A stretch of DNA of 64,000 nucleotides from assembly GCF_016599145.1 (NCBI RefSeq), contig NZ_JAENKO010000004.1, positions 1 through 64,000 on the forward strand, in the 5' to 3' direction. Position 1 is the stretch's first letter. Each line of letters begins with the position of its first letter. The stretch comes from Tomitella cavernea. GTDB taxonomy: Bacteria > Actinomycetota > Actinomycetes > Mycobacteriales > Mycobacteriaceae. This document shows, in pieces, positions 1 through 64,000 of this stretch. The position numbers and the translations under genes were made by a program. A model generated the notes under the pieces. That model ran no database searches. It saw nothing but the letters and a program-made list of their open reading frames with translations, and was not told the DNA's origin.

Positions 1-63
1 CGCAACCACCACGCCGCCGCAGAAGAAATCCGCCGCGCCACCACCGGCACCAACCTCGGCTAA
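1..63 (+). CDS. 3' end of an unidentified gene
   Basis: An open frame runs in from the left edge and stops at TAA. Only about 20 residues are visible, ending in a basic/polar tail (RRATTGTNLG). No family can be assigned from so little. The sequence just after the stop has two CTGGGGAA copies (75-100 region), which would suit the end of an insertion element, but that is only a guess. Confidence 0.4.
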   Translation, partial: RNHHAAAEEIRRATTGTNLG

Positions 64-325
64 CCTAGCCTCGCGACCCTGGGGAACTTCACCGAGCAAC
101 TCTGGGGAAAATCGATGAGCGCCATCACAGGCTGATCCGCGACGGCGACCGAGTGCGTGCGGGGAAGTAACCGCGAGGCATGACCCGTATACTTCGATGG
201 CTCCGGCGGCAGCGCGCCCCTCATCGGCGACACATCCCCACTGGGACCGACCGCCCGGTACGCCCCGCGTGCTGCTACGACTGAGTGACCGGCTTCACAG
301 AGCCGCCGCACAGCCGAGGAGCCCC
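64..325. other. non-coding gap upstream of the GH13 gene
   Basis: No supportable gene. The stretch carries two CTGGGGAA repeats close to the stop of the left-edge gene. Its right end carries a GAGGAG ribosome-binding site at 316-321 for the GH13 gene. A promoter cannot be named with confidence. Confidence 0.5.
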
Positions 326-1996
326 ATGGACACCGCCGCCCGCGTCACCGACCCCGCACACGGGAACACCACCGCCTGGTGGCGCACCGCCGCCATCTAC
401 CAGGTCTACATCCGTAGCTTCGCGGACGACAGCGGCGACGGCGTCGGCGACATCGCGGGCCTGCGGCGCCGGCTCCCGTACCTGGCGGAGCTCGGCATCG
501 ACGCCGTGTGGATCAACCCCTGGTACCGCTCGCCCATGCACGACGCCGGCTACGACGTGGCCGACTACCGCGACATCGACCCGCTGTTCGGCACCCTCGA
601 CGAGGCGCAGGATCTCATCGACGCCGCGCACGCGCTGGGCATCCGGGTGATCCTGGACCTGGTTCCCAACCACGTCTCCCACGAGCACCCGTGGTTCCGC
701 GAGGCGCTCGCCTCCCCGCCCGGCTCGCCGGCCCGCGACCGCTTCCACTTCCGCTCCGGCGACGCCGTCCCCAACGATTGGGTCAGCCCGTTCGGCGGCC
801 CCGCCTGGACCCGCACCACGAACTCCGACGGCACGCCCGGCCAGTGGTACCTGCACCTGTTCACCCCCGAGCAGCCGGACCTGAACTGGAACAACCCCGA
901 GGTCCGCGCGGAGTTCCTGCGCACGCTGCGCTTCTGGTTCGACCGGGGCGTGGACGGCTTCCGCATCGACGTCGCGCACGCCCTGCACAAGGCACCGGGC
1001 CTGCCCGACCTCGACGGCCTGCCGTACCCGGTGCCGCGCCCCGAGGACGGCTCGCCCCCGTCGGCACACCCGTTCTTCGACCGCGACGAGGTGCACGCGA
1101 TCTACCGCGAGTGGCGGACCCTCGCCAACTCCTACGACCCCCCGCGCGTGTTCGTCGCCGAGGCGTGGGTGAACGACCCCGCACGCCTGGCCCGCTACGT
1201 CCGGCCCGACGAGCTGCACGGCGCCTTCAACTTCGACTTCCTCCTCGCCCCCTGGAAGCCCGACGTGCTGAAGGCCGTCATCGACCGCTCCCTCGATTCG
1301 CACGCCGCCGTCGGCGCCCTGCCCACCTGGGTGCTGTCCAACCACGACGGCATGCGACACGTGTCCAAGCTCGCCCGCCCGCAGACCGACACGCGCGTCG
1401 CGTTCCTCAGCCAGGTGCGCGACGACCCCGCCGACCTCGCGCTCGGCGAGCGCCGCGCACGCGCCGCCGCGCTGCTCATGTTCGCCCTGCCCGGCGGGGT
1501 GTACATCTACCAGGGCGACGAGCTGGGGCTGCCCGAGGTGGAGGACCTGCCCGACGCGGCGCTGCGCGACCCCATCTGGGAGCGCTCGGGGCACACCGAG
1601 CGCGGGCGCGATGGCTGCCGGGTGCCGCTGCCGTGGTCCGGGGACCGCCCGCCCTACGGTTTCAGCCCCGACGGCGCCGCCGTGCCGCCGTGGCTGCCGC
1701 AGCCCGACGATTGGGCACCGCGCACCGCCGCCGCCCAGGACGGGGATCCGAGCTCAATGCTCGAGCTCTACCGCACGGCACTGCGGCTCCGGCGCACGCT
1801 GCCCGCCGACGCGCCGCTGCGGTGGCTGCCCGCGCCCGACGGCGTCCTGCACTTCTCGCGTGGCGACGCGCTGCGCTGCCTGGTGAACCTCACCGGCGAC
1901 GCCGTCGCCGCACCCGTGGGCGAGGTGCTCCTGGCCAGCGGCCCCCTGCGCGACGACGGCACCGTACCGCCGGACACGGCCGTGTGGGCGCGCTGA
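326..1996 (+). CDS. GH13 alpha-glucosidase / alpha-amylase family enzyme
   Basis: A 556-aa cytoplasmic glycoside hydrolase of family 13 that likely hydrolyses alpha-glucosidic bonds of short oligosaccharides (maltose, isomaltose or trehalose type). Seen: the usual (beta/alpha)8 landmarks, with DLVPNH at about 111-116, GFRIDVAH with nucleophile Asp215, VAEAW with acid/base Glu279 and SNHDGMR with Asp341. There is no signal peptide. ATG 326 is chosen because GAGGAG lies four bases upstream and the typical family N terminus (WWRTAAIYQVY at about 18-28) follows. The longer upstream frame lacks family character. It is followed 131 bp later by a solute-binding protein and a GH3 enzyme, so it probably serves sugar uptake and breakdown. 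The substrate cannot be read from the sequence. Confidence 0.9.
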   Translation: MDTAARVTDPAHGNTTAWWRTAAIYQVYIRSFADDSGDGVGDIAGLRRRLPYLAELGIDAVWINPWYRSPMHDAGYDVADYRDIDPLFGTLDEAQDLIDAAHALGIRVILDLVPNHVSHEHPWFREALASPPGSPARDRFHFRSGDAVPNDWVSPFGGPAWTRTTNSDGTPGQWYLHLFTPEQPDLNWNNPEVRAEFLRTLRFWFDRGVDGFRIDVAHALHKAPGLPDLDGLPYPVPRPEDGSPPSAHPFFDRDEVHAIYREWRTLANSYDPPRVFVAEAWVNDPARLARYVRPDELHGAFNFDFLLAPWKPDVLKAVIDRSLDSHAAVGALPTWVLSNHDGMRHVSKLARPQTDTRVAFLSQVRDDPADLALGERRARAAALLMFALPGGVYIYQGDELGLPEVEDLPDAALRDPIWERSGHTERGRDGCRVPLPWSGDRPPYGFSPDGAAVPPWLPQPDDWAPRTAAAQDGDPSSMLELYRTALRLRRTLPADAPLRWLPAPDGVLHFSRGDALRCLVNLTGDAVAAPVGEVLLASGPLRDDGTVPPDTAVWAR

Positions 1997-2127
1997 CACA
2001 CCGGCGACCACCGCTTAATGCAGTCCCGTTTACTGGGACAGCAGGGCCTCACCAGTGTTCCCCGTCACAGACTCGATGCAGAGCGTGTAATTCGTGTCAC
2101 ATCTCTGTTCGTTCCCGAAAGGCCGCG

Positions 2128-3747
2128 ATGTCCCCGACCACCCGCCGTTTCACTCTTCTCGCCGCGGCGCTCGCCACCAGCGCAGCGCTCGTCGCCGGCT
2201 GCGCGAGTTCCGACGACACGGGCTCGGGCGGAGGCGGCTCCGGCGGGGACGGGACTACCGAATCCGTCAGCGCGGCCGGGATCATCGGCGATCAGGCCGA
2301 GCCGGGCGAACCCGTCGACGGCGGGACGCTGAGCTTCGCCGGATACTCGATGCCGTCGAGCCTGGACCCGGCGAAGACGCAGGCGGCCGGGTCCAACGGC
2401 GGCACGGAGATGGCGAGCATCTACGACCTGCTCCTGCGGTATGACCCGACCAAGGGCGAGTTCGTGCCGAACCTGGCCGAGTCGTTCACGCAGAGCGACG
2501 ACCACCTGACCTGGACGCTCACCCTCCGCGACGGCGTCACCTTCAGCGACGGCACGCCCCTCGACGCCGACGCCGTGGTCGCCAGCATCACCCGCTACAA
2601 CGACGCCGGCGGCGCCAACAGCGACCAGTTCCTCCCGGCGGTCGCCTCCGTCTCCGCCACCGGCCCGCTCACCGTCGAGTTCCGGCTGAACGCGCCGTGG
2701 TCGGAGTTCCCGGCGCTGTTCGCCTTCGGCCACGGGATGATCCTCGCCCCCGCCGCCTACGCCGACCCCGACAACTTCAAGCCCATCGGCGCCGGGCCAT
2801 TCACCGTGACCCACTTCGCCCCGTCCCAGTCGATCGACCTCGCACCGCGCGAGGACTACTGGAACGGCACGCCGCACCTGGACCAGCTCAAGTTCGTCAG
2901 CCTCGCCGGCGGCCAGCCCCGCCTCCAAGCGATGGACACCGGCGGCATCCAGATGGCCTACCTGCGCTCTCCCGAGTGGGTGGACGCGGCCAAGGCGAAG
3001 TACCCCGGCTACTACGAGCCGCTGAGCGTCGCGAGCGCGGGCGCGATCAATAGCCGCCCGGGCCGCCCAGGCGCCGACGTGAACGTCCGCAAGGCGATGG
3101 CGCTGGCCATCGACCCGGAGGTGATCAACCAGCGCGCGTTCGACGGTAAGGCGATGGCCACCAGCAAGGTGTTCGCCGAGTGGTCGAAGTGGCACAACGA
3201 CGTCCCCGCCACCGAACACGACCCCGACCAGGCGCGCACGCTGCTCGAACAGGCGAAGGCCGGCGGCTATGACGGACACATCGACTACGTCACGGTGAAC
3301 AGCCCCACCTCCCAGGCCATTGCCACCGCCGTCGAGGCGATGCTCGAGAACGTCGGCTTCGACGTGGACGTGCAGTACACCGCGTCAGTCACCGACATGA
3401 TCCAGCGGCTATACGTCAACCACGACTTCGACCTCACCCACAGCTCCATGAGCATCTCGGACGCGGTGCCGAACCTGCGCCTGGCCGGGCTCAGGTCCAC
3501 CGACAAGTCCGACGTGCGCGGCTACAAGAACCCCGAGATGGACGCGGCTCTCGACGCCGCGCACCAGGCCGTCACCGCCGAGGCGGAGAAGGCGGCGCTC
3601 AAGCAGGTCGAGCAGATCATCCACGACGACGTACCGCTGATGCCGTGGGCGGCGGGCGGCAACTTCGTTGCGTGGGCGCCGAACGTGTACGGCACCGTCC
3701 CCAGCGCCGACGGCATGGTGCTGCTCGGCGGCACGTGGATCCAGTGA
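2128..3747 (+). CDS. ABC transporter solute-binding lipoprotein (SBP_bac_5 family)
   Basis: A 539-aa extracytoplasmic binding protein anchored as a lipoprotein. Seen: short basic N terminus, hydrophobic stretch and lipobox LVAGC with Cys25, a Gly/Ser linker, then the family-5 oligopeptide/dipeptide-type binding fold (for example LTWTLTLRDGVTFSDGTPL and a MPW motif near the end). ATG 2128 gives a proper lipoprotein signal. Family 5 proteins bind peptides, nickel or oligosaccharides. The flanking GH13 and GH3 genes favour an oligosaccharide. Odd point: no permease or ATPase gene lies next to it, so it must use a transporter encoded elsewhere or have another role. Its stop overlaps the GH3 start. 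Confidence 0.9.
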   Translation: MSPTTRRFTLLAAALATSAALVAGCASSDDTGSGGGGSGGDGTTESVSAAGIIGDQAEPGEPVDGGTLSFAGYSMPSSLDPAKTQAAGSNGGTEMASIYDLLLRYDPTKGEFVPNLAESFTQSDDHLTWTLTLRDGVTFSDGTPLDADAVVASITRYNDAGGANSDQFLPAVASVSATGPLTVEFRLNAPWSEFPALFAFGHGMILAPAAYADPDNFKPIGAGPFTVTHFAPSQSIDLAPREDYWNGTPHLDQLKFVSLAGGQPRLQAMDTGGIQMAYLRSPEWVDAAKAKYPGYYEPLSVASAGAINSRPGRPGADVNVRKAMALAIDPEVINQRAFDGKAMATSKVFAEWSKWHNDVPATEHDPDQARTLLEQAKAGGYDGHIDYVTVNSPTSQAIATAVEAMLENVGFDVDVQYTASVTDMIQRLYVNHDFDLTHSSMSISDAVPNLRLAGLRSTDKSDVRGYKNPEMDAALDAAHQAVTAEAEKAALKQVEQIIHDDVPLMPWAAGGNFVAWAPNVYGTVPSADGMVLLGGTWIQ

Positions 3748-6371
3748 CACCGGGGTCGCCCGTACCGCCGGGGCCCGGGGGCACTGCGCCCGTCGTTGCA
3801 GCGCCTGCCGATGCTGCACCCGCGAAGGAGGAGCTGCGCCGCCTGGTCGCGGCGCTGCCCCTCGAGCGGAAGGTGCGGCTGCTCACCGGCGCCGGCTTCT
3901 GGACGCTGCCCGGCGACGACGCGATCGGCCTGCGGCCCGTCGTGATGTCCGACGGGCCGGCCGGGGTGCGCGGAACCGCGCGAGGCGCCGAGGAGCCTTC
4001 CCCCGTTCTCCCCTCCGGCAGCGCACTGGGCGCCACGTGGGCCCCCGAGGCCGCCCGCACCTACGGCTCCGTGCTCGGCGCGATCGCACGGGACCGGGGC
4101 GTCGACATGCTGCTGGGCCCCACCGTCAACCTGCACCGCTCCCCCTACGGCGGGCGGCACTTCGAGGCGCTGTCCGAAGACCCGCTGCTCACCGGTGTCC
4201 TCGCCGCCGCATACGTGGACGGCGTGCAATCCCACGGCGTGGCCACGTGCGTGAAGCACTACGTGGGCAACGACTACGAGGTGCAGCGCCACACCGCCAG
4301 CTCCGACATCGACGACCGCACCCTGCGCGAGGTGTATCTCGTGCCGTTCGAGAAGGCGGTGCGCGACGGCGGGGCCTGGACGGTGATGGCCGCCTACAAC
4401 CGCGTGGGCGGCACCCCGATGACCGAGCATCCGCTGCTCGACGTCCCCTTGAAGGACGAGTGGGGGTTCGACGGCGTCGCGGTCTCCGACTGGCTCGCCG
4501 CCCGCTCCACCGTTGCCTGCGGCAGGGCGTCGCTCGACCTCGTGATGCCCGCGGTGTCGAGCCCCTGGGGCGACGCGCTCGTCGCCGCCGTGCGGGCCGG
4601 GGACGTCCCCGAGGAGTCGGTGGACGCGAAGCTTCTGCGCGTGCTGCGGCTCGCCGGGCGCGTCGGGGCGCTAAGCATCGAAGAACCGTCGGCCCCGGCC
4701 GGCCCCCCTGCGGGCGAGGCCACCGGCATCGCTGACACGGCCGTCGTCGCTGACACTGCCGCTGCCACTGCCGCTGCCGACGCCGTGCGGTTCGCGGTGG
4801 AGGGCACGGTGCTGCTGCACAACCGCGGCCTGCTGCCGCTGGCGCCGGGTCCCGGCCCGGCAGACTCCGGCCCGGCGTCTGCTGCCGGCTCGGCGGCCGC
4901 AACCGGCCCCGCGTCGATCGCGGTGATCGGCCCCAACGCGGCGTCGGCCCGCATCCAGGGCGGCGGCAGCGCCACGGTGTTGCCCGACGCGTCGGTCTCC
5001 CCGCTCGAGGGGATACGCCTCCGGTTCGGCACCGCGCGCGTCGACTTCCGCCTGGGCGTGGAGCCGCACACCGGAATCTTCCCGTATCCGCCGGACGCCG
5101 TCCGCAACCCCGTGACGGGCGACCGCGGGCTGCGCGTCACCCTCACCGGCGACGACGGCACGGTGCTCGCCGACGAGACCCGCGCGACGGCCGAACTCAC
5201 CTGGCTGGGCACCCTCCCCCCGGACGCCGCCACGCTGACGGTGCGCGCGGTGGTCACGCCCGACCGGACCGGCGAGACGGTCGTCGGCGTCGCGTGCGCG
5301 GGCGGCTTCCGCATGGACCTCGACGGCGAGCAGGTCCTGGCACCCGACGGACAGCATGCCCCGGACGACGCCCCGCAGCGCCGCCCCGAGCAGGACATCT
5401 TCGCGCCGCCCGTGCACACCGTCACCAGGGCGCTCACCGCGGGCCTGCCGTACGATCTCGCCGTGACGTGCGACCTGCGCACCGCGCCGATCCCCGGCGT
5501 TCACACGCTCACGCTCGGCTGGGCACCCTACGAGGGCGGGGCCGAGCAGATGCTGGCCGACGCGGAGCGTGCGGCGGGCGCCGCCGAGGTGGCCGTCGTC
5601 GTGGTGGGAACGTCGTCGCAGACGGAGAGCGAGGGCTTCGACCGCACCACCCTGCGCCTGCCCGGCCGCCAGGACGAACTGGTGCGCCGCGTCTGCGCCG
5701 CCAACCCGCGGACCGTGGTCGTCGTCAACTCGGGCGGCCCGGTGCTCATGCCGTGGCGCGACGAGGCCGGGGCGCTGCTGGTGAGCTGGTTCGGCGGCGG
5801 GCGGACGGGCGAGGCGCTGGCGCGGATCCTCGCGGGCGACGACGAGCCCGGCGGCCGCATGCCCACCACGTGGCCCGCCGAGGAAGCCCAGTTGATGGGG
5901 CCCGACGCCCCGGTGGACGGGCGCGTCGCCTACGACGAGTCGATCCATGTGGGGCACCGCGGCTGGCTGCGCGCCGGCTTGCGCCCCGCCTGCTGGTTCG
6001 GGCAGGGCATCGGCTACACGCAATGGCGTATCGGCGAGGTCGAGGCGCCGCGGATCGTCGCGGCGGGAGAGGGCTTCGCCGTAAAGTGCGCCGTCCGCAA
6101 CGTCGGCGCACGCCCCGGCAAACAGGTCGTGCAGGTCTACGCGTCGCGCCCGCGCAGCGCCGTGGACCGGCCGCGCCGATGGCTCGCCGGATTCGCCCCG
6201 GTGCGCCTCGCCGCGGGCGAGGAATCGGTGGTGACGGTGCCCATCGCCGCCCGCGCACTGGCCGCCTGGCGCGGCGGCGAATGGTGGTATGAGAACGGCG
6301 ATGTCGAGATCCTGCTGGGCACCTCCGCCGTCGACATCATCGGCCGCGTCATGGTGACCGTGCGCGGATGA
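3744..6371 (+). CDS. GH3 beta-glucosidase with PA14-like insert
   Basis: An 875-aa family 3 glycoside hydrolase, probably an exo-acting beta-glucosidase. It starts at GTG 3744 inside the GTGA that ends the binding-protein gene, so the two are translationally coupled. Seen: KH at about 171-172 and the nucleophile motif GFDGVAVSDW with Asp249 in the barrel domain; a beta-rich insert around 445-610 that looks like a PA14 domain; the motif TESEGFDR at 627-634, which carries the probable acid/base Glu; and a C-terminal fibronectin-III-like domain. No signal peptide is seen, so it should act in the cytoplasm on imported glycosides. The PA14 insert in related enzymes shapes the active-site entrance. 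Confidence 0.9.
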   Translation: MTPGSPVPPGPGGTAPVVAAPADAAPAKEELRRLVAALPLERKVRLLTGAGFWTLPGDDAIGLRPVVMSDGPAGVRGTARGAEEPSPVLPSGSALGATWAPEAARTYGSVLGAIARDRGVDMLLGPTVNLHRSPYGGRHFEALSEDPLLTGVLAAAYVDGVQSHGVATCVKHYVGNDYEVQRHTASSDIDDRTLREVYLVPFEKAVRDGGAWTVMAAYNRVGGTPMTEHPLLDVPLKDEWGFDGVAVSDWLAARSTVACGRASLDLVMPAVSSPWGDALVAAVRAGDVPEESVDAKLLRVLRLAGRVGALSIEEPSAPAGPPAGEATGIADTAVVADTAAATAAADAVRFAVEGTVLLHNRGLLPLAPGPGPADSGPASAAGSAAATGPASIAVIGPNAASARIQGGGSATVLPDASVSPLEGIRLRFGTARVDFRLGVEPHTGIFPYPPDAVRNPVTGDRGLRVTLTGDDGTVLADETRATAELTWLGTLPPDAATLTVRAVVTPDRTGETVVGVACAGGFRMDLDGEQVLAPDGQHAPDDAPQRRPEQDIFAPPVHTVTRALTAGLPYDLAVTCDLRTAPIPGVHTLTLGWAPYEGGAEQMLADAERAAGAAEVAVVVVGTSSQTESEGFDRTTLRLPGRQDELVRRVCAANPRTVVVVNSGGPVLMPWRDEAGALLVSWFGGGRTGEALARILAGDDEPGGRMPTTWPAEEAQLMGPDAPVDGRVAYDESIHVGHRGWLRAGLRPACWFGQGIGYTQWRIGEVEAPRIVAAGEGFAVKCAVRNVGARPGKQVVQVYASRPRSAVDRPRRWLAGFAPVRLAAGEESVVTVPIAARALAAWRGGEWWYENGDVEILLGTSAVDIIGRVMVTVRG

Positions 6372-6381
6372 GGCCATCGCC

Positions 6382-7467
6382 GTGAACATCGGAATCCTCG
6401 GCGTCGGCAGCGTGTTCGGCGCATACATGCGCGGGCTCCGCGCCGTCGCCGGGCTGCCGGTGCTGCGGCTCGCGTCGCGCGACCCCGAACGTGCCCGGGC
6501 GGCCGCGGAGGCCGCGGGCGTGCCGAGGTGGGGCGGGCTCGACGACTTCTGCGCCGACGACGATGTCGAGCTGGTCGTGAACCTCACCCCGCCCGCGGCG
6601 CATGCCGGGACCACGCTCCGGCTGCTCGAGGCCGGCAAGCACGTGTTCGTGGAGAAGCCGTTCGCGCCCGACGTCGCCGCCGCGCAGCGGATCATCGACG
6701 CCGCCGCGTCGGCTGACCGGCTCTTGGGGTGCGCGCCGGACGTGTTCCTGGGGCCGGCCGGTCAGACGGCCCGCGCCGCGCTCGACGCGGGCATGATCGG
6801 CAGGCCGTTCGCCGCGACATCCTTCGTCCGCTCGTCGCGGGTGGAGACGTGGCACCCGGACCCGGCCGGATACTTCGGGCCGCTCGGCGGGCCGGTGCTG
6901 GACTGGGGGCCGTACCACGTCGCGCTGCTGGTGAACCTGCTCGGCCCGGTGCGCTCGGTGATGGCCGCAGGCGTGCGGGCGCGCGACGAGGTGGCCGTCT
7001 CGGCGCCGGGCCGGACCGGCGACGTGGTGCCGGTGGCCGTGGACACGCACGTGAGCGCCGTGCTCGAGTTCCCGGGGCCGTGCCTGGTCACCGCGATGTA
7101 CAGCTTCGACGTGTGGGAGACGACGCTGCCGCACCTGGAGATCTACGGCACCGAGGGGACGCTGCGCCTGCCGGACCCCACGCGCCTGCACGGGACCGTG
7201 GAGTTCCGGGCGCGCGGCGCCGACGCCTGGACCGCGCTGCCTGCCGTCATGCCCCGGCTCCTGCGCGGCGAGCTGCGGGAGTTCCGGGGGCTCGGGGTGG
7301 CGGAGATGGCCGGCCGCCTCGCCGGCGGCGGGGAGCACCGCACGGACGCGGCGCTGGGGCTGCACGTGCTCGACGTGCTCACCGCCCTCGGCGAGTGCTC
7401 GATGGACTCGGGCAGCCGGAAGATCCGCAGCACCGTCGCGCGGCCTGCCGCGATGGAACTGGAATAG
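6382..7467 (+). CDS. Gfo/Idh/MocA family oxidoreductase
   Basis: A 361-aa NAD(P)-dependent dehydrogenase of the glucose-fructose oxidoreductase/inositol dehydrogenase family. Seen: a Rossmann start with GVGSVFG at 7-13, the hallmark EKP at 91-93 and the family C-terminal alpha/beta domain with LDWGPYHV. The GTG start lies 10 bp after the GH3 stop, so the gene is the last member of the GH13-binding protein-GH3 cluster. It probably oxidises, reduces or epimerises a sugar released by the two glycosidases. The exact substrate is unknown. Confidence 0.88.
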   Translation: MNIGILGVGSVFGAYMRGLRAVAGLPVLRLASRDPERARAAAEAAGVPRWGGLDDFCADDDVELVVNLTPPAAHAGTTLRLLEAGKHVFVEKPFAPDVAAAQRIIDAAASADRLLGCAPDVFLGPAGQTARAALDAGMIGRPFAATSFVRSSRVETWHPDPAGYFGPLGGPVLDWGPYHVALLVNLLGPVRSVMAAGVRARDEVAVSAPGRTGDVVPVAVDTHVSAVLEFPGPCLVTAMYSFDVWETTLPHLEIYGTEGTLRLPDPTRLHGTVEFRARGADAWTALPAVMPRLLRGELREFRGLGVAEMAGRLAGGGEHRTDAALGLHVLDVLTALGECSMDSGSRKIRSTVARPAAMELE

Positions 7468-7589
7468 GGTCGGCGTTTCATCGCAGGGCCGCGGTGCCGA
7501 GTGCACCTCCATGTTCACGCCGCCGTTCCGGCACGACGGCACGGAAGTGAGCCCTCGGCGATACCCTGTAAACGAGGAAGGGAGTGACG

Positions 7590-7796
7590 ATGGCCGACCG
7601 CTGCGTACGCGTCGGCGACTACCCCGAACTCGCCTACCTGTGCTGGCAGCGCGGGCCGGACGCACACATCCCGGAAGCCGATGCGCTGGCGATCTATGAA
7701 CGCAATTGGCGACACGTCGGCCCGCTGACCGACCGTGAGCGACGCTTCGTCCACCACCTCGCCGACGCGTACGGCAACGGTGTGCTCCTTGTATAG
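7590..7796 (+). CDS. small conserved protein paired with AbiEii-type genes
   Basis: A 68-aa soluble acidic protein. ATG 7590 follows a purine-rich GAGGAAGGGAG. The pattern DYPELAYLCW...ALAIYERNWRHV...L...ER.FV..LAD.YGNGVLLV resembles, from memory, a family of short uncharacterised proteins encoded immediately upstream of nucleotidyltransferase AbiEii/AbiGii-type toxin genes. That fits the relic that starts inside its 3' end. It may be the antitoxin-like partner. No function is claimed. Confidence 0.6.
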   Translation: MADRCVRVGDYPELAYLCWQRGPDAHIPEADALAIYERNWRHVGPLTDRERRFVHHLADAYGNGVLLV

Positions 7797-8031
7797 GCGC
7801 CGGCACCACCAGCTGATCGCCCGCGTGCTCGAGAAGCTCGATGCACAGTTGCTGCGCGCTCGACAGGCAGAAAGCCGCCGCCGGGCGACTCTCCCGCCCA
7901 GCCTAGGAATCGCGGAAGAACTTCAGCCGGTCAAGCGCGTCGCCCAGCCGCAGAACACTGCCAGGTCGGCGACAGTTTGCGCAGCTCACGGACTCTACCG
8001 CTGCCGACCCGTTCCTTTCCTCAATCCTTAG
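7789..8031 (+). pseudogene. relic of an AbiEii-like nucleotidyltransferase gene
   Basis: A frame starting at TTG 7789 overlaps the stop of the 68-aa gene and reads YRRRHHQLIARVLEKLDAQLL. This matches the usual N terminus of AbiEii/AbiGii-type nucleotidyltransferases as I recall it. The expected glycine-rich GGGTAI and ExxxSxDIDF motifs do not follow, and the frame becomes arbitrary and stops at 8031. I read this as the first 25 or so codons of a deleted toxin gene. The rest of 7870-8141 holds no recognisable gene. Family assignment is by memory of the pattern only. Confidence 0.4.
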
Positions 8032-8141
8032 GCTCGAACATCAGCACACTGCCTTCAATTCACGTTCATCGCCAGGTCCCGCGCGTCACCGTCGACCACT
8101 GAGGTTCCCCGTCCGCGCGGCGCGTCTCATCGTGTCGTTCG

Positions 8142-8684
8142 TCACTTCGAATAGTTCGCCAAGAAGCCGCTGACCCTCCTTTGCACGAGCGCGTGCTTCT
8201 CCGGCAACAGCGCGCACCGCTCCCGAAGCACCGTGAGAATCAACAGGTTCGCCTGAATGAGCGCGTCGACGAAGACGAGGTCCTTCTCGCGCCTCGCACC
8301 GAGTTTGGCGACCGCGAGATCGTAGGGTTCCAAAAAGCGCGGGTCAGCAGGCTCAGCAGCCCTCAGCGGCCAACTGATCAGACGGTCGCGCCAGCCAGGT
8401 GGCAGGTAGATCGCCGTGTCGATGTGCACACCTTCCGCGTACACCCCGTTGGTCTGATGGAACGCGGACAGCTCGCCGATGGCCCCTTCGACGTCATCGG
8501 CTTTGCTCCGATCGGCGTCGTCGAGGAACGCGATGTCGGCCTCAATAGAAGCAGTCGCCGTGGGCGGGAGGTCGGCCTCGTCAAAGGTCCCCAGGATGGA
8601 CGGGGAACCGACGACAAGGACATCCCGATCGCCTGTGATCGTGCACGCGGCCCGAAGAAGATGGCCGAGCTCGTCACGTGTCAC
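8142..8684 (-). CDS. nucleotidyltransferase-fold protein (DUF6036/AbiEii-like), putative toxin
   Basis: A 180-aa protein with a minimal nucleotidyltransferase signature: GS at 26-27 and an E-x-D pair at 48 and 50 (SIEADIAFLDD), followed by a conserved region around LEPYDLAVAKLGAGREKD-like sequence. Such proteins occur as the toxin or effector half of HTH/nucleotidyltransferase two-gene modules. The start ATG 8684 overlaps the stop of the upstream HTH gene (ATGA), so the two are translated together. The target nucleotide or RNA is unknown. It could equally be a solitary nucleotidyltransferase with no toxin role. Confidence 0.65.
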   Translation of the reverse strand: MTRDELGHLLRAACTITGDRDVLVVGSPSILGTFDEADLPPTATASIEADIAFLDDADRSKADDVEGAIGELSAFHQTNGVYAEGVHIDTAIYLPPGWRDRLISWPLRAAEPADPRFLEPYDLAVAKLGARREKDLVFVDALIQANLLILTVLRERCALLPEKHALVQRRVSGFLANYSK

Positions 8685-9193
8685 GCGGCCACGTGTCTGT
8701 GGTCCCAGTACTCACGGAACGAGCGCAGCACCTGCCGGCGAACGGGATCGGCAAGCACGCCCGCGAACGGGCTGTTCTGCCGTAACTCCCTGGAGCGCTC
8801 ATCGGTGCCCGTGAGCACGGCTGCGACTTCCTCGACCCCACCGTCGATGAGATGTTCCCACTGCTGCAGGTAGCGCGCAGCCATGCCGTCAGGACGCTGC
8901 CGCGGCTTCCCCACGCGGATGTTCTCTCGCGCTGTCTCGAGCATGCGGTCCGGCTCGGTCACCAGATGGGCCAGCAGCGCACGATGCAGCCACAGGCTCT
9001 TCGCCTGCTCACGAGTGAGACCAGGCGCCAGAAGGTGGTCAATATCGCACCGTCGGATCCGACGGTGCGTCCCCGTCTTCGTGCAGTTCAGCTCGCCGCG
9101 GTCACACAGATCGACGACATGCTGACGTGAGACGCCGAGCATGCCCGCCGCCTCGCTCGTAGTCAGCCACCCATTATGCACAGCATCCATCAT
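8681..9193 (-). CDS. excisionase/MerR-type HTH DNA-binding protein, putative antitoxin
   Basis: A protein of about 170 aa with an N-terminal helix-turn-helix of the excisionase type (WLTTSEAAGMLGVSRQHVVDL, then a wing with GTHRRIRR), followed by a helical C-terminal region rich in Arg and Leu. The start is uncertain: ATG 9193, 9190 and 9208 are all possible, and frame further upstream overlaps the divergent TetR relic and lacks family character. It overlaps the following nucleotidyltransferase gene by four bases. Such pairs are usually autoregulated toxin-antitoxin modules, the HTH protein being repressor and antitoxin. That role is inferred from the arrangement. Confidence 0.65.
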   Translation of the reverse strand: MMDAVHNGWLTTSEAAGMLGVSRQHVVDLCDRGELNCTKTGTHRRIRRCDIDHLLAPGLTREQAKSLWLHRALLAHLVTEPDRMLETARENIRVGKPRQRPDGMAARYLQQWEHLIDGGVEEVAAVLTGTDERSRELRQNSPFAGVLADPVRRQVLRSFREYWDHRHVAA

Positions 9194-9252
9194 AGCCCTA
9201 AACACCATAAACGCAACGGCCCGGCGAGGAGGGGGATGGCCCAGCGCTACTC

Positions 9253-9732
9253 GTGTCACGTACGGCCTTCTACGCCTACTTCCGTAGCAAGCACGAGACC
9301 TTCGTCGTTGTGGCGGGCCAGGTGAGGGACGATTTCCTGCACGCTCACGAGCTCCCCGGCAATCTCGATCCACGGGCGATGGGTCGGGCATCGATTGCGG
9401 CATTCCTGACCGCCCATGCGCAGTACTCGGCGCTGCTCACCGTCATCGAGCACGAGGCCGGAGCCGATTCCGAGATAGACGCGATCTGGCACGAGATGCA
9501 GAGGCGCCCGGCCCGGCGGATGGCCCGGTACGTCCGCGACCTCGCCGCGCAGGACCAGGCCGATCCCGTCGCCGAGCCCGAAATGCTCGCGGAGTCGATG
9601 TTCGCCCTGTTCCGCCGCTTCGGCGCCGAGCTCGCCGTGGACACGATCGACGCCGCCGACCCGACGGGCCGATTCGCGCGACGAGTGGACGAACTCACCG
9701 CCGTCTACCTGCGCTTGATCGGCGCCGAGTGA
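9253..9732 (+). pseudogene. TetR-family regulator lacking most of its HTH
   Basis: The frame opens at helix 3 of a TetR DNA-binding domain (VSRTAFYAYFRSKHE) and continues through a complete-looking ligand domain to 9732. Helices 1 and 2, about 40 residues, are missing. Upstream codons (EEGDGPALL) do not resemble a TetR N terminus. The break at about 9250 coincides with the edge of the HTH/nucleotidyltransferase module, so the module's arrival probably truncated the gene. A shortened protein could start at GTG 9253 but could not bind DNA in the normal way. Confidence 0.75.
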
Positions 9733-9745
9733 CGGAGCCGGCCCG

Positions 9746-10510
9746 CTAGTCTGCTCCGAACCGCGGCACACGCCCGTCCCGGAACGCCGCAACGCCTTCG
9801 GCGAAGTCCTTTGCCGGCAGGAGTTCGATCTGCCCGGTGCGTTCGCGCTCGAGGGCACCATCCAGCTCCGCAAGGGCCGCGGCGTTCACCGCCTTCTTCG
9901 TCAGCTCCAGTGCTCGTCGCGGACCGTGTGACAGTCGTTCCGCCACCTCGTCGACACGCGCGTGCAGCTCCGCGTCCGGCACCGCCCGCGTCAACAGATG
10001 CGCTGCGGCGGCGTCGGCTGCGGGCAGCCGCTCGGCGAGCAGGGCCATGTCGAGCGCGATCGCGCGGCCTGCCGACGCGGCGAGAAGCGCTGTGGTGCCG
10101 CCGTCCGGCATGGCGCCGATCGCCGTGAACGACATGTAGAAGTACGCGCTCTCCGCGGCGAATACCAGATCCGCTGCGCACGCAAGCCCTACGCCGAATC
10201 CCACCGCCGGGCCGTTGACGGCTGCGATGACCGGCACGGGCGTCTGCACCACCGCCCGGATCAGCTCGTTCGCCGCGTCGAGCAGCACCGCGGGCGGCTC
10301 GTCCACCGCCGTGAGGTCGGCACCGGTGCAGAACGCCCTGCCCTCCCCCGCGAGGATCACGACGCGCACGCCGGGATCGCCGTGCGCGAGCCGCACTGCG
10401 GTGGTCAGCTCACGCAACGTCGGCAGATCCAGGGCATTGAGGCGCTCCGGGCGGGCGATGGTGATCCGCAGCTGCGGACCGTCGCGGTCCACCCCGATGT
10501 TCCCGCCCAT
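9746..10510 (-). CDS. enoyl-CoA hydratase/isomerase family protein (PaaG-like)
   Basis: A 254-aa crotonase-fold protein with the oxyanion-hole pattern GRAFCTGADL and NGPAVGFGVGLACAADL. The two glutamates of classical enoyl-CoA hydratase (GGxxE and the Glu of PE) are absent: the first position reads GFGVGL and the second SFTAIG. Instead it has MPDGG, as in PaaG-type isomerases (IPDCGG). It is therefore more likely an enoyl-CoA isomerase or a specialised crotonase than a hydratase. It lies three bases after a ligase gene on the same strand. A second such ligase-crotonase pair lies at 34009-36362. Confidence 0.85.
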   Translation of the reverse strand: MGGNIGVDRDGPQLRITIARPERLNALDLPTLRELTTAVRLAHGDPGVRVVILAGEGRAFCTGADLTAVDEPPAVLLDAANELIRAVVQTPVPVIAAVNGPAVGFGVGLACAADLVFAAESAYFYMSFTAIGAMPDGGTTALLAASAGRAIALDMALLAERLPAADAAAAHLLTRAVPDAELHARVDEVAERLSHGPRRALELTKKAVNAAALAELDGALERERTGQIELLPAKDFAEGVAAFRDGRVPRFGAD

Positions 10511-10513
10511 GCG

Positions 10514-12076
10514 TCAGACCACCACCCGGTACTGCTCCTCGAGCACGTACTTGGTGATCTTGCCCGTCGGCGTGCGCGGGATGGCCTCGCCCCGCCGGAT
10601 GATCCGCTTGGGCGCCTTGAAGCCGGCCAACGTCCGCTTGCAGTGGTCGATCAGCGCGGCCTCGTCGACCGCGGTGCCCCCGCGGGGAACCACCACGGCG
10701 GTGACGGCCTCGCCCCACACCGGGTCCGCCGTGCCGATCACGGCGCAGTCGGCCACATCCGGGTGCTGCAGCAGGACGGCCTCCACCTCGACGGAGAACA
10801 CGTTCTGCCCGCCCGTCACGATGACGTCCTTCTTCCGCCCCGTCACGTACAGGAAGCCGTCGGAGTCGAACCGGCCGATGTCGCCGGTGTGGATCCAGCC
10901 GTCGCGGAAGGTCTCCGACGTCTTCTCTTCGTTGCGGAAATAGCCGGTGGTGGAGGCGGGGCTACGCACGATGATCTCGCCCGACTCGCCGGCCGGAACC
11001 CGCCCCCCTTCGTCGTCGACGACGCGGATGTCGCTGAAGATGCTCGCCTGCCCCACCGAGTCGGGGCGTTCACTCTTGTCCGCCGCACCGATCGCCGCTA
11101 CCAGGCCGGTCTCCTGCATTCCGTAGAACTCGTAGAGGTTCGGGCACAGCGTCGCGAGTGTGCGTTCACGCACCGGTGCGGGCAGCGGCGAACCGGCGAA
11201 CACGATCGCGCGCAGCGACCCGAAGTCGAAGTCCGTGATGTTCGGCAGTTGCAACAGCATCGCCGCCATCGTGGGCACGAAGTTCGTGATCGTGCACCGT
11301 TCCGCCTCGATGTGCTCCGCGATACGCTGCGGTTCGTAGTCGGTGATGACGTTGCGGACGCCCATGCACGTGCCGATCATGAGCCATGCCGCGCCGACCC
11401 TCCCGTACATGGGAAAGGCGGTGAGGATCGTGTCGGCGCGCGTGACGTCGAACTCCAGGGGCATCGTCAGCGCTGCGAACGCGTTGTTGTAGTGGTTGAG
11501 CCGGTACGCCTTCGGCAACCCCGTGGTGCCGGAGGTGAGGTTGAAATACTGGGTGTCGGTTTCGCGCACATCCACATCCGGCGCAGCATCACTGCCCGCG
11601 GCGACGATGTCCTCGTACCGCGCGGCGAAGTCCGGGACGGCCCCCTCCGCTGCGGCGACGACGTGCCGCAGCGGAGTGTCTGCCGCATGCACCTCGGCCG
11701 CCACGTCCACATACCCCTCGGCGCAGATCAGTGCCTTCGCTTCACACGACCGCACAAGATCGACCACCTCCGGAGCAGCGAGCCGGTAGTTCAGCGGCAC
11801 CCCCACCAGGCCGGCCTTCGCCAGCGCGAAGAAGACCTCGACGATCTCCGCGCGGTTGTTGAACAGGTACGCGACCGTGTCGCCCTTCGCCAGTCCGAGG
11901 CCCATCAGGCCGTGTGCGAGCCGGTTGACCCGCGTGTCCACCTCGCCGAAGGTGAACCGCCGCCCGGTCGTCGCGCAGTAGATCATTTCGCGATCGCGGT
12001 ACGTGCGTGCCGCGGTCGCGAGCATGCTGCCCACCACCATGTCACCGGTGGCCCTGGCCGTCGTGTCCATGCTCAT
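10514..12076 (-). CDS. acyl-CoA synthetase (AMP-dependent ligase)
   Basis: A 520-aa ANL-superfamily ligase that activates a carboxylic acid with ATP and CoA. Seen: the P-loop-like A3 motif LTSGTTGLPKAY, YGMQETG in the acyl-adenylate region, the hinge TGDIGRFDSDGFLYVTGRKKD and the catalytic lysine motif TPTGKITKYVL. The full length and all core motifs suggest an active enzyme. It forms an operon with the ligase upstream (12133-13671, 56-bp gap) and the PaaG-like crotonase downstream (3-bp gap). Substrate chain length or aromaticity is unknown. Confidence 0.9.
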   Translation of the reverse strand: MSMDTTARATGDMVVGSMLATAARTYRDREMIYCATTGRRFTFGEVDTRVNRLAHGLMGLGLAKGDTVAYLFNNRAEIVEVFFALAKAGLVGVPLNYRLAAPEVVDLVRSCEAKALICAEGYVDVAAEVHAADTPLRHVVAAAEGAVPDFAARYEDIVAAGSDAAPDVDVRETDTQYFNLTSGTTGLPKAYRLNHYNNAFAALTMPLEFDVTRADTILTAFPMYGRVGAAWLMIGTCMGVRNVITDYEPQRIAEHIEAERCTITNFVPTMAAMLLQLPNITDFDFGSLRAIVFAGSPLPAPVRERTLATLCPNLYEFYGMQETGLVAAIGAADKSERPDSVGQASIFSDIRVVDDEGGRVPAGESGEIIVRSPASTTGYFRNEEKTSETFRDGWIHTGDIGRFDSDGFLYVTGRKKDVIVTGGQNVFSVEVEAVLLQHPDVADCAVIGTADPVWGEAVTAVVVPRGGTAVDEAALIDHCKRTLAGFKAPKRIIRRGEAIPRTPTGKITKYVLEEQYRVVV

Positions 12077-12132
12077 CGTCCTTCCCGTCGGGTCTCACGT
12101 GCGTGATCTGTGCGGCGCCTGCCACCCGGAGA

Positions 12133-13671
12133 TCACGCGGGCGCGGTGCTGCGGCGCAGTTCGCGCTTGAGGATCTTGCCCGCGCCGGACATGGGCAGCG
12201 CATCGCGGAACTCCACGGTGCGCGGGGTCTTGTAGCCGGCGATCCGCTCCCTGCAGAACTCGCGGAGCTCCGCCTCGCTCACCGCGCCGGGCGCCGTCGG
12301 CACGACGACGGCGTGCACGCGCTCCCCGTAGGTCTCGTCCGGCAGCCCGATCACCGCGCACGACTGCACCGCAGGATGCTGGGCGAGCGCCTTCTCGACC
12401 TCGACCGAGTACACGTTCTCTCCGCCGGTGACGATCATGTCCTTGATCCGGTCGACGATGTAGACGTAGCCGTCGTCGTCCATGTAGCCGCCGTCGCCGG
12501 TGTGCATCCAGCCGTCGCGCACGGCATCCTCCGTGGCCTCCGGCCGGTTCCAGTAGCCGAGCATGACGTGGTCGCCCCGGCTGACCACCTCGCCCACCGT
12601 GCCACGCGGCACCTCCTCGTCGAACGCGTCGACGATCCGCACCTCCGCGTGCGGCGCGGCACGCCCGGCCGACGTGCGGCGCACGGGATGGTGGTGGTCT
12701 TCGGACAGCAGCAGCGTCGCCACGGGCGAGAGTTCCGTCATCCCGTACGCCTGGGTGAAGCCCGCGTTGGGGAACAGCGCCATCGCCTTGTCCAGCACGG
12801 ATTCCGACATCGGCGACGCCCCGTAGACGATGTGCCGCACACTCGAGGTGTCGTACTCGTGCGCGCCGGGGTGGCCCACGAGCATGCCGATCATCGTCGG
12901 CACAAGCAGGGTGCTCGTGACGCCTTCGGCGCTGATCGCTTCGAGCACGGCCGCTGGGCTGAACGAGGAAACCATCACGTGGGTGCCGCCGACGACCGTC
13001 TGCGCACACCACGCGGCCCCGTCGGCCAGGTGGAACATCGGGGCGGCATGCAGGAATCGCCCGCCGGGGTCGACGAAGTCCCCCGTCGCCGCCGACCCCA
13101 TGGCGGAAGCGGCGAGGTTGTCGTGGCTCAGCATGACGCCCTTGGGTGTGCCGGTGGTGCCGCCGGTGTAGTAGATGCCGGCCGGCGCGTCGCCTCCGCG
13201 GCGCGCGTCGGGGACGGGCGCCGCGGAGGCGATGAGGTCTTCGTAGTCGAGCATGTCCTCCGGCGCCTGCCCCTCACCGCAATGGATCACCGTGGTGAGC
13301 TGCGGGCACTCGGCCCGCAAGCCGGGGACGAACGACGCGAAGTTCTCGTCGACGAACAGCACGCGCGCACCGCATTCGTTGAGCGAGTAAATGATTTCGG
13401 CGCTGGACCACCGGACGTTGACAGGCACGAACACCGCGTCCGACCACGGGATGGCCAGGAACAGCTCGGAATAGCGGTCTGAGTTGAGCGCGAGGATGGC
13501 GACGCGGTCGCCGCGCGCGACCTCGTACCGCTGCAGTGCGCCCGCCAGCCGCGCAACCCGGTCCGCCGTCTCGGCGAAGGTGCGGGTGCGATCACCGAAC
13601 ACCGTCGACGGCGCATCCGGATTCTGCTGCACCGACCGGTGCAGACCCTGCGTCATGTACATCGTGCCCAC
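12133..13671 (-). CDS. fatty-acid/steroid-type acyl-CoA ligase (FadD-like)
   Basis: A 512-aa AMP-forming ligase with A3 motif YYTGGTTGTPKGVML, the YGMTE motif, hinge HTGDGGYMDDDGYVYIVDRIKD and C-terminal Lys motif SGAGKILKREL. ATG 13671 or 13662 could start it. The second fits the usual FadD N terminus (TQGLHRSVQQNP) equally well. It is the first gene of the leftward three-gene unit and is divergent from the thiolase-MaoC-SDR operon, with a 234-bp AT-richer region between that carries repeats. Joint control with the rightward operon is likely. The substrate is unknown. Confidence 0.9.
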   Translation of the reverse strand: MGTMYMTQGLHRSVQQNPDAPSTVFGDRTRTFAETADRVARLAGALQRYEVARGDRVAILALNSDRYSELFLAIPWSDAVFVPVNVRWSSAEIIYSLNECGARVLFVDENFASFVPGLRAECPQLTTVIHCGEGQAPEDMLDYEDLIASAAPVPDARRGGDAPAGIYYTGGTTGTPKGVMLSHDNLAASAMGSAATGDFVDPGGRFLHAAPMFHLADGAAWCAQTVVGGTHVMVSSFSPAAVLEAISAEGVTSTLLVPTMIGMLVGHPGAHEYDTSSVRHIVYGASPMSESVLDKAMALFPNAGFTQAYGMTELSPVATLLLSEDHHHPVRRTSAGRAAPHAEVRIVDAFDEEVPRGTVGEVVSRGDHVMLGYWNRPEATEDAVRDGWMHTGDGGYMDDDGYVYIVDRIKDMIVTGGENVYSVEVEKALAQHPAVQSCAVIGLPDETYGERVHAVVVPTAPGAVSEAELREFCRERIAGYKTPRTVEFRDALPMSGAGKILKRELRRSTAPA

Positions 13672-13768
13672 TCCGTCCCGGCGTCGCCGCCGATGCTGAT
13701 CGATCCTCAGGGTGCGCCGGAGGAAGCACCGGAACAGCTACCCGGAGGAACGCCCCAGAACACCTCAA

Positions 13769-13855
13769 GTGAATCGTTATGATTGTGTCATGTATCACTA
13801 TCATCAGTTGACAACCCACTGTCAAGGGTTCAAAGTGCTTTATGTGAACCGTTAT
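13769..13855. promoter_or_regulatory. divergent control region with direct and inverted repeats
   Basis: Two 12-bp direct repeats GTGAAYCGTTAT lie at 13769-13780 and 13844-13855. An inverted repeat ATGATTGTG (13779-13787) / CACTATCAT (13796-13804) lies between them, and a TTGACA hexamer lies at 13808-13813. The region is clearly richer in A+T than its surroundings and separates two divergent acyl-CoA operons. I infer binding sites for a local TetR-family repressor, for example the tandem regulator encoded at 16889. Confidence 0.55.
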
Positions 13856-13905
13856 TAGTTCTCTATTGCGATCAGGCAGACATCACGACGGTCAGGAGCG
13901 AAACG

Positions 13906-15090
13906 ATGGTCGACAGGGTCCAGGTGGCCGGCGTGGGGATGGTCCCGTTCGCCACGCCCCGCCGCAGCGAGTCGTACGACGTCATGGCGCAAGGCGCGAT
14001 CACCGCCGCTCTCACGGATGCGGGTGTGGGGATGCCGCATATTCAGCAGGCTTACGCGGGGTACGTCTACGGCGACTCGACCTGCGGCCAGAACGCCGTC
14101 TACGGCGTCGGCATGACCGGTATCCCGGTGATCAACGTGAACAACAACTGCTCGACAGGGTCCACTGCACTGTTCCTGGCACGTCAGGCGGTGGCGTCCG
14201 GCGCCGCCGATTGCGTGCTGGCGGTGGGCTTCGAGCAGATGCAGCGCGGCGCGCTCGGCTCGCACTGGGACGACCGCCCCAGCCCCTTCGCCCGCTTCGA
14301 CCGCGTCCTCGACGAGACCTTGGGGCCGGAGGACGGTGTCCCTATGGCCCCCCGCTACTTCGGCGGCGCCGGCCAGGCCTACGCCGACCGTTACGGCATG
14401 GATCCCGCCGTTTTCGCCGAGATCGCGGTCAAGGCGCGCCGGCATGCCGCCAACAACCCCTACGCGGTCTTCCGGGATCCGGTCACCGTGGACGAGGTTC
14501 TCGGCTCCCCGCACATCTACGGCCCGCTCTCGCGGCTGCAATGCTGCCCGCCCACGTGCGGGGCGGCCGCCGCGGTCATCGTGAGCGAGGAGTATGCGCG
14601 GGAGCACGGCCTGCGCACCGACGTCGCGATCGCGGCGCAGGCCATGACCACCGACAAGCCCGCATCGTTCGACGGCGATCTGCTCCGCCTCGTCGGCTAC
14701 GACATGACGGCCGCGGCCGCGCGCCAGGTGTACGAGGCCGCGGGGGTGGGCCCGGAGGACATCGGCGTGGTGGAGCTGCACGACTGCTTCACCACCAACG
14801 AGCTCCTCAGCTACGAGGCCCTGGGGCTCACGCCGGAGGGCACCGCGGAGAAGTTCATCCGCGACGGGCAGAACACCTACGGAGGTGCCGTCGTGACCAA
14901 TCCGTCGGGCGGGCTGCTCTCGAAGGGGCACCCACTGGGGGCCACCGGGCTGGCCCAGTGCGCGGAGCTGACGTGGCAGCTGCGCGGAGATGCCGGCGCC
15001 CGGCAGGTGGACGGGGCCTCCGTGGCGCTGCAGCACAACATCGGCCTCGGTGGCGCCGCCGTGGTGACGCTCTACGAGAAGGTGGCCTGA
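13906..15090 (+). CDS. SCP-x type thiolase / lipid-transfer-type acyl-CoA thiolase
   Basis: A 394-aa thiolase-fold enzyme of the sterol-carrier-protein-x type, without a C-terminal SCP2 domain. Seen: VNNNCSTGSTALFL with nucleophile Cys82, HDCF at 292-295 and GHPLGATG with His342. ATG 13906 follows GGAGCGAAACG and gives the family N terminus. In actinobacteria such enzymes cleave 3-ketoacyl-CoA, often with branched or steroid side chains. It is the first gene of a tight run thiolase-MaoC-MaoC-SDR, which supplies the hydration, oxidation and cleavage steps of a beta-oxidation cycle. Confidence 0.88.
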   Translation: MVDRVQVAGVGMVPFATPRRSESYDVMAQGAITAALTDAGVGMPHIQQAYAGYVYGDSTCGQNAVYGVGMTGIPVINVNNNCSTGSTALFLARQAVASGAADCVLAVGFEQMQRGALGSHWDDRPSPFARFDRVLDETLGPEDGVPMAPRYFGGAGQAYADRYGMDPAVFAEIAVKARRHAANNPYAVFRDPVTVDEVLGSPHIYGPLSRLQCCPPTCGAAAAVIVSEEYAREHGLRTDVAIAAQAMTTDKPASFDGDLLRLVGYDMTAAAARQVYEAAGVGPEDIGVVELHDCFTTNELLSYEALGLTPEGTAEKFIRDGQNTYGGAVVTNPSGGLLSKGHPLGATGLAQCAELTWQLRGDAGARQVDGASVALQHNIGLGGAAVVTLYEKVA

Positions 15091-15091
15091 C

Positions 15092-15568
15092 ATGGCGATC
15101 GACCCGTCCGTCGTCGGCCGCGAGCTCGCGCCGGTGACCGCCGTAATAGAGGCCGGTCGTCTCGCGCTGTTCGCCACGGCGACCGGCCAGGACGACCCCG
15201 TCTACTCGGATCCGGCCGCGGCCCGCGCCGCGGGGCATCCGGGCGTGCCGGTTCCGCCCACGTTCCTGTTCGGCATCGAGCTCGACCAGCCGGAGCCGTT
15301 CGGGTGGCTGACGGATCTGGGCGTGGACTTGCGCCACGTCCTGCACGGCGAACAGTCCTTCACCTACCACGCGCAGGCCTATGCCGGCGAAGAAGTGACG
15401 GCCCGGCCCCACATCGCCGAGGTGTACAGCAAGAAGTCCGGCACGCTGCAGTTCATCGCCAAGCACACGCGCGTCACACGCGTCGACGGGACCGCCGTCG
15501 CCGACCTGGAATCGCTGATCGTGGTGCGCGAACCCGCCCCCGCACATCCCCGAGAGGAGCAGCGATGA
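15092..15568 (+). CDS. MaoC-like dehydratase, N-terminal type (FAS1-like) subunit
   Basis: A 158-aa hot-dog-fold protein. Seen: VPPTFLFGIELDQP, LHGEQSFTYHAQAYAGEEVTA and YSKKSGTLQFIAKHTRV, typical of the non-catalytic MaoC_dehydrat_N half. Such proteins pair with a catalytic MaoC subunit to form a heteromeric enoyl-CoA hydratase. That partner follows immediately, its start overlapping this stop by four bases. It begins two bases after the thiolase stop. There is no DUF35 extension, unlike the two-domain subunit used by Ltp2-type aldolases. Confidence 0.85.
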   Translation: MAIDPSVVGRELAPVTAVIEAGRLALFATATGQDDPVYSDPAAARAAGHPGVPVPPTFLFGIELDQPEPFGWLTDLGVDLRHVLHGEQSFTYHAQAYAGEEVTARPHIAEVYSKKSGTLQFIAKHTRVTRVDGTAVADLESLIVVREPAPAHPREEQR

Positions 15569-15981
15569 GCGTCCCCGCCGGCATCTCCCGCGATACCGCC
15601 CCCGGCACCGCGCTTCCGCCGCTGCCGGTCCCGCCGATCTCCCGGACCACGCTGGCGCTGTTCGCCGGCGCCTCGGGTGATCACAACCCGATCCATATCG
15701 ACCTCGACAACGCGCGGTCGGCCGGCCTGGACGACGTGTTCGCCCACGGCATGCTCTCGATGGCCTACCTGGGCCGAATGCTGACCGATTGGGCACCCCA
15801 GGAGCGGATCCGTTCTCTGCGCGTGCGGTTCTCCGCGATCACCCCGGTGCATGCGCAACCGACGTGCACCGGGGTCGTCACCGGCAACGACGACGGCCTG
15901 CTCACCGTGGAACTCGCGGCCACCCTGGCCGACGGCACCGTGACGCTCGCAGGCGACGCGACCATCGACACCCACCACTAG
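15565..15981 (+). CDS. MaoC-type enoyl-CoA hydratase, catalytic subunit
   Basis: A 138-aa hot-dog-fold hydratase. Seen: the hydratase-2 motif GASGDHNPIHID, with catalytic Asp39 and His44, and HGMLSMAYLGRML. ATG 15565 overlaps the stop of the preceding FAS1-like half (ATGA), so the two subunits are co-translated and probably form one heteromer. It should hydrate a 2-enoyl-CoA for the SDR downstream to oxidise. Confidence 0.88.
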   Translation: MSVPAGISRDTAPGTALPPLPVPPISRTTLALFAGASGDHNPIHIDLDNARSAGLDDVFAHGMLSMAYLGRMLTDWAPQERIRSLRVRFSAITPVHAQPTCTGVVTGNDDGLLTVELAATLADGTVTLAGDATIDTHH

Positions 15982-15995
15982 AAAGGCACCGAACG

Positions 15996-16826
15996 ATGGG
16001 CAAACTGGACGGCAAGACCGCGATCGTCACCGGCTCCGGCAGGGGTATCGGACGTGAGATCGCCCTCAAGCTGGCGTCGGACGGCGCGTCGGTGGTCGTC
16101 AACGACCTCGACGCGCAGCCCGCCGAGCAGACCGTCGCCGACATCAAGGCCGCCGGCGGCCGCGCCGTCGCCTGCACGGGCAGCGTCACCGACCCCGAGT
16201 TCGCCGAGCGGTTCGTCGCCACCGCCACCGACACCTACGGCGGGCTCGACATCATCGTCAACAACGCCGGGTACACCTGGGACTCCGTGGTGCAGAAGAT
16301 GTCCGACGAGCAGTGGGACGCGATCCTCGACGTGCACCTCAAGGCCCCGTTCCGCATCCTGCGGGCCGCGCAGCCGGTGATCTCCCAGGCCGCCAAGGCG
16401 GCCAAGGCCGACGGCTCCCCCGTGCCGTGCCGCAAGGTCGTCAACATCTCCTCCATCGCCGGACTCGGCGGCAATGCCGGGCAGATCAACTACGCGGCGG
16501 CCAAAGCCGGGATCGTCGGGATGACGAAGACCCTCGCCAAGGAATGGGGCCGGTACAACGTCACGGTCAACACCGTCGCCTTCGGGCTCATCAAAACGCG
16601 GCTCACCGAGACCCCGGCCGACGGGGACAGCACCATCGACGTCGCCGGTCGAGAGATCAAGGTCGGCGTCAACCCTGATCTGCTCCACACGATGGAGCAG
16701 ATGATCCCCCTGGGCCGGGCGGGCACTCCGTCCGAGGCGGCCGGTGCGGTATATCTGATGTGCATCCCGGAGTCGGACTACGTCAGCGCGCAGACGGTGA
16801 TCTGCGGCGGCGGCTTCTACCTCTGA
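15996..16826 (+). CDS. short-chain dehydrogenase (3-hydroxyacyl-CoA dehydrogenase-like SDR)
   Basis: A 276-aa classical SDR. Seen: cofactor motif TGSGRGIG at 12-19, NNAG at 89-92, Ser at 152-153 and catalytic YAAAK with Tyr166 and Lys170. It is longer than FabG by an insert near 130-145 and another near 210-225, as in multifunctional-enzyme-type hydroxyacyl-CoA dehydrogenases. It starts 14 bases after the MaoC stop. In context it would oxidise the 3-hydroxyacyl-CoA made by the MaoC pair, giving the substrate of the first-gene thiolase. Confidence 0.87.
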   Translation: MGKLDGKTAIVTGSGRGIGREIALKLASDGASVVVNDLDAQPAEQTVADIKAAGGRAVACTGSVTDPEFAERFVATATDTYGGLDIIVNNAGYTWDSVVQKMSDEQWDAILDVHLKAPFRILRAAQPVISQAAKAAKADGSPVPCRKVVNISSIAGLGGNAGQINYAAAKAGIVGMTKTLAKEWGRYNVTVNTVAFGLIKTRLTETPADGDSTIDVAGREIKVGVNPDLLHTMEQMIPLGRAGTPSEAAGAVYLMCIPESDYVSAQTVICGGGFYL

Positions 16827-16888
16827 CCAGGAAGACCTCTGCGGGCGGGGCCGGAGTGCACCAGGATCGCCACGCGAAAGGACGGGCC

Positions 16889-18133
16889 ATGGACCGCACC
16901 GCGGCCGACGCTCCGCCGCCCAACACCCGGCCCCGCAACCGCAGGGCGATGATCCTCGCCGCCGCATCGGAGCTGTTCGCACGGCGCGGCTACGCGAACA
17001 CCTCCATGACGGACATCGCCGAATCGGTGGCCATCGGCCCGTCCGCGCTGTATCGGCATTTCCCGGGCAAGCAGCAGCTGCTCGCGGAGGTGATCGACGC
17101 CGGACTCGAGCCGATGCACCGCATGGACGACGAGTTCCGCCTGGGTGAGCACCCGGATGCGCTGCAGCGGTTGGCCGCGCACGCGCTGGAGCACCGGCTG
17201 ATCGGGGCGCTGTGGCAGCGCGAGGTCCGGCACCTGCCGGCCGCCGAGCGCGAGCTGTTCCGCGCGCGGCTGCGGGAACTCACCGCCGTGTTCACACGAC
17301 GGGTGCAGGACGCCCGCGACGAGCTCGACGCGGAGACGGCCGGTCTCGCCGCGGCGATGCTGCTCTCCGCGCTGGCGAGCCCCGGACTCCACAACTTCGC
17401 CGTCGACGACGCCGAATACGCCCGGGTGCTCGCCGAGGTCCTCACCGTGGTCCTGGAGGCCCCGTACCCGTCACGTGCTGGAGCCGAGGGCACCGACGGA
17501 TCCGACAGAGCCGTCGGCGCCCTCGTGCCTCTGACGGAGCCGCCGCTGCCCACCCCCGCGTCCCGGCGTGAGGAACTGCTGATCCACGCGGTACGGCTGT
17601 TCGCGCGCGACGGATACGCGGCGGTCGGCCTCGATGAGATCGGCGCCGCCGCAGGCATCAGCGGGCCCAGCGTGTACAACCACTTCCCGAGCAAGCTGGC
17701 GCTGCTGACCACCGCATTCCACCGGGGCACCGGCACGCTGTTCACCGGAGTGTCCGCCGCGTATTCGACCTCCGCGACCGCCGGCGACGCTCTTCGCTCG
17801 CTGCTGTCGTCGTATCTGGAATTCGCCCGCGGCAATCCCCACCTCGTGGGCCTGCTCGCGACGGAGATCGAGCACCTGTCGCCCGAGGAGCGCGAGTTCG
17901 GCGAGAACGCGCAACGCGGTTACCTGCGCGAGTGGACGCACCTGCTGTGCGCGCTGCACCCCGATGCCGGCGAAGCGGCCTGCCGCATCCGCGTGAGCAC
18001 CACAATCGACGTCATCAACTCCGCCGCGCGCATGCGACGGTTCGGATCCGCCCGCGATCCGGGCGGGACGCTGGAACCGCTGTGCCTGCGCATGCTCGGC
18101 ATCGACGCGGGCGGCGGTGCTGACTCGCGGTGA
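16889..18133 (+). CDS. tandem TetR-family regulator with two DNA-binding domains
   Basis: A 414-aa protein made of two complete TetR units in one chain. HTH 1 spans about 20-65 (ILAAASELFARRGY...PSALYRHFPGK) and its ligand domain runs to about 195. A linker rich in Gly, Pro and acidic residues follows, then HTH 2 at about 229-273 (LIHAVRLFARDGY...SVYNHFPSK) and a second ligand domain. It is twice the usual length of 190-220 aa. The two halves are clearly diverged. TetR proteins bind DNA as dimers, so one chain may act as a built-in heterodimer. It follows the thiolase-MaoC-SDR operon by 62 bp and probably represses it. Confidence 0.9.
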   Translation: MDRTAADAPPPNTRPRNRRAMILAAASELFARRGYANTSMTDIAESVAIGPSALYRHFPGKQQLLAEVIDAGLEPMHRMDDEFRLGEHPDALQRLAAHALEHRLIGALWQREVRHLPAAERELFRARLRELTAVFTRRVQDARDELDAETAGLAAAMLLSALASPGLHNFAVDDAEYARVLAEVLTVVLEAPYPSRAGAEGTDGSDRAVGALVPLTEPPLPTPASRREELLIHAVRLFARDGYAAVGLDEIGAAAGISGPSVYNHFPSKLALLTTAFHRGTGTLFTGVSAAYSTSATAGDALRSLLSSYLEFARGNPHLVGLLATEIEHLSPEEREFGENAQRGYLREWTHLLCALHPDAGEAACRIRVSTTIDVINSAARMRRFGSARDPGGTLEPLCLRMLGIDAGGGADSR

Positions 18134-18226
18134 CGGCGGTGCGTATCACTACAGCCGCGCCAATGTCACCGAGTACGCGCCACCCCACCCGCGGCTGCTC
18201 GCGCCCTCCTCGCTGAGCCGTCCGGC

Positions 18227-18898
18227 CTACGTCCAGTCGCCCGACCTGTCCTCGACCGCGACACGCACGGTAGGTTTGCGCGTTTCGTCGCGCTCGCCGA
18301 GCTGCTCCCACATCACCTGGACCATGGGGGCCAGCAGAAGCTCCCCGAGCTGACGGACCATCACCGCGACCACCTGCGCGGATTCCGGTCGCTGGGTCGA
18401 TGCCAGACCTGCGCTGCGGGCGTGCGCGACTTCCCGCGCAGTGAGTTCGGTGAGCCTGCGCAGCAGTCCCCCGCCCGAGGCCGGGTCGAGCGCGTCGCGC
18501 CGCACGTAGTCCACGATCAAGGGATTGTCGCGCAGCATCGCGCGCACGGCGTCGTCGCGGGCCGCCGCGACGCGCGCCCCGGTGCCCGCTGAGGCGACCG
18601 GCCCGCCCCGGCGGACATGCGCTCCGCGGGCACCGTCCCGGGGCGCATCCGCGCAGTCATCGGGAACCGAGGCGATCGCCCGCGCGAAGTAGTCCACCAC
18701 GAGCTGTTCGACAGCTTCGCGCAACCCGTCCTTGGTCTTGTAGTGGTGCTGGACCAGGCCCAGGGTGACGCCGGCGTGCGAGGCGACCTTGCGCAGCGAC
18801 ACGCGCTGCTCGCCCTGCTCGCCGAACAGTTCCAGCGCCGCATTGCGCACGCGTGCCTTCGCCGTCAGGTCGCCGTCACCACCGATCGGCTCAGCCAT
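18227..18898 (-). CDS. TetR-family transcriptional regulator
   Basis: A 223-aa TetR protein with HTH in the first 60 residues (NAALELFGEQGEQRVSLRKVASHAGVTLGLVQHHYKTKDGL) and a variable ligand domain. ATG 18898 is preferred over 18904 because GGAGG then sits nine bases upstream. It is divergent from the CoA-transferase operon, and the 97-bp region between contains a perfect 8-bp inverted repeat. It is therefore most likely the local repressor of 18996-27966, releasing on an acyl-CoA ligand. Confidence 0.85.
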   Translation of the reverse strand: MAEPIGGDGDLTAKARVRNAALELFGEQGEQRVSLRKVASHAGVTLGLVQHHYKTKDGLREAVEQLVVDYFARAIASVPDDCADAPRDGARGAHVRRGGPVASAGTGARVAAARDDAVRAMLRDNPLIVDYVRRDALDPASGGGLLRRLTELTAREVAHARSAGLASTQRPESAQVVAVMVRQLGELLLAPMVQVMWEQLGERDETRKPTVRVAVEDRSGDWT

Positions 18899-18947
18899 CG
18901 TCATCCGCCTCCATGCCGTGCAGAGTAGCGCCTTGCCGGCTCCTCTT

Positions 18948-18977
18948 TACAACTGACATGTTTACGATACAGTTGTA
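18948..18977. promoter_or_regulatory. palindromic operator between divergent TetR and CoA-transferase genes
   Basis: A perfect inverted repeat TACAACTG (18948-18955) / CAGTTGTA (18970-18977), with 14 bases between, lies just upstream of the AAAGGAG ribosome-binding site of the CoA-transferase gene. Position and symmetry fit a TetR operator that controls both directions. Confidence 0.65.
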
Positions 18978-18995
18978 TTGGCAAAGGAGTGGTGC

Positions 18996-19877
18996 ATGTT
19001 TCACGATCTCAACGGAATCTCGGTGGTCAGCCTGGCGGTGAATCTTCCCGGTCCTCTCGCCTCCGCACGGCTGCGCGCACTCGGCGCCCGCGTCACCAAG
19101 ATCGAGCCGCCGGCAGGAGACCCGCTGGCCTCCGTCAGCCCCACCTGGTATCGGGAGCTCTCCGAGGGGCAGGACGTTCTGACGATCGACGTCAAGGCGC
19201 ACCCCGAACGGATGCACGCACTCCTCGCCGACGCGGATCTGCTCATCACCGCGATGCGGCCGTCGGCGTTGCAACGCCTCGGACTCGGCAACATCCACGA
19301 GCGCTTCCCGCGCCTGTGCCACATCGAGATCGTCGGCGCGGACGGCGACGGCGCCGAGCGGCCCGGCCACGACCTCACCTACCAGGCCGCACACGGCACC
19401 CTCGCACCGCCGGCCATGCCTACAGTGCCGGTGGCGGACCTGCTCGGGGCCGAGCGCTCCGTGGCTGCGGCACTGCTGGCCTTGCGCCACCGCGACGCCA
19501 CCGGCGCCGGAGGCCGACACCGGGTCGCGCTCGAGGACGCCGCCGCCGACGCCGGCGCGGCCGTCCGTCACGGGCTGACCGGCGGCGGCGCCCCGCTGGG
19601 AGGCGCGTTGCCCGGCTACGGCATCTACGCCACCGCAGACGGGCACCTCGCCCTCGGTGCGCTGGAACCGCACTTCTGGGAACGCACGTGTGCCGCACTC
19701 ACGGTGCCCGGTACGCACTCCGGACTCGCCGCCGCCTTCGCCTCCCGCACCACCGCCGAGTGGGAGCGGTGGGCCGGTGCCCACGACGTCCCCCTCGCTG
19801 CCGTCCGTGTCCCGTCCCCCGCCGACGGACCCGGCACGGCGCACAACACCAAACCCCCATCAGGAGTGACCTCATGA
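18996..19877 (+). CDS. short CaiB/BaiF-type (class III) CoA-transferase
   Basis: A 293-aa family III CoA-transferase or acyl-CoA racemase. Seen: LARLRALGARVTKIEPPAGD-like cofactor region (about 25-43) and GHDLTYQA with the catalytic Asp126. AAAGGAG precedes ATG 18996. It is short compared with the usual 350-410 aa: the C-terminal part is abbreviated, but reads cleanly to a stop that overlaps the next start (ATGA). It may be an alpha-methylacyl-CoA racemase-like enzyme, which would let branched acyl chains enter the LCAD-type dehydrogenase downstream. That role is inferred. Confidence 0.78.
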   Translation: MFHDLNGISVVSLAVNLPGPLASARLRALGARVTKIEPPAGDPLASVSPTWYRELSEGQDVLTIDVKAHPERMHALLADADLLITAMRPSALQRLGLGNIHERFPRLCHIEIVGADGDGAERPGHDLTYQAAHGTLAPPAMPTVPVADLLGAERSVAAALLALRHRDATGAGGRHRVALEDAAADAGAAVRHGLTGGGAPLGGALPGYGIYATADGHLALGALEPHFWERTCAALTVPGTHSGLAAAFASRTTAEWERWAGAHDVPLAAVRVPSPADGPGTAHNTKPPSGVTS

Positions 19878-21049
19878 CACACCGTGAGCCCGTGATCATC
19901 GATGCCGTGCGGACCCCCGTCGGCAAGCGGGGCGGCGCCCTGCACCGCTGGCATCCCGCCGACCTGTTCGCGCAGACTCTGCGCGCCCTCGTCGACAGGT
20001 CCGGAATCGACCCGGCCGACGTCGACGACGTCATCGTCGGGGCGGTGCTGCAGCAGGACCAGCAGACCGGCAACCTCGGCAGGCACGCGGTGCTCGCCGC
20101 CGGTTTCCCCGAGTCCGTCCCCGCGGTGACCATCGACCGCCAGTGCGGCTCCGGACAGCAGGCGGTGAGCTTCGCGGCCCAGGGCGTCGCCGCCGGCGCC
20201 TACGATCTGGTGATCGCCGGCGGCGTCGAATCGATGTCCCAAGTGCCCCTTCCCCCGTCGCTTCGGCCCGGCGCACCCCTGGGGCCGCAGTACAGCCCCC
20301 GTGAATTCGCCCGCTACGGCGACGCCCTCACCCCGCAAGGCCCGTCGTCGGACCTGCTCAACACTCGTTTCGGCCTCACCCGCCCGGCGCTCGACGCTTT
20401 CAGCGCGCGCAGCCACGAACGCGCCGCCGCGGCCGCCGCAGACGGGCGCCTGCGGGACGCGCTGGTGCCGCTGACCGAGGATCCGAGCGATCCGGCCAGC
20501 GCCCCCGTCACAGCGGACCAGGGCGTGCGCACCTCGCTCGACGCCGACAAGATGGCCTCACTCAAGCCTGCGTTCGGGCCCGATGGCACGACCACGGCCG
20601 GCAATTCATCGCAGCTCAGCGACGGTGCCGGGGCACTGCTCATCGCCGACCGCGCCTGGGCCGAACGCCACGGGCTCCGGCCCCGGGCCCGGTTCCGTGC
20701 GATGACGGTGGCCGCCGCCGACCCGGTCATCCAGTTCACCGCGATCCTCGACGCCACCCGCAAAGCCCTCACGGCCGCGAGCTTGTCCGTCGACGAGATC
20801 GACCGATTCGAGGTCAACGAGGCGTTCGCCGGGGTGCCGCTGATGTTCCAGCAGCAACTCTCCATCCCCGACGAGAAGCTCAACGTCAACGGCGGCTCGG
20901 TCTCCATCGGGCACCCACTCGGCTCGACGGGTGCGCGCATGCTCGCCGACCTGCTCTGCGAACTCGACCAGGGTGGCGCGCGCCTGGGACTGCAGACCAT
21001 CTGCGAGGCCGCGGGCACCGCCAACACCACCATCATCGAGCGAATCTGA
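19874..21049 (+). CDS. acetyl-CoA C-acyltransferase (thiolase)
   Basis: A 391-aa degradative thiolase. Seen: DRQCGSGQQ with nucleophile Cys91, NGGSVSIGHPLGSTG with His347, and the second catalytic Cys377. The glycine cluster after that Cys, normally CxGGG, here reads CEAAG, which may alter the oxyanion hole. The start overlaps the CoA-transferase stop by four bases. It cleaves 3-ketoacyl-CoA to acetyl-CoA plus a shortened acyl-CoA, completing the pathway with the hydratase and dehydrogenase encoded downstream. Confidence 0.9.
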   Translation: MTHREPVIIDAVRTPVGKRGGALHRWHPADLFAQTLRALVDRSGIDPADVDDVIVGAVLQQDQQTGNLGRHAVLAAGFPESVPAVTIDRQCGSGQQAVSFAAQGVAAGAYDLVIAGGVESMSQVPLPPSLRPGAPLGPQYSPREFARYGDALTPQGPSSDLLNTRFGLTRPALDAFSARSHERAAAAAADGRLRDALVPLTEDPSDPASAPVTADQGVRTSLDADKMASLKPAFGPDGTTTAGNSSQLSDGAGALLIADRAWAERHGLRPRARFRAMTVAAADPVIQFTAILDATRKALTAASLSVDEIDRFEVNEAFAGVPLMFQQQLSIPDEKLNVNGGSVSIGHPLGSTGARMLADLLCELDQGGARLGLQTICEAAGTANTTIIERI

Positions 21050-21059
21050 GGAACCCCCC

Positions 21060-22718
21060 ATGCCCCACCACACCCCCGTACGCGGGCGGCCCGCCACCCA
21101 CGGCGACCATTTCCAGCTCAACACCACGACGCTGATCCGCCACGCCGCCCGCACCTTTCCGGAACAGCAGATCGTGTACCGCACCGCGGACGGCGGCTGG
21201 GACCGGTACACCTACGCCGACGCCTACCGGCGCATCATGTCCGCCGCGAACGTACTCGAGGGCCTCGGCGTCGGCCCGGGCGACGTCGTCGGAATCCTCG
21301 ATTGGAACAGCAAGCGGCACTTCGAGTTGTACTGGGCGATCCCGGGGCTCGCGGCCGTGATGCTCCAGATGAACCTGCGCCTGGCGCCCGCGGACCTCGG
21401 GTACGTCACCGACCACAGCGGCGCGTCGGTGGTTCTGGTCGACGAATCCTTGCTGCCCGCCGCCGAAGCGCTCGCCCCCCATGCCCCCGGCGTGCACACC
21501 TGGGTGATCCTCTCGGACAACCCGATGGAGCAGATCGCAACGACGCTGCCGAACGCGGTGCACTTCGAGGATCTCATGGCGGCCGCGCCGGACCGGCACG
21601 CCTGGCCCGTCATCGACGAGACCTCTGCCTACAGCGCCTGCTACACGTCCGGCACCACCGGCCGGCCCAAGGGCATCTACTACTCGCACCGGGGCATCTA
21701 CCTGCACTCCTACGCCCAGGCACAGTCCCTCGGCCTGAACGCGGCGGACACGGTCATGCTCATCACGCCGATGTTCCACGGACAATCCTGGGGTCTGCCT
21801 CAGTCCGCAGTCCTCGCCGCCGCGAAAGTCGTCCTGCCCGGCCGGTACGTCGCCGAGGATACGAGCGTGCTCGTCGACGCGATGCTCGCCGAGGAGGTCA
21901 CTGTCGCCAATGGAGCGCCGGCGATCTTCCAGCCGATGCTGGACTACATCGCGACGCTGGCGGACAAGCCGGATCTGTCCCGCGCGCGGCTCGTCTCCGG
22001 GGCCACCGAGCCCGCCCTGTCGCTGATGCGCGGATTCCACGACCTCACCGGCGCAGATGTCATCCACGCCTACGGCGCCACCGAGACCACCCCGCTGGTC
22101 ACCGTCAACCGGTTCAAGCCCACCCTGCGCGGACGGCTCGGCGACGACGAACAATGGGACCTGCGCCGCTGCCAGGGCCTCCCGCTCAGCGGCGTCGACA
22201 TCCGAATCGTCGACCCGAACGGCGAGGAAGTGCCGTGGGACGGGACCGCGCAGGGCGAGGTGCAGGTGCGCGGGCCCTGGATCATCGAGAGCTACTACGC
22301 CCTCGACGACAACGACGAACGGTTCGACGACGGCTGGTGGAAGTCCGGGGACGTCGGCCGCATAGACCGGCACGGCTACCTCAAGCTCACCGACCGCATC
22401 AAGGACGTAATCAAGTCCGGCGGCGAGTGGATCTCGTCGATCGACATGGAGAACGCCCTCATGGCGCACCCGAAGATCGTCGAGGCCGCGGTGGTGGGCG
22501 TGCCGCACCCCAAGTGGCAAGAACGCCCGGTGGCGGTGGTCGTCACCGACGACGGCGCGGATCTTCCGCTGGCGGAGGTGCACCGCGCGCTCGAAGGCTG
22601 CTTCGCGTCCTGGCAGATGCCGGAAACCGTGATCTGCGTGGACACGTTGCCCCACACCAGCGTCGGCAAACTCGACAAGAAGTCGCTCCGCAGCGGATAC
22701 CAGGACCTGTACTCCTGA
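21060..22718 (+). CDS. medium-chain-type acyl-CoA ligase
   Basis: A 552-aa AMP-forming ligase resembling AlkK-type medium/long-chain enzymes. Seen: A3 motif CYTSGTTGRPKGIYYSH, YGATETTP, hinge KSGDVGRIDRHGYLKLTDRIKDVIKSGGEW and Lys motif TSVGKLDKKSL. It starts 10 bases after the thiolase stop, with GAGGAA upstream. It is complete and presumably active, feeding acids into the following hydratase, dehydrogenase and thiolase. Confidence 0.9.
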   Translation: MPHHTPVRGRPATHGDHFQLNTTTLIRHAARTFPEQQIVYRTADGGWDRYTYADAYRRIMSAANVLEGLGVGPGDVVGILDWNSKRHFELYWAIPGLAAVMLQMNLRLAPADLGYVTDHSGASVVLVDESLLPAAEALAPHAPGVHTWVILSDNPMEQIATTLPNAVHFEDLMAAAPDRHAWPVIDETSAYSACYTSGTTGRPKGIYYSHRGIYLHSYAQAQSLGLNAADTVMLITPMFHGQSWGLPQSAVLAAAKVVLPGRYVAEDTSVLVDAMLAEEVTVANGAPAIFQPMLDYIATLADKPDLSRARLVSGATEPALSLMRGFHDLTGADVIHAYGATETTPLVTVNRFKPTLRGRLGDDEQWDLRRCQGLPLSGVDIRIVDPNGEEVPWDGTAQGEVQVRGPWIIESYYALDDNDERFDDGWWKSGDVGRIDRHGYLKLTDRIKDVIKSGGEWISSIDMENALMAHPKIVEAAVVGVPHPKWQERPVAVVVTDDGADLPLAEVHRALEGCFASWQMPETVICVDTLPHTSVGKLDKKSLRSGYQDLYS

Positions 22719-22781
22719 GCTCCGCCGGCGGCTCTCGACCCGCCCAGCCCTCCCTCACCCCTCACTATGGACGGAACCCGG

Positions 22782-23567
22782 ATGACGGACACCCCTGCGC
22801 TCATCACCACGCGCGACGACGCCATCGTCACCATGACGATCACCCGGCCCCAGGCCAAAAACAGCCTCAATGAAGACGTGCTGACCGCCCTCGGCGCGCG
22901 CCTCGACGCGCTGCGCCACGACGATTCCGTGCGCGCGATCATTCTCACCGGAGCAGGCGGCGTGTTCTGCGCCGGAGCCGACATCACGGCATTCGACGCG
23001 ATCCGCGCGCAGAGCCTGCTCGGCCCGCGGCCTGCCCTCGGCGGCGACATCTGGGCGGCCCTCGGCACGTTCACCAAGCCGGTGATCGCCGCGGTGGAAG
23101 GGCTGGCCCTCGGCGGGGGCCTGGAACTCGTCCTGGCCTGCGACATCGCCGTCGCCGGCCGGTCGGCACGGCTGGGCGTGCCCGAGGTGAAACTCGGCGT
23201 GATCCCCGGCGGCGGCGGGACGCAACGGCTCATCCGCGCCTGCGGCAAGGCACGGGCCATGGCGATGCTACTCACGGGGGACGTGGTGACCGCGCAGGAG
23301 GCCCGCGACGACGGCATCATCTCCGAGTTGGTCGACGACGGCGACGCCCTCGACGCCGCACACGCGATGGCCGCACGCATCGCCGGCAACTCTCCGCTGG
23401 CGGTCGCGCTCGCCAAGGACGCAGCGCTACGCGCCTTCGAGACGACGCTCTCGCAGGGCCTCGAACTCGAGAAACGCAACTTCGACACCGCAGTCGCATC
23501 CGCCGACAGCCACGAAGGCCAATCGGCGTTCCTGGCAAAACGCAAGCCTGAATTCACTGGGAGGTAG
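22782..23567 (+). CDS. enoyl-CoA hydratase
   Basis: A 261-aa crotonase with both classical catalytic glutamates: GGGLELVLACD (equivalent of Glu144 of rat mitochondrial hydratase) and LGVPEVKLG (Glu164), followed by IPGGGGTQRL. This makes it the likely true hydratase of the cluster, in contrast to the two PaaG-like proteins elsewhere in the window. ATG 22782 or, five codons earlier, 22767 may start it. Six bases separate its stop from the acyl-CoA dehydrogenase start. Confidence 0.9.
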   Translation: MTDTPALITTRDDAIVTMTITRPQAKNSLNEDVLTALGARLDALRHDDSVRAIILTGAGGVFCAGADITAFDAIRAQSLLGPRPALGGDIWAALGTFTKPVIAAVEGLALGGGLELVLACDIAVAGRSARLGVPEVKLGVIPGGGGTQRLIRACGKARAMAMLLTGDVVTAQEARDDGIISELVDDGDALDAAHAMAARIAGNSPLAVALAKDAALRAFETTLSQGLELEKRNFDTAVASADSHEGQSAFLAKRKPEFTGR

Positions 23568-23573
23568 ACACCG

Positions 23574-24752
23574 ATGACCGCACCCCGCCGCCCGGGCCCG
23601 CTGTTCCCCGAGTACCACGCTCCGTGGGAGACGGAGGAGCACAAGGCGTTACGTGCGCACGCCGCAGAATTCTTCCGCCGCGAGGCCACCCCGCACCAGA
23701 AGCGCTGGGCCGACCAGCACATGGTGGACCGGGACTTGTGGACCAAGGCCGGCTCCGCCGGGCTCCTGTGCCCGGGACTGCCCGAACGCTATGGCGGCGC
23801 CGGCGGCGACTTCGGCCACGAAGCCGTCGTCGAACAGGAACGCACCCTCGCGCACGACACGGCCTTCGGGTTCAACGTGCACTCGACGATCGTCGCCCAC
23901 TACATCGCCGCCTACGCCACCGAAGACCAGAAGCAGCGGTGGATTCCCCACCTCGCCTCCGGGGAGATGGTCCTCGGCATCGCCATGACCGAACCCGGCA
24001 CCGGTTCCGACCTGCAGTCGGTCCGCACCACGGCCATCCGCGACGGCGACCACTACGTCGTCAACGGATCGAAAACGTTCATCTCCAACGCCACCCACTG
24101 CAATCTACTGGTCATCGTCGCGAAAACCGACCCCTCCCAGGGGTCGAAAGGCATCTCGCTGCTCGTCGCCGAAACGGACGGGCTCGACGGTTTCGAACGC
24201 GGCCGGATACTCGACAAGATCGGGCAGCACGGCCAGGACACCCGCGAACTCGCGTTCACCGACATGCGCGTGCCCGTCGACAACCTGCTCGGCGGCGAGG
24301 AGAGCCGCGGATTCGCGCAACTCATGGAGCAACTCCCGCGCGAGCGGCTCATCATCGCCGTCACCGGCGTCGCGATGGCGGAGGCGGCCGTCGCCGAGAC
24401 CATCGCCTATGCCAAGGAGCGCAGTGCCTTCGGCACGCCCCTCATCGATTTCCAGAACACCCGCTTCGTCCTTGCCGAGTGCAAGGCCGAGGTGCTCGCC
24501 GGCAAAGCGCTGATCGACCACTGCATCGTCGAATACAACGCGGGCCGCCTCGACGCCGCCACCGCGTCGATGGCCAAGTTGTGGTGCACCGACAAGCAGG
24601 TCGAGGTGGTCGACAAGTGCCTGCAGATATTCGGCGGGTACGGCTACATCATGGAGTACCCCATTGCACAGATGTACGCCGCCGCCCGCGTGCAGAAGAT
24701 CTACGGCGGAACCAACGAGATCATGAAGTTGCTCATCGCGCGCTCGCTGTGA
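23574..24752 (+). CDS. acyl-CoA dehydrogenase (long-chain type)
   Basis: A 392-aa FAD-dependent acyl-CoA dehydrogenase. Seen: MTEPGTGSDLQSV flavin-binding motif, NGSKTFISNA, and the C-terminal signature IYGGTNEIMKLLIARSL. That last motif lacks the Glu of the YEGT form. As in LCAD, the base should instead be the Glu of LPRERL, here Glu257. The enzyme would make the first double bond in beta-oxidation of medium, long or branched acyl-CoA. It is the only acyl-CoA dehydrogenase in the window, and its immediate neighbours are the hydratase and a broken ligase gene. Confidence 0.9.
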   Translation: MTAPRRPGPLFPEYHAPWETEEHKALRAHAAEFFRREATPHQKRWADQHMVDRDLWTKAGSAGLLCPGLPERYGGAGGDFGHEAVVEQERTLAHDTAFGFNVHSTIVAHYIAAYATEDQKQRWIPHLASGEMVLGIAMTEPGTGSDLQSVRTTAIRDGDHYVVNGSKTFISNATHCNLLVIVAKTDPSQGSKGISLLVAETDGLDGFERGRILDKIGQHGQDTRELAFTDMRVPVDNLLGGEESRGFAQLMEQLPRERLIIAVTGVAMAEAAVAETIAYAKERSAFGTPLIDFQNTRFVLAECKAEVLAGKALIDHCIVEYNAGRLDAATASMAKLWCTDKQVEVVDKCLQIFGGYGYIMEYPIAQMYAAARVQKIYGGTNEIMKLLIARSL

Positions 24753-24841
24753 GTCCCCGGTCCGCCACCCGCCGTCTGAGCCGCGCACCCGGCCCGGGCG
24801 GTGGCCGACGCCCGCTCCCCCGCCCCCCTACGGAGGTCGCC

Positions 24842-26369
24842 ATGACACCTCTGCACGGTCAGCTCGCCGTCAATGCCCACCGCATCCCCGACGACACGGC
24901 CGTTGTCCTCAAGGACCACACCTTCTCTTACACGGAGTTCGATGAGGAGGTGAACCGCTATGCGCACGCCCTGGCGTCCCTGGGGGTGCGCAAGGGCGAC
25001 CGCGTCGCGGTGCTGTCGACGAACTCCGACCGTTTCCTGCTCGCCCTGTACGGCGCGTTCCGGATCGGGGCGATCGCCTCGCCGTTCAACCCGCGTTCGG
25101 CCCCGTTGGAGTTGCACTACCTGCTCACCGACTCCGGCGCCTCCGTACTGGCATTCGGCGGCGACACGGCGGAGGTCGTACGTGCCCTCAGCACCCATGA
25201 CGATCTCGCTCCCGTGGACGCGCGTGTGGTATCGCTCGACGGCGCGGACGGATTCGACGACCTTGCGCACCTGGCCGCCACCATGCCCGCACACGACCCC
25301 GGTGTGGCCGTGGCCGAGGACGACGACGCGATCATCATGTACACCTCCGGCACCACCGGCGCGCCGAAGGGCGCCCTGTTCGATCACCACCGGATGCTGC
25401 GGGTCGGCCAGTCGATGACCGCGCTGGGACTGACCGCCGGGCAGCGGCAGCTGCACGCCGCGCCGCTGTACCACTGCGCAGAGCTCGCGCTGATGACGAT
25501 GACCGGACTGACCAATGGCAACGAGAACCACATCATGGACGTGTTCGACCCGGTAGCCGTCGTTGATTCGCTCGAACGCCACCGCATCACGCTGCTACTC
25601 GCTGTGCCGACGATGTATCAGATGATCATGCGGGTTCCGGGCATCACCGAGCGCGACCTGTCCGCATGGCATACCGGCTTCTTCGGGGCAGCGCCCATGC
25701 CGCCGACCGCCGTCGCCGAACTCTCCCGGAAATTTCCGAACGTACAGTTCACGCAGCTGTGCGGCCCCACCGAGGGCGGGTCGACGGGCATCTACTCCGC
25801 GCCCCATGAAGTACGGGAACGCCCGGACACCACGGGACGCCGGGCCGTGCCCTACGCCCAGGTACGCCTGGCCGACGGGAATGGCGACGAGCCCGAGGTC
25901 GGCACGCCCGGCGAGATCCTGTTGCGCGTCCCGTCCATGATGAAACGGTACTGGAACAAGCCCGAAGCCACGGAAGCCGCGCTGCGCGACGGCTGGCTGC
26001 ACACCGGCGACCTCGCAGTGCGCGACGAGCACGGATACTTCACGATCGTCGATCGCCTCAAGGACATGATCATCACCGGCGGAATGAACGTCTACTCGGT
26101 CGAGGATGAGAACGCGCTCGCCGGACACCCGGAAGTGCAGGACGTGGCCGTGATCGGCCGCCCGCACGAGACTTACGGCGAAACGATCGTCGCCGTCGTC
26201 ACCCCGGTCGAGGGTCGCGAGGTGACCCTTGAGGGGCTGCGCGAGTACGCCGCCGACCGCATCGGGGAACACATAGCTGCCCCGCGTGCTGGTGACCCTG
26301 CCGATTCCCCGCAATCCCTCCGGCAAGATCCTCAAGCACGTGTTGCGTGAGCAGCTCCCCGCGCAATGA
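24842..26369 (+). pseudogene. acyl-CoA ligase gene with a one-base frameshift near the 3' end
   Basis: A ligase-like chain runs from ATG 24842 (GGAGG just upstream) with A3 motif MYTSGTTGAPKGALF and hinge HTGDLAVRDEHGYFTIVDRLKD. After EHI at about 26270 it loses family character and stops at 26350. In the +1 frame from 26277 the expected C terminus appears: LPRVLVTLPIPRNPSGKILK with the catalytic lysine, ending at TGA 26367-26369. An extra base at about 26274 (CACATAG instead of CACAAG) explains this. As written, the product lacks the catalytic Lys. This may be a genuine mutation or a sequencing error. Confidence 0.88.
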
Positions 26370-26448
26370 TCCCCGCGCGACCTACTCGGCGCCCCCGAGA
26401 CGGTCCTACGGTGCGTGCCGGGCCCCCTCCGGCGATACGCTGCCGACC

Positions 26449-27966
26449 ATGACCCTCGATCCGCGTACACCCGTCCTCGTCGGCGGCGGCCAGGTGTCGG
26501 AACACGACGGCGGCATCGAACCGGTGGATCTGATCGCCGAGGCCGCCCGGGCCGCTGCCGCCGAAGCCGGATCGCCGCGGCTCCTCGAAACCCTCGATAC
26601 GGTCTGGCTCTCGCGGATCCTCTCGTGGCCGTACCGCGACCCGGGCCTCCTCGTCGCGCACCGCATCGGCGCGGTCCCCCGCCACACCGGCTACAGCGGC
26701 ACCGCGGGGAGTGTTCCGCAGGTCCTCCTCGCGCGTGCCGCCGACGACATCGCCGCCGGCCGCCGCGACGCCGTCCTGGTCGGCGGCGCCGAATCCTGGC
26801 GCACCTTGATGAAGCTGCGCGCACAGGACCGCACACCCGAGTGGACGGTGCAGCCGGAAGCCATCGCCCCGGCCGAGAACCTGGTCCCGGACGTGCCGAT
26901 GGGCGCCGAGGCCGAGAAACGCATCGGCTTCACCCGGCCCGCGCACATATATCCGCTGTTCGACGACGCGCTGCGCCTACGGCTCGGACGAACGCGCTCC
27001 GTGCACCGCGACGCGCTCGGACGGTTGTGGTCACGAATGAGCCGCGTGGCGGCCGAGAACCCGCACGCCTGGTCACGCGAAGCCCTGTCCACGCAGCAGA
27101 TCACCACGCCGAGCCGCGAGAACCGCATGATCGCCTCGCCGTATACCAAGCGGATGAACTCGAACAACATGGTCGACCAGGCGGCGGCTCTGCTGATGTG
27201 CTCGGCCGCGACCGCGGACGCGCTGGGTATCGGACGCGACCGGTGGGTGTTTCCTCATGCAAGCGTCGAAGGCCATGACACGTACGCGGTCGCCGAACGG
27301 CCCGCGCTCGATCGCTGTCATGCGATACGTATCGGCGGACAACGGGCGCTGGAGCTCAGCGGCGTCGGCCTCGACGACATCGCGTATGTGGACCTGTACT
27401 CCTGCTTCCCGTCGGCGGTCCAGATCGCCGCGCGCGAGCTCGGGCTGCCGCTCGACGACCCCGCCCGCCCGCTGACCGTCACCGGCGGGCTGTCTTTCGC
27501 CGGCGGACCATGGTGCAACTACTCGGCGCACGCGGTCGCGAGCATTGCCGGGCGTCTCCGCGACAACCCCGGCAATTACGGACTGGTCACCGCGAACAGC
27601 GGCTACCTGACCAAACAGGCGGTCGGGGTGTACAGCACCGAGCCGCCGGCGAGCGGATTCCGCCGTGCCGACGTGCAGGCCGAGATCGACCGTGTCCCGA
27701 CAGTCCGGGCTCTCGACACCTACGCCGGACCCGCCACCACGGAGGCGTCCACCGTCGTCTACGACCGGTCCGGCGAACCCGAACGCGCCTTCCTCGCCGC
27801 CCGCACCCCCGCAGGCGAAAGGGTGCTGGCCGTCTCGCGGGACGACGCCGACATCGACGCGCTGCAGTCCTGCGAGGACGGTGCGATGGCGGTCGACGTC
27901 GCCGCCGACGGCACGTTTCACGTCTCCGGCTCGGCCGCAGGTGAAGGTTTCATCACCACCGTGTGA
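26449..27966 (+). CDS. thiolase-fold protein lacking the nucleophilic cysteine
   Basis: A 505-aa protein related to acetyl-CoA acetyltransferases, with a C-terminal beta-rich extension after about residue 410. Seen: VLVGGGQVSEHD start and GRRDAVLVGGAES. The position that carries the catalytic Cys in true thiolases reads YSGTAGSVPQ (82-91), with no Cys. LYSCFPSAVQIA corresponds to the later HDCF region. It is therefore probably not a normal thiolase and may be a structural or aldolase-like partner. ATG 26449 follows 79 bp after the restored stop of the ligase. Frame upstream of 26449 lacks family character. Confidence 0.75.
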   Translation: MTLDPRTPVLVGGGQVSEHDGGIEPVDLIAEAARAAAAEAGSPRLLETLDTVWLSRILSWPYRDPGLLVAHRIGAVPRHTGYSGTAGSVPQVLLARAADDIAAGRRDAVLVGGAESWRTLMKLRAQDRTPEWTVQPEAIAPAENLVPDVPMGAEAEKRIGFTRPAHIYPLFDDALRLRLGRTRSVHRDALGRLWSRMSRVAAENPHAWSREALSTQQITTPSRENRMIASPYTKRMNSNNMVDQAAALLMCSAATADALGIGRDRWVFPHASVEGHDTYAVAERPALDRCHAIRIGGQRALELSGVGLDDIAYVDLYSCFPSAVQIAARELGLPLDDPARPLTVTGGLSFAGGPWCNYSAHAVASIAGRLRDNPGNYGLVTANSGYLTKQAVGVYSTEPPASGFRRADVQAEIDRVPTVRALDTYAGPATTEASTVVYDRSGEPERAFLAARTPAGERVLAVSRDDADIDALQSCEDGAMAVDVAADGTFHVSGSAAGEGFITTV

Positions 27967-28008
27967 CGCGCAGCTCCGGCCCAGGCCGACGAAAGGGCCG
28001 TCCCCTCC

Positions 28009-28605
28009 CTATGGCCGCGCGGTGACCATGGCGATGAGCCTGTCGATGTCCGCGCCCTCCGGCGCCGGCAGGTTGCCGCGCGCATGGATGAATCCGACGC
28101 CCGCGTAGACCATCACCCCGGCGCGCAGGCGCGCGTCCTGCTCGTCGAAGCCGAGCTCGCGCATCGTCGCCTCGACGACGTCGAAGATCCGCCGGTCGAG
28201 CACGCGCACGGACTCGGCGATCTGTTCGTTGGTGCGCGCCCAGTCCCGGATCGCCCGCTCGACCGTCCAGGAGCCCTCCGCGAGCAGCATCCGCGACATC
28301 ACTCCGAGCCGTTCGTCGACGGGTACCGACTCCAGGTCGTCCAGGCCGCGCACGGCGTCGTTCTGGCGCCCGCACCAGTGATCGGCGGTCGCGGCAATCA
28401 GCGATCGCAGGTCGGCGAAGTGCCAGTAGAAGCTGCCCTTGGTCACGCCGAGCCGGGCGCACAACGTGGAGATCTTCACGGCGGCCACGCCGTCCTCGAC
28501 GAGGAGCGCGAGTGCCGCCGTCGTCCAATCGTCGACACCGAGGCGGCCTGATTGCGGAGCGGCCGCGTCGGCCTCCGGGCCACCCGTCCTACTCTTCCGG
28601 CCCAC
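28009..28605 (-). CDS. TetR-family transcriptional regulator
   Basis: A TetR protein of about 198 aa with HTH region ALALLVEDGVAAVKISTLCARLGVTKGSFYWHFADLRSL. GTG 28605 is preferred over ATG 28650 because GGAGGTGAG lies directly upstream and the GTG gives a typical basic N terminus (GRKSR). It is divergent from the Lcp-like/CrtC-like/CrtI-like genes. The region between has a 12-bp palindrome, so this is probably their repressor. Confidence 0.82.
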   Translation of the reverse strand: MGRKSRTGGPEADAAAPQSGRLGVDDWTTAALALLVEDGVAAVKISTLCARLGVTKGSFYWHFADLRSLIAATADHWCGRQNDAVRGLDDLESVPVDERLGVMSRMLLAEGSWTVERAIRDWARTNEQIAESVRVLDRRIFDVVEATMRELGFDEQDARLRAGVMVYAGVGFIHARGNLPAPEGADIDRLIAMVTARP

Positions 28606-28770
28606 GACCTCACCTCCGGCTTCCGCGCACCCGAGACGCACGATACGCACCCGAGGACGTCAAGGACTGAGGACATGCCGACACCGCGTCGTCTCCCGTC
28701 CCACGTATCCGGCGGTCGCCTCCTTCGTTGTGGGGCATCACCGATCTCCGCACAACCTGGCACCACACCA

Positions 28771-28782
28771 TACCGTACGGTA
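28771..28782. promoter_or_regulatory. palindromic operator TACCGTACGGTA
   Basis: A perfect 12-bp palindrome, extended by a further ACGGT repeat (ACCGTACGGTACGGT), lies between the divergent TetR gene and the oxygenase gene, about 120 bp before the latter. The shape is typical of TetR operators. Confidence 0.6.
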
Positions 28783-28900
28783 CGGTGACTGATGCGAAGT
28801 GCATCACACCGCACAACCACCGGGTCACGCCCGATGCCTGGACCCCGACGCCGTGCGCAGCCCGCTGCTCTTCCGCAGGCCCCACCGCAAGGAGGACGCC

Positions 28901-30220
28901 ATGACTGCACAGCCCGAGACCGCACAGCCCGCCGCCGCGGACGACGCACCCCCGCCGGGCGGCAGCAGCATGGCGGGGCCGGAGCGGTGCCCCCGGCGCT
29001 TCCGCTACTGGCACAACGCCGCCCGGCCGGGCGTGCGCAGAACCCGCGGCGTCATCCGGAACCTCACCGGCTTCGACATCTTCCCCACGCACGCCCAGGC
29101 CGTGGACCTGTGCGACGACCTGTACGCGGGCGACCCGGTGGCCGAGCGCTTCGTCGCCGACGTCTTCGACGGACCCATCGGCCCCGCCGAGGGACGCAGG
29201 ATGCTGCAGCAGGCCCTCGCCGAGGGGATCGACGCCGTCGACGACGCGCCGGAGTCGATGCGGGCGCTGTTCGCCGAGTTCGAGGACGTCCCCGCGTGGG
29301 TGGACCGGGACCTGGTCGAGCAGGGCGCGGCGATCTGGCGGCGCTGGGGAACGATGCTGTACTCCGTCGCCGGCGCGATCACCCTCGAGATCTACACCGA
29401 GGCCGCCGTCGCCACACCGTTGTCCCTCTCCGGCGGCTACGCCGGCGACAACGCCCTGCGGCGCTTCCTGGAGACCGGGCGGTTCTGGATCGACGTGTCC
29501 ACCCCTGACACGTTGTTCACCCCCGGATCCGACGGCCGCGCCACGGCGATGCTCGTGCGGGTGATGCACGTGGCGGTGCGCCGGCGCGTGGCCGAGCACC
29601 CCGAGTGGCGGGCCGACGACTGGGGCCTGCCCATCAGCCAGACGTACATGCTGCTCACGCTCATCGGCGGCAGCGTCGCACCCGCGCTGGCCCTGTGGCC
29701 CCTGGGTTACCTCACCAGCGGCAAAGAGATGCGCGCGCTGCTGCACTTCCAGAAGTACATGGGCCACCTGCTGGGCGTGCAGCCCCGGTGGTTCCCTGAG
29801 ACCATCGGCGACTGCCTGCGCGTGCTGGCGATGACGATCGCCTCCCGCTCCTACGACGCCGGAGCGCACGGGGCCGAACTGGTCGAATCGTTCCCCCGCG
29901 CGTTCGGCCCACGCGACGAGCACCGCGGGCTGCAACGCCTCCGCGCCGCCTACAACGAGCGCATCTACGCCGCCTATTCCGCGCTGTTCATGGCGCCGCG
30001 CACCCGGGCGCGTTACGACATGCCGCGCGCCTTCCCCTGGGTCCTCATCCCCGTCGCACGCGCCCCCCTGGTGGCCGCCTCCGAGGTCGCGCGGCGCATC
30101 GTCCCCGGCTACGCCCGCCTGCTCGAGGCCGTCATGGTCCGCCATCGGGCGAACTGGCTCGACGCGCAGATGGCCGGGCGCGAAGCCCAGTTCGAAGCGC
30201 AAAGCGCGCTGCGCCGCTGA
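28901..30220 (+). CDS. latex-clearing-protein-like oxygenase (DUF2236/MpaB family)
   Basis: A 440-aa protein of the DUF2236 family, which includes latex-clearing protein (Lcp, b-type heme, oxidative cleavage of poly-cis-isoprene) and MpaB. Seen: LRRFLETGRF, then LVRVMHVAVRRRVAEHPEW, where His223 aligns with the axial heme ligand of Lcp, followed by WGLPISQTYMLLTL and a long helical C terminus. AAGGAGG precedes ATG 28901. No Tat or Sec signal is seen, so unlike secreted Lcp it is probably intracellular. It leads a unit with CrtC-like and CrtI-like genes, so a polyisoprenoid or carotenoid substrate is a reasonable inference. Confidence 0.8.
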   Translation: MTAQPETAQPAAADDAPPPGGSSMAGPERCPRRFRYWHNAARPGVRRTRGVIRNLTGFDIFPTHAQAVDLCDDLYAGDPVAERFVADVFDGPIGPAEGRRMLQQALAEGIDAVDDAPESMRALFAEFEDVPAWVDRDLVEQGAAIWRRWGTMLYSVAGAITLEIYTEAAVATPLSLSGGYAGDNALRRFLETGRFWIDVSTPDTLFTPGSDGRATAMLVRVMHVAVRRRVAEHPEWRADDWGLPISQTYMLLTLIGGSVAPALALWPLGYLTSGKEMRALLHFQKYMGHLLGVQPRWFPETIGDCLRVLAMTIASRSYDAGAHGAELVESFPRAFGPRDEHRGLQRLRAAYNERIYAAYSALFMAPRTRARYDMPRAFPWVLIPVARAPLVAASEVARRIVPGYARLLEAVMVRHRANWLDAQMAGREAQFEAQSALRR

Positions 30221-30260
30221 TGCATACGCGCTACTCCCCCGTCCCAGCAGAAGGAATGCC

Positions 30261-31367
30261 ATGACAGCACTGACCGCCCTGGGCGCCCGGCTCGGCGCCG
30301 GGCCGCGCACCGTCACCGAGGCCTGGCACGGGCCCGGCCGCCGCGACGGCGCCATCGCCCCGATCCCCGCGTCCGCCAACGGCGCCCATCCGTCGGACGC
30401 GCGCACCGCCTTCGAGCACTGGTACTTCGACGCGCTGCTCGACGACGGGCACATCGTCGTCGCCATGCTCCAGGCCCGCGAACTCGTCACCCGCAGGCCC
30501 GGGGTGGAACTGCACGTCTACTCGCCCGACGGGCGCCGCCGCGAGGTCGTCGCCCGCTACACCGACGCCGACATCGACGCGGATGACGACCGGTGCCGGG
30601 TGCGGATCGGCGCCAACACCGCCGAGGTCGAGTACCGCGACGGCGCGCCGCCTGTGCACCACCTGCGCGTGGCGGAAGGCGATCTCGCCTTCGACCTGCG
30701 CTTCGACGGCGAGCTGCCCGGATGGATGCCCGGCGACGGGCGCACCACCTACAGCCGCGGGGGCCGCGACACCGGCGAGTTCTTCGCGTGGGTCGTCGGC
30801 GCGCCCCGTGCACGCGTCACCGGCACCGTGCGCATCGGCGATACGACCCTCACCGCCCGCGGCACCGGATACCACGACCACAACTGGGGCGTCGGCGACA
30901 TGAAGCGCGTCATCGACCGGTGGTACTGGGGGCGGCTCTACACCGAGGACTACACGCTGGTCTATGCGAACGTGCTCACGCAGAAGGCGTACGGAGCCCA
31001 CTGGGCGACGCCGCTCATGCTGGGGCGCCGCGGCGAGGTGATCCTCAGCTCCGGCGAGGTGACGCTGCATCCCGGCCCGGAGAGCTTCGACGCGACCGCG
31101 AACCGGACCTACCCCGAGACCCTGCGCATGACGGTGCCCGGCAGCGTGGGCCTGCTGCTGGAAGTGCAGGACATCGTGCACGCGCACGACTTCCTCGCCG
31201 ACGTGCCGCTGGTGCGCACCGGGCCCGTCAAGGCCTTGGCCAACAGAGTCCTCGGGCGACCCGGCTACTTCCGTTTCCGCAGCCGCTACACGCTCACCGT
31301 CACCGACGGCGGCCGGGAGCACGTGCGCACCGGCACAACGCTGCACGAGATGGTGGCGCTGAAGTGA
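30261..31367 (+). CDS. CrtC/AttH-type lipocalin-like protein
   Basis: A 368-aa protein of the hydroxyneurosporene synthase (carotenoid 1,2-hydratase)/AttH family. Seen: FEHWYFDA at 51-58, TYSRGG and HDHNWG at 205-210, the paired marker motifs of the two lipocalin-like domains. CrtC adds water to a terminal isoprene double bond. Relatives include Diels-Alderase-like cyclases, so the reaction here is open. It starts 40 bp after the oxygenase with AGAAGGA upstream, and is followed by a CrtI-like oxidoreductase. Confidence 0.78.
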   Translation: MTALTALGARLGAGPRTVTEAWHGPGRRDGAIAPIPASANGAHPSDARTAFEHWYFDALLDDGHIVVAMLQARELVTRRPGVELHVYSPDGRRREVVARYTDADIDADDDRCRVRIGANTAEVEYRDGAPPVHHLRVAEGDLAFDLRFDGELPGWMPGDGRTTYSRGGRDTGEFFAWVVGAPRARVTGTVRIGDTTLTARGTGYHDHNWGVGDMKRVIDRWYWGRLYTEDYTLVYANVLTQKAYGAHWATPLMLGRRGEVILSSGEVTLHPGPESFDATANRTYPETLRMTVPGSVGLLLEVQDIVHAHDFLADVPLVRTGPVKALANRVLGRPGYFRFRSRYTLTVTDGGREHVRTGTTLHEMVALK

Positions 31368-31478
31368 CGGGATCTGCAGTGACGGGATAGGGCGCCGCTG
31401 GGCTCGCGCGCAGTAACGTGAACCATCCCGGCCCGGTCCGGCCTCGGGGATGGCGCGTGGCGCAGAGAAGGAGCCCGG

Positions 31479-32933
31479 ATGACGACGGCGGTGGTGATCG
31501 GCAGCGGTCCCAACGGGTTGTCCGCCGCCGTCCGCCTGGCGCACGCCGGCCTCGATGTGACAGTCCTCGAGGCGGCCGATCATCCTGGCGGCGGGACGCG
31601 CACCTCCGAGTTGACGCTGCCCGGAGTGCTGCACGACGAGTGCTCGGGTTTCCACCCGACCGGGGCAGCGTCGCCGTACTTCGCCGCGCTCGGCCTCGAA
31701 CGGCACGGGTTGCGGTGGTTGTGGCCGGAGGTCGACCTGGCCCACCCGCTCGACGACGGCCGGGCCGCCCTGGCGACACGCGGGCTGCGGCACATCGATT
31801 CGCTCGGTGCCGACGCGCACCGGTGGCGGCGCATGTTCACCCCGCTCATCGCACGATTCGACGACCTCGTCGCCGACGTCTTCCGTCCGCTGGTGCACGT
31901 GCCCCGGCACCCGGTGACGCTGGGCCGGTTCGGGATCCAGGCGCTCGCACCCGCCATGTGGCAAACGCGGCGGTTCTCCGACGAGCCCGCCCGCGCACTG
32001 TTCGCGGGCGTCGCGGCGCACGCCTTCGGCCGGCTGGACACTCCGCTGAGCAGCGCCGTCGGGCTTCTGCTCACCGCCGCCGCGCACGCCTTCGGCTGGC
32101 CGGTCGCGGAAGGGGGTTCCGCCGCGATCAGCCGGGCTCTCACAGCGGAGCTCGCGGCGCACGGCGGCCGGGTGCGCACGGGCATCCGAGTGGAATCGCT
32201 CGGCGGGCTGCGAGATCTCACCGGCGCCGCTCCGGACGTAGTCTTGCTCGACACAGCTCCGGCGGGCGCGCTCACCATCGCGGGCGACGCGCTGCCCGTC
32301 CGGGTGCGCCGCGCGCTGCAGCGGTATTCATACGGGCCGGCCGCGCACAAGGTGGATTTCGCGATCGAGGGCGACATCCCCTGGGTCAACCGCGACTGCG
32401 GCCGCGCCGGCACCGTCCACCTCGGCGGCAGCGCTCGGGAGATCGCGGACGTGGAGGCCGCCACTGCGTGTGGGCGGATGCCGCGGCGCCCGTTCGTCCT
32501 GCTGGGGCAGCAGTACGTGGCCGATCCCTCGCGATCGGACAGCACGGAGTCGGGAGCCGCGATCAACCCCGTCTATGCATACGCGCACGTGCCACACGGC
32601 TACGACGGCGGCGCGGGCGACGCCACCGAGACGGTCATCGCCCAGATCGAACGGTTCGCCCCCGGGTTCCGCGAGCGGATCCTGGCCACTTCGGTGCGCG
32701 GGCCCGCAGACCTGGAGGCGCACAACAGCAACTACGTCGGCGGAGACATCGCGGCCGGGGCGCAAACGGCGATACAGACGGTGTTCCGCCCACGGCCGGC
32801 CGTCAACCCCTACGCACTCGGGATCCCGGGGGTGTATCTGTGCTCGTCGGCCACCCCGCCCGGCGCCGGCGTGCACGGGATGAGCGGCTACCACGCGGCC
32901 GAGGCGGCGCTCGATTGGTTGCGCCGCCGGTGA
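31479..32933 (+). CDS. CrtI-like FAD-dependent oxidoreductase
   Basis: A 484-aa flavoprotein of the phytoene desaturase/carotenoid isomerase type. Seen: N-terminal dinucleotide fold GSGPNGLSAA (8-17) with E-binding strand VTVLEAADHPGGGTRT, and the C-terminal FAD signature PPGAGVHGMSGYHAA. AGAAGGAG precedes ATG 31479. It is the third gene of the unit beginning with the Lcp-like oxygenase, 111 bp after the CrtC-like gene. No phytoene synthase gene is nearby, so it probably modifies an existing isoprenoid. Confidence 0.82.
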   Translation: MTTAVVIGSGPNGLSAAVRLAHAGLDVTVLEAADHPGGGTRTSELTLPGVLHDECSGFHPTGAASPYFAALGLERHGLRWLWPEVDLAHPLDDGRAALATRGLRHIDSLGADAHRWRRMFTPLIARFDDLVADVFRPLVHVPRHPVTLGRFGIQALAPAMWQTRRFSDEPARALFAGVAAHAFGRLDTPLSSAVGLLLTAAAHAFGWPVAEGGSAAISRALTAELAAHGGRVRTGIRVESLGGLRDLTGAAPDVVLLDTAPAGALTIAGDALPVRVRRALQRYSYGPAAHKVDFAIEGDIPWVNRDCGRAGTVHLGGSAREIADVEAATACGRMPRRPFVLLGQQYVADPSRSDSTESGAAINPVYAYAHVPHGYDGGAGDATETVIAQIERFAPGFRERILATSVRGPADLEAHNSNYVGGDIAAGAQTAIQTVFRPRPAVNPYALGIPGVYLCSSATPPGAGVHGMSGYHAAEAALDWLRRR

Positions 32934-33101
32934 TCGCACTGCTGGGCCTTCCGTCCGTCGTCGAGTTGGTGGTTCTGCGGTGCCCCACCCGGTCGGAAGC
33001 ACCGTGGAACCACCGAGTCGGCGCGGGCTGCGCAGGAAGAGCGGGACGGCGAACGCGACCGACGTGTAACGTGACGCCCGGCACGCGCGAACGGGGGGAC
33101 G

Positions 33102-33437
33102 ATGACGCACGCCGACGGGGAACTCGTGGTCACACAAGAGGCCATCGACACCATTGCGGGGGCATACGAACAGGCAGCGGCGGACCTTCGGGAGTTGGCC
33201 ACGACCTTCGCGCATACTTACGGCCGTGAGCCGTGGGGCACGCTGCCGTCCATACTTCAGTTGCAGAGTATGTATGAGGAACTCGCGCTCGGCGACAAAG
33301 GCTCGGCGGTAGTCAGGCTCAATGAGTTCGCAGATCGAGCGGCCAGTCTCGCAGCGTGGGTACGCGAGGGTGGCGCGTCGCTCCTCGACGCGGATCACAC
33401 GACAGTCGCGGCGATCACTGAATCAGATCCCCAGTGA
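33102..33437 (+). CDS. EspC-like helical protein (putative type VII secretion-associated)
   Basis: A 111-aa acidic, helix-rich protein with a pattern like ESX-secretion-associated EspC-type targets (ITQEAIDTIAGAYEQAAADL... and a second helix ending in WVREGGASLLDADHTT). No signal peptide or Cys. Its stop overlaps the GTG start of a DUF3558-like lipoprotein. This pairing is common in Mycobacteriales. No other ESX component is in the window, so the secretion role is an inference. Confidence 0.55.
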   Translation: MTHADGELVVTQEAIDTIAGAYEQAAADLRELATTFAHTYGREPWGTLPSILQLQSMYEELALGDKGSAVVRLNEFADRAASLAAWVREGGASLLDADHTTVAAITESDPQ

Positions 33438-33997
33438 GCGGCCGCGCAGGAAAAGCGGCCGCTATTGCAGCCCTCGCAGGTCTGCTGGCCGGATGCTCCG
33501 GCACCGAACACACGGATACGCAAACGCCCTACACCACCGAGGCCGGAATTCCTGCGACCGGCTTCTTCGACCCGTGCGACGCCGCAATGACCGCCTGGTT
33601 CGGCCAGCGCGGTTACCACCACCCAGATTTCATCGAGCCTATTCTCGACGAGATCGGCAGCAACTGCAGCTACACCTCGGACACCGACGGCTTCGCGGTG
33701 ATGTCCCGCGGATCCACCCCCGGCGACGGGATCGATCGGCGATTGCATCACCTCCTCGGTATCCAAGGCCCCGTCTCGCAGGCGACTCTCGCGGGCTATC
33801 CCATCGACATCGAGATCATCTCGTCCGGCAGGCAACGTCAGGATTGCCACCTGGTCGCCACTGTCGGCTACGGGTTCCTCGAGGTGTCCGGCGGACCTCG
33901 TGGCCCGATAGCGGAAACCTTCCCCCGCGACTGCGACGCCGCCCAGACATTCACCGCGAACCTGCTGCGTCGCATGGACCATGTCTGGCCCGGGTGA
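33434..33997 (+). CDS. DUF3558-like lipoprotein
   Basis: A 187-aa surface lipoprotein. Seen: basic start, hydrophobic core and lipobox GLLAGC with Cys21. Then FFDPCDAAMTAWF, a second conserved Cys (NCSYTSD) and a late Cys pair (DCHL, DCDA), as in the DUF3558 family of Nocardia-like bacteria. GTG 33434 overlaps the stop of the EspC-like gene (GTGA). Function unknown; the disulfides would form outside the membrane. Confidence 0.72.
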   Translation: MSGRAGKAAAIAALAGLLAGCSGTEHTDTQTPYTTEAGIPATGFFDPCDAAMTAWFGQRGYHHPDFIEPILDEIGSNCSYTSDTDGFAVMSRGSTPGDGIDRRLHHLLGIQGPVSQATLAGYPIDIEIISSGRQRQDCHLVATVGYGFLEVSGGPRGPIAETFPRDCDAAQTFTANLLRRMDHVWPG

Positions 33998-34008
33998 CCG
34001 CCACGCCC

Positions 34009-34806
34009 TCACACCCCGAACCGCGGCGGCCTCTTCTGCATCGCCGCCGCGATGCCCTCGGCGGCGTCGGCGCTGCCCAGCAGCTCGATCTGCCCTTCTC
34101 GCTCGCGGTCCAGCGCCGCGTCCAGCTGGTCCAGGGTGGTCGCTGCAAGGGCTTTCTTGGTCAGCTCCAGCGCCCTGCGCGGGCCGGCGGCCAGGCGTGC
34201 AGCCACCTGCTCGACATGCGCGCTGAGTTCGGCGTCCGGCACCGTCCGCGTCACCAGCCCGCAGGCGAAGGCCTCCGCCGCCGGCAGCCGTTCACCGAGC
34301 ATCGCCATCTCGGCGGCGCGCGCCCGGCCGATCGCACCGGCCACCAGGGCGCTGGCCCCGCCGTCGGGCATGAGTCCGATGGTGATGAACGGCAGCAGGA
34401 AATACGCGCTCTCCGCGGCGTAGATCAGGTCGGCCGCGCAGGCCAGGCCCACGGCGAAGCCGGCCGCGGGGCCGTTCACCGCGGCGATCACCGGCACCGG
34501 CGCGGACACCACGTCGCGGATCACCGTGTTCGCCGCGTCCATCATCGCCGTTGCGTCGCCGTCCAGGGTGGACAAGTCCGCCCCGGTGCAGAACGCCCGG
34601 CCCTCCCCCGTCAGGACGACGACGCGCACCGCCCTGTCGCCGGTGCGCCGCAGCACCGTGCTCAACTCCGCGATCACATCCGAGTCCAGGGCGTTGAGGC
34701 GTTCCGGGCGGCAAAGGGTGATCCGCAGAATCCCGTCCGCGTCAAGCTCGGATCGCACACCGCCAGGCCCGACGGGGAACTCCCGCCCCGGACGATCCCC
34801 CGTCAT
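34009..34806 (-). CDS. enoyl-CoA hydratase/isomerase family protein (PaaG-like)
   Basis: A 265-aa crotonase closely resembling the one at 9746-10510 (shared NGPAxGFxVGLACAADL, AAESAYF, MPDGG, GPRRALELTKKA and REREGQIELL-like tail). As there, both classical hydratase glutamates are replaced (GFAVGL and LPFITIG) and a PaaG-type MPDGG is present, so an isomerase or specialised role is more likely. ATG 34806 overlaps the upstream ligase stop (ATGA). A reading that starts further upstream would run into the ligase gene and is not needed. Confidence 0.85.
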   Translation of the reverse strand: MTGDRPGREFPVGPGGVRSELDADGILRITLCRPERLNALDSDVIAELSTVLRRTGDRAVRVVVLTGEGRAFCTGADLSTLDGDATAMMDAANTVIRDVVSAPVPVIAAVNGPAAGFAVGLACAADLIYAAESAYFLLPFITIGLMPDGGASALVAGAIGRARAAEMAMLGERLPAAEAFACGLVTRTVPDAELSAHVEQVAARLAAGPRRALELTKKALAATTLDQLDAALDREREGQIELLGSADAAEGIAAAMQKRPPRFGV

Positions 34807-36362
34807 CGATGCACCACCTGGCCCGAGCCCCACTGCGCGCGCAGCTCGCGTTTGAGGATCTTGCCGGTGGCCGTGCGGGGCAGCTCGTCGATGAACACGA
34901 CCTTCCGCGGACACTTGAAGTGCGCGAGTCGTTCCCGCATCCAGGCGATCAGTTCCGACTCCACCACAGCGGCCCCCGGCTTGAGCACTGCCACGGCGGT
35001 GACCGACTCGCCCCACTTCTCATCGGGAGTGCCGATCACGGCGACCTCTGCGATCGCGTCATGCCGATAGAGCACCTGCTCCACCTCGGCGGGATAGACG
35101 TTCTCGCCGCCGGTGATGACCATGTCCTTCTTGCGGTCGACGATGTAGAAGTAGCCGTCCTCGTCCTCCCGCGCCAGATCACCGGAGAAGAACCATCCGT
35201 CGCGCAGCGCCGTGGCGGTGGCCTCCGGCTTCTGCCAGTAGCCGACGAAGATGCTGGGACCGCGCAACAGCAGTTCGCCCACCTCCCCCGCCGGCACGTC
35301 ACACCCGTCCTCGTCGGCCACGCGCATCTGCACGTGCGTCACCGGCTTGCCGATGGAGCCGGCGTGGGCGATCACGTCGTCGGCCGACAGCACCGAGGCG
35401 ACCGGCGCCGTCTCCGTCAGCCCGAAGCCCTCGGTGAACACCATCCCCTGTGCACGCAGCTTTTCGATCAGCGTCACCGGGCAAGGCGCACCGCCGGAGA
35501 TGGTGTACCGCAACGACTCCAGATCCCGGCCGCCGAGCCCCGCGGCGGCGATCGCCGCCCACATGGCGGGCACGCAGAACGCGACCGTCGGCCGGTGCCG
35601 CTCCACCGCGTCGAGCCAGCCCGCGGGGGTGAACGATTCGAGTATCACCGCGCTGCCGCCCAGGTACATCAGCGGCAGCGTGAAGATGCCGAACGCACCG
35701 ATGTGGAACATGGGCGCCGCCGTGAGCGAGACGTCCTGCGGAGTCAGCCCCAGATCGACGCCCACGCTGTTGATCGCATTCCACAGGTGGTTGCCGTGGG
35801 TGAGCATGGTGCCCTTGGGAAAGCCGGTGGTCCCCGAGGTGTACATCAGCGACGCGACGCCATCGTGCGCCACGTCGACCTCGACGCGGGCCGGGTCGCC
35901 CGCGGAGACCATCTCCTCGTACGCCGAGCCCGTGCGGCCGCCGGAACGCGTGGCCGCCGAGGGGATCTCGATCAGCTCACGCACGTACGAGCCGTGCGCC
36001 GCCTCGCGGACGGTGGCGATCACCTGCTCGGAGGCGAAGACGACGCACGCAGCCGCGTCGTCGAGGATGTAGCGGATCTCCGGCGCGGACAGCCGGAAGT
36101 TGACCGGCACCGCGATGGCACCGAGCTTCGCCGCCGCGAACGTCACCTCGAGCAGGTGCGGGCTGTTGAACAACACGAACGCGACCCGGTCCCCCGGGCG
36201 CACCCCCTTCGCGCGCAGCGCGTCGGCGAGCGCGTTCGTACGCCGGTCGAGCTCCGCATAGGTGAATTGCCGCCCGGTGTCCCCGTCGGTGAGCGCGACG
36301 CGATGCGGCGTGCGTCGCGCGTGGATCGTGATCCAACTGCCGATTCCGTGGTCCATCAACAT
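34803..36362 (-). CDS. acyl-CoA synthetase (AMP-dependent ligase)
   Basis: A 519-aa ligase with A3 motif MYTSGTTGFPKGTMLTH, FGLTETAP, hinge SGDLAREDEDGYFYIVDRKKD and Lys motif TATGKILKREL. ATG 36362 (or the ATG two codons later) follows GGTGATGGG. Longer frame upstream lacks ligase character. Coupled to the PaaG-like crotonase downstream by a four-base overlap. The ligase-crotonase pair repeats the arrangement at 9746-12076, suggesting an old duplication or two related pathways. Confidence 0.9.
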   Translation of the reverse strand: MLMDHGIGSWITIHARRTPHRVALTDGDTGRQFTYAELDRRTNALADALRAKGVRPGDRVAFVLFNSPHLLEVTFAAAKLGAIAVPVNFRLSAPEIRYILDDAAACVVFASEQVIATVREAAHGSYVRELIEIPSAATRSGGRTGSAYEEMVSAGDPARVEVDVAHDGVASLMYTSGTTGFPKGTMLTHGNHLWNAINSVGVDLGLTPQDVSLTAAPMFHIGAFGIFTLPLMYLGGSAVILESFTPAGWLDAVERHRPTVAFCVPAMWAAIAAAGLGGRDLESLRYTISGGAPCPVTLIEKLRAQGMVFTEGFGLTETAPVASVLSADDVIAHAGSIGKPVTHVQMRVADEDGCDVPAGEVGELLLRGPSIFVGYWQKPEATATALRDGWFFSGDLAREDEDGYFYIVDRKKDMVITGGENVYPAEVEQVLYRHDAIAEVAVIGTPDEKWGESVTAVAVLKPGAAVVESELIAWMRERLAHFKCPRKVVFIDELPRTATGKILKRELRAQWGSGQVVHR

Positions 36363-36784
36363 CCCATCACCGAAGGTGCCTGGCCCGTCGGCACAGAACG
36401 ACCGACGACGTGATGCGGCCCACAGTAGGCACGGCAAGGGTCGATAGCAAGCGTGTGTGCTTGTTTCAAGACCCGGGCAGACGCATTGTCGGCGCCCTGC
36501 GGCGACCACGATTCCCGTCTATGCTCTGCTGCCCTTCCCTCCCCCGGTTTGAGCAATTCGGCGACTGCTACCTCGCCGTACCTGCCCCCGGCTGAGGGGC
36601 GGTAGCCGCAACGGCGATCCCGAAGCAGTGCACCGCCGTCGGCCGCTTCTCCAGGATGGCTATCGGCTACAACAACGCTGTCCGCCCCGGACGGTTACGG
36701 TCATTCGCCACCCTGCCTGACTCAACCCGACCTGAGGTGGACCCTGGAGACAGGACCCCTGTATCGGGAACCGGCCGGGACGAT
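36363..36784. other. intergenic region between ligase operon and sortase operon
   Basis: No supportable gene on either strand. It contains the inverted repeat at 36448-36463 near the ligase promoter side and otherwise unstructured high-GC sequence. Both flanking units run leftward, so it should hold the end of the sortase operon and the promoter of the ligase-crotonase operon. Confidence 0.6.
36448..36463. promoter_or_regulatory. inverted repeat CAAGC-6-GCTTG upstream of the ligase
   Basis: CAAGC (36448-36452) and GCTTG (36459-36463) lie 86 bp upstream of the ligase start, inside AGCAAGC...GCTTGTT. This suits a TetR-type operator. The halves resemble KstR2 half-sites, but the spacing is wider than the KstR2 consensus. 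Confidence 0.4.
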
Positions 36785-36817
36785 CCGACACCGACGCATG
36801 CGGGCCGCCGGTGCCGG
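36785..36817 (-). terminator. hairpin downstream of the sortase operon
   Basis: A 9-bp stem (CCGACACCG at 36785-36793 with CGGTGCCGG at 36809-36817, one G-T pair) lies about 10 bases after the stop of the last operon gene. No T-run follows, as is usual in high-GC actinobacteria. Confidence 0.4.
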
Positions 36818-36826
36818 TGCTGCATT

Positions 36827-36979
36827 CTATACGGTCACGTCGGAGTAGGGCATGTGCTCGGACACCCAGGGAAAAACCACTTCCATGAGCAGCAGGAAGA
36901 TCGCGATGGCGATCACGATCGCCAGCAGGGCCTTCACGGGCCGCGGCCCGGGCAGGAGGCTCCAAAGATAGGCGTACAT
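36827..36979 (-). CDS. 50-aa single-span membrane protein linked to class E sortase
   Basis: A 50-aa protein: short N terminus (MYAYLWSLLPGPRPVK), one membrane helix at about 18-38 (LLAIVIAIAIFLLLMEVVFPWV) and a short tail ending MPYSDVTV. ATG 36979 directly follows the sortase stop and is preceded by AGGAGAAG within the sortase 3' end, so translation is coupled. Proteins of this shape (YLWRLLPGP..., one helix, FPWV, MP...VTV) occur next to class E sortases in related bacteria as far as I recall. It may anchor or position the sortase. Easily missed because of its size. Confidence 0.8.
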   Translation of the reverse strand: MYAYLWSLLPGPRPVKALLAIVIAIAIFLLLMEVVFPWVSEHMPYSDVTV

Positions 36980-37792
36980 TCACTTCTCCTGCAATGCCGT
37001 GGGAAGGCGCACCGACGACTTCGGGATTGTTTCGACGAGGACGGCATGGACGATCAGACGTTCGGAGTTCGAAAACAGCGGATGGCATGTGGTCAACGTC
37101 AGGATGCGTTCCAGTCCGGGGTTGGGCTCGACCCATGGGACGCCGGGCAGCGGGTTGATTACCTCGATGTCGCCGGGCACGGTGATGAACCGTCCTCGGA
37201 CCTGGGAGTAGTCGCCGTCGGAGAACCGATCGACTTGCGCGCGGCTGAGGCAGTTCACCGCGGTGGCGCGCCGTTCAGGCGCCGTGGTCTCGAGTGGAAG
37301 CAGCCGGTAGGTCATCCACTGGGAGTCTGTCTCCATGACCACGGCATCGCACGCATCGAGTTGATCGAGATGCTGGAACACCGGACCGGAGCCGATGCGA
37401 TGTCCGGCGAGCGCGAAGTTTCCTGCCTCGCCGGGCATCTGCGAGTCCACGTAGTGTCCGGGGCCGGCCCGCAGGTCCTCGCTTCGTGTGCCCTCGATGA
37501 CGGCGTACGCCTCGCCGAGCGAGGGGAAATGCACGCGCGCGAACCCTTCACCGAGCGCCGGGACCGGGGGGGCCGCCGGCTCAGTGGCGGCCGCCCCTGG
37601 ATCTGTACCCCAGGTTTCCTCCAGGCTGTGGTTGAGCTCGTCCTGCAGCCGCCCCGAGACGATGTTGGTCCAGAATGCCTCGTAGATGACGAAGAGCAGG
37701 ATGATCACCCCGGCCGCGAGGAGCACCTCGCCGATGACTTGTCCCGCCCCCAGCCGGGTCCGATCCGATGACGAGACCGTGGTCTTACTCAT
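36980..37792 (-). CDS. srtE: class E sortase
   Basis: A 270-aa membrane-anchored transpeptidase. Seen: N-terminal cytoplasmic tail, one membrane helix at about 19-38, a Pro/Ala-rich linker, then the sortase beta-barrel with catalytic His131 (LAGHRIG), Cys236 in TLTTCHPLF and Arg245 (SERLIVHA). The TLTTCHP...ERLIVHA pattern is that of class E. It should cleave a sorting signal outside the membrane and attach the protein to peptidoglycan or to another subunit. The obvious substrate is the LPVTG protein encoded upstream. Class E enzymes studied in Streptomyces prefer LAxTG, so the LPVTG pairing is notable. Confidence 0.9.
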   Translation of the reverse strand: MSKTTVSSSDRTRLGAGQVIGEVLLAAGVIILLFVIYEAFWTNIVSGRLQDELNHSLEETWGTDPGAAATEPAAPPVPALGEGFARVHFPSLGEAYAVIEGTRSEDLRAGPGHYVDSQMPGEAGNFALAGHRIGSGPVFQHLDQLDACDAVVMETDSQWMTYRLLPLETTAPERRATAVNCLSRAQVDRFSDGDYSQVRGRFITVPGDIEVINPLPGVPWVEPNPGLERILTLTTCHPLFSNSERLIVHAVLVETIPKSSVRLPTALQEK

Positions 37793-37822
37793 GGATCGGA
37801 CCCTTCCGCCAGGCGTGTCGAA

Positions 37823-37969
37823 CTAGCTGTTCGCGTTGAGCGCAGCGCTTCCGAGTCCGGTTCCGCCGACAAGGTCATAGAGCAGGACGGACAGCCGCCC
37901 GAGCCCGTCGATCACAGCGGAGCCGGTGGTCTCGACATCGAATTCAAGCGAGAGCGGGAGGATGAGCAC
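37823..37969 (-). CDS. 48-aa small gene between adhesin and sortase
   Basis: Reads from GTG 37969, with AGGAG nine bases upstream, to TAG at 37823: start VLILPLSLEFDVETTGSAVI, then DGLGRLSVLLYDLVGGTG and a small polar end (LNANS). It has no signal peptide or clear membrane helix, but two short hydrophobic, possibly amphipathic segments. It is 30 bp upstream of the sortase and downstream of a strong hairpin. I do not recognise the family. The good ribosome-binding site, clean stop, consistent hydrophobic pattern and operon position argue that it is real. Confidence 0.6.
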   Translation of the reverse strand: MLILPLSLEFDVETTGSAVIDGLGRLSVLLYDLVGGTGLGSAALNANS

Positions 37970-38082
37970 GAGTTTATTCTCCTGTATTTCGGTAGCCGAG
38001 CTTCATCTTGGTACTCGGCGAGTTCGGCCGCGAGACGATTTCAGTCGGCTGGTGTGCGGTATTCGATTGGTGTGATGGTGGT

Positions 38083-38121
38083 GCGGGGCGGGTGCGACCA
38101 CGGAGGTCGTACCCGCCCCGC
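38083..38121 (-). terminator. strong hairpin between adhesin gene and downstream sortase genes
   Basis: A 17-bp stem (38083-38099 with 38105-38121, one mismatch/G-T pair) and a 5-base loop, very GC-rich, lies 21 bases after the adhesin stop. No T-run follows. Since the small gene and sortase lie downstream on the same strand, it may act as a partial terminator or mRNA end protector that keeps sortase expression below that of its substrate. Confidence 0.7.
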
Positions 38122-38142
38122 TGCCGTGCGCCTGCAGGCGAG

Positions 38143-41100
38143 CTACTCCTCGCCGTGCAGCCGCCTGCGGTAACGCAGCATCAGCCACGTGCCGCCGGCG
38201 ACCAGCGCCAGCGATATACCGGAGAGCCAGATGACGTCCGCCCCGGTCACGGGCAGCGACGACGACTGGTCCGGCTTGGCAGGCGCAGGCTTGCCCGGAG
38301 CCCCGTTGTGGCCGGTGCTGTCTTGCTGCTCCGATGTGCCCGGCCGCCCCGGCGTTCCCGGTTCGTTGGAACCAGGCTCATTGGAACCCGGCTGCTCCGG
38401 CGAACCCGGCTCGCCCGGCTGGCCGGGTTCTCCCGGCTCACCGGGGCTCGGGGGCGTCGGCCACTCGGTGCCCGGTCCCGGCGGCATCACCGATCCGCCC
38501 CACGGCGGCAGCGGAATCGGGATCGGGATGATGATCATCCCGTTGCTGCTGGTCTTGTTCTCCAGCCCCAGCACCACCGGTTCATTCGCGTCACCGGTGA
38601 ACGTGACCACGGCTCCGGTCGGTTCGTCGTCGATTCCGACAACGTCCGCGTCGCCGTTCTCGGCGCTCCATTGCACATCGCCCCACTTGACGTTGGTCAC
38701 GTCGGTGTGGGCACCGGTCTCCACAAAGGAGATCTCCGTGTCGAGTGGGAACTGGACCCGGCCGTCGACAACAGCCGCGTCGCACTGGGCGGTCGGTGTG
38801 GCCGACGCGCCCGGCTCGACATCGAGGACGCAGGAGCGCGACTCGTCATCAACGTCCGTCCATGTGGCGGTGACCTGGAAGGTCGTGGAATCGTCCCCGG
38901 ACACCTGGGCGCCCTTGGGCCCGGTCACGACCTTGTCGATGTCCACATCCGTCGTCGGGATGGGCCGGTTTCGGATCTCCACCACCGCACTATCGCCGGG
39001 CACGATTCCCACGGTGTTGCGGTATTCCGCGTCACCAGCGTCTTCGGCCACCCAGTAGTACGGCCGTGCCCAGTCCATGCCGGGCAGGGGCTTTGCCTCG
39101 ACCTCGGAGAAGGTGACCACGGTGTCCCGTGGCAACACGTCGCCGGAGTTCCAGCTGAAGCCGTTCTCGGCGTTGAGGGTGACGGTATCGCCCACTGCCG
39201 GGAATTCGGTCCCCGCCGGGAGCGCCGGGTCGACACCGTCGATCCGTATCTGGAACTCCGCACCCTCCGGCAGGTCGGCCTCGGTGGCGGGGATCGGATC
39301 CTCGCCGTCGAGAACGTACTTCGTGAACTCGACCGAGCCGAACTTCCAAAGGGCCTCGTTGGTCAGCGTGATCAGACGGCCCTCGGTCGGATCATCCGAA
39401 ACGATGCCGGTCACGGCGCCGTCGCCGGAAGGCCTGAGCCACGACTCCCCGCTGGGATCGGTGCCCCAGGTGATCGTGCCCCACTCGACGCCTGCGACAT
39501 CGGGACGACCTGTCTCCGTGAAAGTAACCACGGTGCCGACGGGAAGTTCCACGCCGAGCGGTGTGGCCACGCCCTTGGTGACGGTGAGCGTCGTCGTTTC
39601 GTAGTTCACACCGTCCTGCCAGCTGGCCTCGACAGTGAACTCCGCGTCCTCACCGACGTTGTCGGCAGCCTCGCCCTCAATCTGCTTGAGCACGCGCAGG
39701 GTGCCGTCGTTCTTGTCGACGAAGTTCGTCACCTCGACCGTGCCCGGATTCTTGCCGATGGTCACCACGGCCGTGCCGTCGTCACCGATCGTGACGTCCC
39801 CGGAGAATGCGGGCTCGCCCCAGGCGAGGCCGTTGCCATCCGCCGGAACGGTCTCGGTCAGCGTGACCTTGGTGCCACCGGGCAGGTTCTCGCCGAACGG
39901 CACTGCGGTCCCGTCGGCAGGAAGCGCGAGGGTCTTAGACTGCTCGCCTCCGTCCGCGTCACTCCAGGTTGCGATCACGTCGAAGCTGGGCGGCACAGCC
40001 GCATTCGATGCTTCCCGCCCAGTGAGCTTCTTGCTCAGCTCGAAGGTGCCTTGCGTGACCCTGGCCTCGTTGGTGACGGCGACCGTGTTCGCCGCCGCGT
40101 CGGCGCCGATGGTGAGCGTGCTCGGCACGATGACCGGCTCCGACCACGTCACGAGGTCGGTGTCCACCGGCCGCACCTCGGTGAAGGTGAGCTCCGCACC
40201 GATGGGCAGATCGCTGAGCTCGTAGTGCTGACCGTCCTTGAGGGTGAACTCGCGCAGCTCGGTGCCGGCGTCGTCGTCGTCACCGTTCGAGATTTCCGCT
40301 TGGATGACGAAGGCCTCGTTGCCGGTGAGCACCGCGCCCTCGTCATTGATGACGGTCTTGGTGATCGTCGCCGAGCCCAAGACGGCCTTGTTGACCAACT
40401 CGACCTCGACGTTGCTCTTCGGCGTGATCTTCACCAGCGCCTGGGTGCGGTCCGCATTCAGCGTCACGTCCTCGGCCGGCAGGAACTTCCCCTGCTCGAA
40501 GTAGACGCCATCGACAGTCGGCAGATCGGTCTCGGTCAGCCTGATCTGCCAGCCGGTGCCGCGGGCATTGACCCCGCTGACCGGTGTTCCGTCCGCCTTC
40601 ACCTCGACCGTGTAGGAACTGTCCGGGGCGTCGGTCTCCGGGTCCGTCCCGGGGGCGAACTCCTCGACCAACACGGTGAACCCGGTGTCCTCCGGGAACT
40701 CCTCGGAGAAGGAATCGATCTTCTTCAGCAGCGAGAACGAGCCCCGCGCCACGCCCTCGCCGGTGCCGCCACCGCCCCAGGTCTGCCGGACGCTGCTCGA
40801 AAGCTCCTGGCCCGCGTAACGAACCGTGTTTCCGTACTCTGTGCCGCGCTCGTCCAACCCGCCACTGGTGGTGCACAGGGTGTAGTCGATGTAGTACCGC
40901 GTCTCACGGCCGTAATCGCCGTCCTGTTTCGGGAGGGTGAACTCGATCCCATCGTCGGTGCGGGTGACCGTGGCGGCGTCGGTGAGATCGCGCTCCGCCG
41001 CGACGTCGCTGTCGCCCAGGAAGTCTCTCGCGACGACCTTGAGGTTGAGATTCGCCTTGAGGTCGGCACCTGCCTCGCACACCGTCATCGTCTCAGAGAA

Positions 41101-43005
41101 CGTATCCGTGATGACCGCCGGTTCCGCGAGATCTTCGAGATCGTAGCCGGGGATCTCGAGGCTCCAGTCGATGGTGGTGCCGGCGGGCTGTGTTTTCCCG
41201 GCGACGTCCTTCTCCGTGGTGTTGAGCGCGCCGCTCTTGCCGCCGGTGAACTGCGGTCCCCTGACCGAAGCAGTGACCTCCGTGCCGTTGACAACGGCCT
41301 TGTTGGTGAATACATCGGACGAGTCCGGAACCTCGTCGCCGGTCAAGCAGGTCCGGAAGCTCAGGTAGTAGTACTGATCCGCGTCGAACGCGTCGATGTC
41401 CTTCGGCGTGAAGGTCACGGTGAAGTCCGTGTCGCCTTCTAGAGCAGCGGAATCGATCGTGAACTTGTCGGTGACTACGGGGCGCGACGGTGCGTCGCCG
41501 TCCTGCCCTGGCAGGTAGTCGCTCTGCCGGATGTCCATCCGGTCGAGGCCATCCGTGCAGACGGCGTGCCCGTCACCGAGCGTCTCCTCTACGGTGACCG
41601 TGTGGTCCGCGCTGGCCGCGATGAAGGTGCCCGGGACCATGATGGTCCAGGCGGCCTCCATATAGCGCTTCCCCTTGACTAGGCTGCCGCTCTTCGACGG
41701 CGCAGTCGACGGGCGCCAGTCCTGTTCGACGCCTTCGGCGCCGACCGTCTTATCGCCGATCGTCACAGAGTTGTCGTAGACGGCTTGCTTGCCGTCCTCC
41801 GTGGGCAGGTCCACCTCGCCGCTGGTCGTGCACGAGGTATATTCAACGCGGTAGAGCTTGTCGCTGGCGAACGGTCCATTGTTGTCGATCGCGATGCTGA
41901 CCGGATCGCCCGCGCCGGGCTGGGTCACGGTGACGCCGCCAGGGACCTCCCCGAGATCGCCGGGGCGGCCGGACAGCAACTTGGCGTTGAGCCGGCCATC
42001 CGTACACAGCGTCATGTTTTCCGAGAGCGTATCGCTCAGGACCACCGAACCGGAGTCGTTCTCGTCCAGTGCTGCCAGGTCGGCGCCCGGGATATCGATG
42101 GTCCAGCGCACGGCCTGTTTGTCCGGCGTGAGTACACCGGACTTCGTCGCTTCGCCGAGATCCTTTCCGTCGCCGATTCCGCCACCGCCGGGCAACGGAA
42201 CCTGCAGCGCCGTCTCCCCGTTGACGACGAACTCCACATCGTCAGACGTGGTGTACTCGACCGCTGTGGTGTAGACGAAGAAGTCTCCCATTACTTCGGC
42301 GGGGCGATCCGTCACGGCGTCGGTGAGCACACAGGTCATGAGATTGGAGGCTGCGGCCAAATCGCAGATTCCCCAGATGGTGCCGTCCTCGCCCACGAGT
42401 TCGATGTGAGGGTTGTTCTGGAGTTCGAGCACATCGGGAAACCCGATCGTGAACTCGTCGCCGGGTTGCGGCTGCGCAGCACTGGCGTCCCAGGTTCCCC
42501 GTACCGTCACGGAGTCCCCGACCGTGATCTGCTGGTCGTTCTTTCCCTCGACCTGGATGTCGGTGATGCTCACTTCAATGCCGGGGTTCACTCCCCGCGT
42601 TGTGGCCGCTGAACGTTCCGCCCGCTGCCCGCTTTTCGTGGACGGGGGTGCTTTCGACCGGGTCGGGGCACTCGACGCTGTCACCGGCGCCTGGGGCGTG
42701 GACACGGGAGTCTTCGACGTGGGCGCAGGAGCCTTCGGCGTGGAGCCAACCGGCGTCGACGTGGGCTGCACCGTAGTCGCGGGGGCGGACGAAGTAGTGC
42801 TCGGCTTCGTCGTAGTGGGCGAACTGCTGGAAGTGCGCGACGCAGTGGGGGTGGTGGTCGAAGCCCTGCTTTCGTCGGCCGAAGCAACGGGAGCGAGCGA
42901 CAACGAGGCCACGAGCAACGCCAGAACCGTGAAGATCAACCCGAGCGTCGTCCACCGAGACACCACCCCCTCCCCTTTACGACTCCGGGAGAGACGATCA
43001 AACAC
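38143..43005 (-). CDS. 1620-aa LPXTG-anchored multi-domain adhesin
   Basis: A large cell-wall surface protein. Seen in order: long basic start and signal peptide ending near VASADE; Thr/Ser/Pro-rich stretch to about 130; an adhesin-like first domain (about 150-275) with two Cys; three repeats of about 155 aa (about 280-755), each with W(T/S)I-x-(I/V)PG, D-T-x-SE-x-M(T)-(L/V)C and a second Cys; six SpaA/DUF5979-like modules (about 755-1482), each starting with a Lys strand (SLLKK, TITKT, ELSKK, RVLKQ, EFTKY, DIDKV) and ending with an Asn strand (LVNK, VTNE, VTNF, LTNE, IRNR, LENK); a Pro/Gly/Glu stalk; LPVTG at 1584-1588, a membrane helix and RYRRR. Lys-Asn pairs suggest internal isopeptide bonds. 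GTG 43005 (AAAGGGG upstream) or GTG 42963 may start it. Confidence 0.88.
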   Translation of the reverse strand: MFDRLSRSRKGEGVVSRWTTLGLIFTVLALLVASLSLAPVASADESRASTTTPTASRTSSSSPTTTKPSTTSSAPATTVQPTSTPVGSTPKAPAPTSKTPVSTPQAPVTASSAPTRSKAPPSTKSGQRAERSAATTRGVNPGIEVSITDIQVEGKNDQQITVGDSVTVRGTWDASAAQPQPGDEFTIGFPDVLELQNNPHIELVGEDGTIWGICDLAAASNLMTCVLTDAVTDRPAEVMGDFFVYTTAVEYTTSDDVEFVVNGETALQVPLPGGGGIGDGKDLGEATKSGVLTPDKQAVRWTIDIPGADLAALDENDSGSVVLSDTLSENMTLCTDGRLNAKLLSGRPGDLGEVPGGVTVTQPGAGDPVSIAIDNNGPFASDKLYRVEYTSCTTSGEVDLPTEDGKQAVYDNSVTIGDKTVGAEGVEQDWRPSTAPSKSGSLVKGKRYMEAAWTIMVPGTFIAASADHTVTVEETLGDGHAVCTDGLDRMDIRQSDYLPGQDGDAPSRPVVTDKFTIDSAALEGDTDFTVTFTPKDIDAFDADQYYYLSFRTCLTGDEVPDSSDVFTNKAVVNGTEVTASVRGPQFTGGKSGALNTTEKDVAGKTQPAGTTIDWSLEIPGYDLEDLAEPAVITDTFSETMTVCEAGADLKANLNLKVVARDFLGDSDVAAERDLTDAATVTRTDDGIEFTLPKQDGDYGRETRYYIDYTLCTTSGGLDERGTEYGNTVRYAGQELSSSVRQTWGGGGTGEGVARGSFSLLKKIDSFSEEFPEDTGFTVLVEEFAPGTDPETDAPDSSYTVEVKADGTPVSGVNARGTGWQIRLTETDLPTVDGVYFEQGKFLPAEDVTLNADRTQALVKITPKSNVEVELVNKAVLGSATITKTVINDEGAVLTGNEAFVIQAEISNGDDDDAGTELREFTLKDGQHYELSDLPIGAELTFTEVRPVDTDLVTWSEPVIVPSTLTIGADAAANTVAVTNEARVTQGTFELSKKLTGREASNAAVPPSFDVIATWSDADGGEQSKTLALPADGTAVPFGENLPGGTKVTLTETVPADGNGLAWGEPAFSGDVTIGDDGTAVVTIGKNPGTVEVTNFVDKNDGTLRVLKQIEGEAADNVGEDAEFTVEASWQDGVNYETTTLTVTKGVATPLGVELPVGTVVTFTETGRPDVAGVEWGTITWGTDPSGESWLRPSGDGAVTGIVSDDPTEGRLITLTNEALWKFGSVEFTKYVLDGEDPIPATEADLPEGAEFQIRIDGVDPALPAGTEFPAVGDTVTLNAENGFSWNSGDVLPRDTVVTFSEVEAKPLPGMDWARPYYWVAEDAGDAEYRNTVGIVPGDSAVVEIRNRPIPTTDVDIDKVVTGPKGAQVSGDDSTTFQVTATWTDVDDESRSCVLDVEPGASATPTAQCDAAVVDGRVQFPLDTEISFVETGAHTDVTNVKWGDVQWSAENGDADVVGIDDEPTGAVVTFTGDANEPVVLGLENKTSSNGMIIIPIPIPLPPWGGSVMPPGPGTEWPTPPSPGEPGEPGQPGEPGSPEQPGSNEPGSNEPGTPGRPGTSEQQDSTGHNGAPGKPAPAKPDQSSSLPVTGADVIWLSGISLALVAGGTWLMLRYRRRLHGEE

Positions 43006-43126
43006 GAAGACCCCTTTCGGTCAAGACAGCGAGAGCGATCCGCCGTGCCGACAACAACCGGGTCGCACGACGGATCACAAAAAGAAATGTTTTGAACAGT
43101 AGCCAATCAAGGTGCAATATTCACAA
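43006..43126 (-). promoter_or_regulatory. A+T-rich leader upstream of the adhesin gene
   Basis: The region 43078-43135 is far richer in A+T than its surroundings (AAAAAGAAATG, ACAATTAGG) and lies directly upstream of the adhesin operon. It probably holds the promoter. A convincing -35/-10 pair could not be fixed by eye. Confidence 0.4.
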
Positions 43127-43372
43127 TTAGGCTCCTTTGAACCCGCTGAGCTGCCGTAACGCCTCGCATGACCCGACGCTGAAGCTGACGGGTTCCGGCG
43201 TCCCGGCCGCCTCCGCCACAGCGTTGATGTTGACGGCGTCCACCCCGCCCTCGACGAGAAGATCCGCCGTCGCGTCCAGGATCGACGCCACGGTGCGCTT
43301 GGCGCTCTCCTGCCTGGGCACGCGCACCGGGAGGCAGCTGCGCGGTACCGGCCCGCCCCGAACGTTCATTCC
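43127..43372 (-). pseudogene. N-terminal fragment of a TetR-family regulator
   Basis: Reads RQESAKRTVASILDATADLL, then VEGGVDAVNINAVAEAAG, the first two helices of a TetR HTH, but then loses the family pattern (PEPVSFSVGSCEALRQL) and stops at 43127 with no ligand domain. About 82 residues from ATG 43372 against a usual 190-210. Best read as a truncated, inactive remnant. Confidence 0.65.
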
Positions 43373-43449
43373 GCCCCCTCCGCACGTCCGTTCGTTCCGG
43401 CCCCAGTGCATCCACCGCGGACGCCCGCCCGCATGCACGGCACGCGGTC

Positions 43450-43857
43450 ATGACGGGCGCACTCGCCGAGCTCGTCCTCGTCGGCCTGCCCCAATACGTC
43501 GCGGGCCGTAGGCGGCGGTGTTCCGTGCGGAGGCCGGCGCCACCGTCGTCAAAGTGCAGCCGCCCGCGGCCACGCCACCGCATGCTGGAACCGCAGGTGC
43601 CCCGGGCACACGCCAGCGACCCAGGGGAGGGCCGGTGGGTGCTGAACTACGACGCCTCGGTGGGCGACGCCGACCCGGTGTACTTTGACAATCGCGGTGC
43701 CTCAGCACACCGCGCACACCGCCTACCTGTCGCACCTGGAATGGGATGCCATCGGCCTGCTGCACGATCAGCATCTCGGCGACCTCGCACCAGGCGAACG
43801 GGTGCGTCGCTCGGGGCGGGGGCGCCCAGGCCACCGAGTGGCCGTGCTCTCGAACCC
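43450..43857 (+). pseudogene. decayed region with a probable CoA-transferase fragment
   Basis: From ATG 43450 the frame begins ALAELVLVGLPQYVAG. After a frame change, the stretch at about 43515-43560 reads AVFRAEAGATVVKVQPP, like the cofactor-binding start of CaiB/BaiF CoA-transferases. No continuous gene can be built, and no other gene is seen up to the amidase stop. Together with the TetR fragment to its left it looks like gene decay. The family assignment is tentative. Confidence 0.35.
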
Positions 43858-45288
43858 CTACTCCCCCAGCCGGTCCTGGATCCGCGCGAACGGCCGCGCC
43901 TCCTCCACCGCGTAGGCCATCTCGAGAACACGCGCCTCCGACCCCAGCGGGCCCGCGAGCTGGATCCCGATGGGCGTGCCCTGCGAGCTGATCCCGAACG
44001 GCAGCGAGACGGCCGGGTCGCCGGTGGCGTTCTGCAGCGGCGTGAACCCCACCCAGGCCAGCAGCCGCTCCATCGCGATCTCGAACGGCAGCGTGGGGTC
44101 GATGTGCCCGATCCGCGGGGTCAGATGGCTCACCGTCGGCGTGAGCACCAGGTCGTAGTCCGCATACAGCTCCCGCGAGCGGCGGGTGGAGGCGCGCAGC
44201 CGGGCGATCGCGGCCGGCAGCCGGTGCAGGCGATGAAGCGTGTAGCCGGCGAACCCGCGGGTGAGCGACTCGGTGCGGTGCCAGTCGAACGACGGGTCGA
44301 AGGTGCTCTTGCCGGTGGCGTTCATGTAGAGGAACAGCAGCCCGTAGTAGGTTTTGAAGTCTTCGAGGAACGTCTCCGGCACCGGCGCCGGAATCTCCTC
44401 GACGCGGTGCCCCATCGACTCGAGCAGCCGGGCCGCCCCGCGCACCGCGGCGGCCGTCTCGTCACCGGTGGGGGTGAACGGCGACTCGATCACCATCGCG
44501 ACACGCAGTGACCGGTCGCCCGCGCGGCGCACATCCCCCACCGGCGGCAAATTGTGCACGGGGTGCAGGCGCTCGACCTCCCGCAGGTAGGCGGCGGTGT
44601 CGCGCACCGTGCGGGTGAGCACCCCGTCGGCGACCACGCGGACCGGCATGCGGCCGAACAGCCCGTCCTGCGGTACGCGCCCGCGGCTCGGCTTGAGCCC
44701 GACGAGCCCGCACGCGGCGGCCGGGATGCGGATCGAACCGCCTCCATCGTTGCCGTGCGCGAAGGGCACCACGCCCGCCGCCACCAGCGCCGCCGACCCG
44801 GCCGACGATGCACCCGAGGAATAGTCGGTGCACCAGGGATTGCGCACGATCCTGCCCGGCGATTCGGCGCTGGCGGAGATGCCGAACTCGGACAGCTGCG
44901 TCTTGCCCAGGCACACCGGCCCGAGCCGGCGGAACGACGCGGCGAACTCCCCGTCCGCCGGTGCCGGCTGCGCGCGGAACGCCGACGAACCCTCCTGCGT
45001 GGGCAGGCCCACCACGTCCACGTTGTCCTTGATGAACGTCGGCACGCCCGAAAAGAACCCGCCCGCAGGCGATGACGCGGCTCGCCGGGCACGGTCGAAG
45101 TCGGCGCAGGCGATCGCACCCAGTGCCGGGTCGACGGACTCCGCCCGGCGGATCGCCGCCTCCACCGCCTCGGACTGCGACACCCGCCCGCTGCGGATCG
45201 CCTCTGCGACGCCGGTGGCGTCGAGCTCGCCGAGTGCGTCGTCGGCGAAGGCGTGGACGTGATGGACGGGCGTCTGGGAATCGGTCAT
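43858..45288 (-). CDS. amidase (amidase-signature family)
   Basis: A 476-aa amidase-signature hydrolase. Seen: catalytic Lys87 in FIKDNVDVVG, the Ser-rich loop YSSGASSAGSAA with cis-Ser161/162 and nucleophile Ser185 in NDGGGSIRIPAA, then GLVGLKPSRGR. The full triad and full length indicate an active enzyme that hydrolyses a carboxamide (aliphatic, aryl or cyclic amide). The C-terminal part has TLPFEIAMERLL and QNATGDPAVSLPFG, as in actinobacterial members. No signal peptide. It stands alone between decayed sequence and the SGNH gene. Substrate unknown. Confidence 0.9.
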   Translation of the reverse strand: MTDSQTPVHHVHAFADDALGELDATGVAEAIRSGRVSQSEAVEAAIRRAESVDPALGAIACADFDRARRAASSPAGGFFSGVPTFIKDNVDVVGLPTQEGSSAFRAQPAPADGEFAASFRRLGPVCLGKTQLSEFGISASAESPGRIVRNPWCTDYSSGASSAGSAALVAAGVVPFAHGNDGGGSIRIPAAACGLVGLKPSRGRVPQDGLFGRMPVRVVADGVLTRTVRDTAAYLREVERLHPVHNLPPVGDVRRAGDRSLRVAMVIESPFTPTGDETAAAVRGAARLLESMGHRVEEIPAPVPETFLEDFKTYYGLLFLYMNATGKSTFDPSFDWHRTESLTRGFAGYTLHRLHRLPAAIARLRASTRRSRELYADYDLVLTPTVSHLTPRIGHIDPTLPFEIAMERLLAWVGFTPLQNATGDPAVSLPFGISSQGTPIGIQLAGPLGSEARVLEMAYAVEEARPFARIQDRLGE

Positions 45289-45323
45289 GACGTCACGTTA
45301 GCGGAGTGACGGGCACCCCGAGG

Positions 45324-46505
45324 TCACTCCGATGGCGCTGTGAATGGCCCGTCGGCACCGAAGACATGCGCGGAGAACCGCTCGGCCATCAGCGCGTGCG
45401 CCTCGGGACCCGGGTGCAGGTTGTCGGCCAGCGGGTGCCGCGCTTCGTCCGCCGCGCCGAACAGCGTCAACCCGTCAAGATAGTGCAGGTGCGGATCGGT
45501 CTTCGCCCGCTGCTCGACGATCCATCGGGTCTCCTCGCGGATGGTGCGCAATGTGAGCTTGCCGGCGCGCGCCTCGGCCGGATCGCCCGTGGCCCGATAC
45601 CGCATGCCCCCGTCGCCGAAGTCCATCGCCGCGGGCCCGGGGGTGTCCTCGTGCATGGCGCAGTGCGGTGACGAGACGAGCAGCAGCGGCGTGTCCGGGT
45701 GCCCCTCGCGGATGGTGTCGAGGAACCCGTGCAGCAGCGGGGTGAACGCGCGCATCCGCATCACATCGGCGTTGACGAGGTTGATGCCCACCTCGAGGCT
45801 GATCAGATCGGCCGGCCGGTCCCGCATCACGCGCGCCACGAACGGGTCCAGCATCGCGCTGCCGCTGAAACCGAGGTTGGTCACGTCCAGCCCCGCCTCG
45901 AGCGCCACGCGCGCGATCCAGGTGCCGGTGGGGTTCGCCGCGTTCGAGCCCTGGCTGATCGAGCTGCCGTAGTGCAGCCACCGGCGGCCCCGCGGACCGG
46001 CCAGGGGCGCCACCGGCTCGTCGGTGCGCAGCTCGCCGAGCTCGACCCGCTCGTAGTGCGGCAGCCAGATCTCGACGTCGTGCTCTCCCGCGGGCAGCCC
46101 GTCGACGCGGACGGTCTGCGTGGGCCCTGGCTCCGACTCCACCGCCCCGGTGGCGGCGTCGATGAGCACCGCGGTGCCGCCCTCTGCCTCCACCTGCGCC
46201 ATCAGCTCTCCGCCGACCAGCAGGTCGAACCGCCCGGGGGGTCGCGGCGCCACGCCCCGGAAGGCCATGTGGGTGCGGTGGGCGGTGAGCTCGATCCTGG
46301 TCGCCGTGGTGCGGAACGCCAGGCGCACCCCGGCCGGCTGCGCCTGGGCGGAGAGCAGCTGCGGGTCTGCGCGCCGGCGCGCCCACGCCGGCAGCCGGCA
46401 CGCGACCACGCCGCGCTCACCCCGCTCGACGTCCAGTGCGCCGTGCAGCAGGTCGGCCGTGACGGGCGTGCGGTGCATCGGTGTCGACGAATCCATTTCG
46501 CCCAT
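45324..46505 (-). CDS. SGNH/GDSL-type esterase with N-terminal beta domain
   Basis: A 393-aa hydrolase. The first 160 residues look like a beta-sandwich of the kind found in CE2/SGNH esterases. The catalytic part has block I YGSSISQGS (nucleophile about Ser182), block II NLGFSGSAML, block III EVGINLVN and block V DNLHPG with the Asp-His pair. It likely removes acyl groups from a sugar or small ester. ATG 46505 is preferred. The longer frame enters the GC-patterned upstream region. That region carries a phased array of CAAT/GCGCG motifs, suggesting specific regulation. Confidence 0.82.
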   Translation of the reverse strand: MGEMDSSTPMHRTPVTADLLHGALDVERGERGVVACRLPAWARRRADPQLLSAQAQPAGVRLAFRTTATRIELTAHRTHMAFRGVAPRPPGRFDLLVGGELMAQVEAEGGTAVLIDAATGAVESEPGPTQTVRVDGLPAGEHDVEIWLPHYERVELGELRTDEPVAPLAGPRGRRWLHYGSSISQGSNAANPTGTWIARVALEAGLDVTNLGFSGSAMLDPFVARVMRDRPADLISLEVGINLVNADVMRMRAFTPLLHGFLDTIREGHPDTPLLLVSSPHCAMHEDTPGPAAMDFGDGGMRYRATGDPAEARAGKLTLRTIREETRWIVEQRAKTDPHLHYLDGLTLFGAADEARHPLADNLHPGPEAHALMAERFSAHVFGADGPFTAPSE

Positions 46506-46580
46506 GCTAACCGCAGGGCCGATGTCGACCGGCACGGTTCGCTCGCTCGCTTCCCATCCAGTTCACGTGCCCGCGCCGCG

Positions 46581-46697
46581 CGGGCAATCTCGCGCCGCGC
46601 GCGCATTGCCGCGACACGCCGGGACAATGCGCGCGCCGGTCGACAATACGCGCGCAGGCGGATTTTGGGCGCGCGGTGCGGGAACAGCGCGCGGCGC
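46581..46697. promoter_or_regulatory. phased array of CAAT/GCGCG motifs upstream of the SGNH gene
   Basis: CAAT next to a GCGCG block occurs at 46585, 46605 (opposite strand), 46625 and 46644, that is every 19-20 bp. Two GCGCG blocks without CAAT continue at about 46667 and 46687. The pair at 46597-46608 / 46625-46636 is a perfect 12-bp inverted repeat, and 46623-46636 / 46642-46655 is a 14-bp direct repeat with one mismatch. No gene lies here. Confidence 0.55.
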
Positions 46698-46725
46698 GGG
46701 AGATGCCCCTCAGATCCACGGCTGG

Positions 46726-47604
46726 CTAGCCGCGCTCTTCCGCCACCGCCTCCCGCACCGCCGGCGCCACATCGTATGCAAAGGCGCGCACCGTGTCCGG
46801 GTCGTCCACGGCCAGGATGAACGTGCCGATCCCGTACTGCAGCGCCAGATCCGCCAGCTGCTCGACCCACTGCACCGGGCGCCCCTGCAGCAGTCCGCCG
46901 CCATCGCCGAAGCTCCCTCCGATGTTGTAGATCCGCCGCACCTGCCCCGGCCGGCGCCCCGCGTCGGTCGCCGCCGCATCGAGCGTCGCGGACAAGGGCC
47001 CCAGCCGCGACGGGTCGGCGTATCCCATGCTCGGCACCCATGCGTCGGCCAGCGCCCCGGTCACGCGCAGCATCCGCGGGCCGTAGGCGCCGACCCAGAT
47101 CGGAATGTCATGCGCGGGTGCGGGCCCGGCCTTGAGCCCCCGCACCGGGTAGTACTCGCCGTCGCGGAAGACAGTGCCGCCCGCCCAGAAGTCCCGCATG
47201 ACGCCGATCGCCTCGATCAGCGCGTCCACGGCCTGCCCCGGTGTGCGCCGCTGCCCGCCGGCCGCCTCGATCGCGTCCCGGAACGCGCCCGACCCCATGC
47301 CCAGCTCGACACGGCCGGACGTGACCCGGTCCAACGTGGCGGCCGCCTTGGCCAGCATCACCGGCGGCCGCAGCGGCAGGCTCGCCACGTTCGTCGCCAG
47401 CTTGATGGTGCTGGTGCGGGCGCCGAGCACCGACAGGAGGGTCCACGTGTCCAGGTGCCGTCGCTGATACGGATGATCCTGGATCGACGCCACGTCCAGG
47501 CCCAGCGCCTCGGCCAGCGCGACGAGCGCGAGGACGTCGTCGAGCCTGTCCGCGTCCGGGGTGGGAAACACCCCGAACTCCAGCGAGTGACCGTGATCCG
47601 GCAT
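46726..47604 (-). CDS. LLM-class (F420-dependent type) oxidoreductase
   Basis: A 292-aa luciferase-like monooxygenase-fold protein. Seen: FGVFPTPDADRLDDVLALVALAE-type start, IQDHPYQRRHLDTWTLLS, TNVASLPLRPPVMLAKAAATLD and RVELGMGSG, typical of F420-dependent actinobacterial members. ATG 47604 is chosen. Longer frame upstream is in sequence without family character. Reaction unknown. Many relatives use F420 to reduce or oxidise small organic molecules. It is not tightly linked to neighbours. Confidence 0.87.
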   Translation of the reverse strand: MPDHGHSLEFGVFPTPDADRLDDVLALVALAEALGLDVASIQDHPYQRRHLDTWTLLSVLGARTSTIKLATNVASLPLRPPVMLAKAAATLDRVTSGRVELGMGSGAFRDAIEAAGGQRRTPGQAVDALIEAIGVMRDFWAGGTVFRDGEYYPVRGLKAGPAPAHDIPIWVGAYGPRMLRVTGALADAWVPSMGYADPSRLGPLSATLDAAATDAGRRPGQVRRIYNIGGSFGDGGGLLQGRPVQWVEQLADLALQYGIGTFILAVDDPDTVRAFAYDVAPAVREAVAEERG

Positions 47605-47684
47605 GCCGGCGAGTCTATTGACCGGCCACCGCGCCGGGGCGCATTCGCCAGGTTCCACCAGCCCGAATGACCCCGCCGCACGCT

Positions 47685-48335
47685 TCACCGAGGCGGCGCC
47701 GCGAGGTAGAACAGTCCCATCGCGACGCACACCGCCAACGTCAGATACGGCGTCACCAGGCCCAGCCCCCCGGCCACCAGATATGCGGGCGGCGCGGCCG
47801 CGGCACGCCGCAAGATGGTGCGCCGCTCGGCACCCGTCAGCGGCTCGCGCAACAGGCGGCGGCGCTGCGCCAGAATCTGGAATTGCAGTGCCAGGAACAC
47901 CGCCGACGTCACGAGGAACGATCCGGCGTAGACGACTGCCGCCAGGCGCCCGCCGTCCTCCTCGACGAGGTAGCTCGACAGCAGCGCGGTCGTGAACGGC
48001 AGCACCACGATGCACAGCAGGAGCAGCAGGTTCAGCACCAGCACCGAATGATCCACGTCCCGCAGCCGCCGCAGCATCGTGTGATGGTTGATCCACAGGA
48101 TGCCGATCGCCACGAAGGAGATGACGTAGGCCAGGTAGTTCGGCCACAGTGCGGCCAGCCGGTGCCCCAATCCACCCGCGCCACCGGGTTCCGGCACGCG
48201 CAGATCCAGCACCAGCAGCGTGATGGCGACCGCCATGACACCGTCGGAGAACGCCTCGACCCGCCCCTTGCCGAAAGATCCCGCCCGCTCCGCGCGTCCG
48301 GGCCGCGCCGATGTGCCGGAGATGTCGCCGCTCAT
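47685..48335 (-). CDS. TMEM175-type potassium channel-like membrane protein
   Basis: A 216-aa integral membrane protein with the family signature RVEAFSDGVMAVAITLLVL at about 25-43 (FSDG at 29-32) and five or six further hydrophobic segments. Bacterial TMEM175 proteins form leak-like K+ channels as tetramers, the Ile/Leu of the first helix lining the pore. Length fits bacterial members. ATG 48335 gives a short polar N terminus before the first helix. It is 80 bp upstream of the LLM gene with no clear functional link. Confidence 0.85.
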   Translation of the reverse strand: MSGDISGTSARPGRAERAGSFGKGRVEAFSDGVMAVAITLLVLDLRVPEPGGAGGLGHRLAALWPNYLAYVISFVAIGILWINHHTMLRRLRDVDHSVLVLNLLLLLCIVVLPFTTALLSSYLVEEDGGRLAAVVYAGSFLVTSAVFLALQFQILAQRRRLLREPLTGAERRTILRRAAAAPPAYLVAGGLGLVTPYLTLAVCVAMGLFYLAAPPR

Positions 48336-48382
48336 ACTCCGCCTGCCTGGTCCGAGAGCCGGAATCCCATGCCGACTCGGGT

Positions 48383-49525
48383 TCAGTAGTTCACCCACTC
48401 GGTTCCGAACCACCGCCGTGCGCGGTGGGCACCGAACTCCGCTTTGTCGGCTCGCAGCGCCTGGGAGGGCGCGTCGAACTTCCCCACCGGTGGGTGGCCA
48501 CTGCGGAACGTCACCTCGACCCGGGCCACTCGGTCCGCACCGAACTCCGTGTAGCACACTCCCGTGCCGTCATAGGTCGCACGCGCCGCAACTCCGCGGT
48601 GTCGCGCCACCAAACGATCGGCGACGACGCCGGCCTGCCGCTCGGAGAACACCCCCGCCTTGGGAGTGCCGACACTCGTCACATCCCCGACGGCGTAGAC
48701 GTCGGGGAACGTCGTTTCGAGTGTCAGCGGGTCGACGGGAATCCAGCCGTCCACGCACATCCCGGACTCGGCCACCACCGCCGGGGCCCGGTGCACGGGC
48801 ACGCCGAGGAACAGGTCGAAGGGCAGTTCGTTGCCGTCGGCGAACACCGCGACCCTGCGCTCCACGTCGAGACATTGCACGATGGAGTCGGGGCACCAAG
48901 TGATCCCTCGCTTGGCGAACGCTGCCAGCAGCGCCTCCGACGCGGCCGGCGACGGCGGGATGGGGCTGCCGAGTGGCATGACCAGCGAGATCTCGCTGGC
49001 CTCGCGCAGGCCTCGCTCCACGAGGAAGTCGTGCAGCATCAGCGCGGTCTCGCTCGGCGCGGGCGGGCATTTGAACGGCGTCGACGTGACCCCGACGATG
49101 ACCCGGCCGCCGCGGAACGAGTCCAGCACGTCGCGCACCGCGAACGCGCCGGCCGGCGTGTAGTAGTCGTACCCGGTCTCCATCAGTCCCGGCGTCGCCG
49201 CAGGGTCGAGGTCGGCACCCAGCGCCACCACCAGCGCGTCCGCCTCGAAACCGCCGTCGTCGGTCTCCACGTGTCGGCGGCCGGGGTCGATCGAACGGAT
49301 CACGGACTGGACGAATCGGACCCCGGGCTTGACGATGTCGGCGTAGGAATGCCGCACCGCCCCCGCGGTGGTCCGCCCGAACATCACGTCGAGCTTGGAA
49401 AAGCCCATGACGAACCCGTCGGCCTTGTCGATCAACACGACGTCCGCGTCGTCGCCGAGCTCCTCGGACAGTCGTGACGTCAGCTCCAGCCCGCCGAATC
49501 CCGCGCCCAGCACCACCACCCGCAT
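48383..49525 (-). CDS. sulfide:quinone-reductase-like FAD oxidoreductase
   Basis: A 380-aa flavoprotein. Seen: VVVLGAGFGGLEL at 3-15, GADLDP, FKCPPAPSETA with Cys153, and the second dinucleotide region VYAVGDVTSVGTPKAGVFSERQA. The KCPPxP motif is the one shared by sulfide:quinone reductases and flavocytochrome c sulfide dehydrogenases, where the Cys takes part in sulfide oxidation. A second Cys (QCLD or GVCYTEFG) could complete the disulfide, but spacing differs from textbook enzymes. Start ATG 49525. It could be a generic NDH-2-like quinone reductase instead. Confidence 0.78.
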   Translation of the reverse strand: MRVVVLGAGFGGLELTSRLSEELGDDADVVLIDKADGFVMGFSKLDVMFGRTTAGAVRHSYADIVKPGVRFVQSVIRSIDPGRRHVETDDGGFEADALVVALGADLDPAATPGLMETGYDYYTPAGAFAVRDVLDSFRGGRVIVGVTSTPFKCPPAPSETALMLHDFLVERGLREASEISLVMPLGSPIPPSPAASEALLAAFAKRGITWCPDSIVQCLDVERRVAVFADGNELPFDLFLGVPVHRAPAVVAESGMCVDGWIPVDPLTLETTFPDVYAVGDVTSVGTPKAGVFSERQAGVVADRLVARHRGVAARATYDGTGVCYTEFGADRVARVEVTFRSGHPPVGKFDAPSQALRADKAEFGAHRARRWFGTEWVNY

Positions 49526-49572
49526 CGCGGTCCTCCTCCGTACGGGCCGGGGCGCCCCGGCCGCCTGGTCCG

Positions 49573-50970
49573 TCAGTTGCCGAAATTCACGATCGCGCCG
49601 TTCAGCGGCAACTCGCCGGTGCGCGGCGCCGGATCGTCCAAGTGGTGGGCGAAGAACGCGCCGCTGAGATAGTCGTCGGCCGCGAGAATCGCCGCGGGCT
49701 CGACGTAGCCGGCGTAGTCGAACGCGTCGAGCACGTAGGGCACCCCGTCGCTGCCGTCCAGGTTGGGCCCGTCCATCAGCTGGAAGTGCAGGTGCGGGGC
49801 GTTCGAATTGCCGGTGTTGCCGAGCAGGCCGATCACCTGCCCCTTGGCCACCTTGTCGCCCGGCTTCACCGTCAGCGGCCCCTCCTGCAGATGCGCATAC
49901 ATGGCCCACGTGCCGCCCCCGAGGTCCTGGATGACGTGATTGCCGTCCACGTTCTCGACGGTGAGTTTCGCGGCCAGCTCCGGTACCGTCGCGGGCAGAA
50001 TGCCGGGCGCGTTGGCCTGCACGTCGTCGAGCACCGAGGTGACGGTGCCGTCGGCCACCGCGTGCACCTCCTGCCCGTAGTCCTGGTAGCTCTCGTTCCT
50101 GGTCTTGTCGCCGACGTAGAAGCGGCCATGATCGTCGGTCCGCATCCAATCGATGGCGAACCGCTGGCTGCCCCTGAGCCCGCCGTCGAACGGCATCAGC
50201 GAATCCACGTGCGGGAAGCCGACCCCGCAGCAGCCGTTCTGCGCGACCCAGTCGTTCCCCCGTACCGGCGGCGAGATCACGCGCGCCGTGCGTGCCGACA
50301 CGTCCTTGGGGGCGACCGTGTAGCTGACTGGGGCCGGCGCCGCGGAAGCCGGGTTCGCCGAGGCGAGGGCGGTGATCCGGTGCAGCACCCGCTTCGGCAC
50401 GTCCGCCACGTCGTCCGCGGTGAAGTCGACCAGCAGCGACCGGGATTCGCCTGTCGGGATGACGGCGTCCTTCGCCGGGGCGGAGGGAAGCAGGCGTAGC
50501 CGGTTGCAGTCGCCGTAGCCGCACGACGGATCGACGAGAGCGGTGCCCGAGAATGACGCGAGCGCGCGCTTCGTGTCCGCCGCATCGACGATGTCGACCT
50601 TCTGCAAGGTGGCCGACGCCGGCCCCGCGTTGGTGAGCTGCAGCGCGTAAGCCACGTGCGCCTTCCCGTCGCTGCCCATGAACGGGAACGTGGGCGAACC
50701 GAGGTTCTGCACGGTCAGAGCGGTGTATCCGGCGGATGTCCGGGCCGGCGACTCCTCCGACACCGGCGCCGCATCACCGCCTGACGCGGCGCCGGCAGAC
50801 TGCACGGCACTATCCGCCTTTCCAGCACCGTCCGCAGCGTCCCCGCCGCTGGAACAACCCGCCGCGACCAGCAGCGTCAGGGCGAGTGCCGCAAGGATCA
50901 CGGACCGCGGACGGCATAGTCGCACTCTCGCCGCGGGCCATCTCGTCGCAGGCTTCGGGGTCCAGCTCAT
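49573..50970 (-). CDS. M23-fold (LytM) lipoprotein
   Basis: A 465-aa lipoprotein. Seen: signal with lipobox LLVAAGC at Cys39, a Gly/Ala/Ser linker, a beta-rich domain, then an M23/LytM domain with QRFAIDWMR and NAPHLHFQLMDG. The HLH metal pair is present, but the first metal His of the usual HxxxD is replaced by Arg (QRFAID). It may therefore be inactive or a regulator of other peptidoglycan hydrolases, although some M23 families carry this variant. ATG 50970 is chosen, since longer frame runs through the divergent promoter region. It is divergent from the propeller protein gene at 51128. Confidence 0.85.
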   Translation of the reverse strand: MSWTPKPATRWPAARVRLCRPRSVILAALALTLLVAAGCSSGGDAADGAGKADSAVQSAGAASGGDAAPVSEESPARTSAGYTALTVQNLGSPTFPFMGSDGKAHVAYALQLTNAGPASATLQKVDIVDAADTKRALASFSGTALVDPSCGYGDCNRLRLLPSAPAKDAVIPTGESRSLLVDFTADDVADVPKRVLHRITALASANPASAAPAPVSYTVAPKDVSARTARVISPPVRGNDWVAQNGCCGVGFPHVDSLMPFDGGLRGSQRFAIDWMRTDDHGRFYVGDKTRNESYQDYGQEVHAVADGTVTSVLDDVQANAPGILPATVPELAAKLTVENVDGNHVIQDLGGGTWAMYAHLQEGPLTVKPGDKVAKGQVIGLLGNTGNSNAPHLHFQLMDGPNLDGSDGVPYVLDAFDYAGYVEPAAILAADDYLSGAFFAHHLDDPAPRTGELPLNGAIVNFGN

Positions 50971-51127
50971 GCCACCGAGCGTGCGCGCTCGCGCACGTAT
51001 TCGGAATAGACCCAGGTCGCGCTTCTGCCGCCGATCCGGGTATTCGCGAACTGGAGACGTAGGCCCATGGCCGCACCGTGCCCGGGGGACGACTGTGGAA
51101 TGGCAGTCCCGGGTGGAAGGAGAGCGC

Positions 51128-52177
51128 ATGGCCCCGGAAATCGGCTCGATCGACGTCTACCGCGATCCCGAGAACCTGATCGAATCACCCTGCGGGATCA
51201 TCGCTGCGGGTGACGACGTGTGGTTCACGAGCATCGCCAACGACCGTGTGGGACGTGTGCGCCCGCCCGACGACACCCGCTTTCCCGCCCACGCAGCCGC
51301 CGCCATCGGGGCCTCCACCATCGGGACGTCATCCCCGATCGAAACCTTCGCCGACCCACACGGCCGGATGCGGCTGCCGGCCAACCTGTTCCCCGACGCG
51401 TACGGCCGCATCTGGATCACCTGCCTGGGCTCGGACAGCCTGGCCGGCATCGACCCGCACGCCGCCGATCCCGCGTTCACCATCACCGCGGTTCGCCACC
51501 CGGACCTGCGCGGCCCGGTCGCGATCAAGTCGGCCGCCACCGGACTGCTCTGGTTCAGCCTGCGCGGGGCCGACGCGATCGGGTCGCTGGACCCGCGCGC
51601 GGCCGACCCTGCCACCACGGTGGCGATCGTGCGATCCGGACTCATCGCCGACCCGTCCGCGCTGTTCATCGACGCCCGCGGCCTGGTGTGGTGGGTCAAC
51701 GCGGCGACCGCCACCGTCGGCCGGCTCGACCCGTCGTCCCACCACCCGGCCGCCACCGTCGCCCGGTTCGGTCCGTGGCCGAGGTACGGCGCGCCGCGGG
51801 CGTGGGCTCCGGGCCCTGCCGGCGGGCTGTGGGTGACCACCCAGAACGAACCTGGCCTTTTGCGGATCGCGCCGCCCGCGTACGGCGCGGCCCCCGGCAT
51901 ACTGGCGGTCACCTGGTATACCGACCCACTGCTGCACTCACCGGACGGAGTGTGGACGGCACCGGACGGGACGGTCTGGCTGGCGGACTCGGCCGGTGAC
52001 ACGCTCGTCCGCTTCCACCCGGATGCGGGCAGCTGGGAGCGGTTCACCGCACCGGGCGTTGAAGGACCGTTCGACATCAAACCCGGCCCCGACCCGGCCT
52101 ACCTGTGGTTCACGAACAAGCGCGGCGGTTCCATCGGCAGGATTCGCGTGGTGAGGGGTGACGACGGTGCGCCATGA
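51128..52177 (+). CDS. Vgb/SMP-30-like beta-propeller protein
   Basis: A 349-aa protein made of repeated blades with the pattern G-x-(V/L)W(F/V)(T/S)...(D/N)...(V/I)GR(V/L/I)(D/R)P, as in virginiamycin B lyase (streptogramin lyase) and related propellers. Six or seven blades can be counted, e.g. DDVWFTSIANDRVGRV, GRIWITCLGSDSLAGI and YLWFTNKRGGSIGRI. GGAAGGAG precedes ATG 51128. Most such proteins are not antibiotic lyases. No catalytic claim is made. No signal peptide is seen. Its stop codon lies in a perfect hairpin. Confidence 0.78.
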   Translation: MAPEIGSIDVYRDPENLIESPCGIIAAGDDVWFTSIANDRVGRVRPPDDTRFPAHAAAAIGASTIGTSSPIETFADPHGRMRLPANLFPDAYGRIWITCLGSDSLAGIDPHAADPAFTITAVRHPDLRGPVAIKSAATGLLWFSLRGADAIGSLDPRAADPATTVAIVRSGLIADPSALFIDARGLVWWVNAATATVGRLDPSSHHPAATVARFGPWPRYGAPRAWAPGPAGGLWVTTQNEPGLLRIAPPAYGAAPGILAVTWYTDPLLHSPDGVWTAPDGTVWLADSAGDTLVRFHPDAGSWERFTAPGVEGPFDIKPGPDPAYLWFTNKRGGSIGRIRVVRGDDGAP

Positions 52178-52200
52178 TCACACAAGCACCTGATCATGGC
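52171..52200 (+). terminator. perfect 10-bp hairpin overlapping a stop codon
   Basis: GCCATGATCA (52171-52180) and TGATCATGGC (52191-52200) form a perfect 10-bp stem with a 10-base loop. The stop codon of the propeller gene lies in the left arm. It is unusually A+T-balanced for this genome and has no T-run, so it may be an attenuator or protein site rather than a plain terminator. Confidence 0.5.
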
Positions 52201-52285
52201 GGTTGGTGGTCCCGACAAGAAGTGGGCAATGCCGTGACCAGGCATCCCAGGCGTTCTACGCTGGTCGCATGACAGAGCACGGCAG

Positions 52286-54022
52286 ATGAGCGGACCGGGG
52301 GGCGCCCGACTGCGCTCGCTGGACCGGGCCCTCCTCCTGGCCGCCGGCAGCGTGGTCGCCCTGGGCTGCCTGCAGCTCGGCCTCTCGCTGCCCGGATCGG
52401 GTGACCTGTGGTGGGCGCACCTGGTTCTCGTGTTCACATTCTGGGTCTACGCCGCCGCCGGACTGCTGGCCTGGCATCGCCGCCCCGGCAACAGCATGGG
52501 CATGCTCGTCACGTTCGGCGGTGCCGCCGTGCTGGCGGGCAGCCTCGGCAACACGTCGGTGCCGGCCCTGATCGCCGTCGGCGCCATCACCGCCACGGTG
52601 GTGCTGGCCGTGACCGTGCACCTGCTGCTCGCCTTCCCGTCCGGCAAGGTGCACGGCCGCACGGCGCGCATCGTGGCCACTGCGGGCTACGGGGTGGCCC
52701 TGATACTGCAGGCGCCGCAGTACCTGTTCGACCCCGACGCGGCTTCCCTGCTGTTCGTCGCCGACCGGCCGGGACTGCTCGACGCGGGGGCGTGGGTGCA
52801 GCGGACGGCGGGCGGCCTGGTCGTCGTGGCGGCGGCGCTCATCCTCGCGCGCCGCATCGTGCATGCCCGCGCCGGGCGCCGACGCGTCCTGCTCCCGCTG
52901 TTCGCGTACGGGATGCTCGCGCTGCTGTCGGTGCCGCTGCGGCCGACAGTGCTCGAACCCGCGCTCGGCGGGATCACCGCCGCCGTCGTCCAGTTCGTGA
53001 TCATCGCGGGTGTGCCGGTGGCGTTCGTGCTCGCCATGCTGCGCGGCGGGTTCGCGCGCGAGGGCGAATTGGAGGAGCTGGCCGTGCGGCTCGGCGACGC
53101 CGGGGGCGCGCACGGCCGGATCCCCCTCCTCCTCGGCCAGGTGCTCGGCGACGCCTCGATAGACGTCCTGTTCTGGATGCCCGAGCAATCGGCCTGGGTC
53201 GACTCCGCGGGTGCCCCGGCCGTCCTGCCGCTGCCGCAGGACAGGGCCGGCGTCGAGGTGACCATCGGCGGAGAGCGGATCGGGGCGATCCTGTACGACG
53301 ACGACCTGATCGCCGACCCGGAGACCGTGCAGGCCGCCGGCCGGGTGATGGCGCTGGCCATCGAGCGCGAACGCCTTTTGGCCCGGCTCCTGGCACAACG
53401 CGGCGCGCTGATCGCCTCACGTGCGCGCATCGTCACGGCCGCGGACCGCGAGCGCCGCCGCATCGCCCGCGATCTGCACGACGGCATGCAGGTCAGCCTG
53501 GTGCTCCTCGCTCTCGAAGCCCAGCGTGTCGCGTCCGCCGCCCCCGACGGGGCCGTGCGATGCCGGGTGCTGACGCTGCGCCACGGCATCGACGAGACGG
53601 CCGCCGAGCTGCGCACGTTCGTACACCGGCTGATGCCGCCGGCCCTGATCGAACGCGGGCTGTGCGCGGCGGCCGAGGACCTGGTGGACCGGATGCCGCT
53701 GCCGACGGTGCTGCACGCCGAGCCGACCGGTGGACCTCTGCCGCCAGGCGTCGAGAGCACCGCATACTTCCTCATCGCGGAGGGGCTGGCCAACGCCCTC
53801 AAGCATGCCCGGGCCGCACGGATGTCGGTGCGGATCGGCCGCGAAGCCGACCTGCTCACCGTCGAGGTGCACGACGACGGGATCGGCGGCGCCGCGATGC
53901 ACGGCGGCCGCGGGCTGCGCGGCCTCGCCGACAGGGTCCACGCGCTCGGCGGGGAGCTCCGCGTGGACAGCGCCACCTCGTGCGGCACGCACCTGCGGGC
54001 GGAACTGCCATGCGCGTCGTGA
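52286..54022 (+). CDS. NarL-family sensor histidine kinase
   Basis: A 578-aa membrane sensor. Seen: six to eight predicted membrane helices in the first 250 residues with little extracellular loop, a GAF-like linker (about 265-370), the HisKA_3 dimerisation motif RERRRIARDLHDGMQ with phospho-acceptor His398, and an HATPase domain (IAEGLANALKHARA N-box, DDGIGG G1, GRGLRGLADRV G2). It overlaps the response-regulator start by 13 bases. Signal unknown. The integral membrane design suggests sensing of the membrane or of a lipophilic molecule. Confidence 0.9.
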   Translation: MSGPGGARLRSLDRALLLAAGSVVALGCLQLGLSLPGSGDLWWAHLVLVFTFWVYAAAGLLAWHRRPGNSMGMLVTFGGAAVLAGSLGNTSVPALIAVGAITATVVLAVTVHLLLAFPSGKVHGRTARIVATAGYGVALILQAPQYLFDPDAASLLFVADRPGLLDAGAWVQRTAGGLVVVAAALILARRIVHARAGRRRVLLPLFAYGMLALLSVPLRPTVLEPALGGITAAVVQFVIIAGVPVAFVLAMLRGGFAREGELEELAVRLGDAGGAHGRIPLLLGQVLGDASIDVLFWMPEQSAWVDSAGAPAVLPLPQDRAGVEVTIGGERIGAILYDDDLIADPETVQAAGRVMALAIERERLLARLLAQRGALIASRARIVTAADRERRRIARDLHDGMQVSLVLLALEAQRVASAAPDGAVRCRVLTLRHGIDETAAELRTFVHRLMPPALIERGLCAAAEDLVDRMPLPTVLHAEPTGGPLPPGVESTAYFLIAEGLANALKHARAARMSVRIGREADLLTVEVHDDGIGGAAMHGGRGLRGLADRVHALGGELRVDSATSCGTHLRAELPCAS

Positions 54023-54657
54023 TCGGCGAGGATGACCTGCTGCTACGTCAGGGCGTGACGGCGGTGCTCGTGGACGGCGGCTTCGACGTGGCAGCGTCGG
54101 TGGGTGACGCCGACGCGCTGCTCGGCGCGGTGGAATTGCACCGCCCCGAGCTGGTGGTGACGGACATCCGCATGCCGCCCGGGAACGCCGACGACGGACT
54201 TGCCGCGGCGCTGCGCATCCGCGCCCGCCACCCGGGCACCGCTGTCGTGGTCCTGTCCCAGTACGTGCAGCGCCGCTACGCCACCGAGTTGCTCGCCGGC
54301 ACTCCCGCCCGCGTGGGCTATCTGCTCAAGCAGCGCATCTCCGATCTGGACTCGTTCCTGGGCGCCCTGCGCGCAGTCGTGGACGGGGGCACGGCGATCG
54401 ACCCGGAGGTGATCGAGGTGATGGTCCACCGGGCCCGCATGGTCGACGGCCGCATCGCACACTTGACGCCCCGGCAGCGCGAGGTCCTCGCCCTGATCGC
54501 TGAGGGGCGCAGCAACTCCTGGATCGCAGAGCACTTGGTGATCTCGGAGAAGGCCGTGGTGCAGCACACCTCGCACATCTACGACGCGCTCGGCATCCCC
54601 GTGGACGCGAACGACCACCGGCGCGTGCTGGCAGTGGTGCGGTACCTCGCCGGGTAG
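54010..54657 (+). CDS. NarL/LuxR-family response regulator
   Basis: A 215-aa regulator. Receiver domain with acidic pair EDD (7-9), phospho-acceptor Asp52 (VVTDIRMPP) and Lys107 (GYLLKQRI). LuxR-type HTH at the C terminus (LTPRQREVLALIAEGRSNSWIA...ISEKAVVQHTSHIYDALG). Start ATG 54010 lies inside the kinase gene, so the two are co-translated and form one two-component system. Target genes are not evident. The alpha/beta hydrolase gene downstream is the nearest candidate. Confidence 0.92.
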   Translation: MRVVIGEDDLLLRQGVTAVLVDGGFDVAASVGDADALLGAVELHRPELVVTDIRMPPGNADDGLAAALRIRARHPGTAVVVLSQYVQRRYATELLAGTPARVGYLLKQRISDLDSFLGALRAVVDGGTAIDPEVIEVMVHRARMVDGRIAHLTPRQREVLALIAEGRSNSWIAEHLVISEKAVVQHTSHIYDALGIPVDANDHRRVLAVVRYLAG

Positions 54658-54843
54658 GGCCCGAAAACACGTCGGCGGCGGCCCGCATCCGTCCGGTCGA
54701 CGCTGTATCCGGCGCGCGACGGGACTTGAGTCTATGGCCTGCCGTCCTCGCGGCGATGACACTGATGCCATGCGAGTTCCGCGCATCTTCGACACCCGTC
54801 CGCCGGCCGCAGCCCGTGCGGTCACAGGAGAGGACACCGGACT

Positions 54844-56082
54844 ATGAGTACCAATCCTGCACGGCGTCGCAACCAGCTGTTCGACAGCGCCTTCCACGAC
54901 CGGTTCGGGCAGTGGCCGGTGGGGTACATCCCCGCCGGCGGAGCCGACATGGGTGACGTGGTCGCCGTCGCGAACGCGGTGGGCGACGGCGACGACTCCG
55001 CGTTCTACGACGCGTTCGTCTCTTCCGGGGATGCGAAGGCCGCCGCAGCGCGGCGGCTGCTGTCCGCGGGGCACCGGCACAGTGCCCGCGGCCAGTTCCT
55101 GCGGGCGAGCTGCATGTACGCCGCGGCCTACCACCCGATCTTCGGCAGTCCCGTCGACCCGCGCCTGCTCGCGGCGTTCGATAAGCAGATGGGCGCGTTC
55201 CGCACGGTGATGGAGCTGTCGGATCCTCCCGTGCGCCCCGCCGGCATCCCGTTCGAGGGCGACGAACTGCCCGCATACCTGGTGCCCGCGGCCGGGCGCG
55301 CCGACGAGGTGCGTCCGCTGCTGATCCTGACCAACGGGTTCGACGCGACGATGACCGACATGTACTTCGCGTCGGGCGTGGCGGCGCTCGAACGCGGCTA
55401 CCACGTGCTCCTGTTCGACGGACCCGGCCAGGGCGCGATGCTCTACCGCCGAGGAGTCCCACTGCGCCCCGACTGGGAAGCCGTGATCGCCGCCGTGGTC
55501 GACTATGCAACGACGGTTCCGATCGTCGACAGCACCCGCATAGCGCTGAGCGGGTGGAGCCTGGGCGGGTACCTCGCCCCCCGGGCCGCCTCCGGCGAAC
55601 ACCGGCTGGCCGCGTGCATCGCGGACCCCGGCCAGTGGGACATCGCCGACTCGATGCGGCGCTTCCTGGCCGTCCTCGGGGTGCCGGACGCGGACACCGT
55701 CGCCTTCGACAGTCTCGACGACGCGACGCTCACCCGGCTCGCCACCGCGATCGAGTCGGACAGAGAGATGCGCTGGCAGATCGTTCAGCGCGGATACTGG
55801 ACGACCGGCGCGGCAGACCTACGCGGGTTCCTCCGTATTCTGGCCGGGTTCACGCTCAAGGACCGAGTGGGCGACATCCGTTGCCCCACACTGCTGACCG
55901 CAGCCGAGAATGACCCTCTCGCCGCAGGCACAAGCGTCTTTTTCGATGCGCTGAGCTGTCCGAAAACCCTCCTGCGATTCACCACCGCCGAGGGCGCTGG
56001 AGAGCACACCGAGATGATCAACCGCTCGCTGTACAACCAGCGCGCACTCGACTGGCTCGACGAGACTCTCGACGCCGGCTGA
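54844..56082 (+). CDS. alpha/beta hydrolase (2,6-dihydropseudooxynicotine-hydrolase-like)
   Basis: A 412-aa hydrolase with an N-terminal helical region (about 1-130) followed by an alpha/beta fold. Triad: Ser239 in GWSLGGYL, Asp357 in AENDPLA and His388 in GEHTEM. FDGPGQG precedes the nucleophile as in the family that includes 2,6-dihydropseudooxynicotine hydrolase and FrsA-like proteins, which cleave C-C or ester bonds. It follows the response regulator by 186 bp, with AGGAGAGG some distance upstream. No signal peptide. Substrate unknown. Confidence 0.82.
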   Translation: MSTNPARRRNQLFDSAFHDRFGQWPVGYIPAGGADMGDVVAVANAVGDGDDSAFYDAFVSSGDAKAAAARRLLSAGHRHSARGQFLRASCMYAAAYHPIFGSPVDPRLLAAFDKQMGAFRTVMELSDPPVRPAGIPFEGDELPAYLVPAAGRADEVRPLLILTNGFDATMTDMYFASGVAALERGYHVLLFDGPGQGAMLYRRGVPLRPDWEAVIAAVVDYATTVPIVDSTRIALSGWSLGGYLAPRAASGEHRLAACIADPGQWDIADSMRRFLAVLGVPDADTVAFDSLDDATLTRLATAIESDREMRWQIVQRGYWTTGAADLRGFLRILAGFTLKDRVGDIRCPTLLTAAENDPLAAGTSVFFDALSCPKTLLRFTTAEGAGEHTEMINRSLYNQRALDWLDETLDAG

Positions 56083-56127
56083 ACGGCCTCGACGTGCACG
56101 CTGCCCGGTCCCCGCGATGAGCGGAGA

Positions 56128-57201
56128 TCACGACGCGAGTCCCCGCCCGGTCACCAGCGGAAGGTCGACGGCAGTGACGATCCCCGGCTTCGCCCCGACG
56201 ACCGCCTCGACGGTGTTGACCAGACGCATCGCGGTCATGATCATGCCGGAGTCGTTGTGGTCGCCGTGCTCGCCGTGGTGGTGGAGGTCGACGGTCATCG
56301 ACGGCTGCCCCGTCACCTCGACCCGGTAGCACCCGTCCCCGCGTGCGGGCCTCGGCCAGCCCGGCGCCTGCGCGGGCGCCGTGCGGGTGACGTGCTCGAG
56401 AACCACCTTCTCCTCGCCGCCCACGGTGCCGACGACCTCGAAACGCAGCGCGGCCGCCGTGCCTTCGGCGACGTGGCAGCACACGGTGTCGAAGTCCTGG
56501 TCGGCGGGCAGGCGCTCGTGACGTTCAACCAGCGGCTCGTCCAACGTGAGCCCCAGTCCTGCCGCGATCTGGCGGACCACCGAGCCCCACCCGAGCGCCA
56601 GCACGCCGGGTTGCAGCAGGAAAGGCGTCTCGTCCAGCGGACGGCCGAACCCGAACAGCTCGGTCATGGTCATCGCCTGATCGTAGGTGCTGTAGTCGGC
56701 GATCTCCGTGCATCGGACCTGGTCAATCCGCTGCGACAGGCTCGTCAACACCAGTGGCAGCACATCGTTGGCGAAGCCCGGATCGATGCCGTTGACGTAC
56801 AGGCTCGCGCCGCCCTGCACCCCGGCGGCGTGGATGCGTTCCACCTCGTCCTCCGGCAACACGCCCCACGGATACTGCAGCAGCACCGGGCCCGAGGACA
56901 CGACGTTGATGCCGTTGTCGAGGAAGAAGACGAGGTCCTGTACGGCCTCGAAAATCCGGTCGTCGGTCATCGCTGTGTGCACGATGCAGTCCGGCCGCAA
57001 CGCCAGCAACGCGTCTCTATCGGTAGTGGCGCGGACGCCGAGGTCTCTGCCCAGCCCGGCGAGTTCGCCCGCGTCCCTTCCGGCCTTGTCCGGGTTCGAG
57101 ACCCACACGCCGACGAGTTCCAGTTCCGGACGTGCGTCGATGCCGGCGATCGCATGCCGCCCCACCGTGCCCGTCGACCACTCCACTACTCGCAGTGCCA
57201 C
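56128..57201 (-). CDS. DapB-like NAD(P)-binding protein (mycobacterial type)
   Basis: A 357-aa protein with an N-terminal Rossmann fold (VVEWSTGTVGRHAIAGIDARPE-type start; GTVG at about 11-14) as in dihydrodipicolinate reductase N-terminal domains. It lacks the DapB catalytic HH motif region and is longer. Members of this group in mycobacteria are annotated as dihydrodipicolinate-reductase-like or amine dehydrogenases, and their reactions are mostly unknown. It is convergent with the hydrolase gene. A real lysine-pathway role is unlikely. Confidence 0.78.
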   Translation of the reverse strand: MALRVVEWSTGTVGRHAIAGIDARPELELVGVWVSNPDKAGRDAGELAGLGRDLGVRATTDRDALLALRPDCIVHTAMTDDRIFEAVQDLVFFLDNGINVVSSGPVLLQYPWGVLPEDEVERIHAAGVQGGASLYVNGIDPGFANDVLPLVLTSLSQRIDQVRCTEIADYSTYDQAMTMTELFGFGRPLDETPFLLQPGVLALGWGSVVRQIAAGLGLTLDEPLVERHERLPADQDFDTVCCHVAEGTAAALRFEVVGTVGGEEKVVLEHVTRTAPAQAPGWPRPARGDGCYRVEVTGQPSMTVDLHHHGEHGDHNDSGMIMTAMRLVNTVEAVVGAKPGIVTAVDLPLVTGRGLAS

Positions 57202-57321
57202 TGCATCCTCCCTTCGTCACCTGATCCGTCGTCTCGCAGTAGACCAGTCGTCCATACCCGCGGTGGCCGCTTTGTTGAAACTCCGCGGTCGTGCGGCCGA
57301 TGCGTCGCGCATATTCGTGCA

Positions 57322-57349
57322 GGCCGGGGCGATTCCGCTCGCCCCGGCC
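57322..57349 (-). terminator. hairpin after the secreted-protein gene
   Basis: Perfect 10-bp stem GGCCGGGGCG (57322-57331) / CGCCCCGGCC (57340-57349) with an 8-base loop, 23 bases after the stop of the minus-strand secreted protein. No T-run, typical for this GC content. Confidence 0.6.
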
Positions 57350-57372
57350 GGCCGTCCGATCCCGTACCCCGA

Positions 57373-57840
57373 TCAGTCGATGGTGAACACGAAGCTCGAG
57401 TGCGGATACCCGGCCTGCACGAACGACGTGACGTCAAGCGGCTGCTGCCAGCTGGTGCCTGCCGTGCCCGTGTTGTCCGCGTAGTCGTCGGCCACCAGGG
57501 TCACGTCGCCGCGCGGCGCCATCGAGGTGCCGGACAGGTGGTAGCTCATGGTCGCCGACACCCCGTTGCCGCCGCCGACCCCCTCCACGGTGATCGTCTC
57601 GCTGCTGTGCGGATTGATCTGCGTGAGCGGCGCGTCCACCCACTGCCCGTCCCGGGCGAAACCGCCGTCGTAGAACATCGTCGAGTCGGTGTTGTTGTTG
57701 ACCGTGATGACAGCGGTGGCGTCGTGCTCGGTGGGCATCGCCTGCGCCACGCCGGTGCCCAGCAGCGCCGCAGTGGCGGCGCCGCCGACGAGGACGGTGG
57801 AGGCGAGGACGGTGGCGGTGGCGCGGGTGGTGATGCTCAT
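57373..57840 (-). CDS. secreted beta-rich protein of unknown function
   Basis: A 155-aa exported protein. Signal peptide: basic start, hydrophobic core (VLASTVLVGGAATAALLG) and probable cleavage after AQA near residue 34. The mature part of about 120 aa is rich in Thr, Ser, Asn and Gly with alternating strands (ITVNNNTDSTMFYDGGF, GNGVSATMSYHL). AGGAG precedes ATG 57840. No Cys and no catalytic motif. The pattern resembles small secreted beta-sandwich proteins of actinobacteria, some linked to the pore-forming aegerolysin-like group, but this is not established. Confidence 0.7.
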   Translation of the reverse strand: MSITTRATATVLASTVLVGGAATAALLGTGVAQAMPTEHDATAVITVNNNTDSTMFYDGGFARDGQWVDAPLTQINPHSSETITVEGVGGGNGVSATMSYHLSGTSMAPRGDVTLVADDYADNTGTAGTSWQQPLDVTSFVQAGYPHSSFVFTID

Positions 57841-57989
57841 GGCGGTAGCTCCTGTGCGAGTCGGTGATGCGGTGTGCCGGTGTGTTCCGGCGATGACTCC
57901 ACTATCCGGGGAGAACCGCGCCGCGTATGTCCCGCTACCGAACGAAACTCCGGTGGAGTCCGCGTGTCCCCCGATCGGCGGACAGGCGG

Positions 57990-58433
57990 CTATCGGCCGG
58001 CGACTCCGTACTCGATGCGGTGCCGGAGGCTCTCGAGCACCGCGTCGGCGAAACGCCCGATGTATCCCTGCACCAGCGTGGCCGCAAGCCACCCCGTGAA
58101 CACGCCGTCGATGCGGAAGTCGACGTGCAGCCGGATCAGGGTGTCATCGCCGTCGGCCACCGCCTCGAACCGCGCGCGGTGGTGGAAACCGCTCTCCGAA
58201 TGCCACGCCAGCACCCCGTCGCCCGCCTCCTCGATGCGCACCCGGCCGCCGACATACATCGTCCCCAGGAGGATGAACACCTCCCAGTGCTCGGCGTCGC
58301 CGCCCGTGTCCTCGACGCGTGCAGTGCGCCCCAGGTCCGCGATCACCGCCATGACCTCGTCGGGGCATGCCAGCACGGCTTCCGTCGCCGGCAGCGGCCG
58401 GTGCACCGTCACCGAACGGGTCATGGACGACAT
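57990..58433 (-). CDS. SRPBCC/polyketide-cyclase-like protein
   Basis: A 147-aa START/Bet v1-fold protein. Seen: an N-terminal strand and helix (VTVHRPLPATEAVLACPDEVMAVIADL), the curved sheet (TLIRLHVDFRIDG) and the long C-terminal helix (GRFADAVLESLRHRIE). The fold forms a cavity for a lipid or other hydrophobic ligand. Its start shares one base with the stop of the acyltransferase gene, so the two are co-translated, which favours a lipid-binding role. Confidence 0.8.
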   Translation of the reverse strand: MSSMTRSVTVHRPLPATEAVLACPDEVMAVIADLGRTARVEDTGGDAEHWEVFILLGTMYVGGRVRIEEAGDGVLAWHSESGFHHRARFEAVADGDDTLIRLHVDFRIDGVFTGWLAATLVQGYIGRFADAVLESLRHRIEYGVAGR

Positions 58434-59290
58434 CAGCTCACCACCGGGATGACGCTCTTGGCGGCCAGCCGTGACAGCGCCACCTGCATCACCGACGTGA
58501 CGTATTCGTAGGCCTCGTCCCAGTCGGGATCATCCCCGTAGCGCTCGTGCAGGTCGATGGGCTCGAGCACCTGGATGCGGATCTTCGCCGGCAGCGGGAT
58601 GTGCGGCAGGTCGGCGGGCAGCAGCCCCCACGGCACGCTCAGGCTGATCGGCACCGACTTGACGCGCAGCAGCTTGTCGAACCGCAGCAGCTTCGCGGTC
58701 TTGCGCCCGTCGTTGAACACGTAGAAGGTCTCCTGGCCGCCGGTCGCGACCACCGGCACGATCTTGACCCCGTTGGCGTGGGCGAGACGCAGGAATCCTT
58801 TGCGCCCGTCGAACACGATCCGGTTCCGGTCGCGCCACGGGCGCAGAGCCTCCACGTCACCGCCCGGGTAGACGAGCACGTTCGCACCGCCACGGAGCAA
58901 TTCCGCCGCGGTGTCCATATCCGCCTGCACCATCCCGAACTTGCGCGCGAAATCGCCGACCACCGGCATGCGGGTGACGATCTTGTGCGCCAGCCCCACC
59001 AGCGGCCGCCCCTCGACGGTGAAGTAGGTGTGATATCCGAGCAGGAACACGAACGTGTCCGGGATGTCGGCGCCGCCGCTGTGGTTGCCCACGAACAGCA
59101 CCGGCTCGTCCGGCACGTTGTCGAAACCGTCCACCTCGGCGCGGAAATACAGGCGTGCGGCCAGCCAGAACCGCGGCAGCATCTCCCGGATGAACTCGGG
59201 GTCCCGCCCCTCCAGCCCGCCCGGCCCCGGCGTGAGAGCGCGGCGCACCGCGGCCGCGGGCTTCCCCAGCAGCGACGTCCATCCGCCCAT
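58433..59290 (-). CDS. lysophospholipid acyltransferase (PlsC-like)
   Basis: A 285-aa membrane-associated acyltransferase. Seen: the catalytic motif NHSGGAD with His70 and Asp75, the acceptor-binding motif YPGGDVEALR (equivalent of FPEG) and later IPVVATGG-like substrate region. It should transfer an acyl group from acyl-CoA to a lysolipid or other glycerolipid. Related members in mycobacteria are annotated as 1-acylglycerol-phosphate acyltransferase-like. It is divergent from the ligase gene at 59459 and coupled to the SRPBCC gene. Confidence 0.87.
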   Translation of the reverse strand: MGGWTSLLGKPAAAVRRALTPGPGGLEGRDPEFIREMLPRFWLAARLYFRAEVDGFDNVPDEPVLFVGNHSGGADIPDTFVFLLGYHTYFTVEGRPLVGLAHKIVTRMPVVGDFARKFGMVQADMDTAAELLRGGANVLVYPGGDVEALRPWRDRNRIVFDGRKGFLRLAHANGVKIVPVVATGGQETFYVFNDGRKTAKLLRFDKLLRVKSVPISLSVPWGLLPADLPHIPLPAKIRIQVLEPIDLHERYGDDPDWDEAYEYVTSVMQVALSRLAAKSVIPVVS

Positions 59291-59458
59291 CGTTCCCCCG
59301 TTTCCAGTGTCCGTACCGATCCGTCACGCCTATCGTCACAGATCCGGCGGCGTTCAGCCTATCGAGGTGGGCCCCTGCGCGCCGACCGTCCGCCGCCTGC
59401 CGCCCTCAGCCCCCGCCCCGGCGCGCGGTCGCCAGGGCCGACGACGATCATAGGCGCC

Positions 59459-61063
59459 ATGCCTCCGATGGATTCCGAGCGCGCGCTGCACGCGCTGCCG
59501 CTGTTCACCTCCGACCCGATGGCGTGGACGCACCTGTCGGCGAGCGAACTCGTGCACCACCGCGCGGCCGTGCAGCCCGACGACACGGCCTACCTCTCCC
59601 CCGCGGGCACCACCACCTGGGCCGAGTACGATGCGCTGGCCGACGCGGTCCGCGACGCCGCATTGACGCTGCCAGGGCCCGCCACCGCGCTGGTCTTCCT
59701 GCCGGACACCGCCGAGTTCCACGCCGCGATCGTCGGCCTGTACCGGGCGGGAGTGCTCGCGGCCGCCACCGGCGCGCGCTCCGGCGCGGCCGAGCTCGCC
59801 CACATCGCCTCCGCATCGGACGCCACCGTCCTCGTCACCGCGCACGAGATGCGCGGGGCGACCGCGCACGCACTGGCCGACGCTTTGCGCACGCGTGGGG
59901 CGAATATCGCGCACACCCTCGTCGTCGAGCCGGGACGCGTCACCGTCGACGGTGCGACCCCGGGCCGTCCCGCTGTTCCGGAAAGGGCGTTCTCCGTCGA
60001 CGACGTGTCCTACCTCAACGCCACCTCCGGCACGACCGGACTGCCGAAGCTCGTCACCCACACGCAGCGGCGCTGGACGACGTTCGCGGCGATCGCCTGC
60101 CGGGGCGCGGATCTGGGGCCCGACGAGGTCGTCGCGTCGTTCGTGCCCTCGCCCTACGGTTTCGGCCTATGGACCGCGCATTTCCTGCCGGCGCTGCTCG
60201 GTCGGCCGGCGGTGGTGCTCGACCGCTTCGACGCCACCGCCGCCGTGCGACTCCTCGCCGAGTACCGCGCGACCCTCCTGGGCGCGGTGAGCACCCAGTT
60301 CCGGATGATGCTGCAGGCCGACCCGGAGGGACTCGCCCGACTCGACGGACTGCGCGTGATGTACACGGGCGGCGAAGCGGTGCCCCGTACGGAGGCCGAG
60401 CGCTTCGAGTCGCTCACCGGCGCCAAGGTTCTCCAGTTCTACGGGTCCAACGAGGCGGGCGGGGTCAGCGCCACGACGGTGTTCGACGGCGACGAGACGC
60501 GGCTGGGCACCGGCGGGCATGTGCTCGACGAGATGCGCCTGCGCCTCTTCGACGCCGGGCGCGAAGTGCGCGGTCCGGGAATCCGGCGCGGGCAGCCCGC
60601 GGTGCGCGGACCGTTGGCGTCTCCCGGGTACTTCCGCGACGAGGCCGCCGATGCGGAGCTGTTCACCGACGACGGCTGGCTGCTGCTGGGCGACGTCGTC
60701 GAAGTGGACGAGGAGAACCGGCTCCGGGTGGTGGGCCGGGTCGCGGACGTGATCATCCGCGGGGGCAAGAACATTTCGGCCGCCGAGGCGGAGGACCTGG
60801 TGCGCGAGCACCCGGCGGTGTCGATGGTCGCGGCGGTCGGCGTGCCGGACACCGTGTTCGGGGAGCGGCTGTGCGTGGTCGTCGCACTCGCGCCCGGGGC
60901 TGCGCTGTCGCTGGGCGCACTCACCGCGTGGCTGCAGGAGCGGGGCGTCACCCGCGAGTACCTGCCCGAAAAGCTCGTCGTCACCGACGCGCTGCCGCTG
61001 GCCGCGGGCGGCAAGATCGCCAAGGCACGGGTGCGGGAGCTGGCGGTGCGCGAGCCGCAATGA
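59459..61063 (+). CDS. AMP-dependent acyl/aryl-CoA or -ACP ligase
   Basis: A 534-aa ligase with A3 motif ATSGTTGLPKLVTHTQ, YGSNEAGG, hinge LGDVVEVDEENRLRVVGRVAD and Lys motif LAAGGKIAKARVREL. The PKLVTHTQ and SNEAGG variants are closer to benzoate/2,3-dihydroxybenzoate-type ligases than to FadD proteins. ATG 59459 (or 59468) is chosen; longer frame lies antisense to the acyltransferase gene. No siderophore or aromatic-degradation genes are nearby, so the pathway is open. It is the sixth ligase gene of the window. Confidence 0.87.
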   Translation: MPPMDSERALHALPLFTSDPMAWTHLSASELVHHRAAVQPDDTAYLSPAGTTTWAEYDALADAVRDAALTLPGPATALVFLPDTAEFHAAIVGLYRAGVLAAATGARSGAAELAHIASASDATVLVTAHEMRGATAHALADALRTRGANIAHTLVVEPGRVTVDGATPGRPAVPERAFSVDDVSYLNATSGTTGLPKLVTHTQRRWTTFAAIACRGADLGPDEVVASFVPSPYGFGLWTAHFLPALLGRPAVVLDRFDATAAVRLLAEYRATLLGAVSTQFRMMLQADPEGLARLDGLRVMYTGGEAVPRTEAERFESLTGAKVLQFYGSNEAGGVSATTVFDGDETRLGTGGHVLDEMRLRLFDAGREVRGPGIRRGQPAVRGPLASPGYFRDEAADAELFTDDGWLLLGDVVEVDEENRLRVVGRVADVIIRGGKNISAAEAEDLVREHPAVSMVAAVGVPDTVFGERLCVVVALAPGAALSLGALTAWLQERGVTREYLPEKLVVTDALPLAAGGKIAKARVRELAVREPQ

Positions 61064-61331
61064 GCACCGACCGAGGACACGCCGGGCGGACCGGCACACC
61101 GGGTGAGGCCTCGAAGCCGGTCCAGGCATGTCTTTCTCGACGCTCTGGATTGCGGAAGGATTCGCGTCGGACACCGCCAACGCCGTGCACTGCCGCGTTG
61201 CGCGTAGCCCTCCGAGTTCATGCCGTTGTCGTGCGGTTTCGCGCGTCCTGCCGCGTGGCCCGGAGTGCACGGTTCCTTCCGCAATGCAGAGCCTCCCAGG
61301 CGCACTGCCGGAGGTCCCGGCGTCGCCGATG

Positions 61332-62210
61332 TCAGCCGAGCCGTATCGGCTCGCCGTACTCGATGGTCCCGTCGGCGTGCACCTCGTAACTCTGCAGCCC
61401 GCCCGGAATCCGTGCCTGGTCGCGGTCCTGCGACACCGCCACCTTGTTGACGGCGTTGCGCGAGATGTCCAGCACCAGCTCCACGGCCTCGGCCGGGGTG
61501 AAGTGCTCGCGCACGGTCCCCGGAAGTTCGCCCGGCAGATACGCGGGACGCCAGATCATCGCGTCCGTCAGCGCCAGCGCAGCCCGCTGCCGGGGAGTGA
61601 AACCGGCATCCTCATAGTCGTCGATCGCGTCGAACAGGTCCTCGTCGGCACCCGCGGCCATCGCCGGTGTCGAACGCAGCGACTTGCACATCCGGCACTC
61701 GTGCTGGCGGGCCCCGCGCAAGCGCACCAGCTCGGTGAGGACCGGCTCCAGCAGCGGCAAGCGCGCCACGGCGCCGACATACTCGCCGACGGCGGGCCAG
61801 AGACCGTCCACTTCTTCGACATCCGCCGGCCACTCCCCTGCCCCGCCGAACAGCTCGGCCAGCGTCCGGCGGACGCGCGGCACCCAGTCGGCCGCATACA
61901 CAGCGAGGGCGAACTCGCCGGCCCGGCCGCCGAGCACCGCCTCGAGATCCGCGTGCTGCGCGGCGGTCACCGCCGACACGTCGAGGCTGAATTGCTCGGC
62001 GAACACCACGGCGGCCGGCTCCACCGCGGGCGCCGAGACCGACGCGAGAGGCTCGAGCCCAAGCGCTCCGGCGCACGTCACGCGGGCCAGCGCCGTCAGC
62101 GCGGCCATGCCGGGCACCACGCCGCAGGCCAGCCGGTCGAGCACGGCGGCGGCCTCCGGCGCGACGTCGACGAGCACTCCGCGGGCGGTCCATTCCCATT
62201 CCGACGACAT
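61332..62210 (-). CDS. AhpD/carboxymuconolactone-decarboxylase-like protein
   Basis: A 292-aa helical protein with the CxxC redox motif ECRMCKSLRS (Cys172, Cys175) typical of AhpD-like alkylhydroperoxidases, set in the second half, plus RQRAALALTDAMIW and FTPAEAVELVLDISRNAVNK, both typical of the family. The first 150 residues form an extra helical half, so it is about twice the common length, perhaps a fused double domain of which only one keeps the Cys pair. GGAG precedes ATG 62210. A role in peroxide reduction or thiol redox is likely. Confidence 0.8.
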   Translation of the reverse strand: MSSEWEWTARGVLVDVAPEAAAVLDRLACGVVPGMAALTALARVTCAGALGLEPLASVSAPAVEPAAVVFAEQFSLDVSAVTAAQHADLEAVLGGRAGEFALAVYAADWVPRVRRTLAELFGGAGEWPADVEEVDGLWPAVGEYVGAVARLPLLEPVLTELVRLRGARQHECRMCKSLRSTPAMAAGADEDLFDAIDDYEDAGFTPRQRAALALTDAMIWRPAYLPGELPGTVREHFTPAEAVELVLDISRNAVNKVAVSQDRDQARIPGGLQSYEVHADGTIEYGEPIRLG

Positions 62211-62391
62211 CTCCGGCGCCTCCTCGATCGTTCGACACGTCCAGCTTCCTGCGCAGCACGGGCGGAGGAAACGTACCGTCCCGCCCAACGGCAGTCAGGG
62301 GCCGGACGAGCAGCGGCGCGACGGACACCCCCGAAGGGGCCCTGCGGACGTACCGTCGAAGGACGCATCTGCACCATCCAGGAGGCTCCCC

Positions 62392-62880
62392 ATGGCCTTC
62401 CGCAGCCGCTTATTCCGTGTACGCACTCTGCGGCCCGCCGCCGTGGCCACGTGCGGCGCTGCGATCCTGGTCGCGGCCGCAGGGACGGCCCAGGCCGGCA
62501 CCGCGTCCACCGTGTCCGGCGACCTGCTCGCGCCCACGGCCGCCGACGGCACCGTGGACGTGCAGGGCCGCACCGACATCGACGCCGCCGACCCGTCCGG
62601 TCCGGGCGGATACCACGACACCACCGACGTCGCCGTCAACGGCGGCACGATGTACGTCAACGACCGCGCCGGCTGGGCGCTCGACGTACTGCGCAGGTCC
62701 GGGGGCGCCTGGGCGTTCCGCGCGGCGGTTCCGACGCAACCGGGGACCGGCCCGTATCTCGACTTCGTGCCATCGGGCGAGCCCGCGCCCGGCGGGGGTT
62801 CACTGGGCGCCGGTTCACTGGGCGCCGGTTCACTGGGCGCCGGTTCACTGGGCGGCCTGACCGGCTCGCTCGGCGGTTGA
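62392..62880 (+). CDS. secreted protein with a Gly-Ser-Leu repeat tail
   Basis: A 162-aa exported protein. Signal peptide ends near AQA at about residue 35. The mature part is polar and acidic. The C terminus consists of repeated GSLGA units encoded by 15-bp tandem repeats. AGGAGG lies eight bases before ATG 62392. No Cys, no known domain. The repeat tail could be a flexible or wall-associated spacer. Function unknown. Confidence 0.72.
   Translation: MAFRSRLFRVRTLRPAAVATCGAAILVAAAGTAQAGTASTVSGDLLAPTAADGTVDVQGRTDIDAADPSGPGGYHDTTDVAVNGGTMYVNDRAGWALDVLRRSGGAWAFRAAVPTQPGTGPYLDFVPSGEPAPGGGSLGAGSLGAGSLGAGSLGGLTGSLGG
62797..62856 (+). repeat. 15-bp tandem repeat, four copies
   Basis: GGTTCACTGGGCGCC repeats at 62797-62811, 62812-62826 and 62827-62841, with a fourth slightly changed copy at 62842-62856. 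The copies are almost identical at DNA level, so the array is recent and likely to vary in copy number between strains, in frame. Confidence 0.9.
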
Positions 62881-62937
62881 TCCTCGGAGGCCCGACGCGA
62901 GCCGGCCGGCGCGCCGACGACGACTCCGCGCCGCGGA

Positions 62938-63516
62938 TCAGTTCTGCAGCGGCTGCAGGGCGGCGGTGACCCGCGTCAACTCGTCGAACATCTGCTTGGC
63001 CGCGCCCAGTTGGATCTCGTTGGGCTCGAAAGCGCCGTCGACGAACTGGTCGAACACCATGGGCGCCACGATCCCCTCCAACACCGGCACCATGCGCAGC
63101 GGCAGCACCACCAGCTTGGCGTGCTCCACCGACCGCAGGCCGCCGGAGATGCCGCCGTACGAGGCGAAGGCCACCGGCTTGTAGTTCCACTCCGTGGACA
63201 CCAGGTCCAGCGCATTCTTCAGCGGCGCGGGCATGCCGAAGTTGTATTCCGGGGTGACGATGACGAAGGCCTGGCAGCCGGCGATCCGCTCGCTCCACGC
63301 CTTGGTCGCGTCGTTGACGTACCGGCCGATGCGCGGATGGTGCGGCTCGGATGTCGTCATCGGCAGCGCGACCTCGGCGAGGTCGATGACGTCCACGTCG
63401 AACCCGCCGTGCTCACGCGCCTGCGCGGCGATCCACTCGCCCAGCATGTGGCCCACGCGCGTCTCACGCACGCTCGCGATGATGATGCCCAGCTTCGGCG
63501 CCCCGGCGTTGCCCAT
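62938..63516 (-). CDS. NADPH-dependent FMN reductase (flavodoxin-like)
   Basis: A 192-aa flavodoxin-fold reductase. Seen: an N-terminal phosphate-binding loop region GIIIASVRETRVGHMLGEW, and the signature TPEYNFGMPAPLKNALDLVS that contacts FMN. ATG 63516 is chosen, with GGAAGGG upstream. The longer start adds a non-family tail. Members reduce FMN, quinones or azo compounds. It is encoded alone. Confidence 0.88.
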   Translation of the reverse strand: MGNAGAPKLGIIIASVRETRVGHMLGEWIAAQAREHGGFDVDVIDLAEVALPMTTSEPHHPRIGRYVNDATKAWSERIAGCQAFVIVTPEYNFGMPAPLKNALDLVSTEWNYKPVAFASYGGISGGLRSVEHAKLVVLPLRMVPVLEGIVAPMVFDQFVDGAFEPNEIQLGAAKQMFDELTRVTAALQPLQN

Positions 63517-63640
63517 GTGCAGACCCTTCCGATCGAGGAGAAGGCCCGGCGGCGACGCACCGGGCATGATTGTTTCCTACGCAAAGACTAACGGGCGGGC
63601 GGTACCGGTTCATCCCGCGCCGGGCGTGTTCCGCACCACC

Positions 63641-63661
63641 GCCCACATCCGCCATGTGGGC
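63641..63661. terminator. 8-bp hairpin in the region before the helicase gene
   Basis: Perfect stem GCCCACAT (63641-63648) / ATGTGGGC (63654-63661) with a 5-base loop, between the FMN-reductase promoter side and the helicase promoter side. The two flanking genes are divergent, so it is more likely a protein site or leader structure than a terminator. Confidence 0.35.
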
Positions 63662-63776
63662 GTGCCGGGCCAGGTCCACCGGAAGACGCGGCGGACACGG
63701 CACCGCGTGCCGAGCACGCCCCTCGGCTACCGTCGTTCGCACGTACACCCGACACACCCCCGCAGGAGGCAGCTTC

Positions 63777-64000
63777 ATGCCCGCCCCGACGTTCGTCCTC
63801 ACCGAGGAATTCGAGCAGGCGCTCGACCTGCTGCGCTCGGGCGGCCACCTGTTCCTCACCGGCAAGGCCGGCACGGGCAAGTCGACGCTCGTCCGGCGGT
63901 TCCTGGCGGACACCGACCGCCGGGTGCTCGTGTCCGCTCCCACCGGCATCGCGGCCCTCAACGTCGGCGGCTACACCATCCACCGCGTGTTCGGTTTCCG
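63777..64000 (+). CDS. Pif1-like helicase / AAA ATPase, N-terminal part
   Basis: The first 74 residues are visible before the right edge. Seen: a short helical start (FEQALDLLRSG), Walker A GKAGTGKST at about 30-38, then VLVSAPTGIAALNVGGYTIHRVF, the Ia/Ib-type sequence of Pif1/RecD superfamily 1B DNA helicases. AGGAGG lies eight bases before ATG 63777. The C-terminal domains, such as HRDC seen in some actinobacterial members, are outside the window. Confidence 0.85.
   Translation, partial: MPAPTFVLTEEFEQALDLLRSGGHLFLTGKAGTGKSTLVRRFLADTDRRVLVSAPTGIAALNVGGYTIHRVFGF

Follow-up and report, generated by a model that had tools for sequence, protein, structure and literature searches.

The TetR, DUF2236 and CrtC-like genes in the 64,000-nucleotide stretch of DNA analysed here (the window) look like the reduced core of a larger catabolic cluster, found in many actinobacteria of the soil, with a probable role in the uptake and degradation of compounds like vitamin E or quinones. 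At a rough probability of 0.55, we favour the reading that this cluster serves the actinobacterial catabolism of a lipid whose isoprenoid tail is attached to a phenol, hydroquinone or chromanol head group, with the window unit as its reduced core. This reading builds on directly established gene content, linkage, operator motif, folds and kept residues and on the loss of an oxidase gene in the window strain.

An earlier note on the locus had described a three-gene unit of Lcp-like, CrtC-like and CrtI-like proteins under TetR control, and all four genes concerned (TetR, DUF2236, CrtC-like and FAD oxidoreductase) are real. The conserved unit is the DUF2236/CrtC-like pair plus its TetR regulator, which together with the operator recur across several actinobacterial families. 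The FAD gene (31479..32933, forward strand) starts 111 bp downstream of the CrtC-like gene and adjoins the pair only in the sister genome G003 among 20 loci compared, while it stands beside the CrtC-like gene in none of 69 named loci (60-bit limit, flanks up to 10 kb). We therefore reject the triplet as a unit, since among the loci compared its CrtI-like gene adjoins the pair in one sister genome only, an outcome that, but for this genome, the earlier note had named as refuting. A gene about 70% identical stands alone in G002, a genome of the same genus without a match to either the DUF2236 or the CrtC-like partner, and the FAD gene probably lies outside the system. Its product seems to belong, weakly, to the CrtI/CrtO superfamily: it scores 66 bits against the CrtI-family model TIGR02734 (cut-off 238), short of what would define a CrtI phytoene desaturase, and 79 bits against the CrtO model (cut-off 1000), and the sole PDB match covers an uninformative 37 residues of a phytoene dehydrogenase. 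The earlier note was right that no phytoene synthase belongs to the group, the genome's single SQS_PSY (phytoene/squalene synthase) gene being located on another contig.

Among family genomes with a CrtC-like gene (called at E<1e-90), 36 of 38 carry DUF2236 within 4.3 kb on the same strand, the window's genome counted, and the two exceptions are one contig break and one broken copy. The 69 named loci with a CrtC-like gene (flanks up to 10 kb, one bit-score limit per family) contain DUF2236 in 63 cases and a TetR relative of at least 90 bits in 47. The TetR-family gene of the window (28009..28650, reverse strand; Pfam TetR_N, E 1.4e-9), which has relatives at the named loci, encodes the predicted repressor and regulator of the cluster. 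Its divergent promoter contains the palindrome CCATACC-GTAC-GGTACGG (28768..28785), a predicted operator site from motif search that is one mismatch from CCATACC-N4-GGTATGG; no other sequence in the 4.0-Mb genome matches CCATACC-N4-GGTAYGG exactly. The palindromic operator proposed before belongs to a recurring motif: of 70 regions beside TetR, counting that of the window, 48 have it within 3 mismatches, versus about 1 in shuffles. Operator-like sites with at most 2 mismatches lie no more than 500 bp from a cluster gene in 44 of the 69 named loci (25 are without), versus a mean of 0.5 and a maximum of 6 for 60 scrambled motifs in the same 69-locus test. The remaining 22 of the 70 TetR-adjacent regions are without the motif within 3 mismatches; in several of these the site precedes a secreted-hydrolase or oxidase gene instead, an arrangement seen in L036, L037, L039, L041, L048, L059, L060, L068, L109, L117, L118 and L120, while L053, L061, L091, L102, L107, L111, L123 and L154 show no motif at all within 3 mismatches. 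Such sites, each with 2 mismatches, also stand in front of the L036 yrbE/mce operon and of each half of the cluster in L153. This conserved, predicted operator motif ties the cluster genes together, and the window palindrome is one copy of it. A promoter and terminator scan of the locus found nothing above chance.

The DUF2236 (MPAB_Lcp_cat) protein (28901..30220, forward strand) clearly passes the PF09995 cut-off (53 bits versus 23; E 6.4e-14). Its open frame also permits a GTG start at 28799, but we take the ATG at 28901 because ribosome site and alignment favour it. Lcp is the only PDB fold match at E ≤ 0.001 for the model of this protein, and Lcp residues R164, T168, R195, H198, R202 and T230 align to R188, T192, R220, H223, R227 and T253. 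Across 97 sequences (from partly redundant sets), H223 and R188 are kept without exception and T192 in 95, with Ser in the other 2. PMC5522427 describes H198 as the proximal haem histidine of Lcp and R164 and T168 as active-site residues. The distal Lys167 of Lcp is not kept (Glu191), and Glu148 of the substrate channel is replaced: it aligns to Leu174, which is invariant and falls where the model has a pLDDT below 50. From its domain, fold and kept residues, the DUF2236 protein is predicted to be a haem oxygenase that cleaves an isoprenoid C=C bond. Relatives of 51-67% identity are also carried by 11 loci from genomes without a CrtC-like gene (L138-L140 keep TetR and an operator-like site, L141 has CoA-transferase and Mce genes, and L142-L148 show no recognised partner), and DUF2236 is therefore not always dependent on the CrtC-like enzyme.

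The CrtC-like protein (30261..31367, forward strand), a putative hydratase/dehydratase with a CrtC/AttH fold, matches the CrtC N-terminal domain PF07143 marginally (24 bits versus a cut-off of 22.5; E 6.8e-5) and scores 23 bits versus the 400 of the CrtC equivalog NF045922. Its D206, W221 and W223 match D268/W283/W285 of RgCrtC (+15, +17), a comparison made by spacing only, and are present in all 100 sequences (sets partly redundant); D206 falls in the pattern used to select the named loci, unlike W221 and W223. Also in the selecting pattern lies W54, kept in 99 of 99 sequences with that stretch and possibly equivalent, by similar spacing only, to Trp110 of RgCrtC. The nearest folds to the model are Diels-Alderases (Z about 27), besides AttH, kievitone hydratase and 25-phosphosteroid lyase, and the best PDB sequence match is kievitone hydratase (E 1.5e-6). 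According to published descriptions, kievitone hydratase hydrates a prenylated phenol and 25-phosphosteroid lyase acts on a steroid side chain; hydration or dehydration by CrtC-like enzymes is unreadable from sequence. We claim no link to tocopherol cyclase, since a Pfam search with the CrtC-like protein does not hit that family. DUF2236 is missing from the surroundings of distant CrtC-like genes (about 30% identity, on contigs of Chloroflexi, Actinomycetota and archaea) as well as of two closer ones (L066, L101), and ten neighbours scanned from 4 of 13 such loci are unrelated. Ten plasmid records give only partial matches under 60% identity, with unrelated neighbours in the three inspected (Sulfitobacter, Streptomyces and Agrobacterium).

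Many relatives harbor a larger cluster, with counts at the 69 named loci of 29 for an exported CotA-like multicopper oxidase, 24 each for an Mce importer and a phenylacetaldehyde-dehydrogenase-like enzyme, 23 each for a homogentisate-dioxygenase homologue and a hydrolase, 13 for a CoA-transferase, and 3 for an HMG-CoA-lyase-like enzyme. The oxidase is nearest to CotA, the importer genes carry MlaE and Mce domains (Pfam MlaE, MlaD, Mce4_CUP1), and the best model for the dehydrogenase is the phenylacetaldehyde dehydrogenase StyD NF045736 (657 bits, below its cut-off of 800). The CoA-transferase is nearest to succinate-glutarate and mesaconate CoA-transferases, below their cut-offs, while the HMG-CoA lyase passes its family model and no Pfam match of the hydrolase reaches the threshold. 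A dioxygenase of the homogentisate type (E<1e-140) occurs in 23 of 201 genomes; every one of these belongs to the 38 that have a CrtC-like gene, and none to the other 163. Ring cleavage is not obligate, since the remaining 15 of the 38, the window's among them, lack it. This dioxygenase passes the hmgA model TIGR01015 (583 bits versus 511 in L036) and keeps the iron ligands His348 and Glu354 in 33 of 33 sequences and His384 in all 32 with that stretch. At position 346 (3zds numbering by count), the P. putida and human sequences of the alignment have Tyr and 33 of 33 cluster sequences have His, and P. putida Trp329 is His in 32 of 33. Tyr346 is an active-site residue of homogentisate dioxygenase, and its replacement looks as if made for an altered substrate. 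The isoprenoid-chain substrate suggested earlier is very likely given the kept haem-site residues of Lcp and catalytic residues of CrtC, but the wider cluster makes a prenylated aromatic compound, a quinone or chromanol, a better candidate than a carotenoid or rubber; the closest of the earlier proposals is the menaquinone side chain.

Prenylquinones and tocopherols are abundant lipids of plants and bacteria. From enzyme families, residues and context we infer the reactions of a pathway for such molecules, together with their order, repression and substrate. The exported multicopper oxidase would turn a chromanol or hydroquinone into a quinone (step 1), in the tocopherol case opening the ring and leaving a tertiary alcohol on the side chain, and the Mce system would import the quinone (step 2). 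The CrtC-like enzyme would use Asp/Trp carbocation chemistry to remove or add water at the ring-adjacent isoprene unit (step 3), and the DUF2236 haem enzyme with O2 would cleave the C=C bond to Ar-CH2-CHO and a methyl ketone (step 4). The phenylacetaldehyde-dehydrogenase-like enzyme would then form a methylated homogentisate (step 5), whose ring the homogentisate-dioxygenase homologue would open (step 6). Step 7, in which the fragments would be processed to the end by the hydrolase, the CoA-transferase and the HMG-CoA-lyase-like enzyme, is guesswork, because the hydrolase match is sub-threshold and the proteins scanned, which are part of the neighbours, include no fumarylacetoacetase. TetR would repress via CCATACC-N4-GGTATGG until an intermediate accumulates. 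Tocopherol is the favoured candidate substrate, being the one we have thought of that would give every enzyme a job. A complete degradation of vitamin E is a possible but tentative proposal: it would run from extracellular oxidation to tocopherylquinone and Mce import over dehydration by the CrtC-family enzyme (in reverse) and DUF2236 cleavage to phytone and trimethylated homogentisaldehyde to oxidation to the acid and ring opening by a re-specialised homogentisate dioxygenase.

Menaquinone, ubiquinone and plastoquinone fit steps 4-6 equally, and such a polyprenyl quinone might replace tocopherol as the substrate of the same pathway class, with the CrtC-like enzyme hydrating an existing double bond or acting on a quinone-chromanol form. 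We regard this as unlikely, though a serious contender: these quinones already hold the allylic double bond for DUF2236 cleavage to an arylacetaldehyde and the dehydrogenase and dioxygenase steps would follow equally well, but the dehydratase step and the exported phenol oxidase would be less needed. Moreover, menaquinone would yield a phthalate-type acid, whereas among neighbours shared by at least 4 of the 29 loci surveyed there is no gene family beyond those named. Detoxification or catabolism of prenylated plant phenolics is improbable. It would have a precedent in fungal kievitone hydratase, the best PDB sequence match of the CrtC-like protein, which is described as acting on prenylated isoflavonoids and xanthohumol. 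However, homogentisate-type ring opening and an arylacetaldehyde-type dehydrogenase seem unsuited to a resorcinol-type flavonoid ring, and Mce suggests a lipid substrate.

In the window strain the oxidase gene is gone except for a scar of 40 nt (28842..28881, forward strand) that blastn matches at 92.5% to L035 5608-5647, in the N-terminal part of an oxidase gene spanning 5448-7304. The earlier note had overlooked this remnant. The multicopper oxidase gene is intact in the sister genome G003, and the best oxidase match remaining in the window genome is 33% identical. The dehydrogenase and Mce genes are absent at the window locus as well, and a dioxygenase of this type is absent from the genome. 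With only the enzymes of steps 3-4 at the window locus, chain shortening or modification would be expected rather than full mineralisation. We give little credence to the locus being decaying debris whose remaining genes are idle, with dehydrogenase and Mce elsewhere or absent. The scar, a genome without such a dioxygenase or a close oxidase, and broken copies in G030, G138 and G181 agree with decay, but the operator and the genes for TetR, DUF2236 and the CrtC-like protein are undamaged, the tested catalytic residues are present, and a comparably reduced set occurs in several other genomes. The modification of carotenoids or rubber fragments by Lcp-, CrtC- and CrtI-like enzymes, as first envisaged, is very improbable despite the family resemblance to Lcp and CrtC and an SQS_PSY gene elsewhere in the genome: the CrtI-like gene accompanies the pair in one sister genome only, aromatic-ring enzymes are found instead, and we reject a carotenoid locus since no carotenoid gene is among the identified conserved neighbours and rubber degradation since Lcp Glu148 is replaced and no rubber genes were identified there.

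Open-access literature searches, with most subscription journals and all bioRxiv preprints outside their scope, gave no description of the cluster and no bacterial gene set for prenylquinone or tocopherol breakdown among the top matches listed. If the vitamin E reading is true, the DUF2236/CrtC pair would have its first assigned function and form part of the first gene set for tocopherol catabolism known to us. The locus offers a concrete and testable candidate, comprising a set of named genes with an operator, a reaction order predicted for them and a dioxygenase whose active site is altered.

Compared to Lcp of Streptomyces sp. K30 (5o1l/5o1m; MpaB family), the DUF2236 protein shares PF09995 and a similar fold (TM 0.58-0.70 to the model) and keeps Arg164, Thr168, Arg195, His198, Arg202 and Thr230 but not Glu148 and Lys167. 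Unlike Lcp, it has no secretion signal noticeable by eye and adjoins a CrtC-like gene and, in many relatives, aromatic-ring enzymes; the favoured catabolic role would assign a function to a subfamily of DUF2236 so far known only for its resemblance to rubber oxygenases. The catalytic Asp and two Trp of RgCrtC are spaced identically in the CrtC-like protein, but this protein lies outside any carotenoid locus and would give CrtC-type enzymes a new role beyond carotenoid synthesis. Its model matches kievitone hydratase (Z 22.9 over 290 residues, rmsd 4.0) and the 25-phosphosteroid lyase of anaerobic cholesterol degradation (Z 20.8 over 279 residues, rmsd 4.0), yet it is only 11-17% identical to solved relatives and closer in fold to Diels-Alderases. 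That lyase is described as forming an alkene in the isoprenoid side chain once a tertiary alcohol there has been activated, but it acts on a phosphorylated steroid and no kinase is recognised among the cluster's conserved genes. The dioxygenase shares equivalog cut-off and iron ligands with HmgA (3zds, 1ey2), has Trp329 and Tyr346 replaced by His and, unlike HmgA, has enzymes for side-chain cleavage as neighbours. Mce-linked lipid catabolic clusters exist in Actinobacteria, e.g., for sterol uptake, and here yrbE/mce genes are likewise adjacent and, in L036, preceded by an operator-like site; unlike in sterol-type clusters, the enzymes look fit for an aromatic isoprenoid.

The locus in the window comprises a TetR-type regulator gene on the minus strand (28009-28650) and, on the plus strand, a DUF2236 gene (Lcp/MpaB-like, PF09995) running from its ATG at 28901 to 30220, a CrtC-like gene (30261-31367), and an FAD oxidoreductase gene (31479-32933), with a palindrome between the TetR and DUF2236 genes (28768-28785). 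All four genes are present as an earlier note had claimed, but its view that the last three form one unit, with the FAD gene as a CrtI-like member, did not survive comparison with relatives. We used each protein as a query against 201 family genomes and fetched loci around the CrtC-like gene, one apiece from 20 of the 37 further genomes that contain it, together with 20 additional stretches. From a species-genome scan, the best 80 loci of a longer match list were taken; the 69 named loci (L055-L123) have a CrtC-like match of at least 44% identity and flanks of up to 10 kb, and they lie partly on the same contigs as the family loci, so that the two sets overlap and their counts are not additive.

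Of the 201 genomes, 38 (the window's counted) have the CrtC-like gene at E < 1e-90, and in 36 of them a DUF2236 gene lies no more than 4.3 kb from it in the same orientation (counted by eye from two tables); in the two exceptions, the cluster is interrupted by a contig break (G059) or the adjacent DUF2236 copy is split in two (G181). Likewise, 63 of the 69 named loci contain DUF2236, on the same strand every time and with a gap of at most 300 bp in 53. Of the other six, three are cut by contig ends (L061, L094, and L111), one has its copy in two pieces (L120), and two, L066 and L101, show no DUF2236 gene near the CrtC-like gene. DUF2236 relatives of any closeness are found in 141 of the 201 genomes, and 11 loci picked from genomes without a CrtC-like gene (L138-L148) carry DUF2236 at 51% to 67% identity and no CrtC-like gene. 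The linkage does not hold in reverse. Three of these loci (L138, L139, and L140) combine TetR, an operator-like site with 2 mismatches, and DUF2236 in genomes without any CrtC-like match and are a DUF2236-only version of the unit. The 4.02-Mb window genome, in which the window belongs to contig C59, itself has three further PF09995 genes on its contigs C20 and C36 (L001-L003), two of which match the family model far more strongly than the window's copy.

The FAD gene is probably no part of this conserved unit. Among the 20 CrtC-like loci, it adjoins the pair only in that of the sister genome (L035 from G003, 93-97% identical), and a search of the 69 named loci at a limit of 60 bits, over flanks of at most 10 kb, did not find it in any of them. 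A genome of the same genus, G002, has an FAD gene of approximately 70% identity on its own, and protein searches gave neither a CrtC-like nor a DUF2236 match there. The family scores of the FAD protein are also far under the CrtI and CrtO cut-offs.

What does accompany the pair in relatives is a larger set of genes, with membership drawn from clustering of called genes and from family scans. It includes two hydrolases. The first is a secreted alpha/beta hydrolase; the second hydrolase is classed as one from a GxSxG motif and, in one member, an Abhydrolase match below threshold. The multicopper oxidase of the set has a leader of twin-arginine type (by eye) and CotA laccase as nearest PDB match. 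The other members are a homologue of homogentisate 1,2-dioxygenase (583 bits against a cut-off of 511), an aldehyde dehydrogenase that scores best with the model of phenylacetaldehyde dehydrogenase StyD (657 bits, under the cut-off of 800), an HMG-CoA-lyase-like protein, a CoA-transferase of class III, and yrbE/mce genes (Pfam MlaE, MlaD, and Mce4_CUP1 in 7 of 7 scanned). The full cluster is carried by, for example, R. spelaei and Rhodococcus sp. 105337. Across the 69 named loci, which extend at most 10 kb per side so that the counts are lower bounds, we found TetR in 47, the oxidase in 29, Mce and the dehydrogenase in 24 each, the dioxygenase and the second hydrolase in 23 each, the CoA-transferase in 13, the secreted hydrolase in 9, and the HMG-CoA lyase in 3. 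The dioxygenase type (E < 1e-140) is present in 23 of the 201 genomes, which are related and do not represent 23 independent events; all belong to the 38 with a CrtC-like gene, of which 15 lack it, and none of the 163 others has it. The named loci that carry the dioxygenase, 23 in all, differ in gene order (L068 and L094 being cut by contig ends): 13 read DUF2236-CrtC-dioxygenase, 8 read (DUF2236-)dioxygenase-dehydrogenase-CrtC, and 2, from Gordonia and Williamsia, have the CoA-transferase before CrtC. Gordonia shandongensis (L115, 10000-13500) lacks the cluster dioxygenase but has another, with 25% identity to it, adjoining a copy of the second hydrolase with 45% identity; this pairing suggests that the second hydrolase works with the product of the dioxygenase.

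The window strain carries a reduced version of this cluster. The oxidase gene sits between TetR and DUF2236 in G003, and in the window this stretch is gone save for 40 nt (28842-28881) that match the N-terminal part of the G003 oxidase; searches of the window genome gave no dioxygenase match and no oxidase closer than 33%. Decaying clusters are seen elsewhere: in G030 (L149, 5747-11710), fragments of the dioxygenase and dehydrogenase lie next to the pair, and at G138:C1:2629865-2630918 partial oxidase and CrtC-like matches abut. As to the flanks in the window, the stretch that immediately precedes the convergent TetR gene (23574-27966) has genes for an acyl-CoA dehydrogenase, an acyl-CoA ligase, and an acetyl-CoA-acetyltransferase-like protein (thiolase); the thiolase alone holds its position in the sister genome, and this arrangement was not found near the pair elsewhere among the loci compared. 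On the other side (33102-33997), a protein of 111 aa with no Pfam match and a DUF3558-like lipoprotein (below cut-off) are fast evolving, since they are 72-74% identical in G003 compared to 92-97% for their neighbours.

The motif CCATACC-N4-GGTATGG occurs within 3 mismatches in 48 of 70 TetR-adjacent regions, against about 1 for base shuffles and a mean of 1.2 (maximum 10) for scrambled motifs, though the comparison is descriptive because the motif was derived from the same 70 regions. Copies also lie upstream of DUF2236 or the second hydrolase in loci without a TetR hit (e.g., L076, L093, L097, L105, and L116), and L036 has one preceding yrbE/mce. L153 carries two, one upstream of the oxidase and the other, past the mce operon, upstream of the second hydrolase. 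The site at 28768 is the sole exact match to CCATACC-N4-GGTAYGG in the whole window genome. Joined by this shared predicted operator, the cluster genes are predicted to be one regulon.

Among the top-ranked papers of our open-access literature searches, we found no description of this cluster and no tocopherol or prenylquinone degradation gene set. It would be a lipid catabolic cluster assembled from known families, which, judged by their established chemistry, would fit one route. The oxidase would oxidise a chromanol or hydroquinone, the oxidised lipid would be imported, the isoprene unit beside the ring would be hydrated or dehydrated, and oxidative cleavage of the double bond, the known chemistry of Lcp, would yield an arylacetaldehyde that is oxidised to a homogentisate before ring opening. 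MpaB is reported to cleave a double bond of a farnesylated phenol (PMC12724181). Tocopherol as substrate would give every enzyme a role because the tertiary alcohol of its oxidised form needs dehydration before alkene cleavage, and opening of the methylated ring would release dimethylmaleate and a 3-oxo acid, which would suit a mesaconate-type CoA-transferase and an HMG-CoA-lyase-like enzyme. The substrate could be tocopherol or, equally well, a prenylquinone.

Comparison with characterised enzymes was made for three proteins, using sets that count some genomes twice. The dioxygenase homologue keeps the iron ligands, and the positions aligned to Tyr346 and Trp329 of the P. putida enzyme are His in 33 of 33 and 32 of 33 homologues, respectively. 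The CrtC-like model (pLDDT 87) matches the folds of fungal Diels-Alderases (Z about 27), AttH (23.3), kievitone hydratase (22.9), and 25-phosphosteroid lyase (20.8); kievitone hydratase, which hydrates the prenyl group of an isoflavonoid (PMC5805349), is also its best PDB sequence match (E 1.5e-6). In RgCrtC, changes at D268, W110, W283, and W285 are reported to reduce or eliminate activity (PMC12402844). Matched by spacing, D206, W221, and W223 of the CrtC-like protein are set at identical distances to D268, W283, and W285; all three are present in 100 of 100 CrtC-like proteins, with D206, but not W221 or W223, included in the scan patterns used to pick the named loci. For the DUF2236 model (pLDDT 81), Lcp is the only structure match with E ≤ 0.001. 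Although Glu148 and Lys167 of Lcp are not kept in the profile alignment, other active-site and haem-site residues of Lcp (named in PMC5522427) align to R188, T192, R220, H223, R227, and T253, which are kept in 95 to 97 of 97 DUF2236 proteins.
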